Positions 1-64,000 of a DNA stretch of 64,000 nucleotides are shown here, one piece after another; position 1 is the stretch's first letter, and the number at the start of each line of letters is the position of its first letter. Below the pieces are notes generated by a model. It was not told the origin of the DNA and searched no databases. It saw only the letters and a list, made by a program, of their open reading frames with translations. The stretch is taken from assembly GCF_000379485.1 (NCBI RefSeq), contig NZ_KB902276.1, positions 186,001 to 250,000 on the forward strand. Reading direction: 5' to 3'. A program made the translations under genes and the position numbers. The stretch comes from Wenxinia marina DSM 24838. Its GTDB lineage: Bacteria > Pseudomonadota > Alphaproteobacteria > Rhodobacterales > Rhodobacteraceae.

Positions 1-63
1 GGCGCGACGCGGCTATCTTCGCTAGGACGGAAGCCGGATCCCGCGGCGAGAAGGAGACGCGCC

Positions 64-879
64 TTGGCCAAGCTGAACCCGACCATCGCGCCGGTCGACC
101 CGGTCTGGGACCGCATCCGCCGCGAGGCCGAGGAGGCCATCGCCGCCGAGCCGCTGATGGGCGGCCTGATCCATTCGGGCGTCCTGCACCACGACAGCTT
201 CGCCCGCGCGCTGAGCTACCGGATCGCGCTGAAACTGTCCTCCGGCGAGATGAGCGAGCAGATCCTGCGCGAGATCGCCGACCACGCCCACGCCTCGGAG
301 CCCGACCTCGGCGCCGCCGCCCGCGCCGACCTCGTCGCCGTGTTCGAGCGCGATCCGGCCTGCCACCGGTTGATGCAGCCCTTGCTCTACTTCAAGGGCT
401 ACCAGGCGCTGCAATCCTACCGCCTCGGCCATTGGCTGTGGCAGGAGGGGCGGCGCGACCTGGCCTACTTCGTCCAGATGCGGGTGAGCGAGGCGTTCGG
501 CGTCGACATCCACCCCGCCGCCCGGATCGGCCGGGGCATCATGATCGACCACGCCCATTCCATCGTCATCGGCGAGACGGCGGTGGTGGGCGACAACGTC
601 TCGATGCTGCATTCGGTGACGCTGGGCGGCACCGGCAAGGAGGAAGAGGACCGCCATCCCAAGATCGGCAACGGCGTGCTGATCGGGGCGGGGGCCAAGG
701 TGCTGGGCAACATCCATATCGGCCATTGCAGCCGCATCGCGGCCGGGTCGGTCGTGCTGTCGGACGTGCCGCCCTGCAAGACGGTCGCGGGCGTTCCGGC
801 GAAGATCGTCGGCGAGGCCGGCTGCGACCAGCCGTCGGTGTCGATGGATCACCTTCTGCAGGCGGTGCCGCAGGCGTAG
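64..879 (+). CDS. cysE: Serine O-acetyltransferase
   Basis: Transfers acetyl from acetyl-CoA to L-serine, giving O-acetylserine, the carbon acceptor for sulfide in cytosolic cysteine synthesis. The 271-residue product matches the usual CysE length. An N-terminal helical region (to about residue 140) is followed by a left-handed beta-helix of hexapeptide repeats with the family blocks VDIHPAARIGRG, IDHAH (around residues 161-165), VTLGGTGK and DRHPKIG. The start is taken as TTG at 64 because a clear ribosome site (gaaggag) lies 7-14 bases upstream and no better start is visible. It stands alone on the plus strand and converges with the pdh operon across an intergenic region full of hairpins. 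Confidence 0.93.
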   Translation: MAKLNPTIAPVDPVWDRIRREAEEAIAAEPLMGGLIHSGVLHHDSFARALSYRIALKLSSGEMSEQILREIADHAHASEPDLGAAARADLVAVFERDPACHRLMQPLLYFKGYQALQSYRLGHWLWQEGRRDLAYFVQMRVSEAFGVDIHPAARIGRGIMIDHAHSIVIGETAVVGDNVSMLHSVTLGGTGKEEEDRHPKIGNGVLIGAGAKVLGNIHIGHCSRIAAGSVVLSDVPPCKTVAGVPAKIVGEAGCDQPSVSMDHLLQAVPQA

Positions 880-898
880 GGGCGAGGCGGGGCGCGAT

Positions 899-917
899 CG
901 AAATTCGACGAATTTCG
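899..917. repeat. Perfect 9-bp inverted repeat downstream of cysE
   Basis: CGAAATTCG at 899-907 and CGAATTTCG at 909-917 are perfect reverse complements separated by one base. A degenerate relative (gacgaaactcgaaatc) follows at about 933-948. It lies 20 bases after the cysE stop, between convergent genes, so it could be a DNA palindrome, a protein site or an RNA hairpin. No T-tract follows, so a simple intrinsic terminator is not supported. Confidence 0.7.
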
Positions 918-1015
918 TTCTGGGCGCAGACGAAACTCGAAATCTCTTCGCGCTGCCGGCGGGTGCCGACGCGCCAGCAGATCGAAGGAGCGCGTTCCGC
1001 GCAGTCCCTTGCGTT

Positions 1016-1088
1016 CGGGGGGCTGTCTGCCCCCCGTCCGCGCCGGGGCGGCGCGGACTCCCCCCGAGGGATATTTATGGCTCGATGA
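1016..1088. repeat. Double GC-rich hairpin element between convergent cysE and pdhC
   Basis: Two tandem hairpins: CGGGGGGC (1016-1023) with GCCCCCCG (1029-1036), loop 5; then GTCCGCGCC (1036-1044) with GGCGCGGAC (1050-1058), loop 5. They are followed by ccccccgagggatatttatggc. I recall GC-rich hairpins leading into a gagggatattt-like tail as common intergenic repeats in Rhodobacteraceae, so a REP-like or bidirectional terminator role is plausible. The hairpins are seen directly; the family assignment is from memory. Confidence 0.6.
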
Positions 1089-1100
1089 GAGGGAGAGGGG

Positions 1101-2483
1101 TCAGGCCAGCATCGCCACCGGATTCTCCAGGTTCTCGACGATCTTTTCCAGCAGCTGCGCGCCGAGCGCCCCGTCGATGACCCGGTGATCGACGCTGAGC
1201 GTCACGCTCATCACCGTCGCCACCGCCAGCTCTCCGTCCGCGCCGACCACGGGCTTCTTCACTCCCGCGCCGACCGCGAGGATGCCGCCGTGGGGCGGAT
1301 TGATGACCGCGTCGAAATTGTCGATGCCGAACATGCCGAGATTGGAGACCGCGAAGGTGCCGCCCTGGTATTCGTGCGGGGCGAGCTTGCGGTCGCGGGC
1401 GCGCTTCGCAAGATCCTTCATCTCGGTCGAGAGGGTCGACAGCGTCTTCCGGTCGGCGTCCTTCAGGACCGGCGTGAAGAGGCCGCCCTCGATGGCGACG
1501 GCGACGGCGACGTCCGACGGCTTCAGCTTCAGCACGCGGTCGCCGGCCCAGACGGCGTTGGCGTCGGGCACCTGCTGCAGCGCCACGGCGCAGGCCTTGA
1601 TGATGAAGTCGTTCACCGACAGCTTCACGCCGCGGGCTTCCAGCTGCCTGTTCAGCTCGCCCCGGAACTTCAGGAGCGCGTCGAGGCGGATGTCGCGGCG
1701 CAGGTAGAAGTGCGGGATCGTCTGCTTGGCCTCGGTCAGGCGGGCGGCGATCGTCCGGCGCATCCCGTCGAGCTTGACCTCTTCATACTCGCGGCCCTCG
1801 TACATCTTCTTCACCGCGTCGGCGCCCAGGCCGGCGGGCATCGCGGGCTTCGCGCCCTCGGTGGCGGCGGGGGCCGCCTTCGGCGCCTCGGCTTCCTTCG
1901 CGGGCGCGGCGCCGGGCTGGGCGGCCTCGACGTCGGCCTTCACGATGCGGCCCTTCGGGCCGGAGCCGGTCACCTGGCTCAGGTCCAGACCCTTGTCCTT
2001 CGCGATGCGCCGGGCGAGCGGCGAGGCGAAGATGCGCTCGCCCGAGCCGCTGCCGCTCCCGGCCGTCTCCTCCGCTCCGCCGCCCGTCGACGGTTGCGCC
2101 GTCTGCGGCGCACCCGCGGGCTCGGCCTTGCCGGGGGAGGGGGCCTGGCCGGCGCCGTAGCCCTTGGTCGCGTCGGACTCGGCCTCGGCGGTTTCCGTGT
2201 CCTGCCCGCCGGAGGCGTCGCCGATCTCGTCCGCGGACTCGCCCTCCGCCAGCAGGACCGCGATCGGCGTGTTCACCTTCACGCCCTCCGTCCCCTCGGC
2301 GACCAGCAGCCTGCCGACGGTGCCCTCGTCCACCGCCTCGAACTCCATCGTCGCCTTGTCGGTCTCGATCTCGGCCAGGAGGTCACCGGACGAGACGGTG
2401 TCGCCCTCCTTGACTAGCCACTTGGCGAGGGTGCCTTCCTCCATCGTGGGCGAGAGGGCGGGCATCAGGATCTCTGTCGGCAT
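1101..2483 (-). CDS. pdhC: Pyruvate dehydrogenase complex E2, dihydrolipoamide acetyltransferase
   Basis: E2 core of the pyruvate dehydrogenase complex: takes the acetyl group from E1 onto lipoate and passes it to CoA. The 460-residue product has one N-terminal lipoyl domain with the lipoylated lysine in [10 protein letters not shown] (K43), an Ala/Gly/Glu-rich linker, a peripheral subunit-binding domain (about 150-187, [14 protein letters not shown]), a second linker, and the catalytic domain ending in the DHRVIDGA motif (His near 433, Asp near 437). It is last in the operon, four bases after the preceding small gene. The first 75 residues are almost identical to the lipoyl domain of PdhB. 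No lpd (E3) gene lies in the window. Confidence 0.96.
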
Positions 2484-2486
2484 CGT

Positions 2487-2741
2487 CTAGTCCTCCACGA
2501 GTTCCATCCGGTTGAACGGCCGGGGGATGCGCCCCTCGCCGGACCGGAGGGCCTTGAGCGTCAGGTCGATCTCGCCCGCGTGCCGGGCGATCCAGTCGTA
2601 GGCGGTGGCATGGCCGTGGCCGCCGATCAGCAGGCCGCGGCCGATCACGTGCTCGGGCAGCAGGCCGACGATCCGGCCGTCCGGCGTGTCGGTCGCCACG
2701 CGGAAGGCCTCGCGCGCGGGGTCGCGGCCCAGCACCTCCAT
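2487..2741 (-). CDS. Small hypothetical protein between pdhB and pdhC (84 aa)
   Basis: An 84-residue soluble-looking protein with no signal peptide or membrane segment. Visible features are a Gly/His stretch (LLIGGHGHATAYDW, about residues 38-50) and a Pro/Arg/Asn-containing tail. Its ATG overlaps the stop of the upstream gene by one base (TAATG) and its own stop is three bases before pdhC, so it is almost certainly translated as part of the pdh operon. I do not recognise the family. Position suggests a role tied to the complex, its assembly or its regulation, which is inference only. Confidence 0.75.
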   Translation of the reverse strand: MEVLGRDPAREAFRVATDTPDGRIVGLLPEHVIGRGLLIGGHGHATAYDWIARHAGEIDLTLKALRSGEGRIPRPFNRMELVED

Positions 2742-2998
2742 TACGGCACCTCCTCGACGAGGAGGCCGCCCCAAGGCGCGTCCACGACGCCGCCGGTCTC
2801 GCGCGCCGTCACCACGCCAAGGATGCCGGCCAGGTGCGCCTCGATCCAGGCGCGCCGCTCGCCTTCCGTCGCCGAGGCGCCGAGTTCCTCGTCCAGCATC
2901 GGGCCGGGCACGGTCACGCGGTAGCCGGCGCCCTCGAGGCCCGAGAGCCTCAGCACGTAATCCTCGCCGCGTTTCTCGATCGGGGGCGCCTCTGCCAT
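2741..2998 (-). CDS. Small acidic hypothetical protein between pdhB and pdhC (85 aa)
   Basis: An 85-residue, mostly acidic cytoplasmic protein beginning MAEAPPIEKRGEDY with no signal peptide. The middle (RRAWIEAHLAGILGVV, about 48-63) looks helical. It starts three bases after pdhB and its stop shares one base with the next start (TAATG), so the three genes pdhB, this gene and the 84-residue gene are coupled. No family recognised. Codon use and GC match the neighbours, so there is no sign of recent transfer. Confidence 0.75.
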   Translation of the reverse strand: MAEAPPIEKRGEDYVLRLSGLEGAGYRVTVPGPMLDEELGASATEGERRAWIEAHLAGILGVVTARETGGVVDAPWGGLLVEEVP

Positions 2999-3001
2999 GG
3001 T

Positions 3002-4396
3002 CTACCTGTAGGTCACCTGCTTGACCGCCTCGACCACCTCGTCGGCGGTCACCAGCGCCAGCTTCTCGAGGTTGGCGGCGTAGGGCATCGGCACGTCCTT
3101 GCCCGTCAGCGCGATCACCGGCGCGTCGAGCCAGTCGAACGCCTTCTGCATGATCTGGCTGCCGATCCAGCTGCCCACCGATCCCTGCGGCCAGCCTTCC
3201 TCGACGGTGACGCAGCGATTGGTCTTCTTCACGCTCTCCAGCACCGTGTCCATGTCCATCGGCCGGAGCGTGCGCAGGTCGATCACCTCGGCGTCGATTC
3301 CGTCCTCGGCCAGCTTCTCGGCGGCCTGCAGGGCGTAGGTCATGCCGATCCCGAAGCTGACGATGGTGACGTCGCTCCCCTCGCGGGCGATCTTCGCCTT
3401 GCCGAACGGCACGGTGAAGTCGTCGAGATCCGGCACCTCGAACGAGCGGCCGTAGAGGATCTCGTTCTCGAGGAAGATGACCGGGTTCGGATCGCGGATC
3501 GCGCTCTTCAGCAGGCCCTTGGCGTCGGCGGCGGTGTAGGGCATCGCGACCTTGAGACCCGGCACCTGCATGTACCAGGCGGCGTAGTCCTGGCTGTGCT
3601 GGGCGCCGACCCGCGCCGCCGCGCCGTTGGGGCCACGGAACACGATGGGGCAGCCCATCTGCCCGCCGGACATGTACAGCGTCTTGGCGGCGGAGTTGAT
3701 GAGCTGATCCATCGCCTGCATGGCGAAGTTGAAGGTCATGAACTCCACGATCGGACGCAGGCCGCCGAAGGCCGCGCCGACGCCGATGCCGGCGAAGCCA
3801 TGCTCGGTGATCGGCGTGTCGATCACCCGCTTGGCGCCGAACTCGTCCAGCAGCCCCTGGGTGATCTTGTAGGCGCCCTGGTACTCGGCCACCTCCTCGC
3901 CCATCACGAAGACGCTGTCGCTTCGGCGCATCTCCTCGGCCATCGCGTCGCGCAGCGCCTCGCGGACGGTCTGCGTCTTCATCTTGGTGCCCTCGGGCCA
4001 GTCCGGCGTGCGCGGCGGCTTGGGCGCCGCGGCGGCGGGAGAGGCGGCGACGGGCTCGCTGGTGGGCGGGGGCGCGTCGGTCTTGTCCTTCTCCTTCGCC
4101 TCGGCCTTGGGCGCGCTGCCCGAGCCGGCATCCTCGGCGGCGGAGGCGTCCTCGCCCTCCTCCAGCATGACCGCGATGGGGGTGTTCACCTTCACCCCTT
4201 CGGTGCCCTCGGCGATCAGGATCTTGCCGAGGACGCCCTCGTCGACGGCCTCGAACTCCATCGTGGCCTTGTCGGTCTCGATCTCGGCCAGGATGTCGCC
4301 GGAGGAGACGGGATCGCCCTCCTTCTTCAGCCACTTGGCGAGCGTCCCTTCCTCCATCGTGGGGGACAGGGCCGGCATCAGGATTTCGGTCGCCAT
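3002..4396 (-). CDS. pdhB: Pyruvate dehydrogenase E1 beta subunit with N-terminal lipoyl domain
   Basis: Beta subunit of the thiamine-diphosphate-dependent E1, which with PdhA decarboxylates pyruvate and acetylates lipoate. The 464-residue protein is longer than a plain E1 beta (about 330) because of an N-terminal lipoyl domain (1 to about 78, lipoyl lysine K43 in [10 protein letters not shown]) and an Ala/Pro/Glu/Lys linker. The E1 beta part begins near residue 136 with [14 protein letters not shown] and keeps the [12 protein letters not shown] and ITEHGFAG blocks. Lipoyl-E1 beta fusions are known in alphaproteobacteria. It lies downstream of pdhA and three exported-protein genes, six bases after the last. 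Confidence 0.96.
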
Positions 4397-4402
4397 ACGG
4401 GG

Positions 4403-4966
4403 TCAGTCTCCCTCGCTGTCACGCGCGGCGCAGAAGGCCGCAAGATCGGTCACGGCCTCGGCCACGGTGTCGATGTCGGTCTCGGCGGTGTCGCCCGTCA
4501 CGGTCAGGTACACGTCCCGCGCCTCGGTCGAGGCGTCGCAGTACCAGCCGTCGCAGGTCGCGCCGTACTTGTCGATGTAGGTCCGGTGCAGCTTGCCGGT
4601 GATGTCGTAGAGCGTCAGGTCGTAGCGCACCGGCGGCGCGCCCTCGCGCAGCGGCACGACGAGCTGCAAGGACCCGGCCGAGATCGGCTCGGCCACGGCG
4701 CCCGCCGCGTCGACGTCGGCGTAGTCCACGGCAACCCGCGTCTCCACCTCGACGCCGTCGCCCAGACGCTGGGTGCTGCGATGGCTGTAGAGGCAGGGCG
4801 CGTCGCGGCCCATGATCGAACTGTGGGTGGACCCGGTCCGGTTGAGGATGCGGTTCATCCGGTCGAAGGCGAGGAACTCGTCGGGGTCGATCGACTGCGC
4901 GGACGCGAGCGCCGGCGCGGTCAGCGCCAGCGCCCCGAGGGCCGGAAAGAGGGCCCCCGCCTGCAT
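4403..4966 (-). CDS. Exported Cys protein, third of the pdh-locus triplet
   Basis: A 187-residue protein with a Sec-type signal peptide (hydrophobic core about 4-18, cleavage likely near ALASAQ-S). The mature part keeps the triplet pattern: helix, Cys in DAPCLYS, beta-rich middle, a Cys pair (GATCDGWYCD, C-x4-C), and a C-terminal helix ending in a Cys (AVTDLAAFCAARD). It is the most divergent of the three. Its ATG overlaps the stop of the upstream paralogue by one base (TGATG), and pdhB starts six bases after its stop. Function unknown; four Cys in an exported protein suggest two disulfides in the periplasm. Confidence 0.82.
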   Translation of the reverse strand: MQAGALFPALGALALTAPALASAQSIDPDEFLAFDRMNRILNRTGSTHSSIMGRDAPCLYSHRSTQRLGDGVEVETRVAVDYADVDAAGAVAEPISAGSLQLVVPLREGAPPVRYDLTLYDITGKLHRTYIDKYGATCDGWYCDASTEARDVYLTVTGDTAETDIDTVAEAVTDLAAFCAARDSEGD

Positions 4967-5499
4967 CAGCCGCAGGCCGCCGCGAAGTCGCTGAGCGCGG
5001 TCGAGAAGGCGCGCGCCCGGTCCATCCCCGCCTCTTCGCCGGCGACGTAGAACACGACCGGCATCCGCGGCGCGGCCTGCGTGGCCGAGCAGGGACCGGC
5101 GGCCGAGCAGTCGGCGCCGAGGCCGGCGGCGAACGTCTCGCGCAGCGTCGGGTCGTCGTTGTCGAGGATCATCGTCAGCTCGATCGGGGCCTGATCCTCC
5201 CGCGGGATCCAGATGTTGAACCGGTCCTCCTTGGGGTCCGGCGTGAAGGCGGCGGGGAACAGCTCGCGTGCGTCCACCGTGGCGGTCGCCGTCATCGGCG
5301 CGCCCAGCTGCGACGAGACCGCCGTCGTGGAGGAGGTCAGCATGCAGCCGTCGGCGGTGATCGCGACATGGGGCACGTCGCCCTCGGCGCCGGTGTTCGC
5401 CAGCTCCTGCAGGGTGGCGAGCGCGGCGTCCGCGTCCTGGGCGAGCGCCGGCAGCGCGAGGGTGCCGGCGAGTGAGAGTGAGAGAAGAAAGGTCTTCAT
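4966..5499 (-). CDS. Exported Cys protein, second of the pdh-locus triplet
   Basis: A 177-residue protein with a signal peptide (MKTFLLSLSLAGTLALPALAQ, cleavage probably after ALA). The mature N-terminus QDADAALATLQ resembles that of the first paralogue (QDADAAFAALD). Conserved landmarks are ADGCMLTS, a C-x5-C pair (GADCSAAGPC) and the end LSDFAAACG. The beta-rich centre contains ELTMILDND. Translation is coupled to the next gene by TGATG. It has no recognisable catalytic motif, so it could be a binding or scaffold protein of the periplasm. Confidence 0.85.
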   Translation of the reverse strand: MKTFLLSLSLAGTLALPALAQDADAALATLQELANTGAEGDVPHVAITADGCMLTSSTTAVSSQLGAPMTATATVDARELFPAAFTPDPKEDRFNIWIPREDQAPIELTMILDNDDPTLRETFAAGLGADCSAAGPCSATQAAPRMPVVFYVAGEEAGMDRARAFSTALSDFAAACG

Positions 5500-5530
5500 G
5501 TGGTCAATGTCCTTATCAAAAACGGGCCGT

Positions 5531-6079
5531 CTATCCGCCGCAGACCGCGACGAATTCCTTAAGGGCGGAAATGATCGCCCCTTCCTGTGCGTCGCGGTCG
5601 TCGTCGAGCGCGAGAAGTATGACCTCGCCCTCCTCGATCACGTAGGTGCAGCCGCTGTCGTCGCAGCTGCCGCCGGGAATGTTCTCCTCGAAGAAGGTCC
5701 GCTGCTCATCCGTGTCGGCCGGCGCGGTGACGATGCGGTCCACGCCGGGCGTATCTGGCTGGATGCCGCCGAAGACGATGGTGCGGACCTCGATGGCGGG
5801 GTCCATGAGGATGTCGTCGTCGCTGTCCGGGTGCTCGAGGTCGAGGGCGGCCGGGTCGAACGTGAAGGTCGCGGTCAGGACCGTCGGGCCGACCGCCTGG
5901 CTGGCGGAATAGGTCAGCGCGCACCCGTCGCCGCGGCTGATCCCGGCCGTCGTGACGTTGGTCCCCGCCACGCCACGGGTCGCCGCCGCGTCCAGCGCGG
6001 CGAAGGCCGCGTCGGCGTCCTGCGCTGCGGCGGGGGCGGCGAGGGAGAGGCAGAGGGCGGCGAGGGCGGGACGGCGCAT
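5531..6079 (-). CDS. Exported Cys protein, first of the pdh-locus triplet
   Basis: A 182-residue protein with a short signal peptide (MRRPALAALCLSLAAPAAAQ). Mature start QDADAAFAALDAAATRG, then GDGCALTYS, an acidic beta-rich segment (PDSDDDILMDP), a Cys pair (GGSCDDSGCTY, C-x4-C) and the end ALKEFVAVCGG. It lies 40 bases downstream of pdhA on the same strand and 31 bases before its paralogue, so it is likely co-transcribed with pdhA-pdhB-pdhC. No known family recognised. A cytosolic enzyme operon carrying exported proteins is unexpected. Confidence 0.85.
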   Translation of the reverse strand: MRRPALAALCLSLAAPAAAQDADAAFAALDAAATRGVAGTNVTTAGISRGDGCALTYSASQAVGPTVLTATFTFDPAALDLEHPDSDDDILMDPAIEVRTIVFGGIQPDTPGVDRIVTAPADTDEQRTFFEENIPGGSCDDSGCTYVIEEGEVILLALDDDRDAQEGAIISALKEFVAVCGG

Positions 6080-6119
6080 GGGAGGTCTCCGGAAGGCTCT
6101 GATCGCGGGGCGGGGGCCG

Positions 6120-7154
6120 TCAGGCTTCCGCCGGCTCGCCCTGGGGGATGTCGGTGGCGTAGATGTCGGTCCACAGCTCGGACACGTCGGGCTCGGGGCT
6201 GTCCTTGCTGAACTCCGCCGCCTCGTTGACGATGTCCTTGATCTCCTTGTCGATCGCCTTCAGCTCGTCCTCGGAGGCGTGGCTGCCGGTCAGCAGCAGC
6301 TGGCGGACGTTCTCGATCGGGTCGCGCTCGTCCCGCATCTTCTGGACTTCCTCGCGGGTGCGGTACTTCGCCGGGTCCGACATGGAGTGGCCGCGGTAGC
6401 GGTAGGTCTTCACCTCGAGGATGTAGGGACCCTTGCCGGCGCGGCAGTGCTCCACCGCCTTCTGGCCCGCGGCCTTGACGGCGAGGACGTCCATCCCGTC
6501 CACCTCCTCGCCCTCGATCCCGTAGGCGGCGCCGCGCTGCCAGTAGGTCGGCGACTTGGTGCTGCGCTTGGTCGAGGTGCCCATCGCGTACTGGTTGTTC
6601 TCGATCACGAAGACGACCGGCAAGTCCCACAGCTCGGCCATGTTGTAGGTCTCGTAGACCTGGCCCTGGTTCGCCGCGCCGTCGCCGAAATAGGTGAAGG
6701 TCACGCGGTCGTTGCCGAGGTACTTGTCGGCGAAGGCGAGGCCGGCGCCGATCGGCACCTGCGCCGCGACGATGCCGTGGCCGCCGTAGAAGTGCTTCTC
6801 GCGGCTGAACATGTGCATCGAGCCGCCCTTGCCGCCGGAATAGCCGCCCTCGCGGCCCGTCAGCTCGGCCATCACGCCCTTGGGGTCCATCCCGCAGGCC
6901 AGCATGTGGCCGTGGTCGCGGTAGGAGGTCACCCGCTTGTCGCCCTCGTCCGCCGCGGCCTCCAGCCCGACGACGACGGCCTCCTGGCCGATGTAGAGGT
7001 GGCAGAAGCCGCCGATCAGGCCCATGCCGTACAGCTGTCCCGCCTTCTCCTCGAAGCGGCGGATCAGCAGCATCTCGCGGTAATAGTGCTTCAGCTCGTC
7101 GGCCGAGACGTTGGCCTTGGCATCCGGTTTCGCACCCGACTTCGCGGTGGCCAT
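6120..7154 (-). CDS. pdhA: Pyruvate dehydrogenase E1 alpha subunit
   Basis: Alpha subunit of the E1 component (pyruvate decarboxylation, thiamine diphosphate cofactor). The 344-residue protein has the ThDP/Mg motif beginning GDGAANQGQ and ending in ENNQYAMGT, the phosphorylation-loop-like region YRYRGHSMSDP, and the GGKGGSMHMF block. The start at 7154 follows a strong ribosome site (gagggaggg); longer in-frame extensions upstream are low-complexity and lack one. First gene of the minus-strand pdh operon; its promoter should lie in 7155-7339, shared with the divergent hydrolase gene. Confidence 0.96.
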   Translation of the reverse strand: MATAKSGAKPDAKANVSADELKHYYREMLLIRRFEEKAGQLYGMGLIGGFCHLYIGQEAVVVGLEAAADEGDKRVTSYRDHGHMLACGMDPKGVMAELTGREGGYSGGKGGSMHMFSREKHFYGGHGIVAAQVPIGAGLAFADKYLGNDRVTFTYFGDGAANQGQVYETYNMAELWDLPVVFVIENNQYAMGTSTKRSTKSPTYWQRGAAYGIEGEEVDGMDVLAVKAAGQKAVEHCRAGKGPYILEVKTYRYRGHSMSDPAKYRTREEVQKMRDERDPIENVRQLLLTGSHASEDELKAIDKEIKDIVNEAAEFSKDSPEPDVSELWTDIYATDIPQGEPAEA

Positions 7155-7339
7155 GGGCGGGCCCTCCCTCGCTGCGGCAGATAGTTTAGCCTTAAACGAT
7201 CTTGTAGCGCAGTCGCCCGCCCCGCGCCACCGGGAAACGCGACCGCCCACAGACAGGCTAGCGGTCGGAGGCGCCCTTGCAAGGGGTGGCCTTGCGGCTA
7301 GCTTTCGCGGGGTCGGGCCCAGGGGCGGCGGAGGCGACG

Positions 7340-7891
7340 ATGATCCTGTTCCTGCACGGTGCGGGCGTGACGGCGGCCGATCTCCGCCCTGGCACCTATC
7401 CGCTGCTGCGCCGGCTGAACGACGTCGCCGGTCCGGGAGCCGAGATCGTCGTCCCGGTCCTCGCAGGTGCGTCGGCTGCCGAATGGATGGACGCGATCGG
7501 TGACGCCGCCGCTGCGCTGGGGCCGCAGGACGCCGTCGTCGGGCATTCCCATGGCGGCGCGATGGGCCTGAAGTGGCTCGCCGAGCGCGCGCCCGGCCGT
7601 CCACTCCGCGCGTTTGTCGGCTGCGCGATGCCGATGTGGGGCGCGCCGGACTGGGACGGGGACGATTACAGGCTGCCGGACGACCTCGCCTCGGCCATGG
7701 CGGGCGTGGAGCGGATCGTTCTTGCGCAGGCAGACGACGACGACACGGTCGAGCGGGGCCATCTCGACCTCTACGCGTTCCGCCTTCCCCGCGCGGAGGT
7801 CCACCGTCTCGCCGGTGGGGGGCACGACCTCGACACCGATGCGGTCGAGGAGGCCCTCGCCGTCGCGGCGCACTCGGCCGTCAGCGGATGA
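7340..7891 (+). CDS. Alpha/beta hydrolase, serine-hydrolase type
   Basis: A 183-residue soluble protein of the small alpha/beta-hydrolase kind. It opens with the strand and oxyanion segment MILFLHGAG, has the nucleophile elbow GHSHGG (Ser70), and ends with a candidate catalytic His in GGGHDLD; an acidic residue in the QADDDD region could complete the triad. Length and layout recall the RBBP9/YdeN group, but I cannot fix the substrate. The start at 7340 has the ribosome site ggcggaggcg just upstream; an in-frame ATG at 7277 has none. The gene is divergent from pdhA, and its last 11 bases overlap the 3' end of ftsB on the other strand. Confidence 0.8.
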   Translation: MILFLHGAGVTAADLRPGTYPLLRRLNDVAGPGAEIVVPVLAGASAAEWMDAIGDAAAALGPQDAVVGHSHGGAMGLKWLAERAPGRPLRAFVGCAMPMWGAPDWDGDDYRLPDDLASAMAGVERIVLAQADDDDTVERGHLDLYAFRLPRAEVHRLAGGGHDLDTDAVEEALAVAAHSAVSG

Positions 7892-8180
7892 CGACCTCGT
7901 CGGCGCGCACCAGGCCCAGCACGTCGCGGGCCTGCTCGTCCAGAAGATCGAGGTCGAGGTAGGTGTCCGACAGCCGCTGGGTGAGGTTCTCCATTGCGGC
8001 GACCTCGGCCTCCAGTTCGCTCAGCTGGGTCTGCAGCACCCGCGCCTCGGCGGCGACCTCGGCCCGGCGGAAGACGCCGTAGTCGCCCTGCACGGCGGCG
8101 AAGACGAAATAGAGGCCGAGCAGGAGCATCGTCAGCATGTAGGCGACGAAACCCAATGCGGGGCGGGACTTGCGGATCAT
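7881..8180 (-). CDS. ftsB: Septum formation initiator, FtsB/DivIC family
   Basis: A 99-residue bitopic membrane protein: short cytoplasmic N-terminus (MIRKSRPALG), one membrane helix (about 11-29), then a periplasmic coiled coil (about 35-70, EARVLQTQLSELEAEVAAMEN) and a short end rich in Leu/Asp (LDLLDEQARDVLGLVRADEVVI). This is the FtsB pattern, linking FtsL and FtsQ in the divisome. In many alphaproteobacteria ftsB sits next to the pdh operon, as it does here. The start is at 8180, where the protein begins with a normal FtsB N-terminus; a longer upstream start adds Cys-containing sequence not expected for the family. Confidence 0.88.
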   Translation of the reverse strand: MIRKSRPALGFVAYMLTMLLLGLYFVFAAVQGDYGVFRRAEVAAEARVLQTQLSELEAEVAAMENLTQRLSDTYLDLDLLDEQARDVLGLVRADEVVIR

Positions 8181-8294
8181 TCTCTGCCTCGTTCCCCGGC
8201 TTCGTTTCTCGTCCGGGTGACGGCAAGACTCGCACAATCGACTGCGCTTGGGAATCCCCTATGCGCCCACGTCCGACGCAAATCGTTCACGTTT

Positions 8295-8948
8295 TCACAG
8301 GCTGTCGAACTGGATTTCGGTGTCGAAGGTGCCTTCGACACGGCGGCAGTCCGTCTCGTCGAAGGCGATCGCCTCGCCGTCGGTCGGGCAGACCGTCGCC
8401 GCATAGCGCCCCGTCGCGTGCCCGTAGACCTCGTCGCCGTCCCGCTCCAGCGTCTCCAGCACCAGCGTCGCGGCCCCGGGGAGGGACTGCCAGCGGGGCC
8501 CGACGATGCTGTCCTCCTTCGTGAGCGCGACCACCGCCGCCGTCGTTTCGCCCGGCGCGAGCGACGGAAGGGTGCCGCGGACGAACAGCCAGCCACGGTC
8601 CGCCTCCGGGTCGCCGTCCGGCAGGCCCCTCAGGGACAGCTGGATGGCGCCATCCACCCGCTGCAGCCACGCCGTGGCGTCGAACGCGCCGACCGAGAAG
8701 TCGAACGTCGTCCACTCGAAGGGCCGGCCGTCCAGGCGCGCCCGCATCGTCCCCATCACCGGCCATCCGCCCTCCGGCGGACCGGGCACGAAGGTCCGGA
8801 TCACCTCCATCCCTTGCGGCCCGCCCGAGGTCGTCGTGACGAGCGTGCCGCCCTCGACCTCTTCCTCCGCGACCACCGTGCCCGGCGGCGGGACGGTTTC
8901 GGCGCAGGCGGCGAGGGCCAGGAGGGCGAGGACGAGGAAAGGGCGCAT
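8295..8948 (-). CDS. Lipoprotein, paralogue of the next exported protein
   Basis: A 217-residue lipoprotein: signal MRPFLVLALLALAAC with a lipobox (LALAAC). The mature part is beta-rich and matches the neighbouring product at 9009-9536 over most of its length: WTTFDFSVGA against WTTYDLSVGA, LPGAATLVLETLERDGD against LPGAGTLHVTSLERAGD, and ends DCRRVEGTFDTEIQFDSL against DCREVEGHFETEIRFDSM. Two Cys near the C-terminus (VCPTDG and TDCRRV) are shared. The start follows the ribosome site ctggagg. No known domain recognised; probably membrane-anchored in the periplasm or outer membrane. Confidence 0.85.
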   Translation of the reverse strand: MRPFLVLALLALAACAETVPPPGTVVAEEEVEGGTLVTTTSGGPQGMEVIRTFVPGPPEGGWPVMGTMRARLDGRPFEWTTFDFSVGAFDATAWLQRVDGAIQLSLRGLPDGDPEADRGWLFVRGTLPSLAPGETTAAVVALTKEDSIVGPRWQSLPGAATLVLETLERDGDEVYGHATGRYAATVCPTDGEAIAFDETDCRRVEGTFDTEIQFDSL

Positions 8949-9008
8949 GGAGACCTCCAGATGACGCTGCGGCATCCTGCCGCGCGGCGGTGCCCGGGCC
9001 AACCCCGG

Positions 9009-9536
9009 TCACATGCTGTCGAACCGGATTTCGGTCTCGAAATGCCCCTCGACCTCGCGGCAGTCGTTCGGGTCGCGAGTCGCCGCCTCGGGATCGCCGT
9101 CGGCGAGGCAGAAGCGGCCGGCGAAGTCGCCGCGGGCGCGGCCGTAGCCGTCGTCTCCCGCGCGCTCCAGCGACGTGACATGAAGTGTTCCGGCGCCCGG
9201 CAGCGTCTCCCACCGCAGCCCCACGAGGTCGGCGCCCACGAGGGCCAGCCTCACCTCCTCGGCCGCGCCGGGGGCGGCGTCCGGCAGCACGCCGACGAGG
9301 AGGATCCGCCCCTCGCCCGCGTCCGGTTCGCCCGGCCGGTAGCCCAGGATCGACAGGCGGACGCTCCCGGTGTCGTCGGTCATCCGGGGCGACGCGCCGG
9401 ACGCGCCGACCGAGAGGTCGTAGGTCGTCCAGAGCTGCGCCAGCCCGTCCACCTCGGCGGTGACTGTGCCCCTCTCGGACCACTCCTCGGACAGGGCGGG
9501 AGCGGCTGCGAGGCAGAGGGCGAGGGCGAGACGCAT
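9009..9536 (-). CDS. Exported protein, paralogue of the adjacent lipoprotein
   Basis: A 175-residue protein with a Sec signal (MRLALALCLAAAPALS, cleavage near ALS-E) and no lipobox Cys at the cleavage site. It shares the mature fold blocks of the 8295-8948 lipoprotein, including the two C-terminal Cys and the ending VEGHFETEIRFDSM. The pair is on the same strand, 60 bases apart, and looks like an old tandem duplication in which one copy is lipid-anchored and the other free. It is divergent from the acyl-CoA dehydrogenase gene. Function unknown. Confidence 0.83.
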   Translation of the reverse strand: MRLALALCLAAAPALSEEWSERGTVTAEVDGLAQLWTTYDLSVGASGASPRMTDDTGSVRLSILGYRPGEPDAGEGRILLVGVLPDAAPGAAEEVRLALVGADLVGLRWETLPGAGTLHVTSLERAGDDGYGRARGDFAGRFCLADGDPEAATRDPNDCREVEGHFETEIRFDSM

Positions 9537-9649
9537 GGGGCACCTGTGGCGAAGCACGCCCCCTTGAACCCGCTGCCGCCACGTCGCGCAAGGGCGCAGT
9601 CTGGCCGCGGTGCGCCTGCCTGCGCATACTCGGCCCCGGAGGTGACCCC

Positions 9650-11251
9650 ATGGCCCAACCCGTCTCCGACCTCGGCACGCACGAGGTGACGAACCAGCCG
9701 GGTCCGCGCCCGGCCGTCGACCCGTGGGCGGCGGACCCGGTCCTGCGCGCCCACGCCGCCGCCGCAGGCGGTGAGGACGCTCCGCTCGCCGCGCTCGGCC
9801 GGCGGATCGTGGAGACGGACGCGATGGCCCTCGGCGAGGCGGCGCGCCGCGTCCCGCCCGAACTGGTCCAGTTCGACCGCGCCGGCCGCCGCCTCGACGA
9901 GGTCCGCTTTCACCCGGCGTACCACGACCTCATGGCGCTGGGGCTGGAGGCCGGCTACGCCGCCGGCCCGTGGCGCGGCGGGCGGCACGCGACGCACGCG
10001 GCGATGGTGTACCTGATGACCGGCGTGGAGCCGGGCGTCTGCTGCCCGATGACCATGACCTACGCCGCCGTCCCGGCGCTGCGCACCGACGCGGACGTCG
10101 CCGCGGTGTGGGAGCCGCCGATGACAGCCGCTGCCTACGACCCGCGCGCCGTGCCGGTCGGCGACAAGCGCGGCGCGACCCTCGGCATGGCGATGACCGA
10201 GAAGCAGGGCGGTTCCGACGTCCGCGCCAACGCCACGACGGCCGAGCCGGACGGGCGAGGCTACCGCCTCACCGGGCACAAGTGGTTCTGCTCCGCGCCG
10301 ATGTCCGACGGGTTCCTGACGCTGGCGCAGGCGCCCGGAGGCCTGACCTGCTTCCTCGTGCCGCGCTGGCTGCCGGACGGGGCGCGCAACGGCATCCGCC
10401 TGATGCGGCTGAAGGACAAGCTCGGCAACCGCGCCAACGCCTCGGCCGAGATCGAGTATATCCGCGCCTTCGCCCACCGCCTCGGCGAGGAGGGGCAGGG
10501 CGTGCGCACCATCATCCGCATGGTGCACCACACCCGCCTCGACACCGCGATCGCGCCCGCGGGACTGATGCGCTGGGCGCTGGCCGAGGCGCTGCACTGG
10601 TGCGAGGGGCGGACCGCCTTCCAGAAGCGGCTGATCGACCAGCCGCTCATGCGGACCGTCCTTGCCGATCTCGCGCTCGACTGGGAGGGGGCGCTGGCGC
10701 TGGGGATGCGCGTCGCGGCCGCGTTCGACGACGAAGGGCAGGGGCCGTTCGCCCGCGTCGCGGTGGCGCTGGCCAAGTTCCTCGCCAACAAGAGGGCGGT
10801 GCCGGTGATTGGCGAGGCGATGGAGGTGCTGGGCGGCATGGGCTACGTCGAGGACACGCCGCTGCCGATGCTCTACCGCGAGGCGCCGCTCAACGGCATC
10901 TGGGAAGGGTCGGGCAACGTGATCTGCCTCGACATCCTGCGCACCCTGGGGCGCGAGCCGGCCGCCCGCGACGCGCTCGAGGCCGAGCTGGCCGAGGCGC
11001 GGCCAGCCAGCCTCGCCTACGGCACCGCGCTGTCGGAGTTCCAGGCCCGGTGGCCCGGCCTGCCCGACGAGGCGGAGGCCCGCGCCTGGGCCGAGCGGCT
11101 GGCGACCCTCCTGACTGCGGCGGTGCTGCTAAGGACGTCGCCCGTGGGAGAGGCCTACGCAGCCTCGCGCCTGGGCGAGCGGGGCCTGGTGCCGGGCGCG
11201 GTGCATCTGGACGCCGGGCCGATCCTGGCGCGATTGACGGGCGCCGCCTAA
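9650..11251 (+). CDS. AidB-like acyl-CoA dehydrogenase
   Basis: A 533-residue FAD-dependent acyl-CoA dehydrogenase of the long AidB-like branch. Diagnostic blocks: GMAMTEKQGGSDVRAN (flavin region), FCSAPMSDGFL, and YREAPLNGIWEGSGNV, the conserved C-terminal block of AidB-type proteins. It is an isovaleryl-CoA dehydrogenase relative; AidB itself is linked to alkylation damage, but substrate cannot be assigned here. The ATG at 9650 follows ggaggtgacccc. The last 26 codons belong to the first unit of a 121-bp tandem repeat, so the C-terminal tail is copied downstream three times outside the gene. Confidence 0.9.
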   Translation: MAQPVSDLGTHEVTNQPGPRPAVDPWAADPVLRAHAAAAGGEDAPLAALGRRIVETDAMALGEAARRVPPELVQFDRAGRRLDEVRFHPAYHDLMALGLEAGYAAGPWRGGRHATHAAMVYLMTGVEPGVCCPMTMTYAAVPALRTDADVAAVWEPPMTAAAYDPRAVPVGDKRGATLGMAMTEKQGGSDVRANATTAEPDGRGYRLTGHKWFCSAPMSDGFLTLAQAPGGLTCFLVPRWLPDGARNGIRLMRLKDKLGNRANASAEIEYIRAFAHRLGEEGQGVRTIIRMVHHTRLDTAIAPAGLMRWALAEALHWCEGRTAFQKRLIDQPLMRTVLADLALDWEGALALGMRVAAAFDDEGQGPFARVAVALAKFLANKRAVPVIGEAMEVLGGMGYVEDTPLPMLYREAPLNGIWEGSGNVICLDILRTLGREPAARDALEAELAEARPASLAYGTALSEFQARWPGLPDEAEARAWAERLATLLTAAVLLRTSPVGEAYAASRLGERGLVPGAVHLDAGPILARLTGAA

Positions 11252-11657
11252 GCGGCCGTCGCTTCCCGCCAGCATACCGCCCCGGGCTCGACCCGGCGAG
11301 CGGGGCCTGGTGCCGGGCGCGGTGCGTCTGGACGCCGGGCCGATCCTGGCGCGATTGACGGGCGCCGCCTAAGCGGCCGTCGCTTCCCGCCAGCATACCG
11401 CCCCGGGCTCGACCCGGCGAGCGGGGCCTGGTGCCGGGCGCGGTGCGTCTGGACGCCGGGCCGATCCTGGCGCGATTGACGGGCGCCGCCTAAGCGGCCG
11501 TTGCTTCCCGCCAGCATACCGCCCCGGGATTGACCCGGCGAGCGGGGCCTGGTGCCGGGCGCGGTGCATCTGGACGCCGGGCCGATCCTGGCGAGGTTGA
11601 CGGGCGTCGCGTAAGCGGCCGTCGCTTCCCGCCAGCATACCGCCCCGGGCTTGACCC
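11174..11657. repeat. 121-bp tandem repeat, four units, duplicating the 3' end of the acyl-CoA dehydrogenase gene
   Basis: Four units of exactly 121 bp at 11174-11294, 11295-11415, 11416-11536 and 11537-11657. Each begins ggcgagcggggcctggtgcc, carries the last codons of the dehydrogenase (ending ARLTGAA-stop), then the intergenic cttcccgccagcataccgcc and a cccgggctcgacccgg palindrome. Units 2 and 3 differ from unit 1 by a few substitutions (gtgcgtctgg for gtgcatctgg); unit 4 has gtgcatctgg, gaggttgacgggcgtcgcg and a ttgacccgg end. The 464 bases between the dehydrogenase and pgm hold nothing else; no gene is apparent. The period is not a multiple of three, and each copy ends in a stop. Confidence 0.95.
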
Positions 11658-11715
11658 GGGGCCTCACGCCAAGCTGGACGAGATATCCCGGGAGCCTCGC
11701 GACAGAGACCTGTCC

Positions 11716-13392
<1,677 letters not shown>

Positions 13393-15477
13393 TCAGCCCT
13401 GCGCTTCCTGCACCAGCACGGCGACGGAATTCGCGGCCACGCGGATGCGCCGGCCCACCGGGCGCGGCACTCGCGGCATCTGCACGGTGTCGACGTGGCG
13501 CACCCAGTGCCGGTTCCGGCTGGGATCGGGCAACGTCACGAAAAGCCCCGCGCCGGCATTGAACACGGCAAAGATGCCATACTCCAGCACCGCATATTCG
13601 GGGGTGCCCCGCGCGGTGCGGATCTCGGCGCAGACGTAGCGCAGATCGGGGTTCGACCAGTCCGCGTCGGTCATCGGCCGGCCATCGGCGCGCCACCAGA
13701 ACAGGTCCGGCTTGCCGTCGACGAGGCGGGCCATCGAATGCAGGAACCGCTTCTGCCGCAGGACCGGATGCTCGCGCCGGAAGCGGATCATCGTGGCGCA
13801 GAAGTCGAGGAACTCCTCGTCGGCATTGTCCCAGTCGATCCAGCCGGTCGGGTTGTCCTGCGCGTAGGCGTTGTTGTTGCCGGACTGGCTGTTGCCGATC
13901 TCGTCGCCGCCGAGGATCATCGGCGTGCCCTGGCTGAGCAGGAGCGTCGCCATCATGTTGCGCCGCCGCAGCGCCCGGGCGGCGAGGATCGCGTGGTCCG
14001 TCGTCGGCCCCTCGACGCCCATGTTGTCCGAGGCGTTGTCGGAATGACCGTCGCGGTTGTCCTCGCCGTTCGCCTCGTTGTGCTTCTCGTTGTAGGACAC
14101 CACGTCCGCGAGGGTGAAGCCGTCGTGCGCGGTCACGAAGTTGACCGACGCGGTGGCGGGCCGGCTGTCGTGGTCGAACCGCTGCGCGCTGCCGGCGAGG
14201 CGGGTGGACAGCTTGCGGTGCATCCCCGCCTCGCCCTTCCAGAACCGGCGCACCTGGTCGCGGAACTTGTCGTTCCACTCGGCGAAGGGGTTGGGGAAGG
14301 CGCCCAGCTGGTAGCCGCCGGGCCCGACGTCCCACGGCTCGGCGATCAGCTTCGCCCGCTGCAGTACCGGATCCTGGCGGATTGCCTGGAAGAACGGCGC
14401 GTCCCGGTGAAAGCCGTCGTTCAGCCGCCCCAGTGTCGTTGCGAGGTCGAAGCGGAAGCCGTCGACGTGGAACGTCTCGACCCAGTAGCGCAGGGAATCC
14501 ATGACCATCCGCATGACCTGCGGGTGGTCCATGTTCAGCGTGTTCCCGGTGCCGGTGTCGTTGATGTAGTAGCGCGGCGTCTCGGCCAGGCGGTAGTAGC
14601 TGGCATTGTCGAGGCCGCGGAACGACAGGGTGGGGCCGAGATGGCTGCCCTCGGAGGTGTGGTTGTAGACCACGTCGAGGATCACCTCGATGCCCGCGGC
14701 ATGCAGGCGCGCCACCGTCTGCTGCAACTCGGCGATGCGGCCGTGGCGCAGGTAGCGCGGGTCGGGGGCGAAGAACCCGTGGGTCATGTAGCCCCAGTAG
14801 TTCGTCAGGCCCTTCTCGATCAGCCAGCGGTCGTTGAGGAACGCCTGCACCGGCAGCAGCTCGATCGCGGTGACGCCGAGCTTCAGCAGGTGCTCGATCA
14901 CCGGCTCGGACGCGAGGCCGAGGAAGGTGCCGCGGTCCTCGACGTCGTGCCGGCCCATCGTCAGGCCCTTGACGTGCGCCTCGTAGATCACCGTGTCGGT
15001 CCACGGCGTCTCGGGGCTCCGCTCGGCGCCCCAGGAGTAGGCGGGATCCACGACGATGCACTTGGGCATGTAGCGGGCGCTGTCGCGGGTGTCGTAGGTC
15101 AGGTCCTGGTGCCGCGACTTCACCTCGTAGCCCATCAGCGCGTCGTGCCAGTACGGATGGCCCGTCAGCTGCTTGGCGTAGGGATCGAGCAGCAGCTTGT
15201 GCGGGTTGAACCGGTGTCCCTCGTCCGGGCGGTAGGGCCCGTGGGCGCGAAAGCCGTAGCGCTGCCCCGGCGTGATTCCCGGCAGCCAGCCGTGCCAGAT
15301 GTGGCCCGTCCGCTCGGGCAGGTCGATCAGCAGGTACTCGTTCCCGCCGCGGTCGAACAGCGACAGGATCATCCGCGTCGCGTTCTGCGAGAAGACGGCG
15401 AAGTTCACGCCCTCGCCGTCGAAGGCCGCCCCCAGCGGGTAGGGGCGCCCGGGCCTGATCGCGATGTTGCCGGTCAT
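13393..15477 (-). CDS. glgX: Glycogen debranching enzyme (GH13)
   Basis: Hydrolyses alpha-1,6 branches left on phosphorylase-trimmed glycogen. The 694-residue protein has an N-terminal carbohydrate-binding-like beta domain (GAAFDGEGVNFAVFSQNA), the GH13 barrel motifs DVVYNHT, DGFRFDLATTLGR (nucleophile Asp), AEPWD and VTAHDGFTL, and a C-terminal beta domain. Length matches GlgX. Its start codon directly abuts the glgA reading frame (stop of glgX order aside, the two coding regions are contiguous with no spacer), so the two are translationally linked. Confidence 0.95.
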   Translation of the reverse strand: MTGNIAIRPGRPYPLGAAFDGEGVNFAVFSQNATRMILSLFDRGGNEYLLIDLPERTGHIWHGWLPGITPGQRYGFRAHGPYRPDEGHRFNPHKLLLDPYAKQLTGHPYWHDALMGYEVKSRHQDLTYDTRDSARYMPKCIVVDPAYSWGAERSPETPWTDTVIYEAHVKGLTMGRHDVEDRGTFLGLASEPVIEHLLKLGVTAIELLPVQAFLNDRWLIEKGLTNYWGYMTHGFFAPDPRYLRHGRIAELQQTVARLHAAGIEVILDVVYNHTSEGSHLGPTLSFRGLDNASYYRLAETPRYYINDTGTGNTLNMDHPQVMRMVMDSLRYWVETFHVDGFRFDLATTLGRLNDGFHRDAPFFQAIRQDPVLQRAKLIAEPWDVGPGGYQLGAFPNPFAEWNDKFRDQVRRFWKGEAGMHRKLSTRLAGSAQRFDHDSRPATASVNFVTAHDGFTLADVVSYNEKHNEANGEDNRDGHSDNASDNMGVEGPTTDHAILAARALRRRNMMATLLLSQGTPMILGGDEIGNSQSGNNNAYAQDNPTGWIDWDNADEEFLDFCATMIRFRREHPVLRQKRFLHSMARLVDGKPDLFWWRADGRPMTDADWSNPDLRYVCAEIRTARGTPEYAVLEYGIFAVFNAGAGLFVTLPDPSRNRHWVRHVDTVQMPRVPRPVGRRIRVAANSVAVLVQEAQG

Positions 15478-16899
15478 TCAGCCCCTGTGGAGGAGGTCCC
15501 TGTAGAGGGCGGCATAGGCGGCGGCGGAGCCGTCCCATCCCACGGGGGACTTCATCGCGTTCTTTTGCATCCGGGTAAATGCCCGTGCGTCGGCGAAAAG
15601 CTCGCAGAGGCGCGACAGTGCGTTTCTGAGCGCATCCACCGTCACGGGATGAAACTGCAGGCCGGTCGCGCATCCGGCGGCGAGGGCGGCGGGCGAGGCG
15701 TTGATGACGGTGTCGGCGAGGCCGCCGGTCAGGGCGACGACCGGGACGGTGCCGTAGCGCAGGCCGTAGAGCTGGGTCAGGCCGCACGGCTCGAACCGCG
15801 AGGGGACGAGGATCGCGTCGCCGCCGGCGATCATCCGGTGCGACAGCGCCTCGTCATAGCCGATGCGGACCGCGACGTTCGGATCGCGGGCGGCGTTGAG
15901 GAACGCGCTCTCCAGCCCCCGGTCGCCGGAACCGAGGAGGGCGAGCTGGCCGCCGCAGGCGAGCAGGGTCGGCAGCGCCTGAAGCAGCAGGTCGAGGCCC
16001 TTCTGCTCGGACAGGCGCGAGACGACGACGCAGAGTGGCCCGTCCGACGGCGGCAGGCCCAACTCCTCGCGCAGGGCGTCGCGGTTGCGGGTCTTGCCGC
16101 GGGGGTCGGCATAAGCGTGGATCGCGGGATCGTCGGCGGGGTTCCAGGCGGTCTCGTCGATGCCGTTCAGGATGCCGCTCAGCGCGCCGCGCCGCGTCCG
16201 CATCAGCCCGTCGAAGCCCATGCCGAACTCCGGTGTCGTCAGCTCGTACGCGTAGGTCGGCGAGACGGTGGTGAGGCGGGTGGCGCCGATCAGTCCGGCC
16301 TTCAGCGCCGAGACGCGGCCCCACGCCTCGTAGCCGTCCGGATGGAAGCGGCCGGGATCGAGGCGGAGATCGGGGATCAGCGCGGGATCGGCCGAGCCGT
16401 GGAAGGCCATGTTGTGGATCGTCAGGACGGTCGGCGTCGCGAGATGCCGGTCGCGCAGGTATTCCGGCACCAGCCCCGCCTGCCAGTCGTGCAGGTGCAG
16501 GACGTCCGGCCGCCACTCGCCCACGCCCTCGGCCGCGATACGGGCGGCGGTCCAGCACAGGGCCGCGAATCGCTGCGGGTTGTCCGGCCAGTCCCGGCCG
16601 TCGGGTCCGAGGTAGATGCTGCCGGGCCGGTCGTAGAGGTGCGGCGCCTCCAGCACGTAGACCTGCTCGTGCGGGGCGCGGACGGACAGGACGCGGGCCG
16701 GCCCGCCGAAGAGGTCGTCGTCGCTGAGGACGTCGACCTCCGCCTGCGTCGCCTTCATCACGGCGGGGTAGCCGGGCAGGAGGACGCGCATCTCCACGCC
16801 CTGCGGCGCCAGCGCGGCGGGCAGGGCGCCCACGACGTCGGCGAGGCCGCCGGTCTTGATGAGCGGCACGCATTCGGACGCGACCGAGAGGACCTTCAT
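15478..16899 (-). CDS. glgA: Glycogen synthase (GT5)
   Basis: Adds glucose from ADP-glucose to the growing alpha-1,4 glucan. 473 residues. The N-terminal ADP-glucose motif appears as KTGGLADVVGALP (about residues 15-27), and the C-terminal GT-B half has VVSRLSEQKGLDLL and the ExxxE-like SRFEPCGLTQLYGLRYG block. It lies four bases downstream of glgC. Together with glgC and glgX it forms a complete make-and-trim set, although no glgB (branching) or glgP (phosphorylase) gene is in the window. Confidence 0.96.
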   Translation of the reverse strand: MKVLSVASECVPLIKTGGLADVVGALPAALAPQGVEMRVLLPGYPAVMKATQAEVDVLSDDDLFGGPARVLSVRAPHEQVYVLEAPHLYDRPGSIYLGPDGRDWPDNPQRFAALCWTAARIAAEGVGEWRPDVLHLHDWQAGLVPEYLRDRHLATPTVLTIHNMAFHGSADPALIPDLRLDPGRFHPDGYEAWGRVSALKAGLIGATRLTTVSPTYAYELTTPEFGMGFDGLMRTRRGALSGILNGIDETAWNPADDPAIHAYADPRGKTRNRDALREELGLPPSDGPLCVVVSRLSEQKGLDLLLQALPTLLACGGQLALLGSGDRGLESAFLNAARDPNVAVRIGYDEALSHRMIAGGDAILVPSRFEPCGLTQLYGLRYGTVPVVALTGGLADTVINASPAALAAGCATGLQFHPVTVDALRNALSRLCELFADARAFTRMQKNAMKSPVGWDGSAAAYAALYRDLLHRG

Positions 16900-16903
16900 G
16901 GCC

Positions 16904-18160
16904 TCACCGCGCCGCCAGCCACTTGTCCACCATCGGCTGCGTGATGAGGGTCGTGCCCTTCTCGGACACGCGGAAGAATTTCGCGTCCTCCGTCGGGTCC
17001 TCGCCCACCACGAGCCCCTCGGGGATCGTCACGCCGGAATCGATCACCACCTTGCGCAGCCGGGCGGACCGGCTCACCACCACACGCGGCAGGACGACCG
17101 CATGGTCGAGGACGGCGTAGGAATTGGTGTGGACGTTGGTGAAGAGGAGCGAATTGCGCACCTCGGTGCCCGAGATGATGCACCCGCCGGACACCATGGA
17201 CGAGATGGCCATGCCGCGGCGATCCCGCTCGTCATGGATGAACTTGGCGGGCGGCACGCTCTCGGAATAGGTCCAGATCGGCCATTGCCGGTCCCACAGG
17301 TCGAGGTCGGGGGCGAAATCGGTGAGGTCGATGTTCGCCTGCCAGAAGGCGTCGACCGTGCCCACGTCCTTCCAGTAGGCCGGCGCGCCCTCGTCGCGGA
17401 CGCAGCTGTCGTCGAAGCGGTGCGCCATCGCGTTGCCGCCACGCACGATGTCGGGGATCAGGTCGTTGCCGAAATCGTGGGACGAGGCGTCGTTCGCACC
17501 GTCCTTCAGCAGCAGCTCTCGCAGGTACTTCCACGAGAAGACGTAGATGCCCATGGAGGCGAGCGCGACGTCGGGATCGTCGGGCGTGCCGGGCGGGTCG
17601 GCGGGCTTTTCCAGGAAGTCGGTGATCCGGCCGCTCGCGTCGGTGGCCATCACGCCGAAGGCGGTCGCCTCCATCCGCGGCACGGTCAGGCAGCCGATGG
17701 TCACGTCGGCGCCCGACTCGACGTGCTGCCGCAGCATCACCTCGTAGTCCATCTTGTAGATGTGGTCGCCAGCCAGAACGATGATGTAGTCGACGTCGTA
17801 GCTGTCGACGATGTCGATGTTCTGGGTCACCGCGTCCGCTGTCCCGCGGTACCAGTCCTCGCCGCCCAGGCGCTGGCTCGCCGGCATGATGTCGAGGAAC
17901 TCGTTCCGCTCCGCCCGGAAGAAGTTCCAGCCGCGCTGGACGTGGCGGATCAGGCTGTGGGCCTTGTACTGGGTCGCGACGGCCATCTTCCGGATCCCGC
18001 TGTTCATCGCGTTCGACAGGGCGAAGTCGATGATCCGGGTCTTGCCGCCGAAATAGACGGCCGGCTTGACGCGGCGGTCCGTCAGCTCCCTCAGCCGCGA
18101 GCCGCGGCCTCCGGCCAGCACGAACGCCATCGAGCGCTGCGTCAGTCTGCGATTCTCCAT
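16904..18160 (-). CDS. glgC: Glucose-1-phosphate adenylyltransferase
   Basis: Makes ADP-glucose from glucose 1-phosphate and ATP, the committed and normally allosterically controlled step of glycogen synthesis. The 418-residue protein begins [23 protein letters not shown] (nucleotide-binding loop AGGRGSRL) and keeps [17 protein letters not shown], the GTADAVTQN and [10 protein letters not shown] catalytic blocks, and a C-terminal left-handed helix. The start at 18160 is chosen because of an excellent ribosome site (ggaggag) eight bases upstream; a longer frame to 18238 adds poorly conserved sequence. First gene of the glg-pgm operon. Confidence 0.95.
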
Positions 18161-18394
18161 GCCCCTCTCCTCCCTCTTGCCCATAGGCGGCGGGGCCGCG
18201 GTCCGGTCCCCCATCCTGCCCGCCTCCCGCCGCGTCACGCAAGCCGCGTTGCGGCGTAACGGATTGAATAAAGGAGGGTAGGGCGGCGCGGCACTTGTCC
18301 AGAGGGGCGGGGGCGGGGCGGGTGTCGGAACGGAGCGGCGCCCCCTGTTCGATCGGGTGCTGGCCCATACGGACCGCCCCGCCCGGATTCAGCC

Positions 18395-18546
18395 GCGCAA
18401 GCGGCCCGGGCAGCGGATGGCCGCCCCCCGGCCAGCCGCTTCCGCAGCGTCGCGCAACGCTTGCAGAAGGTCCGGAGGTGGCAGGACAAACCTCGGAAAA
18501 TCACTGTCCGGAGCGGCTGACCGCAGCCATCCGCTGCCCTCCGATG
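18395..18546. repeat. 152-bp dispersed intergenic repeat, copy A, with hairpin
   Basis: This copy matches 58361-58512 with equal overall length. The first 51 bases (18395-18445) differ at about five positions and contain the hairpin AGCGGATGGCC - gcccccc - GGCCAGCCGCT. A second conserved block lies at 18511-18546 (gagcggctgaccgcagccat onward); the middle is diverged. The region 18161-18602 upstream of glgC has no gene I can support; besides this repeat it holds the glgC leader (aataaaggagggtagg at about 18268). Confidence 0.7.
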
Positions 18547-18602
18547 GCGAAACAGCGTAACGCCGAGGGCTCCGGGGTCGGCTGTGGTGCCGAGCTGTCC
18601 CC

Positions 18603-19229
18603 CTACCGCAGCAGGTAATCCGCCGCGAGCCGCCGCTCGATCACCCGGCGGGCGTTGACGAGGTCGTTGCCCTCGGCCCGGCGGGTGGCGGCGGCGCGGC
18701 TGAAATTGTGGCTCAGCCAGCGCTGGATCAGGCGGGCGCGCAGCTCGGGAACCTCGACGTCGAGGTAGGCCGAGACGTCCCACATGTCCCACAGGTCGGA
18801 CCAGGGGTCCTCGTCGAGGAGCAGGTAGTTCCCCTCCACCACCACCACCGAGCAGTCGCGGCCCACCACCTGCGCCCCGGCGATCGCGATGTCGCGGGCG
18901 CGGTCGAAGACCGGCGCGTACACCGCCTCGCCCGCCTTGATGCGGCGGATCATCGCGACGAAGCCTGCGGCGTCGAACGTCTCGGGCGCGCCCTTGCGGC
19001 CCCGGATGCCACGGGCGTCGAGGATCGCGTTGTCGAGGTGGAAGCCGTCCATCGAGACGACGACGGTCGGCACCTTCTGCAGGTTCAGCCGGTGCGCCAG
19101 TTCCGCCGCGAGCGTCGACTTGCCCGATCCCGGCGCACCGGCGATCGCCACGACCTGCCGCGGCACCTCGTCCCGCAGCTCGTGGATGCGGTCCGACAGG
19201 ACGTTCACCTGATGCGTGACGTTCATCAA
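18603..19229 (-). CDS. P-loop kinase of the phosphoribulokinase/uridine kinase superfamily
   Basis: A 208-residue cytosolic protein with a Walker A loop GAPGSGKST (about residues 30-38), a substrate-side motif SMDGFHLDNA, and VVVVEGNYLLLDEDPWSDL, the pattern of small PRK/Udk-like kinases. The DGFH element and the WxxLWDxWD-like region are shared with kinases annotated as fructose or nucleoside kinases next to sugar transporters (FrcK-like), but no transporter is nearby, so the substrate is left open. It sits alone on the minus strand, between the glg operon and hom. Confidence 0.8.
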   Translation of the reverse strand: MMNVTHQVNVLSDRIHELRDEVPRQVVAIAGAPGSGKSTLAAELAHRLNLQKVPTVVVSMDGFHLDNAILDARGIRGRKGAPETFDAAGFVAMIRRIKAGEAVYAPVFDRARDIAIAGAQVVGRDCSVVVVEGNYLLLDEDPWSDLWDMWDVSAYLDVEVPELRARLIQRWLSHNFSRAAATRRAEGNDLVNARRVIERRLAADYLLR

Positions 19230-19366
19230 AACGCGGCCCCTGCTCAGGCCGGTTCGAACTCTGTCTCCGGCTCTTTGGGTCCCGTCATATACGCCACGGC
19301 GTCCGACTTCGAATGATTTCTGGCTTCGGAGCTGTTTGAAGCAGGATCGAGACAGGGCTCTGCCCC

Positions 19367-20650
19367 TCAGACCTCCTCGATGCGGATCGCCACCGGGGGC
19401 GCCTCGACGACGCCGGTGGAGTCAAAGGCCGCGATCGCCTCGTCCAGCGCGAGGCGGGTGGTGCGGTGGGTGACGATCAGGACCGGCGCGGCGGTGTCCT
19501 CGTGTCCGTACTGGCGCATGCGGTCGATCGAGATGCCCGCCTCGCCGAGGCGCTGCGCGATCTTGGCCAGCGCGCCCGGCTTGTCGACGAGCGACAGGCG
19601 CAGGTAGTAGGGCGCCGGCACCGCGGCATAGGCGGCGCGGGCCTGGCGCAGCGCGCCCACCGGCTGGCCGAAGGTCGGCAGGCGCAGGCCGCGGGCGATG
19701 TCGATCACGTCGCCGATCACCGCGCTGGCCGTCGGCCCTTCGCCCGCGCCGGCGCCGCGCAGGACGATCTGGCCCACGGCGTCGCCTTCCAGCACCACCA
19801 TGTTGGTGCCGCCCTGCAGCTGGCCCAGGGGCGAGGTGTCGGGGACGAGGCAGGGGCTCATCCGCTGCTCCAGCCCGCGGCCGGTCATCTGCGCGACGCC
19901 GAGCAGCTTGATCTTGTAGCCCATGTCCGCCGCCTGGCGGATGTCCTCGATGGTGACCGAGCCGATCCCCTCCAGCCGGACGTTCGGGAAGTCGACCCGC
20001 GTGCCGAAGGCGATCGCGGCGAGGAGTGCCAGCTTGTGCCCGGCGTCGATGCCGCCGACGTCGAGTTCGGGATCGGCCTCGAGGTAGCCCAGGCCATCGG
20101 CTTCGGCGAAGGCCTCGTCGTAGGTCAGGCCGGCGTTTTCCATCCGGGTGAGGATGTAGTTGCAGGTGCCGTTCATCACGCCCATGACGCGGCGGATCTC
20201 GTTGCCCGCCAGCCCCTCGGTCAGCGCCTTGATGACCGGGATCCCGCCCGCGACCGCGGCCTCGAAGCGGATCACCCGGCCCGTTGCCTCGGCCGCCTCG
20301 GCCAGCGCATGGCCGTGGATCGCGAGGAGTGCCTTGTTCGCCGTCACCACGTCCTTGCCGGCGGCGAGCGCGGCTTCGGTCGCGTCCTTCGCCGGCCCCG
20401 CGGCGCCGCCCATCACCTCGACGAAGACGTCGATATCGTCCCGCCGGGCGAGGGCGACGGGGTCGTCCTCCCACGCGTAGGCGTCCAGCGGCACGCCCCG
20501 GTCCTTCCGCGAGCGGGCCGAGACGGCGACGATTTCCACGGGACGTCCGGCGCGCGAGGCGAGGAGGTCCCGGTGGGTCTGGACGATGCGCACGACGCCG
20601 CGGCCGACGGTGCCGAGGCCGGCGATGCCGAGGCGGATTGGGTCTGTCAT
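19367..20650 (-). CDS. hom: Homoserine dehydrogenase
   Basis: Reduces aspartate semialdehyde to homoserine on the route to threonine and methionine. The 427-residue protein has the NAD(P) fold GIAGLGTVGRG near residue 6, the catalytic homoserine dehydrogenase region (ANKALLAIHG, VMNGTCNYILTRM, and GYLEADPELDVGGIDAGHK), and a C-terminal ACT domain (about 350-427, YYLRLSLVDKPGALAKI) that usually binds the feedback inhibitor threonine. The start at 20650 is chosen by homology; in-frame sequence further upstream is not conserved in kind. Confidence 0.95.
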   Translation of the reverse strand: MTDPIRLGIAGLGTVGRGVVRIVQTHRDLLASRAGRPVEIVAVSARSRKDRGVPLDAYAWEDDPVALARRDDIDVFVEVMGGAAGPAKDATEAALAAGKDVVTANKALLAIHGHALAEAAEATGRVIRFEAAVAGGIPVIKALTEGLAGNEIRRVMGVMNGTCNYILTRMENAGLTYDEAFAEADGLGYLEADPELDVGGIDAGHKLALLAAIAFGTRVDFPNVRLEGIGSVTIEDIRQAADMGYKIKLLGVAQMTGRGLEQRMSPCLVPDTSPLGQLQGGTNMVVLEGDAVGQIVLRGAGAGEGPTASAVIGDVIDIARGLRLPTFGQPVGALRQARAAYAAVPAPYYLRLSLVDKPGALAKIAQRLGEAGISIDRMRQYGHEDTAAPVLIVTHRTTRLALDEAIAAFDSTGVVEAPPVAIRIEEV

Positions 20651-20784
20651 GGCGGCACGTCCGGGTCTGCTGAAGTCGCGCCGAGGCCTAGCCGGTTCCC
20701 GCCGCCAGTTCAACGACGGCCCCGGGGTCTGGATCGCGGGACCGAGGTCGCTCGGAGGGCGCCCGTCCTCATCCCGGAGCCGCG

Positions 20785-21078
20785 TCAGCTGAGGGGACCT
20801 GTCTCCACGCCGCCCGACAGCCGCCGCGCCTCGGCCGGCGACAGGACCGGGCGCCGCAGCGCGGCGGCCCGGGCGTTCAGCGCCGCCGCGCGGCCGGACA
20901 GGGCGGGGCCGGGATCCGGCGTGCCCGGGGCGTCCGCCTGCGACAGAAGCGGCCCCAGCGGCACCAGCGGCGGCGGCGCACCGACGCGCTCGGCCTCGGG
21001 GATGCGACCCGCGACCGCCGCCGGCAGCCCGGTGCAGGAGGGCAGGGCGAGGCACAGGAGAAGGGGCAGGGCGCGCAT
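20785..21078 (-). CDS. Small proline/alanine-rich lipoprotein
   Basis: A 97-residue product with a signal peptide and lipobox (MRALPLLLCLALPSC, Cys at position 15). The mature part is rich in Pro, Ala and Arg with a helical Ala/Arg stretch (GRAAALNARAAALRRPVLSPAEARRLSGG). No ribosome site is obvious before 21078, and an alternative ATG lies 36 bases further up, so the start is uncertain. Divergent from the following membrane protein. Function unknown. Confidence 0.6.
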   Translation of the reverse strand: MRALPLLLCLALPSCTGLPAAVAGRIPEAERVGAPPPLVPLGPLLSQADAPGTPDPGPALSGRAAALNARAAALRRPVLSPAEARRLSGGVETGPLS

Positions 21079-21185
21079 GGGGGCGACAATGGCCGCCGCC
21101 CCGGGCCCGCGCAAGCGCGGCCGCTTGCGCAGGAGGCGCGCCGCCGCTAGGCCGGACGGACCGGGGAGCGCAGGGGAGACGGACG

Positions 21186-21668
21186 ATGCTGGAGCCCGAC
21201 GTGCGGGGCGTCCTTCTGGAGATCTCGCCCTCGCCGCCGCGCCGCGCCGTCGCCGTCGGCGCCTTCTACGCGATCGGCGGCCTGTCGGCGTGGCTCGCGG
21301 TCGGCCCGTCTCCGCCGGCGCTGTTCGCGGTGCTCCTGATGGCGGTGGCCATCCTCGCGCTGCTGGCCGGAGAGGCGCTGCGCCGCGCCACCCGCCGGCA
21401 CATCCTGCTGACCGAGGAGGGGCTGGCCGACAGCGAAGGCATCATGCTCGCCCGCTGGGACGAGATGGCCGCGCTGGAGCGGGGGGCCTTCGCGATGAAG
21501 CCGTCGAACGGATTCCTGCTGATCCGCCGCACGCCCGGTCCGCGCGGCTGGGTGCCGGGCGTATGGTGGCGCCTCGGCCGCCGCGTCGGGGTCGGCGGCG
21601 TGCTGTCGCGCCAGCCGACCCGGTTCCTCGCCGAGCAGATCGAGCAGCGCCTCGCCGGCGGCGGCTGA
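21186..21668 (+). CDS. Two-helix membrane protein
   Basis: A 160-residue protein with two predicted membrane helices (about 19-37, AVAVGAFYAIGGLSAWLAV; about 42-61, ALFAVLLMAVAILALLAGEA) followed by a cytoplasmic domain with a PH-like or DUF-type beta layout (RHILLTEEGLADSEGIMLARW). Start preceded by ggggagacgg. It is convergent with glmS: its TGA ends at 21668 and the glmS stop begins at 21669, with no gap. I do not recognise a named family. Confidence 0.72.
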   Translation: MLEPDVRGVLLEISPSPPRRAVAVGAFYAIGGLSAWLAVGPSPPALFAVLLMAVAILALLAGEALRRATRRHILLTEEGLADSEGIMLARWDEMAALERGAFAMKPSNGFLLIRRTPGPRGWVPGVWWRLGRRVGVGGVLSRQPTRFLAEQIEQRLAGGG

Positions 21669-23486
21669 CTACTCGACCGTCACCGACTTGGCGAGGTTGC
21701 GCGGCTGGTCCACGTCCGTGCCCTTGGCGATGGCGGTGTGATAGGCCAGCAGCTGCGCCGGCACCGCGTAGAGGATCGGCGCGAGCAGCGGCGTCACCGA
21801 CGGCATGTGGATGAGGCCCCAGACGCCGTCGCCCGCCGCGGCCGCGCCGGCGCTGTCGGTGATCAGCAGCACCTTTCCGCCGCGGGCCATCACCTCCTGC
21901 ATGTTCGACACCGTCTTGTCGAACAGCTCGTCGTGGGGCGCCATGACGATCACCGGCACGGTCTTGTCCACCAGCGCGATGGGGCCGTGCTTCAGTTCGC
22001 CCGATGCGTAAGCCTCGGCATGGATATAGCTGATTTCCTTCAGCTTCAGCGCGCCCTCCAGCGCCAGCGGATACATCCGCCCGCGTCCGAGGAACAGGAT
22101 GTCCCGCGCCTCGGCGAGCCGCCGGGAGATGGCTTCGCACTCCGCCTCGATGCCGAGCGCCTGGTTCACCAGTCCCGGCAGCGCCCGCAGCTCTCCGATC
22201 CGCTCGGCCAGCGCGGCATCGGACAGCCGGCCCCGCACATGCGCCGCCTTCAGCGCGAGCAGCGCGAGGGTCAGGAGCTGACAGGTGAACGCCTTTGTCG
22301 ACGCCACGCCGACCTCGGTCCCGGCGAAGATAGGCAGCGCCAGGTCGCTTTCCCGCGCGATGGAGCTTTCGGCGACATTCACCACCGACACGATCGGCGC
22401 CGCCTGGGCCGCGCAGTAGCGCAGCGCGGCGAGCGTGTCGGCCGTCTCGCCCGACTGGCTGACGAACAGGGCCGTTGTGCCCGGCGTGATGGGCGGCTCG
22501 CGGTAGCGGAACTCGCTCGCCACATCGACCTCGACCGGCAGGCCGGCCAGCTGTTCGAACCAGTACTTCGCCACGTGGCAGGCGTAGGAGGCGGTGCCGC
22601 AGGCGACCATCACCATCCGCTCCACCCGGGCGAAGTCGATGCCCAGCTCCGGCAGGACGATCTCGTCGCCGTTCAGGTAGTGGCCGAGCGCGCCGGTGAG
22701 GACCACCGGCTGCTCGGCGATCTCCTTGGCCATGAAGTGCTTGTATCCCGCCTTGTCGACGCGCGTCGCGTCGGGCCGCACGGTCCGCACCGCCCGGTTG
22801 GCGAGCGTGCCGTGCGCGTCCCGTATCTCGACGCTGCCGCGGGTCAGGAAAGCGCAGTCGCCGTCCTGCAGATAGGTGATCCGGTCGGTCAGCGGCGCCA
22901 GCGCGATGGCGTCGGAGCCGACATAGACCTCTCCGTCGCCGTGTCCGACCGCAAGCGGCGGGCCGTGGCGGGCGGCGATCAGCAGGTCGGGCTCGTCCTC
23001 GAACAGGAAGCACAGGGCGTAGGCGCCGGTGAGCCGATCGACGGTCGCCATCGCCGCCTCGCGCGGGGGCATGCCTTCGTCCCGGAAATGCTGGGCGAGG
23101 AGGGCGACCGTCTCGGTGTCGGTGTCCGTTTCATGCCGGATGCCGTTGTCGGCCAGGAAGGCGCGCAGTTCGCGGAAGTTCTCGATGATGCCGTTATGAA
23201 CGACGGCGACGGTGCGGGCCTTGTGCGGGTGGGCGTTGCCTTCGGTCGGCGCGCCGTGGGTGGCCCAGCGGGTGTGGCCGATCCCGGCCTTGCCGCTGAG
23301 GGGCTGGTGCACGAGCAGGTCGCCGAGGTTCACCAGCTTGCCCACCGCGCGGCGGCGGTCCAGCCGCCCGCCTTCGACCGTGGCGATGCCGGCGGAATCG
23401 TAGCCGCGATATTCCAGTCGCTTCAGCGCCTCGACCATGAGGGGCGCGGCCTCGTGGCTGCCCAGAACGCCGATGATCCCGCACAT
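21669..23486 (-). CDS. glmS: Glutamine-fructose-6-phosphate aminotransferase (isomerizing)
   Basis: Makes glucosamine 6-phosphate, the entry step to UDP-N-acetylglucosamine for peptidoglycan and lipopolysaccharide. The 605-residue protein has the N-terminal nucleophile Cys2 (MCGIIGVLG), glutaminase blocks RWATHG, and NGIIENF, and two SIS isomerase domains (SQSGETADTLAALR, ASTKAFTCQ) ending in the family tail NLAKSVTVE. It is four bases downstream of glmU on the same strand. No glmS ribozyme is visible, as expected outside Firmicutes. Confidence 0.97.
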   Translation of the reverse strand: MCGIIGVLGSHEAAPLMVEALKRLEYRGYDSAGIATVEGGRLDRRRAVGKLVNLGDLLVHQPLSGKAGIGHTRWATHGAPTEGNAHPHKARTVAVVHNGIIENFRELRAFLADNGIRHETDTDTETVALLAQHFRDEGMPPREAAMATVDRLTGAYALCFLFEDEPDLLIAARHGPPLAVGHGDGEVYVGSDAIALAPLTDRITYLQDGDCAFLTRGSVEIRDAHGTLANRAVRTVRPDATRVDKAGYKHFMAKEIAEQPVVLTGALGHYLNGDEIVLPELGIDFARVERMVMVACGTASYACHVAKYWFEQLAGLPVEVDVASEFRYREPPITPGTTALFVSQSGETADTLAALRYCAAQAAPIVSVVNVAESSIARESDLALPIFAGTEVGVASTKAFTCQLLTLALLALKAAHVRGRLSDAALAERIGELRALPGLVNQALGIEAECEAISRRLAEARDILFLGRGRMYPLALEGALKLKEISYIHAEAYASGELKHGPIALVDKTVPVIVMAPHDELFDKTVSNMQEVMARGGKVLLITDSAGAAAAGDGVWGLIHMPSVTPLLAPILYAVPAQLLAYHTAIAKGTDVDQPRNLAKSVTVE

Positions 23487-23489
23487 GGT

Positions 23490-24833
23490 TCAGCCCTTTC
23501 CCGCCTTCTTCGCCCGCAGCTTGTCGAAGAAGCGCGTCGCGAAGCCCGGCTTGTTCTCCTGCCGGGCGCGGCCCACGGCCATCGCCCCCGGCGCCACGTC
23601 CATCGTCACGACGGTCCCGGTCGCGGTCATCGCCCCGTCGCCGACGGTCACGGGCGCCACCAGCATCGTGTTCGACCCGATGAAGGCGCCCTCGCCGATG
23701 GTGGTCCTATGCTTGAAGACGCCGTCGTAATTGCAGGTGATCGTGCCCGCCCCGACGTTCGTCCGCGCCCCGACCGAGGCGTCGCCGATGTAGGTCAGGT
23801 GGTTCACCTTGGCGCCCGTCGCGACCTCGGCGTTCTTGATCTCGACGAAGTTGCCGACATGCACGTCCTCGGCCAGTTCCGCCCCCGGGCGCAGCCGCGC
23901 GAACGGTCCCACGGTCGCACCGCGGCTGACGTGGCAGCCCTCGAGGTGGGAGAAGGCGCGGATCCGGGCGCCCGACTCCACCGTCACGCCGGGGCCGAAG
24001 ACCACGTTGGGCTCGACCTCGGCGTCGCGGCCGATGACCGTGTCGTGGGCGAGGTGCACCGTCCCCGGCGCAGTGAAATGCACGCCGTCCGCCATCAGCG
24101 CGGCGCGGGCGCGGTTTTGGAACGCCGCCTCGGCCGCCGCCAGCTCGGCGCGGGTGTTGATGCCCAGCGTCTCGGCCTCGTCGCAGACGACGACGCCGGC
24201 GGACAGGCCGCGGCCCCGGGCGATGGCGACGATGTCGGTGAGGTAGAACTCGCCCGCCGCATTGTCGTCCGTCACCTCGGACAGGAGGTCGAACAGCGTT
24301 CCCGCGTCCGCGCAGACGACGCCGGAATTGCAGAGGCTTATCGCCCGTTCCTCGTCCGTCGCATCGCGGAATTCGACGATCCGCTCCAGCGAGGTCCCGT
24401 CGGTGACGAGCCGGCCGTAGCGCCCCGGCTCGGCCGCCTCGAAGCCGAGGACGACGACCGCGTTCTCCGCCCGTGCGTCGCGCATCGCCTCCAGCGTCCC
24501 GGGCCGGATGAAGGGCGTGTCGCCGTAGAGGATCAGCGCATCGCCCTCCGCCCCGGCCAGCGCCTCCTTCGCCTGCAGGACCGCGTGGCCGGTGCCGCGC
24601 TGCTCCTCCTGCCGGACGACCATCGCGTCGGGGGTCCAGGCCTCGACCGCCGTGGCCACCTCGGCGCCGCCATGGCCGACAACGACGACCACGCGCTCGG
24701 GCTCCAGCGGTTCGGCGGCCTTCAGGGCATGGACGACGAGCGGCGCGCCGGCGAGCGGATGGAGGACCTTGGGCCGGTCCGAGTTCATCCGGCTGCCCTG
24801 GCCCGCCGCCAGAACGATCACGTTCACGCCCAT
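23490..24833 (-). CDS. glmU: Bifunctional N-acetylglucosamine-1-phosphate uridyltransferase / glucosamine-1-phosphate acetyltransferase
   Basis: Catalyses the last two steps to UDP-GlcNAc. The 447-residue protein has the N-terminal uridyltransferase loop LAAGQGSRM (about residues 8-16) and a C-terminal left-handed helix of hexapeptide repeats with GNFVEIKNAEV, NHLTYIGDASVG and IGSNTMLVAPV. The start at 24833 gives MGVNVIVLAAGQG, a normal N-terminus. Forms an operon with glmS and is divergent from gph. Confidence 0.96.
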   Translation of the reverse strand: MGVNVIVLAAGQGSRMNSDRPKVLHPLAGAPLVVHALKAAEPLEPERVVVVVGHGGAEVATAVEAWTPDAMVVRQEEQRGTGHAVLQAKEALAGAEGDALILYGDTPFIRPGTLEAMRDARAENAVVVLGFEAAEPGRYGRLVTDGTSLERIVEFRDATDEERAISLCNSGVVCADAGTLFDLLSEVTDDNAAGEFYLTDIVAIARGRGLSAGVVVCDEAETLGINTRAELAAAEAAFQNRARAALMADGVHFTAPGTVHLAHDTVIGRDAEVEPNVVFGPGVTVESGARIRAFSHLEGCHVSRGATVGPFARLRPGAELAEDVHVGNFVEIKNAEVATGAKVNHLTYIGDASVGARTNVGAGTITCNYDGVFKHRTTIGEGAFIGSNTMLVAPVTVGDGAMTATGTVVTMDVAPGAMAVGRARQENKPGFATRFFDKLRAKKAGKG

Positions 24834-24935
24834 CCTGCCCCTCGTCCCGTCGTTGGCGCCCGTTCTACCGCGGGGCGTCCCCCGCGCAAGGCCCGCCCCC
24901 TTCACTTCGCCCTTCACTGCGTTACATCGGCGCCG

Positions 24936-25598
24936 ATGCGCACAGTGATCTTCGACCTCGACGGCACCCTCGTGGATACCGCCGCCGACCTCGTCGCCGC
25001 GGCCAACGCCTGTTTCCGCGACCTCGGCCTCGGCGACCTCCTCGACCCGGCGGAGGATGCGGCGATCGCGATGCGCGGCGCGAAGATGATGCTGCGCACC
25101 GGCTTTGCGAAGGTGGAGGGGTTCGGGGTGGACGAAGTGGACCGGCAGTACGACCGCGTGCTCGCCTACTACGACGACGCCATCGCCGTGCATTCGGCGC
25201 TCTATCCCGGCGCGATGGAGGCGGTGGCGGCGCTGCGGGCCGAGGACATCGCCGTCGGCATCTGCACCAACAAGCCCGAGGCGCTGGCAGACAAGCTCCT
25301 TCGCGCGCTCGGCGTGCGCGACGACTTCGCCAGCCTCGTCGGCGCCGACACGCTGCCAGTCCGCAAGCCCGACCCGCTGCCGTTCCGCGAGAGCGTCACC
25401 CGCGCCGGCGGCGATCCCGCCCGCGCGTGCCTCGTCGGCGACAGCGAGACCGACCGCGAGACGGCGCGCGAGGCGGGCGTGCCGTCGATCCTCGTCACCT
25501 TCGGTCCCGCCGGGCACCTGATGGCCGACCTGCGGCCCGAGGTCCTGCTCGCCGATTACGCCGACCTGCCGGACGCGGTGCGCCACCTCGCCCTCTGA
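24936..25598 (+). CDS. gph: Phosphoglycolate phosphatase (HAD superfamily)
   Basis: A 220-residue HAD hydrolase. Motif I FDLDGTLVDT (Asp8 and Asp10 expected), motif II near CTNKPEAL, motif III K in RKPDPLPFRE and motif IV GDSETDRETAR are all present, with the cap domain between motif I and II. Sequence is closest in kind to Gph, which removes 2-phosphoglycolate made by oxidative damage or RuBisCO. HAD paralogues have mixed substrates, so the exact reaction is probable rather than proved. Divergent from glmU with a 102-base gap that should hold both promoters. Confidence 0.85.
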   Translation: MRTVIFDLDGTLVDTAADLVAAANACFRDLGLGDLLDPAEDAAIAMRGAKMMLRTGFAKVEGFGVDEVDRQYDRVLAYYDDAIAVHSALYPGAMEAVAALRAEDIAVGICTNKPEALADKLLRALGVRDDFASLVGADTLPVRKPDPLPFRESVTRAGGDPARACLVGDSETDRETAREAGVPSILVTFGPAGHLMADLRPEVLLADYADLPDAVRHLAL

Positions 25599-25751
25599 GG
25601 CGGGTCCCGGCCACCCGTTCGGGTCCGACACGAGCGCTCCCTGCCTCCATCGCATGTCCCGAAATACGCCGGCGCCCCGCCGCCGCCGGCGCCCCGCCGC
25701 AGACCGGGCGCCGATTGACGCCGCCCCCTGCGGCCGCCAACACTCCCGCCG

Positions 25752-26963
25752 ATGGAGCGGTTCACCGGCAGTTTCACCCAGCAGGAGCCGATCCCCGAGG
25801 CGGCGATCGAGGCCGCCGTCGCGGTGATGCGCCACGGCCGCCTGCACCGTTACAACGCCGCCCCCGGAGAGGTGGCCGAAGCGGCCCTGCTGGAGGAGGA
25901 GTTCGCGGCGCTGACCGGCGCACGCTACTGCCTCGCCCTCGCCTCGGGCGGGGCGGCGATGACGACGGCGCTGCGCGCGTCGGGCGTGCAGGCGGGCGAC
26001 CGTGTCTTGACCAACGCCTTCACCCTCGCCCCTGTCCCGGGCGCCATCGCGGCGGTCGGCGCGGTGCCGGAATACGTGGAGACGACTGAGGATCTCGTCA
26101 TCGACCTGAACGACCTGCAGGCGAAGCTGGGCCGCGCCCGCATCCTGCTCCTGTCGCACATGCGCGGTCACCTCTGCGACATGACCCGCCTGATGGCGCT
26201 CTGCGACGCTGCGGGCGTGACGGTGATCGAGGATTGCGCCCACACGATGGGCGCGGCGTGGGACGGGGTGCCGTCGGGACGCCGGGGGGCGATGGGCTGC
26301 TTTTCGACCCAGACCTACAAGCACGCGAACTCGGGCGAGGGCGGCCTGCTGATCGGCGACGACCCGCAGGCGATGGCGCGGGCGGTGATCCTGTCGGGCA
26401 GCTACATGCTGTACGGCCGCCACACCGCCGCCCCGCCGGAAGAGGCGTTCGCGGAGGTGCGCCTGACCACCCCCAACGTCTCGTCCCGGATGGACAACCT
26501 GCGCGCCGCGATCCTGCGACCGCAGTTGCGCACGCTGGACGATCGCGTGGATCGCTGGAACGCCCTCTACCGCACGATGGAGGCCGGTCTTGCGGACACC
26601 CCCGCCCTGTCCCTAGTTCCGCGGCCGGGGGCGGAGGCGTTCGTCGGCTCCTCGATCCAGTGGCGGCTGCCGGACTGGCCCGAAGCGGCCGTGCGCGAGA
26701 TGCTGGCCCGCTGCGCCGCGCGGGGGGTGGAGCTGAAATGGTTCGGCGACCCCGAGCCGCGCGCCTTCACGTCGCGCTACGATTCGTGGCGCTACGCGCC
26801 GGTGCCGTCGCTGCCGCGCACCGACCGGGTCCTCGCCGGGCTGATCGACATGCGCCTGCCGCTGACCTTCACGCCGGACGATGTCGCGCTGATCGCCCGG
26901 ATCGTCCGGGCCGAGACGTCGGCGGTGTGGCAGGCCGGTGCTGGCGTCGGGGCCCGCACATAA
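25752..26963 (+). CDS. DegT/DnrJ/EryC1/StrS family PLP aminotransferase
   Basis: A 403-residue fold-type I PLP enzyme of the sugar-aminotransferase family. Visible parts: ALASGGAAMTTALRASG near residue 60, the PLP-phosphate and Asp block EDCAHTMGA, and the Schiff-base lysine in TQTYKHANSGEGG. Most members transaminate nucleotide-linked ketosugars for surface polysaccharides or antibiotics, but no sugar-nucleotide genes are adjacent, so the substrate is unknown. It ends at a hairpin facing the convergent stress-protein gene. The 153 bases upstream hold no gene. Confidence 0.88.
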   Translation: MERFTGSFTQQEPIPEAAIEAAVAVMRHGRLHRYNAAPGEVAEAALLEEEFAALTGARYCLALASGGAAMTTALRASGVQAGDRVLTNAFTLAPVPGAIAAVGAVPEYVETTEDLVIDLNDLQAKLGRARILLLSHMRGHLCDMTRLMALCDAAGVTVIEDCAHTMGAAWDGVPSGRRGAMGCFSTQTYKHANSGEGGLLIGDDPQAMARAVILSGSYMLYGRHTAAPPEEAFAEVRLTTPNVSSRMDNLRAAILRPQLRTLDDRVDRWNALYRTMEAGLADTPALSLVPRPGAEAFVGSSIQWRLPDWPEAAVREMLARCAARGVELKWFGDPEPRAFTSRYDSWRYAPVPSLPRTDRVLAGLIDMRLPLTFTPDDVALIARIVRAETSAVWQAGAGVGART

Positions 26964-26966
26964 AGA

Positions 26967-26990
26967 GCCGTGCACCCGAAGGCGCACGGC
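26967..26990. terminator. Hairpin between convergent genes
   Basis: GCCGTGC (26967-26973) and GCACGGC (26984-26990) are perfect complements with a 10-base loop, four bases after the aminotransferase stop and 22 bases before the stop of the minus-strand gene. An A/T-poor context is followed by caacaaaa at 27000-27007, and taaaga precedes it, so it may act in both directions. Only a short T/A run supports termination. Confidence 0.55.
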
Positions 26991-27012
26991 CGGAACTCGT
27001 CAACAAAACGCG

Positions 27013-27489
27013 TCAGGCGGCGAAGCGCAGGTGGTCGTGCGCGCCGACGTCGGGCTTGGCGCCCGAGACGTTCGCCTTGGCCATCTCGTACAGGAACTTG
27101 GCGTTACCGTCCGTCAGCCAGACCTCGGCCTCGGTCAGGTCCATGCGGATCAACTCCACGTTGGGGTCGTCCTTCCCGTCGAACCAGGCACCGGCGAACC
27201 GGTTCCAGTACTCGTCCAGCTTGGCGGGGTCGCGCACCGACACGGCGCGGCCGTGAATGCGCGCCCACATGTTCTGCTTGTGCGAGGCGACGATGAACAC
27301 CGCTTCGGAGGGCTGCATGGCGGCCTGCCCGGTGTCGGTCCCACGGGCGGTGATGAAGTAGAGCGCCCGCGTCTCGGGGTCGGCATAATGCGTCATCGGC
27401 ACCGCGTTGCTGGGGCCGACGGCGAGCATGCCCTCGCGCACGTCCTCGAGGTGTTTCCAGAAGGTCTCTTCGGTGATCTTGTCGTGCAT
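27013..27489 (-). CDS. Pyridoxamine 5'-phosphate oxidase-like general stress protein
   Basis: A 158-residue split-barrel flavin-binding-type protein. Visible pieces are MLAVGPSNAVPMTHYAD, ALYFITARGTDTGQAAMQPS and VFIVASHKQNMWARIHGRAVSV, followed by a C-terminal helix-strand region (WNRFAGAWFDGKDDPNVELIRMDLTEAEVWL). This is the layout of the PNPOx-like proteins often called general stress protein 26; a true PdxH is longer and keeps different phosphate-binding residues. The substrate or cofactor is unproved. It is divergent from nuoA, and the 163 bases between hold the nuo promoter candidate. Confidence 0.82.
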   Translation of the reverse strand: MHDKITEETFWKHLEDVREGMLAVGPSNAVPMTHYADPETRALYFITARGTDTGQAAMQPSEAVFIVASHKQNMWARIHGRAVSVRDPAKLDEYWNRFAGAWFDGKDDPNVELIRMDLTEAEVWLTDGNAKFLYEMAKANVSGAKPDVGAHDHLRFAA

Positions 27490-27591
27490 CTCTGGCCTCT
27501 TTCGGCTGCCGTTCGGGGTCGCGGCCTCAACGCCCGCCAGCCGGCCCGCGTTCCGCACCGCGGCGCGGGGTCGGGGGGGAGGCCGGCGGCG

Positions 27592-27620
27592 TTGACCCTG
27601 CCGGGGGCGGGGAGTAAGTC
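27592..27620 (+). promoter_or_regulatory. Candidate promoter for nuoA
   Basis: TTGACC at 27592-27597 is a good -35 hexamer; TAAGTC at 27615-27620 lies 17 bases downstream in -10 position, though it matches the consensus poorly. A closely similar arrangement (gcgTTGACC, N17, TAGGTC) precedes nuoB at 30354, which makes both more believable. No experimental start is known. Confidence 0.45.
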
Positions 27621-27652
27621 TGCGCTCCGAATCGACGCGGAAAGGGCCGGCG

Positions 27653-28018
27653 ATGAACCTTCTGGTGGCGGAATACCTGCCGATCCTCATCTTCCTCGGC
27701 CTCGCCGTCGCGCTGGGGCTGATCCTGATCCTGGCCGCCGTCGTCCTCGCCGTGCGCCGCCCCGACCCCGAGAAGGTGTCGGCCTACGAATGCGGCTTCA
27801 ACGCCTTCGACGATGCGCGGATGAAGTTCGACGTGCGGTTCTACCTCGTCTCCATCCTGTTCATCATCTTCGACCTCGAGGTCGCATTCCTGTTCCCGTG
27901 GGCCGTGGCCTTCGGCGCCGGGTCCATGCTGGCCTTCTGGTCGATGATGGTCTTCCTCGCGGTTCTCACCATCGGCTTCGCCTACGAGTGGAAGAAGGGC
28001 GCGCTCGACTGGGAGTGA
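27653..28018 (+). CDS. nuoA: NADH-quinone oxidoreductase subunit A
   Basis: Small membrane-arm subunit of complex I next to the quinone site. 121 residues with three membrane helices (about 5-35, 62-85, 90-112) and the family signature [20 protein letters not shown] and [19 protein letters not shown]. The start has a weak ribosome site (aaagggccgg). It is the first of the 14 nuo genes but is cut off from nuoB by four unrelated genes, one on the opposite strand. Confidence 0.97.
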
Positions 28019-28043
28019 TCCGCCGCTGACCCGGAGGGCCGGC

Positions 28044-28694
28044 ATGGCCTGCTGTTCCGACGATGCCTGCGCGTCCACCGCCGCCCCGGCCGAAGGGCGG
28101 TACCGCACCGTCCTGTGGACCGTGCTGGCGATCAACGCCGCGATGTTCGCGGTGGAGCTTGCGGCCGGCCTCGCCGCCGGGTCCGCCGCGCTGCAGGCCG
28201 ACGCGCTCGATTTCTTCGCCGACGCCGCGAATTACGGGATCAGCCTGGCGGTGCTCGGCGCCGCGCTGCGCTTCCGGGCGCGGGCGGCGCTGGTCAAGGG
28301 CGTCTCGATGGGGCTCTTCGGCCTGTGGGTCGTCGGCACGGTCGTGTGGAATTCGCTGACCGGTACGGTGCCGGGCTGGGCGACGATGGGGGGCGTCGGC
28401 CTCGTCGCGCTCGCGGCAAACGCCGCCTGCCTTGCGCTGCTTTACGCCTGGCGGTCGGGTGACGCGAACATGCGCTCTGTCTGGATCTGCTCGCGCAACG
28501 ACGTGGCGGCGAACTGTGCCGTCCTCGCGGCGGCGGCGGGCGTGTTCGGCACCGGCGCCGGCTGGCCCGACCTCGCGGTGGCCGCGATCATGGCTGGCCT
28601 CGCGCTGCAGGGGTCGGCGACCGTGATCCGCCAGGCGATGGGCGAGCTCAGGAGCGATCGGCAGGGGCAGGGGCCGGTGCCGGTTCTGCGCTAG
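28044..28694 (+). CDS. Cation transporter of the CDF type, short form
   Basis: A 216-residue membrane protein with about six helices and a short Cys-rich N-terminus (MACCSDDACAS). The first-pair metal motif is ALDFFADAANY and the fifth-helix motif is CSRNDVAANC, so two Asp of the usual CDF site are present while the usual His in each half is replaced. There is no C-terminal cytoplasmic metal-binding domain. Likely a divalent-metal efflux protein or a derived relative. It sits 25 bases after nuoA, an unusual position, and its 3' end overlaps the convergent tetR gene by 47 bases. Confidence 0.75.
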   Translation: MACCSDDACASTAAPAEGRYRTVLWTVLAINAAMFAVELAAGLAAGSAALQADALDFFADAANYGISLAVLGAALRFRARAALVKGVSMGLFGLWVVGTVVWNSLTGTVPGWATMGGVGLVALAANAACLALLYAWRSGDANMRSVWICSRNDVAANCAVLAAAAGVFGTGAGWPDLAVAAIMAGLALQGSATVIRQAMGELRSDRQGQGPVPVLR

Positions 28695-29316
28695 GACCGT
28701 AGGCGGCCAGGAACACCCGCACGCATTCCTGCGCGTGGGCCCGGGCATCCTCGTCCGCCGCCACGCTCTCCGCCCGGCCCAGCAGCATCGCCTCGCTGGT
28801 CGGGCCACCCATCAGCATCCAGTTGAACAGCCGTGCCGCGCGGGCCGGGTCCGGGGCGGAGAGGTGCCCCGATGCCGCCCACATCGCGAACGCCCGCTCC
28901 AGCCGCGCGATGGAGCTGCCGGCCCCGGCCGACAGGACCGCGCGGCCGAGCGCGGGAAAACGCTCCGTCTCGGCCGTGGCGAGGCGGCGCAGGCGCATCA
29001 GGCGGGGATCGCGGGCCGTCTGAAGCTGCTGCATCGCGTGGGCGAGGAGGAACGTCGCCGGCAGCTCGCCGGGGCCGGGGTCCGGCGCGGCCTGCGCCTG
29101 CGCGGCGACGGCACGGGCGATCATCGCGTCCGCGACTGCGACGAACAGCGCCTCCTTGCTGCCGAAGTGGGCATAGACCGTCTGCTTCGAGGCCCCCGCC
29201 CGGGCCGCGATCCCGTCCATGCCCGCCTCGGTGAATCCGGCCTCCATGAACGCCGCCTCCGCCGCAGCGAGGATCGCGGCGCGTTTGCGGGAGGGGCGCG
29301 GGGCAGGGGAGGTCAT
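28648..29316 (-). CDS. TetR/AcrR family transcriptional regulator
   Basis: A 222-residue repressor. N-terminal helix-turn-helix (about residues 12-56): AAILAAAEAAFMEAGFTEAGMDGIAARAGASKQTVYAHFGSKEALF, broken here only by description; the recognition helix is SKQTVYAHFGSKE. The C-terminal part is helical and ends in a Pro/Ala-rich tail. An ATG at 29334 is an alternative start. The gene is divergent from the GFA-like gene, and a strong palindrome lies between them. It is the only minus-strand gene between nuoA and nuoB, so it splits the nuo operon. Confidence 0.9.
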   Translation of the reverse strand: MTSPAPRPSRKRAAILAAAEAAFMEAGFTEAGMDGIAARAGASKQTVYAHFGSKEALFVAVADAMIARAVAAQAQAAPDPGPGELPATFLLAHAMQQLQTARDPRLMRLRRLATAETERFPALGRAVLSAGAGSSIARLERAFAMWAASGHLSAPDPARAARLFNWMLMGGPTSEAMLLGRAESVAADEDARAHAQECVRVFLAAYGPSAEPAPAPAPADRS

Positions 29317-29340
29317 GGCCGAGTGATGGCACATCTGCTC

Positions 29341-29394
29341 TTGACAATCAAACTGGACCGTCCAGTCTGATCCAGAAGTGGACCGACGAGTCCA
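29341..29394. promoter_or_regulatory. TetR-type operator with overlapping promoter element
   Basis: ACTGGAC (29352-29358) and GTCCAGT (29360-29366) form a perfect 15-bp palindrome with a one-base centre. A related half-site pair TGGAC (29379-29383) / GTCCA (29390-29394) lies about 27 bases further on. A consensus -35, TTGACA, sits at 29341-29346 just before the first palindrome on the plus strand. Together this looks like a repressor-controlled divergent promoter for tetR and the gene at 29425. Confidence 0.7.
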
Positions 29395-29424
29395 GTCTAA
29401 TGCCATGAAGGAGGCCGCCGGCGA

Positions 29425-29961
29425 ATGAGGACGACAGAGCTGGCCTGCGCCTGCGGCACGGTATCGATAGTCGTGGAGGCTGCACCGATCATGGTGGTCG
29501 AGTGTCTCTGCACCAGCTGCCGGACGGCCGCCGAGCGGATCGAATCGCGGCCCGGTGCCCCGGCCGTCCGCAGCGCGTCGGGCGGTACGCCCCACGTGAT
29601 GATGCGAAAGGACCGGTTCCGGGTCACGCGCGGCGAGGAGCGGCTGGCGCAGTTTCGGCTGACGCCGGACAGCGCCACCCGGCGTGTCGTCGCCACCTGC
29701 TGCAACAGCTTCGTGTTCCTGGAGTTCGAGAAGGGGCACTGGATCGACCTGAACGCGGGCCTCTGGCCGGATGGCGCGCGGCCCGCAGTGACGGAACGGA
29801 CGATGGCGAAGGATCATCCCGCCCCGGTGCCGGACGACGGCGTCCCGACGGCGCGGGGCCACGGGGCGGCCTTCATGCTGCGGCTGATTGCGGCCTGGGT
29901 GCGGATGGGCTTCCGCGCACCGAAGATGGCGGCGGGGCGGAGAGAACTGAGGGATGTCTGA
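29425..29961 (+). CDS. GFA-like/Mss4-fold zinc protein (DUF6151-like)
   Basis: A 178-residue protein with a Cys pattern typical of the formaldehyde-activating (GFA) superfamily: C-x-C (LACACGTV, about 8-10), C-x-x-C (VECLCTSCRTA, about 34-38) and a later Cys pair (VATCCNSFVF). It appears to be a zinc protein of the GFA/DUF6151 kind; such proteins are often induced by electrophiles and regulated by TetR-type repressors, but activity is not shown. It is divergent from the tetR gene and shares its operator, which supports coregulation. Confidence 0.72.
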   Translation: MRTTELACACGTVSIVVEAAPIMVVECLCTSCRTAAERIESRPGAPAVRSASGGTPHVMMRKDRFRVTRGEERLAQFRLTPDSATRRVVATCCNSFVFLEFEKGHWIDLNAGLWPDGARPAVTERTMAKDHPAPVPDDGVPTARGHGAAFMLRLIAAWVRMGFRAPKMAAGRRELRDV

Positions 29962-30047
29962 CGGCATGCCCGAGAGGCCGCTTGGGGCGCTTCGCCGCCG
30001 CTACTGCGCGCATCGTAGCAAGGGACACGGACACGGGAAGGCGACCG

Positions 30048-30335
30048 ATGCCTGACGAGACGATCGAGGTGCTGACCCGGAACGGCACGCCGTGGCGCGT
30101 CGGCCGCGCCCGGTTCGAGGCGATGGACGCGGCGCTGATGGCGGTGCTGCCGGACGCCCCGCCCGGGCTGACGGTAGCCGAGGCGAAGGCCGCCCTCCTG
30201 CCGCGCCTCCACCCGGACCTCTTCCCCGGTGGCGAGAAGGCCGGCTGGTGGCTCAAGGCCGTGCAGCTGGACCACGAGGCGCGGGGCACGATCGCGCGCG
30301 AAAAGGGCAGCCCGGTCCGGCTCTGGCGCACGTGA
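30048..30335 (+). CDS. Small conserved protein (DUF6958-like)
   Basis: A 95-residue soluble protein. The C-terminal half contains LHPDLFPGGEKAGWWLKAVQ and ends REKGSPVRLWRT, which I recall as the hallmark of DUF6958; the assignment is from memory. Start at 30048 gives MPDETIEVL; the ribosome site is weak (acgggaagg). It lies 87 bases downstream of the GFA-like gene, just before the second promoter-like element in front of nuoB. Confidence 0.6.
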   Translation: MPDETIEVLTRNGTPWRVGRARFEAMDAALMAVLPDAPPGLTVAEAKAALLPRLHPDLFPGGEKAGWWLKAVQLDHEARGTIAREKGSPVRLWRT

Positions 30336-30353
30336 CTGCGACCTCCGCCCGCG

Positions 30354-31035
<682 letters not shown>

Positions 31036-31046
31036 GGAGACGGCAC

Positions 31047-31670
31047 ATGCCCCAGACCGCCAGCCTCACCGAGCTCGGCCAGCATCTCGAGCTGAAGCGC
31101 CCCGACTGCGTCCTGTCCTGGGACGTCGTGATGGACGAGCTGACGGTGAACGTCTCGCTGTCCTCGATCGTCGGCTTCGTCGAGTTCCTCAAGAACGACT
31201 CGACCGCCCGCTTCACGACCCTCGTCGACATCACCGCGGTGGACTATCCCGGCCGGGCCAAGCGGTTCGACGTCGTCTACCATTTCCTGTCGATGTACCG
31301 GAACCACCGGATCCGCCTGAAGGTCGCGATCCGCGAAGAGGAGATGGTCCCCTCGATCATCGAGCAGCACCCGGGCGCGAACTGGTTCGAGCGCGAGATC
31401 TTCGACATGTTCGGGATCCTGTTCTCGGGCCACCCCGACCTGCGGCGCCTGCTGACCGACTACGGCTTCCGCGGCCACCCGCTGCGCAAGGACTTCCCGA
31501 CGACGGGCTACACCGAGGTCCGCTACGACGAGGTCGAGAAGCGCGTGGTGTACGAGCCGGTGAACCTGGTGCAGGAATACCGCCAGTTCGACTTCATGAG
31601 CCCGTGGGAAGGCGCGGATTACATCCTGCCCGGCGACGACAAGGTCGCGGCCGACGGCACGAAGAGCTGA
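31047..31670 (+). CDS. nuoC: NADH-quinone oxidoreductase subunit C
   Basis: Scaffold subunit of the peripheral arm, 207 residues. Family signature [20 protein letters not shown] and [13 protein letters not shown] are clear. Start at 31047 follows gaggagacgg. It is separate from nuoD, unlike the fused NuoCD of enterobacteria, and in this genome a sulfotransferase gene lies between the two. Confidence 0.96.
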
Positions 31671-31672
31671 GC

Positions 31673-32572
31673 GTGAGCGGGGCGGGTCCTTCCCCCGCGC
31701 CGACGCTGGTCTTCGGCGTGGGCGCGACCAAGGCCGGGACCTCCTGGCTCTACCGGTTCCTGGCCCAGCACCCCGAGTGCCATCTGCGCAGCATCAAGGA
31801 GCTGCACTTCTTCGACGCGCTGGAGAAGGGGGGCGACTTCCAGTTGACTCAGCAGCGCCGACGCGCCCGCAGCCTGTCGCGCAGGCTTGACGAGGTGGGC
31901 GCCGCCGCCCCAGAGGCGCCGCGCCTGCGGCGGCAGCTGACCGACGTCGAGGCCTACGCGCAGGTGCTGGCGGCGGGCGATACGGACGGGTACCTGCGCT
32001 ACCTGACCGAGGGGCGCCGGGACCGGTCAGTGATCGCCGACGTGACGCCGGCCTACGCCCTCCTGCCGGAGGAGCGGCTTGGCCAGATGGCGCGACTCGC
32101 CCCCGTCACGCGGTTCGTCTACCTGATGCGCGATCCCGTCTCCCGCCTGTGGAGCCACGTGCGGATGCTGGCCGCCCGGGCGGTGAAGAAGGATGGCGGC
32201 GAGATGGAGACGGCGGCGGCGCGCATCTTCGACCGGGTGGAGCGGGGGCAGCAGCCCGACGTCACCCGGCGGGGCGACTACGCCGACTGCCTCACCCGCC
32301 TCGACCGGGCCGTGCCGCGGGACGCGCTCTGGACCGGCTTCTACGAGACGCTGTTCACGCCGCAGAGCGTGGCGGCGATCTGCGCCTTTCTCGGCATCGC
32401 GCCGGCAGAGGGCCGCTACGACAGGCGGGTGCATGAAGGCGCGCCGCTGAGGATGACCGACGACCAGAGGGCGCGCGCGGCGCGCCTGCTGGCCCCGCAA
32501 TACGATTTCGCCCGCGCCCGGATGGGCCGGCTTCCCCCGCAGTGGGATGCGAACCTGGAGGCAGTAGGATGA
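31673..32572 (+). CDS. Sulfotransferase
   Basis: Transfers sulfate from PAPS to an unknown acceptor. The 299-residue protein begins with GTG two bases after the nuoC stop. The 5'-phosphosulfate loop is [16 protein letters not shown] (about residues 15-30), and the 3'-phosphate motif is [13 protein letters not shown] (about 150). A lysine/glutamate SIKELHFF and a trailing Arg-rich region are also typical. Its stop overlaps the nuoD start (ATGA). It is a full-length, intact gene in an unexpected place; its substrate cannot be told. Confidence 0.87.
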
Positions 32573-33798
32573 TGGACGGATCGAACGCGAACGCCCGCGG
32601 GTTCGAGGATGCGCGGACCGACGAGCAGCAGATCAGGAACTTCAACATCAACTTCGGCCCGCAGCACCCTGCGGCGCACGGGGTGCTGCGGCTGGTGCTG
32701 GAACTCGACGGCGAGATCGTGGAGCGGTGCGACCCGCATATCGGCCTTCTCCACCGCGGCACCGAGAAGCTGATGGAGAGCCGCACCTACCTGCAGAACC
32801 TGCCGTACTTCGACCGCCTCGACTACGTGGCGCCGATGAACCAGGAACATGCCTGGTGCCTCGCCATCGAGAAGCTGACGAAGACGCCGGTGCCGCGCCG
32901 GGCCAGCCTGATCCGGGTGCTCTATTCCGAGATCGGGCGTATCCTGAACCACCTTCTCAACGTCACCACGCAGGCGATGGACGTCGGCGCGCTCACCCCG
33001 CCGCTCTGGGGCTTCGAGGAGCGCGAGAAGCTGATGATCTTCTACGAGCGGGCCTGCGGGGCGCGGCTGCACGCCGCCTATTTCCGCCCCGGCGGCGTCC
33101 ACCAGGACCTGCCGCCGCAGCTGATCGAGGATATCGACGCCTGGGCGCAGGTGTTTCCCGAAGTTCTCGACGATCTCGACGGCCTGCTGTCCGAGAACCG
33201 GATCTTCAAGCAGCGCAACGTCGATATCGGCATCGTCACCGAGCAGGAGATCAACGACTGGGGCTTCTCCGGCGTGATGGTGCGCGGCTCCGGCCTCGCC
33301 TGGGACCTGCGCCGCTCGCAGCCCTACGAGTGCTACGACGAGTTCGACTTCCAGATCCCCGTCGGCAAGAACGGCGACTGCTACGACCGCTTCCTCGTCC
33401 GGATGGAGGAGATGCGCCAGTCGGTCCGCATCATCCGCCAGGCCTGCGAGAAGCTGCGGAACGAGCCGGGCGAGGTGCTGGCCCGGGGCAAGGTCACGCC
33501 GCCGTCCCGCGGCCAGATGAAGACCTCGATGGAGGCCCTCATCCACCACTTCAAGCTCTATACCGAGGGCTTCCACGTGCCCGAGGGCGAGGTCTACGCC
33601 GCGGTCGAGGCGCCCAAGGGCGAGTTCGGCGTCTACCTCGTCGCCGACGGCACCAACAAGCCCTACCGGGCGAAGCTGCGGGCGCCCGGCTTCCTGCACC
33701 TGCAGGCGATGGACCACGTGGCGAGCGGGCACCAGCTGGCGGACGTGGCCGCGATCATCGGCACGCTCGACATCGTGTTCGGCGAGGTCGACCGGTAG
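32569..33798 (+). CDS. nuoD: NADH-quinone oxidoreductase subunit D
   Basis: 49-kDa-type subunit forming the quinone pocket with NuoB. 409 residues from the ATG at 32569 (an adjacent ATG at 32572 is possible). Motifs: [13 protein letters not shown] (quinone-site His), [12 protein letters not shown] and the C-terminal [19 protein letters not shown] ending GEVDR. The N-terminus [20 protein letters not shown] is slightly longer than usual. Translational overlap with the sulfotransferase. Confidence 0.96.
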
Positions 33799-34119
33799 CA
33801 GGACGCCGCCCCTCGCCGTCCGCTGCGTCGCGGGCGGGCGGACGAGGTGGCGCCGCGTCGTCCGCCCGAAGATTCCGTCCCGCGGGTCGTCCGTGCCGCC
33901 GCCCGGTGGCCGAAGGGCGGCCGGGACGAGGCCGGCCTTCGCGCCGCTAACACGCCTCGGACGCGGGCCGGGAGTCGGGCGCGCCGGCGGACAGGATCTC
34001 CCGCGACACCGCATCGTGATGCCCGCCTGCGGCCGGATGCCGCCGGGTCGCGCGGGCGGGGCTTGCGGGGCGGGGGCAGGGGCGTCATGCAGGGAGCATC
34101 CCCAACGGAGGTTTCCGAC
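33799..34119. other. Intergenic region after nuoD with 11-bp-stem hairpin
   Basis: The 321 bases between nuoD and the first small exported gene hold no convincing gene. A perfect 11-bp inverted repeat is present: cgggcggacga at 33835-33845 and tcgtccgcccg at 33858-33868, loop 12. No T-run follows, so it may be an RNA-processing or stabilising hairpin. The first exported gene has a good ribosome site (ggagg) at 34108-34112. Confidence 0.6.
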
Positions 34120-34389
34120 ATGAAAGGCCTCGTGCTTTCCCTTCCCTTCGCCGCGGCGCTGACCGTGCCGGCGGCGGCGCAGACCCAGGACGATCTCGAC
34201 CGCTTCCTCGCCATCGTCGCGCAGAACGGCTGCGTCATCACCGCCGAGAACGGTGCCGTCATCCAGCAGCAGAGCGGCATGACCGACCAGCAGCTCGAGC
34301 AGCTCATGCTCGCCATCGCCCGCGCCAACGGCCTCGCCCAAGGCGCGGACAACACGCTGCGCGTGGTTGCCGGGCCCTGCGCCGGCTGA
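34120..34389 (+). CDS. Small exported protein, first of the nuoD-nuoE triplet
   Basis: An 89-residue protein with a signal peptide (MKGLVLSLPFAAALTVPAAAQ). The mature part is about 68 residues: QTQDDLDRFLAIVAQNGCVITAENG, a Gln-rich helix (QQQSGMTDQQLEQLMLA), and an end TLRVVAGPCAG. Two Cys, one after the first helix and one near the C-terminus, are conserved in all three neighbours and probably pair. Start chosen by the ribosome site ggaggtttcc. No family recognised. Confidence 0.8.
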   Translation: MKGLVLSLPFAAALTVPAAAQTQDDLDRFLAIVAQNGCVITAENGAVIQQQSGMTDQQLEQLMLAIARANGLAQGADNTLRVVAGPCAG

Positions 34390-34405
34390 CCCTTCAGGAG
34401 CCATC

Positions 34406-34660
34406 ATGCACCGTTTCGTCCTTCCGTTCGCCCTGGTCCTCGCGGCGCCCGCGCTGGCGCAGAGCCAGGACGACATCGACGCCTACCTCGCCGCCGCGGC
34501 CGAGCAGGGCTGCGTCCTGACCGCCGAGACCAGCCTCGCCATCGAGGAGGCGACCGGCTTCGACCGCCCGACGATCCAGGCGATCGAGGAGGCGCTCGCC
34601 GCCGACCTCGTCGTGGTCGACGCCAGCACGATCCGCGTGACCGCCGGCCCCTGCGGCTGA
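34406..34660 (+). CDS. Small exported protein, second of the nuoD-nuoE triplet
   Basis: An 84-residue paralogue with a signal peptide (MHRFVLPFALVLAAPALAQ). Mature: SQDDIDAYLAAAAEQGCVLTAETSLAI, a helix (FDRPTIQAIEEALAA) and the end TIRVTAGPCG. Both Cys keep their spacing relative to the first paralogue. It is 16 bases downstream of it, with ribosome site caggagcc, and is followed by a strong GC hairpin at 34682-34709. Confidence 0.8.
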   Translation: MHRFVLPFALVLAAPALAQSQDDIDAYLAAAAEQGCVLTAETSLAIEEATGFDRPTIQAIEEALAADLVVVDASTIRVTAGPCG

Positions 34661-34681
34661 CCTCCGCGCCTGCGACACCAG

Positions 34682-34709
34682 CGGCCCCCGGGTTCCGCCC
34701 CGGGGGCCG
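34682..34709 (+). terminator. GC hairpin followed by a promoter-like TTGACC
   Basis: CGGCCCCCGGG (34682-34692) and CCCGGGGGCCG (34699-34709) are perfect 11-bp complements with a six-base loop, 22 bases after the second exported gene. There is no long U-tract, so it is terminator-like rather than a proven terminator. TTGACC begins right at 34710 and could be a -35 for the next gene at 34768, which would make this a unit boundary within the nuo locus. Confidence 0.5.
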
Positions 34710-34767
34710 TTGACCTTCCGGGGCCGTCGCCGCAAAAGGGGGGCGCATTCGCGAGACGGAGAGCCCG

Positions 34768-35091
34768 ATGATGTCGTCCCGACCCATCCTGTCCGGCCTG
34801 GCCCTGATGTCGCTCCTCGCGGCCTGCGCCAGCCCTGCCCGGTTCGACGACATGGGCCTGACGGCGCCGCCCGCGCCGCCCCCGCCCGAGCCGCCGCCGG
34901 AAGTCCGCCTGATCGCGGCGATCGAGAACCAGGGCTGCGTCCTGGATGCCACCAACGTCTCGTCCGTTCTGCTGGCCGCGAACCTCACGCAGGAGCAGCT
35001 GACGACCATCGTGCCGACGCTCGACGACGCCGGCCGGCTCGAGGTGGCGGGCGACGGTGCGATCCGCGTCCTGACCGAGCGCTGCGTGTGA
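34768..35091 (+). CDS. Small lipoprotein, third of the nuoD-nuoE triplet
   Basis: A 107-residue lipoprotein version: signal and lipobox MMSSRPILSGLALMSLLAAC, a Pro-rich spacer (APPAPPPPEPPPEV), then the triplet module VRLIAAIENQGCVLDATN, helix TQEQLTTIVPTLD and end [10 protein letters not shown]. The two Cys are conserved with the other two. It thus differs by being lipid-anchored through a Pro-rich tether. Its stop overlaps a GTG start of the next short frame. Start with ribosome site gagacggagag. Confidence 0.8.
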   Translation: MMSSRPILSGLALMSLLAACASPARFDDMGLTAPPAPPPPEPPPEVRLIAAIENQGCVLDATNVSSVLLAANLTQEQLTTIVPTLDDAGRLEVAGDGAIRVLTERCV

Positions 35092-35213
35092 GCGCGGCGA
35101 CGCCCCTCGACGTGGTCGCCGCTGCCCTCGCCGCCCTGATCACTCCGGCCGGTTTCGTGCCGGCCCTCATCTTCGGCGCCCTCACCGCGGGCGCCCTCGT
35201 CACCGGACTTTGA
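35088..35213 (+). CDS. 41-residue hydrophobic peptide
   Basis: A short frame starting at GTG 35088, overlapping the lipoprotein stop (GTGA), reading [20 protein letters not shown] and on to [11 protein letters not shown], then TGA five bases before nuoE. It would make one membrane helix. Coupling at both ends and an uninterrupted hydrophobic sequence support it, but no conservation can be tested here. Confidence 0.45.
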
Positions 35214-35217
35214 CCTG

Positions 35218-36390
35218 ATGCTGCGCCGCCTCCATTCCGAACAGCCCGATAGCTTCGCCTTCACCGACGCCAACCGGCGCTGGGCCGAGGCGCAGATCAA
35301 GAAGTACCCCGAGGGGCGGCAGGCCAGCGCGATCATCCCGCTGCTGTGGCGCGCGCAGGAGCAGGAGGGCTGGCTCAGCCGTCCCGCGATCGAGCATGTC
35401 GCCGACATGCTGGGCATGGCCTACATCCGCGCCCTCGAGGTCGCGACCTTCTACTTCATGTTCCAGCTGCAGCCCGTCGGCAGCGTCGCCCACGTCCAGG
35501 TCTGCGGCACGCTCAGCTGCATGATCTGCGGCGCCGAGGACCTGATCGGCGTCTGCAAGGACAAGATCGCGCCGAAAGCGCACGCCCTGTCCGCCGACGG
35601 CCGCTTCAGCTGGGAAGAGGTGGAGTGCCTCGGCGCCTGCGCCAACGCGCCGATGGTGCAGATCGGCAAGGACTATTACGAGGATCTGACGGCCGAGAGC
35701 CTTGCCGACCTCCTCGACCGGCTCGCCGCCGGCGAGGTGCCGGTGCCGGGGCCGCAGAATGGCCGCTATGCCTCCGAGCCGAAGTCGGGCCTCACCTCGC
35801 TGAAGGAGTGGGAAGAGGGCCGCAACGAACGCAACGCCTCGGCCGCGCTCGCCACCGAGATCGGTGACACGATCAGGCGGATCGACGGCACCGAGGTGCC
35901 GCTGGTCGCGCCGTGGCTGCGCGACGGAGGTGCCGACGAGTCCGTTCCGTCCCCGGCCGAGGAGGAGCGCATCGAGCAGAGCCATCCCGGCCCGCGCCCG
36001 TCCAAGGGCCAGCCCGCCGATGCCACCGGCGTGACCGAGCAGGAGGCCGAGGCCGCCAGCCGCGCCAAGCCGCGGTCCAAGACCGACCCGGTCGGTGACA
36101 AGGCGGCCGAGATGGGCGCCGCGACCGGCCGCGACGACGGCGCGACCAAGGGAACCGAGCCCGAACGGCTGGAGGGCCCGCGCGACGGCAAGGCCGACGA
36201 CCTCAAGCGCATCTCGGGCATCGGGCCCAGGATCGAGGCCATGCTGAACGAGACGGGCTTCTGGCACTTCTCGCAGATCGCCTCGTGGGGCCCGGCCGAG
36301 ATCGCGTGGGTGGACAGCCGCCTCAGCTTCCGCGGCCGGATCGAGCGCGAGGGCTGGGTCGAGCAGGCGACGTCGCTGCAGGCGGACTGA
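35218..36390 (+). CDS. nuoE: NADH-quinone oxidoreductase subunit E with C-terminal helix-hairpin-helix extension
   Basis: Binds the 2Fe-2S cluster N1a in the NADH module. The first ~185 residues are a normal NuoE with ligands C96, C101 ([10 protein letters not shown]) and C137, C141 (CLGAC). It is 390 residues long because of an acidic/Pro linker (about 200-320) and a C-terminal helix-hairpin-helix domain (about 325-387; [17 protein letters not shown], then [11 protein letters not shown]). The extension is typical of Rhodobacteraceae, and the same domain recurs in the next gene. Its role is unknown; such domains can bind DNA or protein. Confidence 0.93.
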
Positions 36391-36529
36391 GGCGGCGGCT
36401 CCGTCAGCGACGTGCAACCGCACGCTCGTCTGGCCGCACCGGTACGATCGGCCTAGGTTGAGGGACAGGCCGCGCGTGACGCGGCGTGCCCGGGCGTTCA
36501 TGCCCGTCCTGACAGGGAGAGACTGACCC

Positions 36530-37495
36530 ATGGCCGGACTGACTTGCACCCAGCGCTGCGGCGCCATCGGCGCGATCGGGGGCGTCGTCCTTCTGATCCT
36601 TCTCATGCTGGGGGGCCTCGGCTTCTTCGGCGCTCTGATCTGGGGCGTGCTCGCGGGCGGCGCCCTCGGCTTCATCCTCTACTGGTTCACCTGTCGCGGG
36701 GCCGAGGGCACGTCCCGTCCCGCCGCCCCGGCGACGAACGAGAGCGCCCGCATCGGCGCCTCCGCCGACCCGGCGCCGGGCGCGATGAGCGCGGGCAGCG
36801 CCGCCCCCGTCGGCACCGCCGCCCCTGCCGGCGTCGCCGTGCCCGCGCCCGGCGCCGCGGGCGTGACCACCGGCGCCGACGAACCGACGCGCCCCATCGC
36901 GGGCGACACCGTCACCAGCCCCGAGGCCGGCGTCACCGCCGAGAGCCCCGCGGTGGAGGAGCGGTCCTCCCGCGTCGGGGATCCCACGCCCGCCGACGCG
37001 CCGAAGCCGGGCGCCGACGAAGGTGCGCAGCGCAACGCCACCGACCGCCCCGGCGGCTACGGGGCGGTCCAGCCCTCCGCCCACCTCAAGGGACAGGCGG
37101 AACTGGAGGAAGGTCGCGGCGAGTGGAAATACCAGCCCGGCGGCGGCGCCGAGTCGGAGCCGAGCGTGGAGGAGGAGAGCGACGCCCCGATGCCCCCCGA
37201 CTCGGTCGTGTCGGACGAGGACAGGCCGCAGCTCCTCGAGGGGCCGCGCGAGGGCGGGCCGGACGACCTCAAGCTGATCCGCGGCGTCGGGCCCAAGCTG
37301 GAATCGATGCTGCACCGTCTCGGCGTGTTCCACTTCGACCAGATCGCCTCGTGGTCCGAGCGGGAGGTGTCCTGGGTCGACACCCACCTCGAGGGCTTCC
37401 GCGGCCGGGTCAGCCGCGACGACTGGGTCGCGCAGGCGAAGGTCCTCGCCTCCGGCGGCGAGACCGAGTTCTCGCGCAATGCCGGCGGGGACTGA
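36530..37495 (+). CDS. Membrane-anchored protein with NuoE-like C-terminal helix-hairpin-helix domain
   Basis: A 321-residue protein: two membrane helices (about 12-30 and 33-52, with CTQRCGA and WFTCRGAEG flanking), a long Ala/Pro/Gly/Glu linker (55-240), then a C-terminal domain (244-305) nearly matching that at the end of NuoE: DDLKLIRGVGPKLESML, HFDQIASW, WVDTHLEGFRGRVSRDDWV. Rhodobacteraceae proteins of this kind are sometimes labelled as a 41-kDa complex I subunit. It is between nuoE and nuoF and likely ties this domain to the membrane. Confidence 0.82.
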   Translation: MAGLTCTQRCGAIGAIGGVVLLILLMLGGLGFFGALIWGVLAGGALGFILYWFTCRGAEGTSRPAAPATNESARIGASADPAPGAMSAGSAAPVGTAAPAGVAVPAPGAAGVTTGADEPTRPIAGDTVTSPEAGVTAESPAVEERSSRVGDPTPADAPKPGADEGAQRNATDRPGGYGAVQPSAHLKGQAELEEGRGEWKYQPGGGAESEPSVEEESDAPMPPDSVVSDEDRPQLLEGPREGGPDDLKLIRGVGPKLESMLHRLGVFHFDQIASWSEREVSWVDTHLEGFRGRVSRDDWVAQAKVLASGGETEFSRNAGGD

Positions 37496-37501
37496 CAGCG
37501 C

Positions 37502-37714
37502 ATGGCGGAGGGATCGGGCCGGGCGGGCCGGCGCGCCGCGCTCGTCCTCGCCGGGACGGGCCTGTTCTGGATCGCCGCCACCTGGTTCGGCGGCGCGTGG
37601 GGGCTGAGCAACCGCGTCCGCGCTCTCCTCGATCTGATCGCTCTGGCGGGGTTTGGCCTTGCACTCTGGATGACGTATCAGGCATGGCGTGAACGGCAGG
37701 ACGACGAAAGGTAG
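37502..37714 (+). CDS. Small membrane protein of the DUF5337 type
   Basis: A 70-residue protein with two membrane helices (about 12-31, [20 protein letters not shown], and 42-60, [19 protein letters not shown]) joined by a short Arg/Asn loop, ending in a charged tail. The sequence fits the DUF5337 family found in nuo operons of Rhodobacteraceae; recognition is from memory. It starts six bases after the previous stop and precedes nuoF by seven bases. Confidence 0.75.
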
Positions 37715-37721
37715 CGGGCCG

Positions 37722-39008
37722 ATGCTGGACGACAGGGACCGGATCTTCACCAACGTCTACGGGATGCACGACCGGACGCTGGACGGCGCGAAGCAGCGCG
37801 GCCACTGGGACGGCACCAAGGACATCCTGGGCAAGGGCCGCGACTGGATCGTGAACGAGATGAAGGCGTCGGGCCTGCGCGGCCGCGGCGGCGCCGGCTT
37901 TCCGACCGGCCTCAAGTGGTCCTTCATGCCGAAGGAGAGCGACGGCCGCCCGTCCTACCTCGTCGTGAACGCCGACGAATCCGAGCCCGGGACCTGCAAG
38001 GACCGCGAGATCATGCGCCACGACCCGCACACGCTGGTCGAGGGCTGCCTCATCGCCTCCTTCGCGATGGGTGCGCATGCCGCCTACATCTACATCCGCG
38101 GCGAATACATCCGCGAGCGCGAGGCGCTGCAGCGCGCCATCGACGAGGCGTACGACGCCGGCCTGATCGGCCCCAACGCCTGCGGTTCGGGCTACGATTT
38201 CGACCTCTACCTGACGCATGGCGCCGGCGCCTACATCTGCGGCGAGGAGACCGCATTGCTGGAAAGCCTCGAGGGCAAGAAGGGCATGCCGCGGATGAAA
38301 CCGCCGTTCCCGGCGGGCGCCGGCCTCTACGGCTGCCCGACCACGGTGAACAACGTGGAATCCATCGCCGTCGTGCCGACGATCCTGCGCCGCGGCGCGT
38401 CCTGGTTCGCCGGCTTCGGCCGCCAGAACAACGCCGGGACCAAGCTGTTCGCCATCTCGGGCCACGTGAACAACCCGTGCGTGGTGGAAGAGGCGATGTC
38501 GATCAGCTTCGAGGAGCTGATCGAGAAACATTGCGGCGGCATCCGAGGCGGCTGGGACAACCTTCTCGCCGTGATCCCGGGCGGGTCGTCCGTGCCGTGC
38601 GTCCGCGGCGAGAAGATGAAGGACGCGATCATGGACTTCGACTACCTCCGCGGCGAGCTGGGCTCCGGCCTCGGCACCGCGGCGGTGATCGTGATGGATC
38701 GCAGCACCGACATCATCAAGGCGATCTGGCGCCTGTCGAAGTTCTACAAGCACGAGAGCTGCGGCCAGTGCACGCCCTGCCGGGAAGGCACCGGCTGGAT
38801 GATGCGGGTGATGGAGCGGCTGGTGAAGGGCGAGGCGTCGGTCGAGGAGATCGACATGCTGTTCGACGTCACCAAGCAGGTCGAGGGCCACACGATCTGC
38901 GCCCTCGGCGACGCGGCCGCCTGGCCGATCCAGGGCCTGATCCGGAACTTCCGCGAGGAGATCGAGGACCGCATCCGCGGCCGCGGCGCCGCCATCGCGG
39001 CGGAGTGA
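37722..39008 (+). CDS. nuoF: NADH-quinone oxidoreductase subunit F
   Basis: Carries the NADH/FMN site and 4Fe-4S cluster N3. 428 residues. Visible: FMN/NADH loops [13 protein letters not shown] and [12 protein letters not shown]-like region ([10 protein letters not shown]), and the cluster motif [13 protein letters not shown] with the fourth Cys in TICALGDAA. Start at 37722 with ribosome site aaaggtagcg; an in-frame ATG at 37689 is inside the previous gene. Followed by a 472-base gap with tandem palindromic repeats. Confidence 0.97.
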
Positions 39009-39066
39009 CGATCGCGCCGGGGGCTGCCCTGCAGCCGTCCGGCAGACCCCCCGGCCCACCGATGAT

Positions 39067-39358
39067 CCCGCCCCGGCCCTGGGCCGCATGCCGAGCGCGG
39101 GTATTGCGCGAGGTCCCGGGTCGAGCCCGGGAGGGGCTTTCCGGGGGAACTGCGGCGCCCACCGGCAACACCCGCCCCGGCCTTGAGCCGGGGCCTCGCG
39201 CGCGAAATGCACGACGTCCCGGGTTGAGCCCGGGGAGGGCTTCCCGTCGACCGCGGCGGACCCGCCCCGGCCCTGAGCCGGAGCCCCGCGCGGGGATTGC
39301 GCGAGGTCCCGGGTCAAGCCCGGGACGGGGATGCTCGTGGCGGCAAGACCCGCCCCGG
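39067..39358. repeat. Tandem GC-rich palindromic repeat cluster (about 3.3 units of 88-104 bp)
   Basis: Units begin with cccgccccgg at 39067, 39171, 39261 and 39349. Each carries two short palindromes: a cccgggtcgagcccggg-type core (also gggttgagcccgg and gggtcaagcccggg) and a ccggccttgagccgg-type core, separated by a less conserved stretch with gattgcgcgag. The 121-bp repeat at 11174-11657 contains a relative (ccccgggcttgacccgggg). The gap 39009-39480 between nuoF and the next small gene has nothing else I can support. Likely a REP-like family, amplified here. Confidence 0.85.
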
Positions 39359-39480
39359 GCTGACGGATCGCACCGCCCGTCGCGAGAGCGGCCATCGCCC
39401 GACGCCCCCGTAGACCGGCGGTTCCTGCTCTGGCACACTCTCCGTATTGACCGAACGTTGTTTCCGAGGGGATGCGCCCC

Positions 39481-39810
39481 ATGCGCCTTGCATCGCTCGT
39501 TCTTCTGCTCCTGCCCGCCGCCGCCCTCGCCGAGGCCGACACCCGCGTGAGCGCCGACCGGGTCGAGGGCGTACCCGAGGAGACGGGTACGGTCTTTCAC
39601 GAGGGCGGGCTGGAGGTGTTCGCCTTCCTCACCGTGACGCCGGTGACGGTCACGGTCCGCAGACTCGACGGCACCGACTGGACGGACGGGGACGCGGCGG
39701 ATGCCGCGCGTCAGGTCGCGACCTGTCCGGCGGAAGGGCCGCACCGACTGACGCAGGAGACCGACGGGCCGGTCCTGCTCCTGACCTTCACCTGCAGTTC
39801 GATGTCCTGA
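39481..39810 (+). CDS. Small exported protein between nuoF and nuoG
   Basis: A 109-residue product with a signal peptide (MRLASLVLLLLPAAALAE, from the ATG at 39481; a second ATG at 39472 is too close to the ribosome site gagggg). The mature part is beta-rich (VFAFLTVTPVTVTVRRLDG) with two Cys near the C-terminus (VATCPAEG and TFTCSSMS). No known family recognised; pattern resembles the other exported Cys proteins of this locus in style but not in sequence. Confidence 0.7.
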   Translation: MRLASLVLLLLPAAALAEADTRVSADRVEGVPEETGTVFHEGGLEVFAFLTVTPVTVTVRRLDGTDWTDGDAADAARQVATCPAEGPHRLTQETDGPVLLLTFTCSSMS

Positions 39811-39814
39811 GCCG

Positions 39815-40285
39815 ATGCCCCTCGCCGAGTTCAACCGCGGCATCCTGCTCCACGACTGGGACGATCCCAGGGTCGCGCCCTTCGTGAACGCGCTGGCGCA
39901 GGTGAACCTGATCGCGCAGCGGACGCCCGGCTTCGTCTGGCGGCTGGACGACGCGGCGATGGAGCGGGCGCAGACCGATCCGGCCAGCGCTCTGGGACCC
40001 GACCCGCGGCTCGCCTCGACCCTGTCGGTCTGGACCGACGCGCCGGCGCTTCACCATTTCGTCTTCCGGACCCTGCACCGCGCTTTCTACGTGCGGGGTC
40101 ACGAATGGTTCGTCGCCGAGACGGCGCCCCGTGTGGTGATGTGGTTCGTGCCCGAGGGGCATCGCCCGACGCCGGACGAGGCGGCGGATCGCTACGCCCG
40201 CCTCTGCCGCGACGGAGAGGGGGCCGAGGCGTTCGGCTGGGCCTGGCTGCGGGCCGAGGGGCATCTGATGGAGGCTGCGGAATGA
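39815..40285 (+). CDS. DUF3291-type protein
   Basis: A 156-residue soluble protein that fits the DUF3291 pattern: NALAQVNLIAQRTPGFVWRL, LSVWTDAPALHHFVFRTLH, VVMWFVPEGHRPTPDEAADR, ending with a predicted His/Trp-rich core as in the heme-dioxygenase-like or monooxygenase-like fold group. Function unknown. It is four bases after the exported protein gene, and its stop overlaps the next start (ATGA), so it is part of the insertion between nuoF and nuoG. Confidence 0.8.
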   Translation: MPLAEFNRGILLHDWDDPRVAPFVNALAQVNLIAQRTPGFVWRLDDAAMERAQTDPASALGPDPRLASTLSVWTDAPALHHFVFRTLHRAFYVRGHEWFVAETAPRVVMWFVPEGHRPTPDEAADRYARLCRDGEGAEAFGWAWLRAEGHLMEAAE

Positions 40286-40731
40286 GACGTCCGACGATCG
40301 TTGCCGTGATCCTGCTGGCCGGCTGCACCGAAGCGGCGCCGCCGGCCGGTCCGGCGCCGGCGGCGGACTACGTGTTCGTGCGCGGCGGTATCGACGACGG
40401 GGCCGCCATGGGTCAGGCGACCGCCTTCACCGTCACGCCGGACGACCGGCTCGACTGTACCTTCTCGACCCGCAGTCCGCTGACGGGCGAGGGGAGCGAC
40501 CGGGACATCGACGTGACGGTGCCCGGTCTCTACGCCCGCCTCGTCGCCATCCTCGGCCCCGGAACGGCGGCCGGCCGGCTGCCCGACCTCGTCTCGGACG
40601 CGCCGTTCGTGGCGGAGATCGGCTCGGGCGGAGCGGCGACCTGGACCGCGATCGGCTATCAGGACCCGCGCTACGGACAGCTTCTCGACCTGTTCTTTCG
40701 CACGCCGTCTTCGTGCTGGACCTTCGGTTGA
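40282..40731 (+). CDS. Lipoprotein of unknown function
   Basis: A 149-residue lipoprotein with a short lipobox signal (MRRPTIVAVILLAGC, Cys at 15). The mature domain reads as alternating strands and helices: DYVFVRGGIDDG, DDRLDCTFSTRS, ending in SSCWTFG. Two further Cys (DCTF and SSCWTF) may pair. Its start overlaps the DUF3291 stop by ATGA. It converges with the minus-strand small gene at 40754. Confidence 0.75.
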   Translation: MRRPTIVAVILLAGCTEAAPPAGPAPAADYVFVRGGIDDGAAMGQATAFTVTPDDRLDCTFSTRSPLTGEGSDRDIDVTVPGLYARLVAILGPGTAAGRLPDLVSDAPFVAEIGSGGAATWTAIGYQDPRYGQLLDLFFRTPSSCWTFG

Positions 40732-40753
40732 GGCCGCGAGCGACGACCCGGCG

Positions 40754-41032
40754 TCAGTAGCTGGCCGGCGGATCCGAGGCGGGAAAGCTCTCGTCCCCGG
40801 TTTCGTCGACCGGATCCCAGCGCCGCGGCGGGTCGCGCATCGCTCCCCGCCCGGCGGACCGGACGGTCCGGGCGTCGGCGGTGCCGGTCTGCTGCAGGCC
40901 CCGCGGAGACAGCGCCGCGCCGCCCGCCGGAGCGGGCAGGCGGAGTGGTGGGGCAGGGCGCGCCCGGAGGGCCCGCGCGGCGAGAAGGCCAAGCGCACCG
41001 AGGGCGAGAAGAAGGGGCAGGCGTGGCGTCAT
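40754..41032 (-). CDS. Small protein with conserved acidic C-terminal motif (minus strand within nuo locus)
   Basis: A 92-residue protein with a hydrophobic N-terminus (PLLLALGALGLLAARALRA, a likely membrane or signal helix) and a C-terminal DPVDETGDESFPASDPPASY. I recall tails of the form DE.SDESFPASDPP in many small alphaproteobacterial proteins of unknown function. Good ribosome site (cggagg) before 41032. It is on the opposite strand to the nuo genes, the second such interruption after tetR. Confidence 0.7.
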   Translation of the reverse strand: MTPRLPLLLALGALGLLAARALRARPAPPLRLPAPAGGAALSPRGLQQTGTADARTVRSAGRGAMRDPPRRWDPVDETGDESFPASDPPASY

Positions 41033-41263
41033 CGGGGCCTCCGTATGCGGTCTGCCCGCTCAATGCGCGGCACCCGCGCGCGTTCCCCCGCGGGCGGGGT
41101 CCGGAATGCCCGACTGGCCGCACGGCGCCGATCCGCGCGATCATCCCCTCACGGCATCGTGCTATTGCCTAGCGAGGACATCGTGAGCACCAATCGGGGC
41201 AATGAGCGCCGGAACGGACCCAGAGGCAGGGCCGGGCGCCGCAAAAACGAGAGGAGCCGCCCC

Positions 41264-41677
41264 ATGCCCTTCAGTATCGTCACCCGGGCCTTCGCCGTCA
41301 TCCTCGGCGTCGCCGTGGTCGCGGGCGGGACCGCCGCGCGCAGCGACCTGCGCAACGAGCCTGTCATCACCGAGGGGCTGATCGCCGCCGCGATGGCCTA
41401 CGAGATCGGCGACAAGTGCCCGTCGCTGAACGCCCGGATCACCCAGGGCATCGCGTTCCTGTGGTCGCTCGAGGCCGAGGCGCGCGCGCTCGGCTACAGT
41501 CGCGACGAGATCAACGCCTACGTCCGCAGCGACGCTGAGAAGGACCGGATGGAGGCGCTCGCCTGGCAGCGGTTCGCGCAGCTGGGCGGGGTGCGCGAGG
41601 ACATCGCCACCTACTGCGCGGTCGGCGAGGCGCAGATGGCGCAGGACACCCAGGTCGGGCGCCTGCTGTCGCGGTAG
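41264..41677 (+). CDS. DUF5333-type exported protein
   Basis: A 137-residue protein with a signal peptide (AFAVILGVAVVAGGTAAR). The mature domain contains NEPVITEGLIAAAMAYEIGDKCPS, LEAEARALGYSRDEINAYVRS and ends YCAVGEAQMAQDTQVGRLLSR. This fits the DUF5333 family that I recall in nuo operons of Rhodobacteraceae. Two Cys (DKCPS and TYCAVG) are well spaced for a disulfide. Start at 41264 follows gaggagcc. The 231 bases upstream hold no gene I can support. Confidence 0.75.
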   Translation: MPFSIVTRAFAVILGVAVVAGGTAARSDLRNEPVITEGLIAAAMAYEIGDKCPSLNARITQGIAFLWSLEAEARALGYSRDEINAYVRSDAEKDRMEALAWQRFAQLGGVREDIATYCAVGEAQMAQDTQVGRLLSR

Positions 41678-41787
41678 ACCGGCGGGGCGCCGCCGGTCGG
41701 TGCCCGCGCCTCCCGCGCAGGTTGTCGCACGCCGCGATCCGTGGCCTCCTGACCCTGGGGCAACCCGCCCCGAGGGAGGAGACCGAC

Positions 41788-42798
41788 ATGAGACTGGCCC
41801 TGACCGCCGCGCTGATCTGCGGCACCACGACACTCGCCGAGGCGGGCGAGGTCGCGCGCTACACGTTTTCATCGGACACGCTCGGCCGGGACTACGCCTA
41901 CACCATCTATCTGCCCGACGGGTACGAGGGCAGCGGCCTCGAGTATCCCGCGATGTACCTGCTGCACGGCTCGTTCGGGAACGAGATGGACTGGCTGCGC
42001 AACGGCAACGCCAAGGCGATCATCGACCAGGCGATCGAGGACGGGACCATCCCGCCCGCCGTGGTCATCATGCCCGGCAGCCTGTCCTGGTGGGTCGACG
42101 GCTACAACGAGGCGGCCGAGACGGCGTTCTTCGCGGACCTGATCCCGCATATCGAGGCGACCTGGCGCGTGATCCCCGAGCGCGAGGGCCGCGTCGTCGG
42201 CGGCCTCTCGGCCGGCGGCTACGGCACCGTGAACTTCGTGCTGGAGCATCCGGACATGTTCGCCGCCGCCGCGGCGATGAGCCCGGCGAGCTACGTGCCG
42301 CAGCCGCCCGAGACCTCGTCGGGCAACCGCCATCCGGCCTACCTCGACGCCGAAGGCAACTACGACCCCGAGAAGTGGACCGAGCTGAACTACACCGCCT
42401 ACATCGACGATTACATGGCGCAGGATCTCCTCGTGCCGATGTTCATCACGTCCGGCGACCACGACGTCTTCGACATCGCCTACCACGGGGCGGTCCTCTA
42501 CCAGGCCCTGCGCGAGCATCAGCCCGACGCGGTGGAGTACCGGGTGATCGACGGCGACCACGAATGGGCGGTCTGGCAGGACAATCTGCCGCACGCGCTG
42601 GAGTACGTGTTCCACCACGCGACATGGCCCCGCGGCGAGGCGCCGGCGATGCAGCCCGCGCCGGGGTCGATGACGGAGGCCGGTGCTCCGGCGGACATGG
42701 CGCAGGAGGACGAGGACGCGGCGGCCGAGGCGCCCGCGGACGCCGCCGCGGACAACGCCGCGGCCGGTGCCGAGGAGGCCGAACCGGCCGATCAGTAA
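41788..42798 (+). CDS. Secreted esterase of the feruloyl esterase D/PF00756 type, with acidic tail
   Basis: A 336-residue exported alpha/beta-hydrolase: signal [19 protein letters not shown], core with [14 protein letters not shown], nucleophile [10 protein letters not shown] (Ser141), acidic residue in SGDHDVF and His258 in GDHEWAVW. The C-terminal ~35 residues are a low-complexity Ala/Glu/Asp tail ([21 protein letters not shown]). Substrate unknown; relatives cleave aromatic or short acyl esters. It lies between the DUF5333 gene and nuoG, with ribosome site gggaggagacc. Confidence 0.83.
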
Positions 42799-42901
42799 TC
42801 GGCCCGGACCCGCTGGCATCGGGCGGGGGGCTGCGCTAAACCGTGCCCCGACAAGGGCCCGGCGGGCGACCGCCGGGCCGAGAGCGACAGGGGCCAGGCG
42901 C

Positions 42902-44923
42902 ATGTCCGATCTCAAGAAAATCATCATCGACGGCCACGAGGTCGAGGTGCCGGGCGCGATGACCCTGATCCAGGCCTGCGAGCAGGTAGGGATCGAGATC
43001 CCGCGCTTCTGCTACCACGAGCGCCTCTCCATCGCCGGCAACTGCCGGATGTGCCTGGTCGAGGTCGTCGGCGGCCCGCCGAAGCCCGCCGCCTCGTGCG
43101 CGATGCAGGTCAAGGACCTGCGCCCGGGGCCGGAGGGCCAGCCGCCCGTCGTCAAGACGAACTCGCCGATGGTCAAGAAGGCCCGCGAGGGGGTGATGGA
43201 GTTCCTGCTCATCAACCACCCGCTGGACTGCCCGATCTGCGACCAGGGCGGCGAGTGCGACCTGCAGGACCAGGCGATGGCCTACGGCGTCGACTTCTCG
43301 CGCTACCGCGAGCCGAAGCGCGCGACCGAGGACCTCAACCTCGGCCCGCTGGTCGAGACTCACATGACGCGCTGCATCAGCTGCACCCGTTGCGTCCGCT
43401 TCACGACCGAAGTCGCGGGCATCGACCAGATGGGCCAGACCGGCCGCGGCGAGGATGCCGAGATCACGGCCTACCTGAACGAGACGCTCGATTCGAACCT
43501 GCAGGGCAACATCATCGACCTGTGCCCGGTGGGCGCGCTGGTGTCCAAGCCCTACGCCTTCACCGCCCGCCCGTGGGAGCTGTCCAAGACCGAGACGATC
43601 GACGTCATGGACGCGCTGGGGTCGAACATCCGTGTCGACACCAAGGGCCGCGAGGTCATGCGCATCCTGCCGCGCAACCATGACGGCGTGAACGAGGAGT
43701 GGATCAGCGACAAGACGCGCTTCGTCTGGGACGGCCTGCGCCGCCAGCGACTCGACAAGCCCTACATCCGCGAGAACGGCCGCCTGCGGCCCGCGTCCTG
43801 GCCCGAGGCGCTGGACAAGGCCGCCGCCGCGATCAAGGGCGCGACCAAGGTCGCCGGCCTCGTCGGCGATCTCGCCCCGGTCGAGGCGGCGTTCGCGCTG
43901 AAGCACCTCGTCGAGGGGCAGGGCGGCGCGGTCGAGTGCCGCACCGACGGCGCCAAACTGCCGGCTGGCAACCGCTACGGCTATGTCGGCAACGCGGCGA
44001 TCGAGGACCTCGATACGGCCCGGAACATCCTGATCGTCGGCGCCAACCCGGCGATCGAGGCGCCGGTCCTGAACGCCCGCATCCGCAAGGCCTGGATCCG
44101 CGGCGCCAACGTCGGCCTGATCGGCAAGGCCGTGGACCTGACCTACGACTACGAGCACATGGGCACCGACCGCGCGGCCCTGTCGATGGCGATGGAGAGC
44201 GCGGACCTCGTCAGGGACCAGGCGCCGCTGATCGTCGTGGGGCAGGGCGCCCTGTCGGGCGACGACGGCGCGGCGGTGCTGGCGCAGGTGGCGAAGATGT
44301 GCGCCGCCTCGGGCTCGCGCCTGCTGGTGCTGCACACCGCGGCGTCGCGAGTCGGCGCGATGGACGTGGGCGCGGTGACCGAGGGCGGCGTCGCCGCCGC
44401 GCTGGACGGGGCTGACGTGATCTACAACCTCGGCGCGGACGAGATCGACGTGCCGGGCGGCGCCTTCGTCATCTACCAGGGCAGCCACGGCGACCGTGGC
44501 GCGCACCGCGCCGACGTGATCCTGCCCGCCGCTTCCTACGTCGAGGAGAACGGCCTCTTCGTGAACACCGAAGGGCGGCCCCAGCTGGCGCTCCGCGCCG
44601 CCTTCCCGCCGGGCGAGGCGAAGGAGAACTGGGCGATCCTGCGGGCGCTGTCGGCCGAGATCGGCGCGCAGCAGCCGTGGGACAGCATGGCCCAGCTGCG
44701 GCAGGCGTTGGTGAAGGAGGTTCCGCACCTCGCCGATATCGACATGCTGGCCGACAACGAGGTCCGCGAGGTCGAGGCGTCGGGCGAGATGGGGACAGGC
44801 GACTTCGTCAGCCCGGTCCGAGACTTCTACCTCTCCAACCCGATCGCCCGGGCGAGCGCGCTGATGGCCGAGCTGTCGGCGAACGCCAAGGCCCGGGCCG
44901 AGGTGCGGATCGCGGCGGAATAG
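42902..44923 (+). CDS. nuoG: NADH-quinone oxidoreductase subunit G
   Basis: Iron-sulfur subunit of the NADH module. 673 residues. The N-terminus carries cluster-binding blocks: [20 protein letters not shown] (2Fe-2S N1b), [18 protein letters not shown] and [12 protein letters not shown] (4Fe-4S clusters), then a molybdopterin-oxidoreductase-like domain. Start at 42902 after a weak ribosome site (cagggg). Its stop overlaps the next start (TAGTG). Confidence 0.97.
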
Positions 44924-45306
44924 TGCGCCCGCTCGTCATCGCCGCCGTCGTGATGGCGGCCGGCTGCACGACTGCCGACGACGCCGCCGCACCGTCCGGC
45001 CCCGTCTATGACGGGGTCGAGACGCGCCTGCTGGAGGGCGACCTCGTGAGTTTCGTCGTGACGATGCGCGGGATCGAGGATGCCGCCCCGCTCGAAGCGT
45101 ATGCCCGCTGCGCCGCAGCCCAGTACGCGCTGATACGGGGCTACGGCTTTGCCCGACATGTCCGAACTTTGGTCGAGGACGGGGCTGGAATCTGGCGCGC
45201 GGATGCGGTTTACACCATCTCGCCGGCGCTGCCCCAGGGCTTGCGCACGATCGACGCCGAGGTGACGGTGGCCGAATGCGGCCTGAACGGCATCCCGAGC
45301 GTCTGA
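44923..45306 (+). CDS. Conserved lipoprotein between nuoG and nuoH
   Basis: A 127-residue lipoprotein starting at GTG 44923, overlapping the nuoG stop. Signal and lipobox [15 protein letters not shown]. Mature domain: YDGVETRLLEGDLVSFVVTMRG, ARCAAAQYALIRGYGFARHVRT and ISPALPQGLRTIDAEVTVAECG. I recall a very similar lipoprotein between nuoG and nuoH in other Rhodobacteraceae. Two Cys (YARCAAA, VAECG) remain besides the lipid anchor. Role unknown; possibly an accessory of complex I biogenesis. Confidence 0.8.
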   Translation: MRPLVIAAVVMAAGCTTADDAAAPSGPVYDGVETRLLEGDLVSFVVTMRGIEDAAPLEAYARCAAAQYALIRGYGFARHVRTLVEDGAGIWRADAVYTISPALPQGLRTIDAEVTVAECGLNGIPSV

Positions 45307-45327
45307 CAGAAGGATCACGGGGACGGC

Positions 45328-46368
45328 ATGGTTCAGTTCTTCACCGAAAACCCGCTTGGAATCGTGCTCCTGATCCTCGGGCAGTGCCTGCTGATCCTGG
45401 TGCCGCTTCTGGTCGCGCTCGCTTTCCTGCTCTACGCCGACCGCAAGGTCTGGGCCGCGGTGCAGCTGCGGCGTGGGCCGAACGTGGTCGGCACCTTCGG
45501 CCTGCTGCAATCCTTCGCGGACTTCCTGAAGTACATCGTGAAGGAGGTCGTCGTCCCCGCCGGCGCCGACCGCACGGTGTTCTTCCTCGCGCCGCTGATC
45601 TCGTTCGTCCTCGCCGTGATCGCCTGGGCGGTGATCCCGTTCGACTACGGCTGGGTGCTCGCCGACATCAACGTCGCCATCCTCTACGTCTTCGCCATCT
45701 CCTCGCTCGAGGTCTACGGCGTGATCATGGGCGGCTGGGCGTCTAACTCGAAGTATCCGTTCCTCGGCTCGCTCCGCTCCGCCGCGCAGATGATCTCGTA
45801 CGAGGTCTCGATCGGCCTCATCATCGTCGGCGTCATCATCTCGACTGGTTCGCTGAACCTCTCCCGCATCGTGCTGGCGCAGGATACCGGCCTCGGCCTT
45901 CTGGGCTGGTACTGGGTGCCGCACTTCCCGATGCTGTTCCTGTTCTTCATCTCGGCCCTGGCCGAGACGAACCGCCCGCCCTTCGACCTGCCGGAGGCGG
46001 AATCCGAGCTCGTGGCCGGCTACCAGGTCGAGTATTCCTCGACCCCGTTCCTGCTCTTCATGATCGGCGAGTACGTGGCGATGGTGCTCATGTGCGCGCT
46101 CGTCTCGCTGCTGTTCCTCGGCGGCTGGCTGTCGCCGATCCCCGGCCTGCCGCACGGCGTGCTGTGGTTCATCCTCAAGATCCTCTTCTGCTTCTTCATC
46201 TTCGCGATGGTGAAGGCGATCGTGCCGCGCTTCCGCTACGATCAGCTGATGCGCCTGGGCTGGAAGGTGTTCCTGCCGATGTCGCTGGCCTGGGTGGTGA
46301 TCGTCGCCTTCCTCGCCAAGTTCGAGGTGCTGGGCGGCCTGTGGGCCCGCTGGACGTGGGGGATCTGA
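45328..46368 (+). CDS. nuoH: NADH-quinone oxidoreductase subunit H
   Basis: Membrane subunit linking the peripheral and membrane arms at the quinone entry. 346 residues with eight or nine helices. Signatures: [19 protein letters not shown] (ND1 signature 1), [16 protein letters not shown] (quinone-pathway loop) and the following [10 protein letters not shown]. Its stop overlaps the next start (TGATG). Confidence 0.97.
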
Positions 46369-46598
46369 TGGCAGACCAGACCACACCGCTTCGCGAGGCG
46401 CTGCGCAACGCCACCGCGCGCGAGCTGTTCGACCTCGCCCGCCACCTCGGGGCCGAGGCGCAGTTCGCCCGCGCCTCGGGCGGCAAGCTGCTGCGGATGA
46501 GCGAGGGGGACCTCGCGCAGATGATCCTGACATGGGCCGAAGGCCCGCGGCCGGCCGGATCGGCCGGACCGACCAGCAAGGCGGAGGCCGCCGAATGA
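46368..46598 (+). CDS. Small hypothetical protein between nuoH and nuoI
   Basis: A 76-residue soluble protein with a helical N-terminal half ([21 protein letters not shown]) and an Ala/Gly/Pro-rich tail. Starts on the nuoH stop (TGATG) and stops on the nuoI start (ATGA), so it is clearly translated in the operon. No membrane segment or Cys. No family recognised; small helical proteins at this spot are known in related genomes. Confidence 0.75.
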
Positions 46599-47089
46599 CC
46601 CAGATCGACTGGACCCGCGCCGCGAAGTACTTCCTGCTGCAGGACATCTTCGCCGGCTTCCGGCTCGGCTTCAAATACTTCGTCAAGCCGCGGCCGACGC
46701 TGAACTACCCGCACGAGAAGGGGCCGCTGAGCCCCCGCTTCCGCGGCGAGCACGCGCTGCGGCGCTACCCTAACGGCGAGGAACGCTGCATCGCCTGCAA
46801 GCTGTGCGAGGCGATCTGCCCTGCCCAGGCGATCACCATCGACGCCGAACCGCGGGAGGACGGCAGCCGCCGGACCACGCGCTACGACATCGACATGACG
46901 AAGTGCATCTACTGCGGCTTCTGCCAGGAGGCGTGCCCGGTAGACGCCATCGTCGAAGGGCCGAACTTCGAGTTCTCCACCGAGACGCGCGAAGAGCTGT
47001 ACTACGACAAGGAGAAGCTCCTCGCCAACGGCGAGCGCTGGGAGGCCGAGATTGCCCGCAACCTCGAGCTGGACGCGCCGTACCGATGA
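46595..47089 (+). CDS. nuoI: NADH-quinone oxidoreductase subunit I
   Basis: Carries clusters N6a and N6b. 164 residues with two ferredoxin motifs, [15 protein letters not shown] and [15 protein letters not shown], and a membrane-surface N-terminal helix ([21 protein letters not shown]). Typical length. The stop overlaps the start of a 34-codon palindromic mini-ORF. Confidence 0.97.
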
Positions 47090-47190
47090 GCGGCGGGCGC
47101 GACACCCACGGCCGGCCGGCAGAAACTGCGCAGTTTCTGCCGGCAATTTCTGCGCAGAAATTGCCGCCCGTCACGGGAGAAGCACGATGA
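47086..47190 (+). CDS. Candidate 34-codon mini-ORF made of palindromes
   Basis: ATG at 47086 overlaps the nuoI stop (ATGA), and TGA at 47188 overlaps the next ATG (ATGA). The product would be [18 protein letters not shown] and on to PPVTGEAR. About half the frame is two perfect palindromes. No ribosome site of its own beyond coupling. It may be a real leader or simply an in-frame repeat insertion that keeps translational coupling. I give it a low confidence as a protein. Confidence 0.35.
47115..47166. repeat. Two adjacent perfect palindromes (30 and 26 bp)
   Basis: A 30-bp palindrome at 47115-47144 (centre tgcgca, arms GCCGGCAGAAAC / GTTTCTGCCGGC) shares four bases with a 26-bp palindrome at 47141-47166 (centre tgcgca, arms CGGCAATTTC / GAAATTGCCG). 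Arms of the two can also pair with each other (GCAGAAA with TTTCTGC), giving alternative RNA folds. They lie between nuoI and the CMD gene, inside a frame open through both. Confidence 0.9.
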
Positions 47191-47591
47191 CCGACGGACC
47201 GCAGAACCCCTTCGCCGCGATGATGAAGGCCGGCCAGGACTGGGCCCGGGCGATGAACCCGGCGCTGGAGCACTTCACCCCCAAGGGGTTCGAGACGCTG
47301 TGGCCGACCATGCCCAAGGACGTCATGGAGACGTTCATGGGCAAGACCTTCAACCCCGAAGGCCTTGATTCGAAAACGAAGCTGCTGCTGACCCTGACCG
47401 GCCTCACCATTCTCGGCGCGCAGGGCGAGGCGCAGATCCGCCTCACCGTGCGCCACGCCCGCGAGGCCGGCGCGACGAAGCAGGAGATCGCCGAGACCAT
47501 CGCGCTCGCCGGCCTGTTCGGCGGCGTGCCCGCGATGACGAGGTCGATGGAACTCGCGACCGAAGCCATGGAAGAGGACAAGTCCCAATGA
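47187..47591 (+). CDS. Carboxymuconolactone decarboxylase family protein
   Basis: A 134-residue AhpD/CMD-like protein: [20 protein letters not shown], then [29 protein letters not shown]. The AhpD-type redox CxxC is absent, so peroxidase activity is unlikely; a decarboxylase-like or structural role is open. It lies between nuoI and nuoJ, a position where I recall the same family in other Rhodobacteraceae. Starts at 47187 and overlaps nuoJ (ATGA). Confidence 0.82.
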
Positions 47592-48196
47592 CCGTCGCCG
47601 CCGTCGTCTTCTACCTCTTCGCGATCGCCGTCCTGCTGGGCGGTCTGATGACCGTACTGGCGCGCAACCCCGTTCACTCGGTCCTGTGGCTGATCCTCGC
47701 CTTCATCTCCTCGGCGGGCCTGTTCATCCTCATGGGCGCCGAGTTCCTCGCCATGCTGCTCATGATCGTCTATGTCGGCGCGGTCGCGGTGCTGTTCCTG
47801 TTCGTGGTGATGATGCTCGACATCGACTTCGCCGCGCTGAAGGCCGAGATGGCGCGCTACCTGCCGCTGGCGCTGCTGATCGGCGTCATCATCCTGATGC
47901 AGCTCGCCCTCGCGTTCGGCGTCTGGAGCACCGCCGAGGGCTTCGAGGAGCAGCTGGCCGCGCCGGCCGATCCGGCGATCGAGAACACGACCGCGCTCGG
48001 CCTGCTGCTGTACGACCGGTATTTCCTGCTGTTCCAGCTGGCGGGCCTGATCCTGCTGGTCGCGATGATCGGCGCCATCGTCCTGACCCTGCGCCACCGC
48101 GCCGACGTCAAGCGGCAGGATCCGATCGCGCAGATGATGCGCGACCCCAAGGCGGCGATGGAGCTGCGGGACGTCAAGTCGGGGCAGGGGCTGTGA
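47588..48196 (+). CDS. nuoJ: NADH-quinone oxidoreductase subunit J
   Basis: Membrane-arm subunit, 202 residues, five helices. [20 protein letters not shown] starts it, the third-helix region [21 protein letters not shown] is typical, and the C-terminus ends with a charged tail ([21 protein letters not shown]). Its TGA overlaps a GTG start for the first exported paralogue (GTGA). Confidence 0.96.
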
Positions 48197-48621
48197 AGGC
48201 GGCGCTCGCCTTCGCGCTTGCCCTCGTCGCGGGCCCGGTGGCGGCGCTGACGCCCGCCCCGGCGTGCGAGGTCGATCCCGAAAGCCAGCGCTTCTACAGT
48301 TTCGGCGAGGCGCCGGCCGGGGCATACGTCCTCGAAGCCTGGCCCCAGCAGGTCGCGAACGGGTTCGTGGCGACGAGCGTCCATGCGGACGGGGCGGCGA
48401 TGCAGTTCCTGCACCACTGCCCGACCGACCAGTACCTGATCGTCATCACGCCGGAATCGAGCGAGGACCGCGTCCTCGGTCGGTTCGACGACATGATGAC
48501 GTCCGAGCAGTCCTGCACGATGCGCCAGATCGCGGACGAGATGGGCGCGCTCGGCGGCTTCACCCGGATGGGGCAGGGCGACATCGGCCGCTGCGACTGC
48601 CGTGCGGCGGGCCTCGACTGA
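48193..48621 (+). CDS. Exported Cys protein, first of the nuoJ-nuoK triplet
   Basis: A 142-residue protein from GTG 48193 with a signal peptide ([18 protein letters not shown]). Mature landmarks: [50 protein letters not shown] and [18 protein letters not shown]. The HHCP(T/S)(D/G)xYL block and the GQGD.GRC.C ending recur in its two neighbours. One extra Cys in SCTM is unique to it. No family recognised. Its stop overlaps the next start (TGATG). Confidence 0.85.
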
Positions 48622-49028
48622 TGCGCGCCGCCGCCCTCCTCCTCCTCGCCCTCGCGGGCCAGCCGGTGGCGGCGCAGCAGCAGATCTGCCTGTGGGACGA
48701 TCTGCAAGGGCGGCTCTACGAACCGCGCGGCCAGGTCGAGGGGTTGCACCTGCGCGCCTTCGAAGGCGGGTTCGTCGATGCCGGGACCGAGGACGGCCTC
48801 TCTTGGCTGCGATTGCTGCACCATTGCCCGTCCGACGGCTATCTCGTCGTGATGGCGACCGATGGCGCGATCCCCGCCGTCGACCGCGAATACACCCGGC
48901 TGATGTTCGAGGACGATGGTTTCACCATGCGTCAGATCGGCGAGCGGCTCGCCGAGCTGGGCGCGACGGCGCGGATGGGGCAGGGCGACGTCGGCCGCTG
49001 CGCGTGCCAGGCGATGGGGTATCCATGA
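48621..49028 (+). CDS. Exported Cys protein, second of the nuoJ-nuoK triplet
   Basis: A 135-residue paralogue with a signal peptide ([18 protein letters not shown]). Mature: [60 protein letters not shown]. The four Cys positions (near the N-terminus, HHC, and C-x-C at the end) match the first and third members. It overlaps the third member by ATGA. Very likely all three fold alike. Confidence 0.87.
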
Positions 49029-49453
49029 GGACCGCCACGCTCTCCCTCGCCGTCCTCGCCACGCCCGCCGCCGCGCTGGAGCCGCTGCCGCCCTGTTTCG
49101 TCGACGGCGGCGGCGTCATGCATCCGGCGAACGCCGCTCCTGCGGGGGCGCGCGTGCCCGACTTCGTCGAGCCGGTGACGAACGGGTTCGTCATGTGGGC
49201 CTTCCCGAGCGGAGAGCGCGAGGGCGTGGTCCTGCAGCATTGCCCGACGGGCGACTACCTGAGGGTGATCGCCGAAGCCGACAACGACGTGGCCGGGGAC
49301 ACGTTCTTCTCGATGCTGCAGAGCGAGAGGGCCTACACGCTGGAACAGATGGCCGCCACGCTGGAGACGCTGGGGGTCGAGACGTTCCGCGGACGCGGCG
49401 GCATGGGCACCTGCGCCTGCGACTTCCTCGGCGATGTCGCCGGCGGCGGTTGA
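49025..49453 (+). CDS. Exported Cys protein, third of the nuoJ-nuoK triplet
   Basis: A 142-residue paralogue with a signal peptide ([17 protein letters not shown]). Mature: [75 protein letters not shown]. It keeps the QHCP block and the GMGTCAC end, with the loop GQGD changed to GRGG. Starts on the ATGA overlap. Followed 57 bases later by nuoK. Confidence 0.86.
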
Positions 49454-49509
49454 CGGCGACGACGGAACGTTTGAAGAGGCGCGGGAACGGCGCCCGGGGG
49501 ACGACACGG

Positions 49510-49815
49510 ATGATCGGACTTGAACATTACCTGACGGTCGCGGCGGCGCTTTTCGTCATCGGCATCTTCGGCCTGTTCCTGAACCGCAAGAACGTCATCA
49601 TCCTGCTGATGTCGATCGAGCTGATCCTGCTCGCCGTGAACATCAACCTCGTCGCCTTCTCGTCCTTCCACGGCGACATGGTCGGGCAGGTCTTCACCCT
49701 GTTCGTGCTGACCGTCGCCGCCGCCGAGGCCGCCATCGGCCTCGCCATCCTCGTCTGCTTCTTCCGCACCCGCGGGACGATCGACGTCGAAGACATCAAC
49801 GTGATGAAGGGCTGA
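49510..49815 (+). CDS. nuoK: NADH-quinone oxidoreductase subunit K
   Basis: Small antiporter-like membrane subunit, 101 residues, three helices. Contains [21 protein letters not shown] with the conserved Glu in the second helix and the third-helix region [18 protein letters not shown] with the second Glu. Typical length. Eight bases before nuoL. Confidence 0.97.
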
Positions 49816-49822
49816 TCCGCCA

Positions 49823-52045
49823 ATGACCACGATCATCCTCTTCGCCCCCCTGATCGGCGCGCTGATCTGCGGCTTCCTGTGGCGCCTGATCGGCGAGCAG
49901 GCGGCGACCTGGGTCGCGACGGGCCTGCTGTTCCTCGCGTGCCTGCTGTCCTGGATCGTCTTCTTCGGCTTCGACGGCGAGACGCGGCAGATCGAGATCC
50001 TGCGCTACATCTCGTCCGGCTCTCTCGACACCTACTGGGCGATCCGCCTCGACCGGCTGACGGCGATCATGCTGATCGTGGTGACGACCGTCTCGGCGCT
50101 CGTGCACCTGTATTCCATGGGCTACATGGCCCACGACGAGAACTTCCGCGAGGGCGAGAGCTACCGCCCCCGCTTCTTCGCCTACCTGTCGTTCTTCACC
50201 TTCGCGATGCTGATGCTGGTGACGGCCGACAACCTCGTGCAGATGTTCTTCGGCTGGGAAGGGGTCGGCGTCGCGTCCTATCTGCTGATCGGCTTCTACT
50301 ACCGCAAGCCGAGCGCGAACGCCGCCGCGATCAAGGCCTTCGTGGTGAACCGCATCGGCGACTTCGGCTTCGCGCTCGGCATCTTCGCCCTGTTCTTCCT
50401 CGTCGACTCCATCGACATGGACACGATCTTTGCCGCCTCGCCCGAGCTGGCGCAGACCACCGTCTCCTTCCTCTGGACCGATTGGAACGCGGCCGAGCTG
50501 TGCGCCGTCCTCCTCTTCATCGGCGCGATGGGCAAGTCGGCGCAGGTGCCGCTGCACACCTGGCTGCCCGACGCGATGGAGGGCCCGACGCCGGTCTCGG
50601 CGCTGATCCACGCCGCCACGATGGTGACCGCGGGCGTGTTCCTCGTCTGCCGGATGTCGCCGCTGATCGAGTTTGCGCCCCACGCCAAGATGCTGATCGT
50701 CTATGTCGGCGCGATCACGGCGTTCTTCGCCGCCACGGTCGGCCTGGTGCAGAACGACATCAAGCGCGTCATCGCCTACTCCACCTGCTCGCAGCTGGGT
50801 TACATGTTCGTCGCCGCCGGCTCGGGCGTCTACTCGGTGGCGATGTTCCACCTGTTCACGCACGCCTTCTTCAAGGCGATGCTGTTCCTCGGCGCCGGCT
50901 CGGTCATCCACGGGATGCACCACGAGCAGGACATGCGGAACTACGGCGGCCTGCGCCACAAGATGCCCTACACGTTCTGGGCCATGCTGATCGGCACGCT
51001 GGCCATCACCGGCGTCGGCATCCCGCTCACCCACATCGGCTTCGCCGGCTTCCTGTCCAAGGATGCCGTGATCGAGAGCGCGTGGGGTGGCGGCAACATG
51101 TTCGCCTTCTGGGCGCTGGTCATCGCGGCGCTGTTCACGTCGTTCTACTCGTGGCGGCTGATGTTCCTGACCTTCTTCGGCGAGCCGCGCGGCGACCGGC
51201 ACACGCACGAACACGCCCATGAATCGCCGATGGTGATGGTCGCCCCGCTCGGCGTCCTCGCGCTCGGCGCGATCTTCGCCGGCATGATCTGGTACGGCCC
51301 CTTCTTCGGCGAGAGCGAGCGCGTCGCGCGGTTCTTCTCGATCCCGGCGGCCGAGGCCGCCCACGGCGAGGGCGAAGAGGCCCATGCCGAGGGGGAGGAG
51401 CACGCGACAGGCGAGGCGCATGAAGAAGCCGCCGCCGAAGAGACGGGCGGCGAGGCCGAAGGCGAAGGCGTCGTCGCGGCGACCGAGGAACTGGCCGAAG
51501 GCGATGCCGAGGGTGCGGCCGAGGCGGTCACCGACCTGCCCGGGGACGATCCGGACAGCGAAGGCCACCATTTCGCCTTCGGCGGCGCGCCGGGCGACGG
51601 CGCCATCTACATCGGTCCCGACAACCACGTCATCGACGCCGCGCACGAGAGCCCCATCTGGGTCAAGGTCTCGCCCTTCGTCGCCATGCTGCTCGGCCTC
51701 GGCCTCGCGTGGCTGGCCTACATCCGCCAGCCCTCGCTGCCGAAGACCTGGGCCGAGAATCAGGCGCCGCTGCACCGCTTCCTCTACAACAAGTGGTACT
51801 TCGACGAGATCTTCGGCTGGGCCTTCGTCCGTCCCGCCTCGGCCCTCGGACGGTTCTTCTGGCGGCGCGGCGACGGCAACGTGATCGACGGGTCGATCAA
51901 CGGCGTGGCGATGGGCTTCATCCCGTTCATGACCCGCGCGGCGAACCGGATGCAGTCGGGCTACCTGTTCCACTACGCCTTCGCGATGGTGATCGGGATC
52001 GCCGTCATCCTCACCTGGCTCACGCTCTTCGGGGGGGCCAACTGA
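49823..52045 (+). CDS. nuoL: NADH-quinone oxidoreductase subunit L with acidic/His-rich insertion
   Basis: Largest proton-pumping antiporter-like subunit. 740 residues, longer than the ~610 of E. coli. The core has the block [19 protein letters not shown] and the long C-terminal lateral helix. An insertion of about 80 residues (about 510-590), rich in Glu, Ala, Gly and His ([20 protein letters not shown] and on to [14 protein letters not shown]), lies between two C-terminal membrane helices. Moderate insertions here occur in related genera; this one is very charged. Its stop overlaps nuoM (TGATG). Confidence 0.96.
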
Positions 52046-53592
52046 TGGGCAACCTGCTCTCGCTCACCACGTTCATCCCGCTCGTCGGGGCGGCGATCCT
52101 GGGCCTGTTCCTGCGCGGCGACGACGCCCACGCGCAGCGCAACGCCAAATGGGTGGCCTTCGCCACCACGCTGTTCACCTTCGTCGTGTCGCTGTTCATC
52201 CTGTTCGGCTTCGACCCCGCCAACCCCGGCTTCCAGTTCGTGGAAGAGCGGGAGTGGCTGCTGGGCCTGCAATACAAGATGGGCGTCGACGGGATCAGCG
52301 TGCTGTTCGTGATGCTGACGACGTTCCTGATGCCCATCGTGATCGCCGCCTGCTGGGAGGTGACGCACCGGGTCAAGGAATACATGATCGCGTTCCTGGT
52401 GCTCGAAACGCTGATGCTCGGCGTCTTCTGCGCGCTCGACCTCGTCCTGTTCTACCTGTTCTTCGAGGGCGGCCTGATCCCGATGTTCCTCATCATCGGC
52501 ATCTGGGGCGGCAAGGACCGCATCTACGCGGCGTTCAAGTTCTTCCTCTACACCTTCCTCGGCTCGGTGCTGATGCTCGTCGCGATGGTGACGATGTACT
52601 ACGCCGCCGGCACCACCGACATCGAGCTGCTGCTGCAGGCGGAGTTCTCGTCCGAGCCGCTGACGGTCCTCGGCCTCTCCATCGCGGGCGGGCTGCAGAC
52701 GCTGCTGTGGCTGGCCTTCTTTGCCTCGTTCGCGGTGAAGATGCCGATGTGGCCGGTCCACACCTGGCTGCCGGACGCGCACGTGCAGGCGCCGACCGCC
52801 GGTTCGGTCGTGCTGGCCGCGATCCTGCTGAAGATGGGCGGCTACGGCTTCCTCCGCTTCAGCCTGCCGATGTTCCCCGTCGGGTCCGAGATCCTGGGGC
52901 CGCTCGTCTTCTGGCTGAGCGCCATCGCCATCGTCTACACCTCGCTCGTGGCGCTGGTGCAGGAGGACATGAAGAAGCTGATCGCCTATTCGTCCGTCGC
53001 CCACATGGGCTACGTCACGATGGGCATCTTCGCGGCCAACCAGCAGGGCGTCGACGGCGCGATCTTCCAGATGCTGTCCCACGGCTTCATCTCGGGCGCG
53101 CTGTTCCTGTGCGTCGGCGTCATCTACGACCGGATGCACACCCGCGAGATCGACGCCTATGGCGGCCTCGTGAACCGGATGCCGATGTACGCGCTGATCT
53201 TCCTGTTCTTCACCATGGCCAACGTGGGCCTGCCCGGCACGAGCGGGTTCGTGGGCGAGTTCCTGACGCTGATGGGCATCTTCCAGGTGAACACCTGGGT
53301 GGCGCTGTTCGCGACGTCGGGGGTGATCCTGTCGGCGGCCTACGCGCTGTGGCTGTACCGCCGCGTCGTCATGGGCGACCTCATCAAGGAGGCGCTGAAG
53401 TCGATCACCGACCTCACCGGGCGCGAGAAGGCGATCTTCGCCCCGCTCGTCGCCGCGACGCTGATCCTCGGCGTGATGCCGTGGCTCGTCACCGATCTGA
53501 CCGGACCCTCCGTCGCCGCGCTGGTGGACGACGTCGAGGTGGCCCAGGCCGACTACGCCGCGCGGACGCAGGTCGCGCAACTGGAGGAATGA
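52045..53592 (+). CDS. nuoM: NADH-quinone oxidoreductase subunit M
   Basis: Antiporter-like membrane subunit, 515 residues and about 14 helices. Family signatures: [17 protein letters not shown] with the key Glu, [17 protein letters not shown], and [12 protein letters not shown]. Start on the nuoL stop (TGATG), ending one base before nuoN. Confidence 0.97.
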
Positions 53593-53593
53593 G

Positions 53594-55027
53594 ATGATCC
53601 AGGCCGACCTCTCCACGATCATGCCCGAGATCGTGCTGTCGCTCTACGCGATGGCGGCGCTTCTCGGCGCGGTCTACACCGGCAAGGACAAGGTGGCGCC
53701 GCTTCTGGTGTGGCTGACCTCGGGCCTGATGGTCCTGCTCGCCTTCTGGATCGGCAACGGCGACGGGGTGCACACCGCCTTCGGCCTGACCTTCATCGAC
53801 GACGGGTTCGCCCGCTTCGCCAAGGTGACGATCCTGCTGTCCGCCGCCGCCGTCCTGGTGATGAGCGAGGGGTACATGGCGCGCCGCGGCCTGCTGCGGT
53901 TCGAGTATCCGATCCTGATCTCGCTCGCGACGGTGGGCATGATGGTCATGGTCTCGGCCGGCGACCTGATGACCCTCTACATGGGGCTCGAGCTGCAGTC
54001 GCTGTCGGTCTACGTGATCGCCTCGATCCGGCGCGACAGCCCGAAATCCACCGAGGCGGGCCTGAAGTACTTCGTCCTCGGCGCCCTGTCCTCGGGCCTG
54101 CTCCTCTACGGCGCGTCGCTGACCTACGGATACACCGGCACCACGACCTTCACCGGCATCATCCTCGCCGTCGGCTCGACGCCGTCGCTGGGCCTGCTGT
54201 TCGGCCTCGCATTCCTGATCGCCGGCTTCGCCTTCAAGGTCTCGGCCGCGCCGTTCCACATGTGGACGCCCGACGTCTACGAGGGCGCGCCGACGCCTGT
54301 CACCGCCTTCCTCGCCACCGCGCCCAAGGTCGCCGCGATCGGCCTGTTCGCCCGCGTCGTGCACGACGCCTTCGGCGGCATCGTGGGGGAGTGGCAGCAG
54401 ATCGTCGCCTTCCTGTCGGTCGTGTCGATGTTCCTCGGCGGCGTGGCCGCCATCGGGCAGACCGACCTGAAACGCCTGATGGCCTACTCGTCCATCGCGC
54501 ACATGGGCTACGCCCTGATGGGTCTCGCCTCGGGCACCGCGTTCGGCGTGCAGGCGATGCTGATCTACATGGCGATCTACGTGACCATGAACATCGGCAC
54601 CTTCGCCTTCATCCTGTCGATGGAGAAGGACGGCCGCCCGGTCACCCGCATCGACGCGCTGAACATGTATTCCCGGCGCGAGCCGCTCAAGGCGCTGGCG
54701 CTGCTGATCCTGATGTTCAGCCTCGCCGGCGTGCCGCCGATGGTTGGCTTCTTCGGCAAGCTGTACGTGCTGCGCGCGGCGATCGACGGCGGTCTCGTCT
54801 GGCTCGCCATCGCCGGCATGATCGCGAGCGTCATCGGCGCCTACTACTACCTGCGGATCGTCTACCTGATGTATTTCGGGGAAGAGCGCGAGGCGCTGGA
54901 CCCGTCCGGCTCTCCCGTCCTGTGGGGGTTCCTGGTGGCGTCGGCGGCGATCATGGTGATCGGCGTGGTCAACCTGTTCGGCATCGAGCCGATCGCGGCA
55001 GCGGCGGCCGGGACGCTTGTCAACTGA
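53594..55027 (+). CDS. nuoN: NADH-quinone oxidoreductase subunit N
   Basis: Third antiporter-like membrane subunit, 477 residues. Signatures: [48 protein letters not shown]. The C-terminus is a normal final helix ([10 protein letters not shown]). It overlaps the candidate TTG start of birA by 11 bases, closing the nuo cluster. Confidence 0.97.
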
Positions 55028-55778
55028 CGGTCTGTCTCCGCGCCGGCTGTGGCCGGGGGGCTATGGCCGCGTCCTCCTCGACGAGGTTGACAGCACGATG
55101 GCCGAGGCGGCGCGCATCGTGCGCACCCTCGAGAAGCCGACCTGGATCATGGCCCGCCGCCAGACCGAGGCGCGGGGCCGCCGCGGCAAGGTCTGGGACA
55201 GCCCTCGCGGCAACTTCTCGGCCACGCTGATCTGCCGCCCGCAGGCCACCCCGCACGAGGCGGCCAAGCGCAGCTTCCTCGCCGCCAACGCCTTGTTCGA
55301 GAGCCTCGCGATCTTCGTCGACCGGACGAAGCTGGCGCTGAAATGGCCGAACGACGTGCTGCTGTCGGGCGGCAAGGTGGCGGGCATCCTTCTGGAGAGT
55401 TCCGGCAAGGGGCCTTACGTCGACTGGCTCGCCATCGGCGTCGGCGTGAACCTCGTCTCCGCGCCACCGGGGGACGGCGCCGCGTTCCGGCCGGTCAGCC
55501 TGGCCGGCGAGGGAGGCGAGAAGGTGCGTCCCGAGGACTTCCTCACCGTGCTCGCCTCGAACTTCGCCACGCAGGAGGGCAAGTGGGAGACGTTCGGCTT
55601 CCCCCGCATCCGCGAGGACTGGCTGCGCCACGCCGCCCGCCTCGGCGAGGAGATCACGGCACGGACCGGCAAGGAAACGGTCCGCGGCCTCTTCGACACC
55701 GTCGACCAGGACGGCAACCTGATCCTCATCACCGCCCGGGGCCCCCGCTCCATCGCCGCGGCCGAGGTCTACTTCTGA
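55017..55778 (+). CDS. birA: Biotin-[acetyl-CoA-carboxylase] ligase
   Basis: Attaches biotin to the carrier protein of acetyl-CoA carboxylase and other carboxylases. 253 residues without a DNA-binding domain, so a monofunctional ligase. Key motifs: [24 protein letters not shown] (biotinoyl-AMP loop) and [19 protein letters not shown]. The start TTG at 55017 overlaps nuoN and gives [15 protein letters not shown]; no better ATG lies nearby, but this start is uncertain. A birA directly after nuoN is a recurring arrangement in this family. Confidence 0.9.
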
Positions 55779-55867
55779 TGGCCCCGACCTCCGGCACGGG
55801 GTTCGATCCGAAAGCCGTGGGGGCTTTCGACACGATGTCCGCACCGGACATCGGAAGGAGAAGCTGA
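55778..55867 (+). CDS. Candidate 29-codon mini-ORF made of palindromes
   Basis: ATG at 55778 overlaps the birA stop (TGATG) and its own TGA overlaps the coaX start (TGATG). The peptide would be [18 protein letters not shown] and on to IGRRS. Most of it is two inverted repeats (55809-55829, 55833-55853). As with the 47086 frame, it may only be a repeat that kept coupling. Low confidence as a gene; the tiling is seen directly. Confidence 0.35.
   Translation: MAPTSGTGFDPKAVGAFDTMSAPDIGRRS
55809..55853. repeat. Two adjacent inverted repeats before coaX
   Basis: CGAAAGCC (55809-55816) / GGCTTTCG (55822-55829), loop 5; and CGATGTCCG (55833-55841) / CGGACATCG (55845-55853), loop 3. They sit immediately before the coaX ribosome site (gaaggag at 55854-55860), so a folded mRNA could affect coaX translation. 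Confidence 0.75.
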
Positions 55868-56640
55868 TGCTGCTCTGCATCGACTGCGGCAACACCAACA
55901 CCGTCTTCTCGCTCTGGGACGGCACGCGCTTCCTCGGCACCTGGCGCACCTCGACCGAGTGGCAGCGCACGGCCGACCAGTACTTCGTCTGGCTGACGAC
56001 GCTGATGCGCCACAACCAGCTGGAAGTGACGATCGACGAGGTCATCATCTCGTCCACCGTGCCCCGCGTCGTATTCAACCTGCGCGTCCTTTCCGACCGC
56101 TACTTCAACTGCCGCCCGCTCGTCGTCGGCAAGCCCGAATGCCGCCTGCCGGTGAACCCCCGCGTCGACGAGGGCACGCAGGTCGGTCCCGACCGGCTGG
56201 TGAACACCGCCGGCGCCTTCGACCGCCACGGCGGCAACCTCGTCGTCGTCGATTTCGGCACCGCCACCACGTTCGACGTGGTGGACGACGACGGCGCCTA
56301 TGTCGGCGGGGTGATCGCCCCGGGCGTGAACCTCAGCCTCGAGGCGCTGCACCAGGCCGCCGCCGCGTTGCCGCACGTCGACGTCACGAAACCGCAGCGC
56401 GTCATCGGCACCAACACCGTCGCCTGCATGCAGTCAGGCATCTTCTGGGGCTATGTCGGCCTCGTCCGCGGTATCTGCGACCGCATAAGGGGCGAGCGCG
56501 ACCGCGACATGCGGATCGTCGGGACCGGCGGCCTCGCCTCGCTGTTCGCGCAGGGCGACGTCCTGTTCGACCGGATCGAGGACGACCTCACGATGCACGG
56601 CCTGACCGTCATCCATCAGCATAACAAGGAGACCGCATGA
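55867..56640 (+). CDS. coaX: Type III pantothenate kinase
   Basis: Phosphorylates pantothenate, first step to coenzyme A. 257 residues with the acetate-kinase-fold motifs IDCGNTNTVFSLWDG (phosphate 1), GPDRLVNTAGAF and VDFGTATTFDVVDDDGAYVGG, and C-terminal GTGGLASLFAQG. Insensitive to CoA feedback in studied members. Its stop overlaps rnj (ATGA). Confidence 0.96.
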   Translation: MLLCIDCGNTNTVFSLWDGTRFLGTWRTSTEWQRTADQYFVWLTTLMRHNQLEVTIDEVIISSTVPRVVFNLRVLSDRYFNCRPLVVGKPECRLPVNPRVDEGTQVGPDRLVNTAGAFDRHGGNLVVVDFGTATTFDVVDDDGAYVGGVIAPGVNLSLEALHQAAAALPHVDVTKPQRVIGTNTVACMQSGIFWGYVGLVRGICDRIRGERDRDMRIVGTGGLASLFAQGDVLFDRIEDDLTMHGLTVIHQHNKETA

Positions 56641-58304
56641 GCGGCGAAAGACTCATCTACCTGCCCCTGGGCGGCGCCGGCGAGATCGGCATGAACGCCT
56701 ACGTCTACGGCTACGGCCGTCCGGGCCACGAGCGGCTGATCGTCGTCGACCTCGGCGTCACGTTCCCCGACATGGACACGTCCCCGGGCGTCGACCTCAT
56801 CATGGCCGATGTCGCCTGGCTGGCCGAGCGGCGGGACCGCATCGAGGCGGTGTTCGTCACCCACGCGCACGAGGACCATGTCGGCGCCGTCGGCCTGCTC
56901 TGGGACCGCCTGCGCGCGCCGATCCACGCCCGCCGCTTCACCGCCTCCATCGCCGCCCGCAAGCTGGAGGAGAACGGCGCGCCGACCTCCGGCCTGCACG
57001 TGGTGGAGCCCTGGCCGCAGACGGTGGAGGCTGGGCCGTTCCGCGTCGGCTTCCTGCCGCTCAGCCACTCGATCCCCGAGAGCGCGGGCCTCGTGATCGA
57101 CAGCCCCGCCGGCCGTGTCCTGCATACCGGCGACTACAAGATCGACCTCACGCCGGTCGTCGGCGAGCCGTTCGACAGCGCGCTGTGGGAGAAGGCGTCG
57201 CAGGGCGGGGTGAAGGCGCTGGTCTGCGATTCCACCAACGTCTTCTCGCTCAATCCGGGCCGCTCCGAGGCGACGCTGGCGCCCGAAATCGAGGGACTGT
57301 TCCGCGACGCCACCGGCATGGTCGTCGCCACCACCTTCGCCTCCAACGTCGCGCGGGTGAAGACGCTGGCCGACGCCGCCGTCGCCGCCGGCCGCTCGGT
57401 CTGCCTGCTCGGCCGCGCGATGCGGCGGATGGTCGAGACGGCGCAGGAGACGGGGCTTCTCACCGACTTCCCCTCCACCATCTCGCCGGAAGAGGCGGCG
57501 GACCTGCCGCGGCAGAACGTCTGCCTTCTCGTCACCGGCAGCCAGGGCGAGCGGCGCGCCGCCTCGGCCCAGCTGGCGCAGCAGACCTATCTCGGCCTGA
57601 AGCTGTCCGAGGGCGACACGTTCCTGTTCTCCTCCAAGATCATCCCCGGCAACGAACGGGGCGTGATCAAGGTCATGAACCAGCTCTCCGAGAAGGGCGT
57701 GACGGTGATCTACGAGGAGACGGGCCGCTACCACGTCTCGGGCCACGCGAACCGGCCCGACCTCATGGCGATGCACCGGATCGTGCAGCCGCAGATGCTC
57801 ATCCCCATGCATGGCGAGCACCGGCACCTCAGCGAGCATGTCCGCCTCGGCGCCGAGAGCGGGCTGACCGGGATCGTCGCGACCAACGGCATGATGATCG
57901 ACCTCACCGGCGACCGGCCGCAGGTGGCGGAGTACATCGACGCCGGCCGGACCTACCTCGACGGATCGGTCTTCATCGGCGCGATGGACGGCGTGATCCG
58001 CGACCGGATCCGCATGTCGCTGAACGGGCACGTGATGGTCACGCTGATCCTCGACGAGAAGGACGAGCCGCTCGGCGACGTCTGGTGCGAGGTGATGGGC
58101 CTGCCCGAGACGGGCCGCTCCAAGGCGCCTCTGGTGGACGTGCTGGAGGAGGACCTCAGCCAGTTCGTCGGCCGCGCCAAGCGCGGCACCCTGCGCGACG
58201 AGGAGGGGCTGGACAAGGAGCTCCGCCGCATCGCCCGGCAGACCGCGCAGAACGAGATCGGAAAGAAGCCGGAGGTGACGGTGGTGGTGTCTCGGCTGTC
58301 TTGA
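56637..58304 (+). CDS. rnj: Ribonuclease J
   Basis: Metallo-beta-lactamase/beta-CASP nuclease with 5'-to-3' exo- and endonuclease activity, processing rRNA and mRNA. 555 residues. Zinc motif FVTHAHEDHVGAVG, beta-CASP motifs including CLLVTGSQGE, GRYHVSGHANRPDL and the metal-binding PMHGEHRHL region. C-terminal domain normal. Starts on the coaX overlap. Ends 57 bases before the dispersed repeat copy B. Confidence 0.96.
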   Translation: MSGERLIYLPLGGAGEIGMNAYVYGYGRPGHERLIVVDLGVTFPDMDTSPGVDLIMADVAWLAERRDRIEAVFVTHAHEDHVGAVGLLWDRLRAPIHARRFTASIAARKLEENGAPTSGLHVVEPWPQTVEAGPFRVGFLPLSHSIPESAGLVIDSPAGRVLHTGDYKIDLTPVVGEPFDSALWEKASQGGVKALVCDSTNVFSLNPGRSEATLAPEIEGLFRDATGMVVATTFASNVARVKTLADAAVAAGRSVCLLGRAMRRMVETAQETGLLTDFPSTISPEEAADLPRQNVCLLVTGSQGERRAASAQLAQQTYLGLKLSEGDTFLFSSKIIPGNERGVIKVMNQLSEKGVTVIYEETGRYHVSGHANRPDLMAMHRIVQPQMLIPMHGEHRHLSEHVRLGAESGLTGIVATNGMMIDLTGDRPQVAEYIDAGRTYLDGSVFIGAMDGVIRDRIRMSLNGHVMVTLILDEKDEPLGDVWCEVMGLPETGRSKAPLVDVLEEDLSQFVGRAKRGTLRDEEGLDKELRRIARQTAQNEIGKKPEVTVVVSRLS

Positions 58305-58360
58305 GGGCATCCGCCGGGGCGCCTCTCTTTGCGAAAGTTGCCTCCCGCCCAAAATCAGCG

Positions 58361-58512
58361 GCGCAAGCCGCCCGGGCAGCGTCTGGCCGCCCCCCGGCCG
58401 GACGCTTCCGCGCCACCTGCGAGACGATAAAGGTCGTACGGGAGCCGTGAGATAAAGTGCTCGACTGCAAGGTTCGAGCGTCTGTCCGCGGCCAGTCGCT
58501 GCCCTTCCGTCG
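58361..58512. repeat. 152-bp dispersed intergenic repeat, copy B, with hairpin
   Basis: Matches 18395-18546 in length and arrangement. Hairpin AGCGTCTGGCC - gcccccc - GGCCGGACGCT at 58378-58406. Relative to copy A, one stem pair is replaced by another complementary pair (T-A for G-C), a mismatch (A with G) becomes C-G, and another pair becomes T-G. Second block at 58476-58512. It lies in the 254-base convergent gap after rnj, which holds no gene I can support. Confidence 0.7.
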
Positions 58513-58558
58513 GAGGGTTCGATCAAGGCCAGCAGTCCGCGCCGCGCCTCTGCCGGTC

Positions 58559-59200
58559 TCACCCCGAGCAGAGGTACAGCGCCCCGCCCGCCGCCAGGAC
58601 CGTCACCGCCGTCGCCCCGATCGCCTGCGGCGACGAGAAGATCAGCGCGCCGAGATGGCCGGCGGCCTCGTTCAGGACCCGGCGCAGGATGCCGCTCTGG
58701 CCCGAGACCAGCAGCGCGTTCGACGCGACGCTGTCGTTGGTGGTGAGGCCCTCGACGGGCGTCCCCTCCGACAGGTCCTCCAGCACCCCCGCGATCGCGA
58801 CCGCGTCGGCCGCGGCCATGTTCACCCGCTCGCACGTCGTGCGGTCGCAGCGGCCGCGGTAGTCGCGGGCGCCGGGGACGAGGTAGAAGCCGCGGCCCGA
58901 GCGGTCGGGGGCGAGGCAGTAGCCCGCCGCCTCCTCGGCGCTCATGCCGTCGACGGCGGCCATGAAGGCGATCACCTTCTCGCTGTCGCAGGCGTTCGCC
59001 TCCCGCCCCAGAGGATCCGTCGCGAATTCGCGGGCGCCGGTGGACAGCCGTTCGAGCAGGCCGGGCGAGGGGGCGTCGACGACGCCGTCCGCGATCTCGA
59101 CCGGGGTGCCGTTGACGATGGCGGTGCAGCCCTGGCTGCGGGCGGTCCCGCCGCAGGCGGTGAGCAGGACGCAGACGAGGGTCAGGGCGAGACGGCGCAT
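58559..59200 (-). CDS. Lipoprotein with C-terminal hydrophobic segment
   Basis: A 213-residue protein with lipobox signal MRRLALTLVCVLLTAC (Cys16). Six more Cys in the mature part (GCTAIVNG, NACDSEK, GYCLAPD, GRCDRTTCERV, LYLCSG) suggest disulfides. A C-terminal hydrophobic stretch (AIGATAVTVLAAGGALYL) could be a second anchor. The start at 59200 fits the signal peptide; a longer form from 59236 would add 12 residues. No family recognised. Confidence 0.78.
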   Translation of the reverse strand: MRRLALTLVCVLLTACGGTARSQGCTAIVNGTPVEIADGVVDAPSPGLLERLSTGAREFATDPLGREANACDSEKVIAFMAAVDGMSAEEAAGYCLAPDRSGRGFYLVPGARDYRGRCDRTTCERVNMAAADAVAIAGVLEDLSEGTPVEGLTTNDSVASNALLVSGQSGILRRVLNEAAGHLGALIFSSPQAIGATAVTVLAAGGALYLCSG

Positions 59201-59267
59201 GCGCGGCAGGTTCGGTCGCGCCCGCCCGCCCGTCAAGTCGGGCGGAAGGACCGTCGGGGCAGGGCGG

Positions 59268-60746
59268 TCAGCCCGCCCCGCGCTCGGCGAAGCTCTGGGC
59301 GATGAAGGAGGGCACGTCCTCGCCCATGCCGACGACGGCGTCCTCTCGGCGGTCGCCCCGCCGGTCGTCGCGGCGACCGCCGCGCTCGCGCCGGGGCGTG
59401 GGCCGCTCGTCGCGCGTTTCGGTCGCGGTGGGGGCCGGGGTCGGCTCGGGGGCGGGCGTCGGCGCCGCCTCCGCGATCTCTGGCGCCGGCTCGCGCCGGT
59501 CGTCGGAAGTCCGGCCGCCGCGGCGGCTCCGGCTCCGGGGGCTGCGCTTCTCCTCGCGAGGCGCCTCGTCCTCGTCCTCCGCCGGGGCGGGAGCGGTGCC
59601 CAGCGGGTTCTCGATCCGGGGAATCGCCTTCTGGATCAGCTTCTCGACGGCGTCGAAATACTTCTCGTCCCGCGGGGCGCAGATCATCATCGCCTTGCCC
59701 TGGCGCCCGGCGCGGCCGGTGCGGCCGATCCGGTGGACGTAGTCCTCGGCGTGGCTGGGGACGTCGTAGTTGATGACGTGGCTGACCGCGGGAATGTCGA
59801 GGCCGCGGGCCGCGACGTCGGAGGCGACCAGCAGGCGCAGCGACTTGTCCCGGAACCGGTCGAGCGTGCGCGTGCGCTGCGACTGGTCGAGGTCGCCGTG
59901 GATCGGCTCGGCGTCGTAGCCGTTCTTCTTCAGCGACTTGGCGACGATATCGACGTCGATCTTGCGGTTGCAGAAGACGATGGCGTTGGTCAGCGTCTCG
60001 CCCTCGCCCTCGATCAGCGCGCGCAGCAGCGCCCGCTTCTCCGACGCCTCGCGGTCGCGGCGGCTGCCGCGGAACATCACGACGCCCTGCTCGATCGTCT
60101 CGGACGCGGTCGCCTGGCGGGCGACCTCGATCTTCTCGGGCGTGTGCAGGAACTCGTTGGTGATCCGCTCGATCTCGGGCGCCATGGTGGCGCTGAAGAA
60201 CAGCGTCTGCCGGGTGAAGGGCGTCAGCTTGAAGATGCGCTCGATGTCGGGGATGAACCCCATGTCGAGCATGCGGTCCGCCTCGTCCACCACCATGATC
60301 TGCACGCCGGTCAGCAGCAGCTTGCCGCGCTCGAAATGGTCGAGGAGGCGGCCCGGGGTGGCGATCAGCACATCGACGCCGCGATCGATCAGCAGGTCCT
60401 GCTCCTTGAACGAGACGCCGCCGATCAGCAGCGCCTTGGTCAGCTTGGTGTGCTTGGAGTAGGTGTCGAAGTTCTCGGCCACCTGCGCCGCCAGCTCGCG
60501 CGTGGGGCACAGGACGAGGCTGCGGGGCATCCGGGCGCGGGCGCGTCCCTTCTGCAGCAGCGTGATCATCGGCAGCGTGAAGGACGCCGTCTTGCCCGTG
60601 CCGGTCTGCGCGATGCCGAGGACGTCGCGGCCCTGCAAGGCGTGGGGGATGGCGCCGGCCTGGATCGGCGTGGGCACCTGGTAGCCGGCTTCGGAGACGG
60701 CTTGAAGAACCTTCGGATCGAGGTTCAGGTCGGAGAATTGGGTCAT
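59268..60746 (-). CDS. DEAD-box RNA helicase, RhlE type
   Basis: ATP-dependent RNA helicase, 492 residues. Motifs in order: Q motif (near YQVPTPIQ), I AQTGTGKT, Ia PTRELAAQ, II VDEADRMLD, III SAT, V ASDVAARGLDIP and VI HRIGRTGRAG. The C-terminal 110 residues are low-complexity (Arg, Glu, Pro, Ala), an RNA-binding type tail. Such helicases help ribosome assembly or RNA turnover at low temperature. Start at 60746. The gene could be called rhlE, but I am not certain of the subtype. Confidence 0.93.
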   Translation of the reverse strand: MTQFSDLNLDPKVLQAVSEAGYQVPTPIQAGAIPHALQGRDVLGIAQTGTGKTASFTLPMITLLQKGRARARMPRSLVLCPTRELAAQVAENFDTYSKHTKLTKALLIGGVSFKEQDLLIDRGVDVLIATPGRLLDHFERGKLLLTGVQIMVVDEADRMLDMGFIPDIERIFKLTPFTRQTLFFSATMAPEIERITNEFLHTPEKIEVARQATASETIEQGVVMFRGSRRDREASEKRALLRALIEGEGETLTNAIVFCNRKIDVDIVAKSLKKNGYDAEPIHGDLDQSQRTRTLDRFRDKSLRLLVASDVAARGLDIPAVSHVINYDVPSHAEDYVHRIGRTGRAGRQGKAMMICAPRDEKYFDAVEKLIQKAIPRIENPLGTAPAPAEDEDEAPREEKRSPRSRSRRGGRTSDDRREPAPEIAEAAPTPAPEPTPAPTATETRDERPTPRRERGGRRDDRRGDRREDAVVGMGEDVPSFIAQSFAERGAG

Positions 60747-60941
60747 CTGGCCTCTTGCGCTTGTGTCGCGGCTCTGGGAAATGGCCGCCCACTTTGCGCG
60801 GCCTGCGCCGGGCCGGATTGCCGGGCGCGCGTTAGGATGCGCCGAGATAGGCACATTCTGCCCAGCGGTCAAGGAACTCGGCACCGGAACGCCCCGTCCC
60901 GGCGGGCGTTGGCGGGTGATCGCTGTCAGAAGGAGACCGAC

Positions 60942-61376
60942 ATGGCCATCAAGAAGTACGGCACCGCACACTGGACCGGTCCGCTGAAGGAAGGGCAGGG
61001 CAAGGTCTCGACCGAGACCGGCGCGCTGACCGACCAGCCCTACGGCTTCAAGCAGCGGTTCGAGGGCGTCCGCGGCAGCAACCCCGAGGAGCTGATCGGC
61101 GCAGCCCATGCCGCCTGCTACGCCATGGCGCTGTCGCTGAACCTCGGAGAGGACGGGCTGACGGCGGACGACATCGACGCGAAGTCGACGATCTCGCTGG
61201 AGGAGGATCCGCAGGGCGGCTTCAAGATCACCCGAGCGCACCTCGAGGTCACGGCCAAGGTGCCGGGCGCGAGCCAGGAGCAGTTCGACAAGGCCGCGCA
61301 GGCGACCAAGACCGGCTGCCCGGTGTCAAAGCTCCTGAACTGCGAGGTGACGCTGGACGCCAAGCTGGTGTCCTGA
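60942..61376 (+). CDS. OsmC family peroxiredoxin-like protein
   Basis: A 144-residue OsmC/Ohr-fold protein with two conserved Cys: C59 in GAAHAACYAMALS and C126 in TGCPVSKL. This is the pattern of thiol-dependent organic-hydroperoxide reductases. The N-terminal stretch AHWTGPLKEGQGKVS is OsmC-like rather than Ohr-like. Start follows a strong ribosome site (aaggag). It is divergent from the DEAD-box gene; the 195 bases between hold both promoters and no gene. Confidence 0.92.
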   Translation: MAIKKYGTAHWTGPLKEGQGKVSTETGALTDQPYGFKQRFEGVRGSNPEELIGAAHAACYAMALSLNLGEDGLTADDIDAKSTISLEEDPQGGFKITRAHLEVTAKVPGASQEQFDKAAQATKTGCPVSKLLNCEVTLDAKLVS

Positions 61377-61505
61377 CGAGCGCCGATCGGATGAGAGGGT
61401 CGCGGGGCATCTTCCGCGCTCCTTCCCATCAGTTGGGAAAGGGCAGAAGTCCTTCCTCGCCGATGCGCCCGCTCAAAGCCGCGGCCGTCTTCCTGTCGGG
61501 GCCCA

Positions 61506-62120
61506 TCACGCGACCCGGTCCAGGCGCACCTGCGGACGATATCCGGCCGCCATCGCCCGGACCGTCGGCGGCGGCGTGAGGCACGTGATCCCTCCGGCCA
61601 GTCGCGGCCGCGCCGCCCGGTAGCCGTCCGGCCCGAACGGCCACAGCGCCCCGTCCCACAACAGCCCCGGTCCGTTCCCGGCGTCCACGAAGGTCCCGTC
61701 CGGTAGCACCTCCGCGTCCGCCTCGTGCCGCCGCAGGCGTCGCCCGCCGGGCTGGGCCCGGGCCGCGTGAAGGGTCGCGTCCATTTCCGTCGCTGCCGGC
61801 CGGCTGCCGAACGCCGTCGCCCACGCGTCGCGGAAGCGCTCGTAGTCCGCCCGCCGGCACTCGGCGCATGGGCGGTGCCCGGCGGCGAGCGCGACCGCCT
61901 CGTCGTGGAAGAACAGCTCGGTGTAGCGCCCCGGCGCCATCACCGGCCGCTGCCGTCCCTTGAAGTCCAGCACGCAGCAGACCCAGGTCCTGTTCCGCCA
62001 TCTGGCGGCGCCGAGCCGCTGCTGATCGTCGTGCAGGATGCCGCGGTTGCCCATGAAGGCGCCCCGCGCCGGGTGCGCGAGGATCGCGCCGTCGGGTTGG
62101 ACCCGGTTCTGCAGCGTCAC
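61506..62120 (-). CDS. Conserved hypothetical protein with HRPCAECRR motif
   Basis: A 204-residue soluble protein; the start is GTG at 62120, overlapping the stop of the upstream gene (GTGA). Motif GHRPCAECRRADYERF (about 83-98) recalls the metal-binding Cys of the Ada N-terminal domain or a Cys-based zinc site, and the end TPPPTVRAMAAGYRPQV is distinctive. I recall similar proteins across alphaproteobacteria without known function. Cys at ITCLTP is also conserved in kind. It may bind a metal or nucleic acid; unproved. Confidence 0.78.
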   Translation of the reverse strand: MTLQNRVQPDGAILAHPARGAFMGNRGILHDDQQRLGAARWRNRTWVCCVLDFKGRQRPVMAPGRYTELFFHDEAVALAAGHRPCAECRRADYERFRDAWATAFGSRPAATEMDATLHAARAQPGGRRLRRHEADAEVLPDGTFVDAGNGPGLLWDGALWPFGPDGYRAARPRLAGGITCLTPPPTVRAMAAGYRPQVRLDRVA

Positions 62121-63460
62121 CGCTGGAACGGCCAGGTCGGCCGCGGGCGATGCAGGTTCTCCAGCCGCTGCAGATCCTGGCTGACTGCGCCGTCGGTCAG
62201 CGCCATCACCTGCCGGCGGGGCAGGGCGCGGAGGTCCGGTGACAGGTAGCCGGACTTGACGACGAGGAGCGGGACGGCGCCGAGGTCGATCCCCAGCGCC
62301 TCGAAATCCTTCAGGTCGTGGAACGGTCGGCGCCGCCGGGTCAGCACGACGGTCGCGGACCCGCTGGTGACCACCGCGCAGTCGGCCGCGAGCGTCACCG
62401 AGTCCACCGACAGCCGCACCCGCGGCCCGCCGCCGCCGAGGCTGCCGCCGACCTCCACCTCCCGCGCGCCCTGCTCCAGCGCGGCCACGGCGGCCGGGTC
62501 GGCGATGCCCGCGAAGGTCGCCTCCAGCCCGCGGGCCAGCACCGCCTCCAGCACGTCCGCCCGGTCGCCGACGCCGCCGGCGGTGGGATTGTCGCCGCTG
62601 TCGGCGAGGATCGCGGGGGCCTGCGCGGCGTCCAGCCCCTCGGCCAACGGGGCGGCGTCCATGTCGAAGGCGAGCCGGTCGCGCGCGTCCCAGTAGGCCT
62701 TAGCGATCTCCTCCGCCGCCCGCTCGCCCGCGGCGGGGTTGGTCGCGGTCACCACCGCGGCGGCGGTGGCGCGGGGGCTGTCGGCCCAGACGTAGCCGAT
62801 CATCAGGTTCGCATCCTCGACGCCCTCCCGCGCGTCGTACTCCGGCAGCGCGGCGTAGAGCGCGGCGCACGGCTCGACGAAGGTGGACGACATCTCGCCC
62901 GGCACCAGCAGCGGCACGGGCCGCCAGTGCACGGAAGGGCGTGGTCCGCCCGCCAGCGCCGCCGCCAGCATCCGCGCGGCCCGCGCCCGCGTCTCGGGGA
63001 CGTCCACGTGAGGGGCCGTCCGGTAAGCCGCGAAGATGTCGAGCGCGTCCACGATGTCTTGCGTCACCTGCCCGTGCAGGTCGAACGCGCCCGCGATCAC
63101 CGCGTCCGGCCCGACGATGGCGCGGACCTCGGCGATGAACTCCCCCTCCGGATCGTCGGTCCCGGGCACGAACATCGCCCCGTGCATCAGCAGCAGCACG
63201 CCATCCAGCGGGAGCGCAGCCTTCAGTCGCGCCATGAACTCCGTCCGCTGCGCCGCGAACACCTCCGCCGCCACGGGCCCGCCGGGGACGGAGCGGTCGT
63301 GGAACAACGGCACCGGCGCGATCCCGAGCGCGGCGAAGTCGACCGGAGCCATTGCGACAAGAGCGTCGCCCTCGGTGCGGGTGAAGTCGGCGGCGGTCTG
63401 CTGCAGCGGCGAGTAGCTGGAGCACTCGGTATGCAGCCCGCCGATCGCGACCCGCTTCAT
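62117..63460 (-). CDS. M81 family metallopeptidase (MlrC-like)
   Basis: A 447-residue cytosolic-type protein. The N-terminus RVAIGGLHTECSSYSP and internal LLMHGAMF and AFDLHGQVT carry the His/Asp/Glu pattern of the M81 family, which includes microcystinase C of Sphingomonas. Whether it is an active peptidase and on what substrate is unknown. Its start overlaps the stop of the upstream hexosaminidase (ATGA) and its stop overlaps the following gene (GTGA), so three genes form a coupled unit. Confidence 0.88.
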   Translation of the reverse strand: MKRVAIGGLHTECSSYSPLQQTAADFTRTEGDALVAMAPVDFAALGIAPVPLFHDRSVPGGPVAAEVFAAQRTEFMARLKAALPLDGVLLLMHGAMFVPGTDDPEGEFIAEVRAIVGPDAVIAGAFDLHGQVTQDIVDALDIFAAYRTAPHVDVPETRARAARMLAAALAGGPRPSVHWRPVPLLVPGEMSSTFVEPCAALYAALPEYDAREGVEDANLMIGYVWADSPRATAAAVVTATNPAAGERAAEEIAKAYWDARDRLAFDMDAAPLAEGLDAAQAPAILADSGDNPTAGGVGDRADVLEAVLARGLEATFAGIADPAAVAALEQGAREVEVGGSLGGGGPRVRLSVDSVTLAADCAVVTSGSATVVLTRRRRPFHDLKDFEALGIDLGAVPLLVVKSGYLSPDLRALPRRQVMALTDGAVSQDLQRLENLHRPRPTWPFQR

Positions 63461-64000
63461 AGCGTCGGCACCAGCCGGGACAGCGCGGCGGCACGGGGCC
63501 AGTCCCTGGCGTCGGCCGGCGTCCAGGCCGCCTCGGCGATCAGCGCCAGGCGCGGGAAGACCATCTCGTTCAGCCGTGCGACGGAGTTCAGGTGCTCGGT
63601 CCAGATGCAGGCCTGCACGCCGACCAGCCTGCCCGGCCCGTCCGGCAGCCCCTCCGCCGGATCGTAGGCATAGGCCGCCTCGGGCGGCACGATGCCCGCC
63701 CAGGTCGCGCCGGGCGCGTCCCACCCGGCGCCCGTCGCCATGTCGAGGTAGTAGGCCTGCCCCGGCGTCGCGACCACGTCGTAGCCGGCGGCGATCAGCT
63801 CCGCCGTCTTCTCCTTGCTGCGCCACGCGAACAGCAGCGTGCCGTCCGGATCCACGCCGCCCCCGTCCGCCGCCTCGTCCCAGGCGCCCATCCCGCGGCC
63901 GAGGTCGCGGACCATTCCCTGCACCTTGCGCAGGAAATGCGCCTGCAGCTCGGCCGCGCCGCTCAGTCCCTCGCGCGCCGCCAGCGCCAGCGCGGCCGGC
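63457..64000 (-). CDS. Beta-N-acetylhexosaminidase (GH20), 5' end beyond the window
   Basis: C-terminal part of a family 20 glycoside hydrolase, open to the window edge at 64000. Recognised by YYLDMATGAGWDAPGATWAG, VYAYDP-like AYDPAEGLPDG, and VGVQACIWTEHLNSVARLNEMVFPRLALIAEAAWT, the last being the strong GH20 C-terminal block, here quoted in pieces only: GVQACIWTEH and VFPRLALIAEAAW. The first half, with the catalytic Asp-Glu pair, is outside the window. Removes terminal N-acetylhexosamine, perhaps from chitin oligomers or cell wall. Confidence 0.85.
   Translation of the reverse strand, partial: PAALALAAREGLSGAAELQAHFLRKVQGMVRDLGRGMGAWDEAADGGGVDPDGTLLFAWRSKEKTAELIAAGYDVVATPGQAYYLDMATGAGWDAPGATWAGIVPPEAAYAYDPAEGLPDGPGRLVGVQACIWTEHLNSVARLNEMVFPRLALIAEAAWTPADARDWPRAAALSRLVPTL

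Follow-up and report, generated by a model that had tools for sequence, protein, structure and literature searches.

The analyzed window comprises 64,000 bp of the Wenxinia marina DSM 24838 genome (Rhodobacteraceae) and includes a pyruvate dehydrogenase (PDH) operon on the minus strand. Between pdhA, which encodes the E1 alpha subunit (6120..7130; start near 7133, stop at 6120), and pdhB, which encodes the E1 beta subunit with an N-terminal lipoyl domain (3002..4396; start at 4396), lie three ORFs on the same strand. In order from pdhA, they encode predicted exported proteins of 182 aa (5531..6079), 177 aa (4966..5499) and 187 aa (4403..4966), which we refer to as the first, second and third Cys4 proteins. 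A sequence-only reading of this DNA had described three adjacent genes at this site that overlap or nearly abut, and the locus agrees with that description. The pdhA gene is followed after 40 nt by the first gene and after a further 31 nt by the second. The second and third genes overlap by 1 nt (TGATG), the start of the third lying on the stop of the second, and 6 nt separate the third gene from pdhB. Start codons also abut or overlap preceding stops at the corresponding loci of genomes G371 and G273. The pdhA-pdhB interval of the window contains neither a promoter-like site nor a convincing terminator. The GC content at third codon positions is 0.91-0.95 in the three genes and 0.96-0.97 in pdhA and pdhB. 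Their codon-position GC matches that of the flanking genes, and the three ORFs are typical coding sequences.

Other small genes occur in the same region. Two minus-strand ORFs of 84 and 85 aa occupy the pdhB-pdhC gap (2487-2998), and relatives of both occur at the pdh loci of other Rhodobacteraceae. The 85-aa ORF (2741-2998) had no match in Pfam or NCBIfam. Upstream of the pdh region are two adjoining exported-looking proteins (8295-9002 and 9009-9557) that are similar in sequence and share a W/LWTTYDLSVGA-like motif; neither has a significant Pfam match.

The N-termini of the three Cys4 proteins resemble Sec signal peptides, with probable cleavage sites at AAA/QD, ALA/QD and ASA/QS. This is in line with the signal peptides proposed earlier, with the qualification that the n-region of the third protein is weak, as it contains no Lys or Arg. 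Each mature chain contains four cysteines. In the first protein they fall in the motifs DGC, CDDSGC and VCGG, in the second in DGC, CSAAGPC and AACG, and in the third in APC, CDGWYC and FCAA, so that the spacing of the central pair in gene order is C-x4-C, C-x5-C and C-x4-C.

Relatives of these proteins were difficult to detect by sequence. A BLAST-type whole-genome search with the second protein recovered its own sister gene and one relative, in G026, at 40% identity. A four-protein profile that included these sequences added G003, G371, G273 and G001, the last from the same genus as the genome of the window, and a profile of eight mature chains added G274. In total, the whole-genome searches of 395 Rhodobacteraceae genomes (approximately one per genus) yielded six further relatives. 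A seventh, in G367 (locus L171), was missed by the profiles and was found in a survey of pdhA-pdhB gaps; it is predicted to be exported and has the same four cysteines. A single-sequence peptide scan of genome contigs with the first protein identified no relative, and a back-translated search with alignment A2 was of no use, as conservation was too low. Families of this kind thus escape single-sequence searches almost entirely and are revealed by their position.

In leave-one-out HMM comparisons, each of the ten proteins scored 25-71 bits against the other nine (50.3, 70.9 and 40.2 bits for the first, second and third window proteins), and the best of 1999 shuffled sequences scored 7-16 bits. 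Homology therefore rests on more than the cysteine plan, and we conclude that the three window ORFs are homologous and belong to one real family. All ten members, from eight genomes and seven genera, have a signal peptide, the order C1...C2-x4/5-C3...C4 with exactly four cysteines in the mature chain, and a location between pdhA and pdhB. C1 is preceded by (D/E)(G/S) or by AP. The C2-C3 spacing is C-x4-C in all members except one, where it is C-x5-C, and C4 lies close to where the C-terminal helix ends. Beyond the four cysteines, the invariant columns are one Gly column and positions in the signal peptide. The common cysteine plan first noted in the window is thus shared by all seven relatives from other genomes, far above what is expected by chance.

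The sequence-only reading had named no known family, and our searches of Pfam, NCBIfam, PADLOC and PDB sequences agree. The three window proteins had no match in Pfam or NCBIfam at E-values up to 1, and a Pfam scan of the family members returned stray sub-threshold matches only. PADLOC and a plasmid collection had no match to the family, and a PDB sequence search with the second protein found no relative. A PDB profile match to 6vtw (E = 0.014, 47 aa, model positions 122-163) was judged to be due to chance, and one match in PHROGs was judged stray. Our literature search found no report of such a gene. The Cys4 family is undescribed in the libraries searched.

The eight carrier genomes represent 7 of 394 genera. 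Three copies occur in the genome of the window only, and the other seven carriers each have a single copy, so the expectation of a triplet conserved in many genera fails. The proposal that the family is locked into the pdh operon was borne out, as every recognized member, in all genomes, sits between pdhA and pdhB. Profile searches of the 395 genomes recognized no copy outside this slot, though divergent copies could escape detection, as that of G367 did. A class-wide search (327 alphaproteobacterial genomes) yielded no credible member outside Rhodobacteraceae. Apart from the window's own genome, its matches had E-values of 0.0017-0.0097 and were rejected, being mostly limited to the signal-peptide part; a match in L263 is to ComEC and was considered a chance match.

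We surveyed 203 distinct pdhA-pdhB intervals. Because the carriers were deliberately included in this set, the value of 8 of 203 should not be read as a frequency; the figure of 7 of 394 genera is a better guide. The gap is ≤60 bp in 168 of the 203 intervals. Other occupants include a VOC/glyoxalase-like protein (17/203), small membrane proteins (6/203) and four others (L094, L096, L150, L185 and L254 exemplify the variability of the gap). In G026, the slot holds one gene of each type, VOC and Cys4, in tandem. The VOC protein of other Rhodobacteraceae is, like Cys4, the product of a small gene in the same slot and on the same strand, but it has a cytosolic Glyoxalase/Ble-like fold and an unrelated sequence. 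Given that other small genes also occupy the gap, we regard it as a variable cassette slot. Distances between VOC proteins do not follow those between PdhB proteins (Mantel r = -0.12, a test weakened by outliers), which hints at turnover of the slot contents.

The sequence-only reading had speculated that such proteins could sense, protect or regulate something at the envelope in connection with carbon flux. As the gap takes unrelated small genes in other genera, position alone proves no functional link to PDH, and the connection may be positional only. One possible explanation, less favored than the main one given below, is that small genes settle between pdhA and pdhB because the site is permissive and strongly expressed, and that Cys4 has a job at the envelope unrelated to pyruvate dehydrogenase. 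The VOC and membrane proteins in the slot and the failure of VOC distances to follow PdhB distances are consistent with this. So are the dispersal of the carriers over the PdhB tree (6 changes, against a mean of 7.9 after shuffling) and the empty slot in G019 (L133), a close PdhB neighbor of a carrier. However, a free-standing envelope gene would be expected elsewhere too, and across the 395 genomes every recognizable copy is in the slot.

The family diverges rapidly. Cys4 identity is 18-37% in pairs of genomes whose PdhB proteins are 76-89% identical, and identities among the three copies in the window, which we regard as diverged paralogues of one domain, are 23-35%. The branches of the family tree are too long to support either a sister or a non-sister relationship among these copies. 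The lack of recognized copies elsewhere argues for one old insertion followed by many losses, or for recombination-borne spread via the conserved flanks. Fast change and tandem paralogues could also reflect selection to vary; the product would then be an inhibitor or immunity-type protein of the envelope that is caught in an arms race with, for example, a hydrolase or the toxin of a competitor. The low identity between members, the three diverged copies in one genome, and the predicted small, exported, disulfide-stabilized protein would fit such a role. We nevertheless consider it unlikely, because the family is locked in a housekeeping operon, matches nothing in PADLOC and no Pfam family of toxins or inhibitors, and no partner gene was identified nearby.

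The AlphaFold model of the second window protein, based on the ten-sequence alignment, is confident, with a pLDDT of 90.8 and a pTM of 0.82. The predicted order of elements is a helix, six strands, a helix, two strands and a long C-terminal helix. The most divergent member, from G367, was predicted with the same element order (pLDDT 82.9), the same alignment having been used for both runs. The model places C1 in a hairpin turn, C2 and C3 on either side of a short loop, and C4 at the end of the last helix. This placement suggests disulfides C1-C4 and C2-C3, which is the probable pairing. Separately, at locus L121 of G005 we noted a large exported repeat protein (plus strand, from about 1390) whose first domain is a weak match to the Cys4 profile (16.6 bits, against 11.9 for the best shuffle). 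This domain keeps C1 and C4 without the C2-C3 pair, and loss of that pair alone is what a C1-C4 and C2-C3 pairing would predict.

Foldseek found no significant structural match (best E = 0.06), and a viral fold library had none under E = 0.03, although a missing structural match does not prove a new fold. In a second structural comparison, PH-like domains headed the VIA list for both models, as weak matches with Z-scores of up to 4.8 and 7.2, in the range below 8 where a common arrangement is possible. What these domains (Grp1, GRK2, TFIIH p62, FACT Pob3/Spt16, RanBP1) may share with the Cys4 models is a beta barrel closed by a C-terminal helix. They are eukaryotic, cytosolic or nuclear, and have no sequence match to Cys4, whereas Cys4 proteins are bacterial, predicted to be exported and disulfide-bonded, and have an extra N-terminal helix. 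As assignment to the PH-like group implies a seven-stranded barrel capped by a C-terminal helix and a clear structural match, we interpret the likeness as a possible common arrangement, not as membership.

The variable spacing of C2 and C3 (x4 or x5) fits a structural pair rather than a redox-active one. A redox-active thiol protein or redox sensor acting through the C-x4-C pair is very improbable: a conserved cysteine pair in an exported protein is compatible with it, but in place of a CxxC active site all ten members have C-x4-C or C-x5-C (x5 in one), the element order is not that of a thioredoxin fold, and there is no thioredoxin-family match.

The explanation that we favor, with modest confidence, is that Cys4 is an exported, two-disulfide binding domain that is co-expressed with PDH, is restricted to certain lineages, and resides in a variable pdhA-pdhB slot of Rhodobacteraceae. 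The genes adjoin their neighbors closely and are probably on the pdh message; if so, the Cys4 dose should follow PDH expression. The signal peptide points to export of a soluble product. Two disulfides would then staple a small helix/beta-barrel/helix domain of the predicted fold. In the probable arrangement, C1-C4 would pin the C-terminal helix to a beta hairpin and C2-C3 would close the short loop between these two cysteines. As there is no other invariant polar residue, the product most likely acts at the envelope in binding or as a scaffold, not as an enzyme. Small periplasmic disulfide proteins, such as IalB and lysozyme inhibitors of the MliC/PliC type, resemble Cys4 in size, export and cysteine pairs, but no member matches such Pfam families, even at E-values up to 1.

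A bolder and more doubtful proposal is that these genes are an envelope arm of the pdh operon in some Rhodobacteraceae. The family would then be a dedicated set of exported domains, co-translated with E1 and swapped as a cassette between the conserved pdhA and pdhB flanks, whose sensing, binding or protection of some target at the cell surface would scale with pyruvate flux.

Across hundreds of genomes this family has a single address, the gap that separates the genes for two subunits of the same enzyme complex, and this constitutes a rare natural experiment. Either pyruvate dehydrogenase and the cell envelope are linked in a way not suspected so far, or operons of core metabolism contain exchangeable cassette slots that shelter fast-evolving exported proteins.
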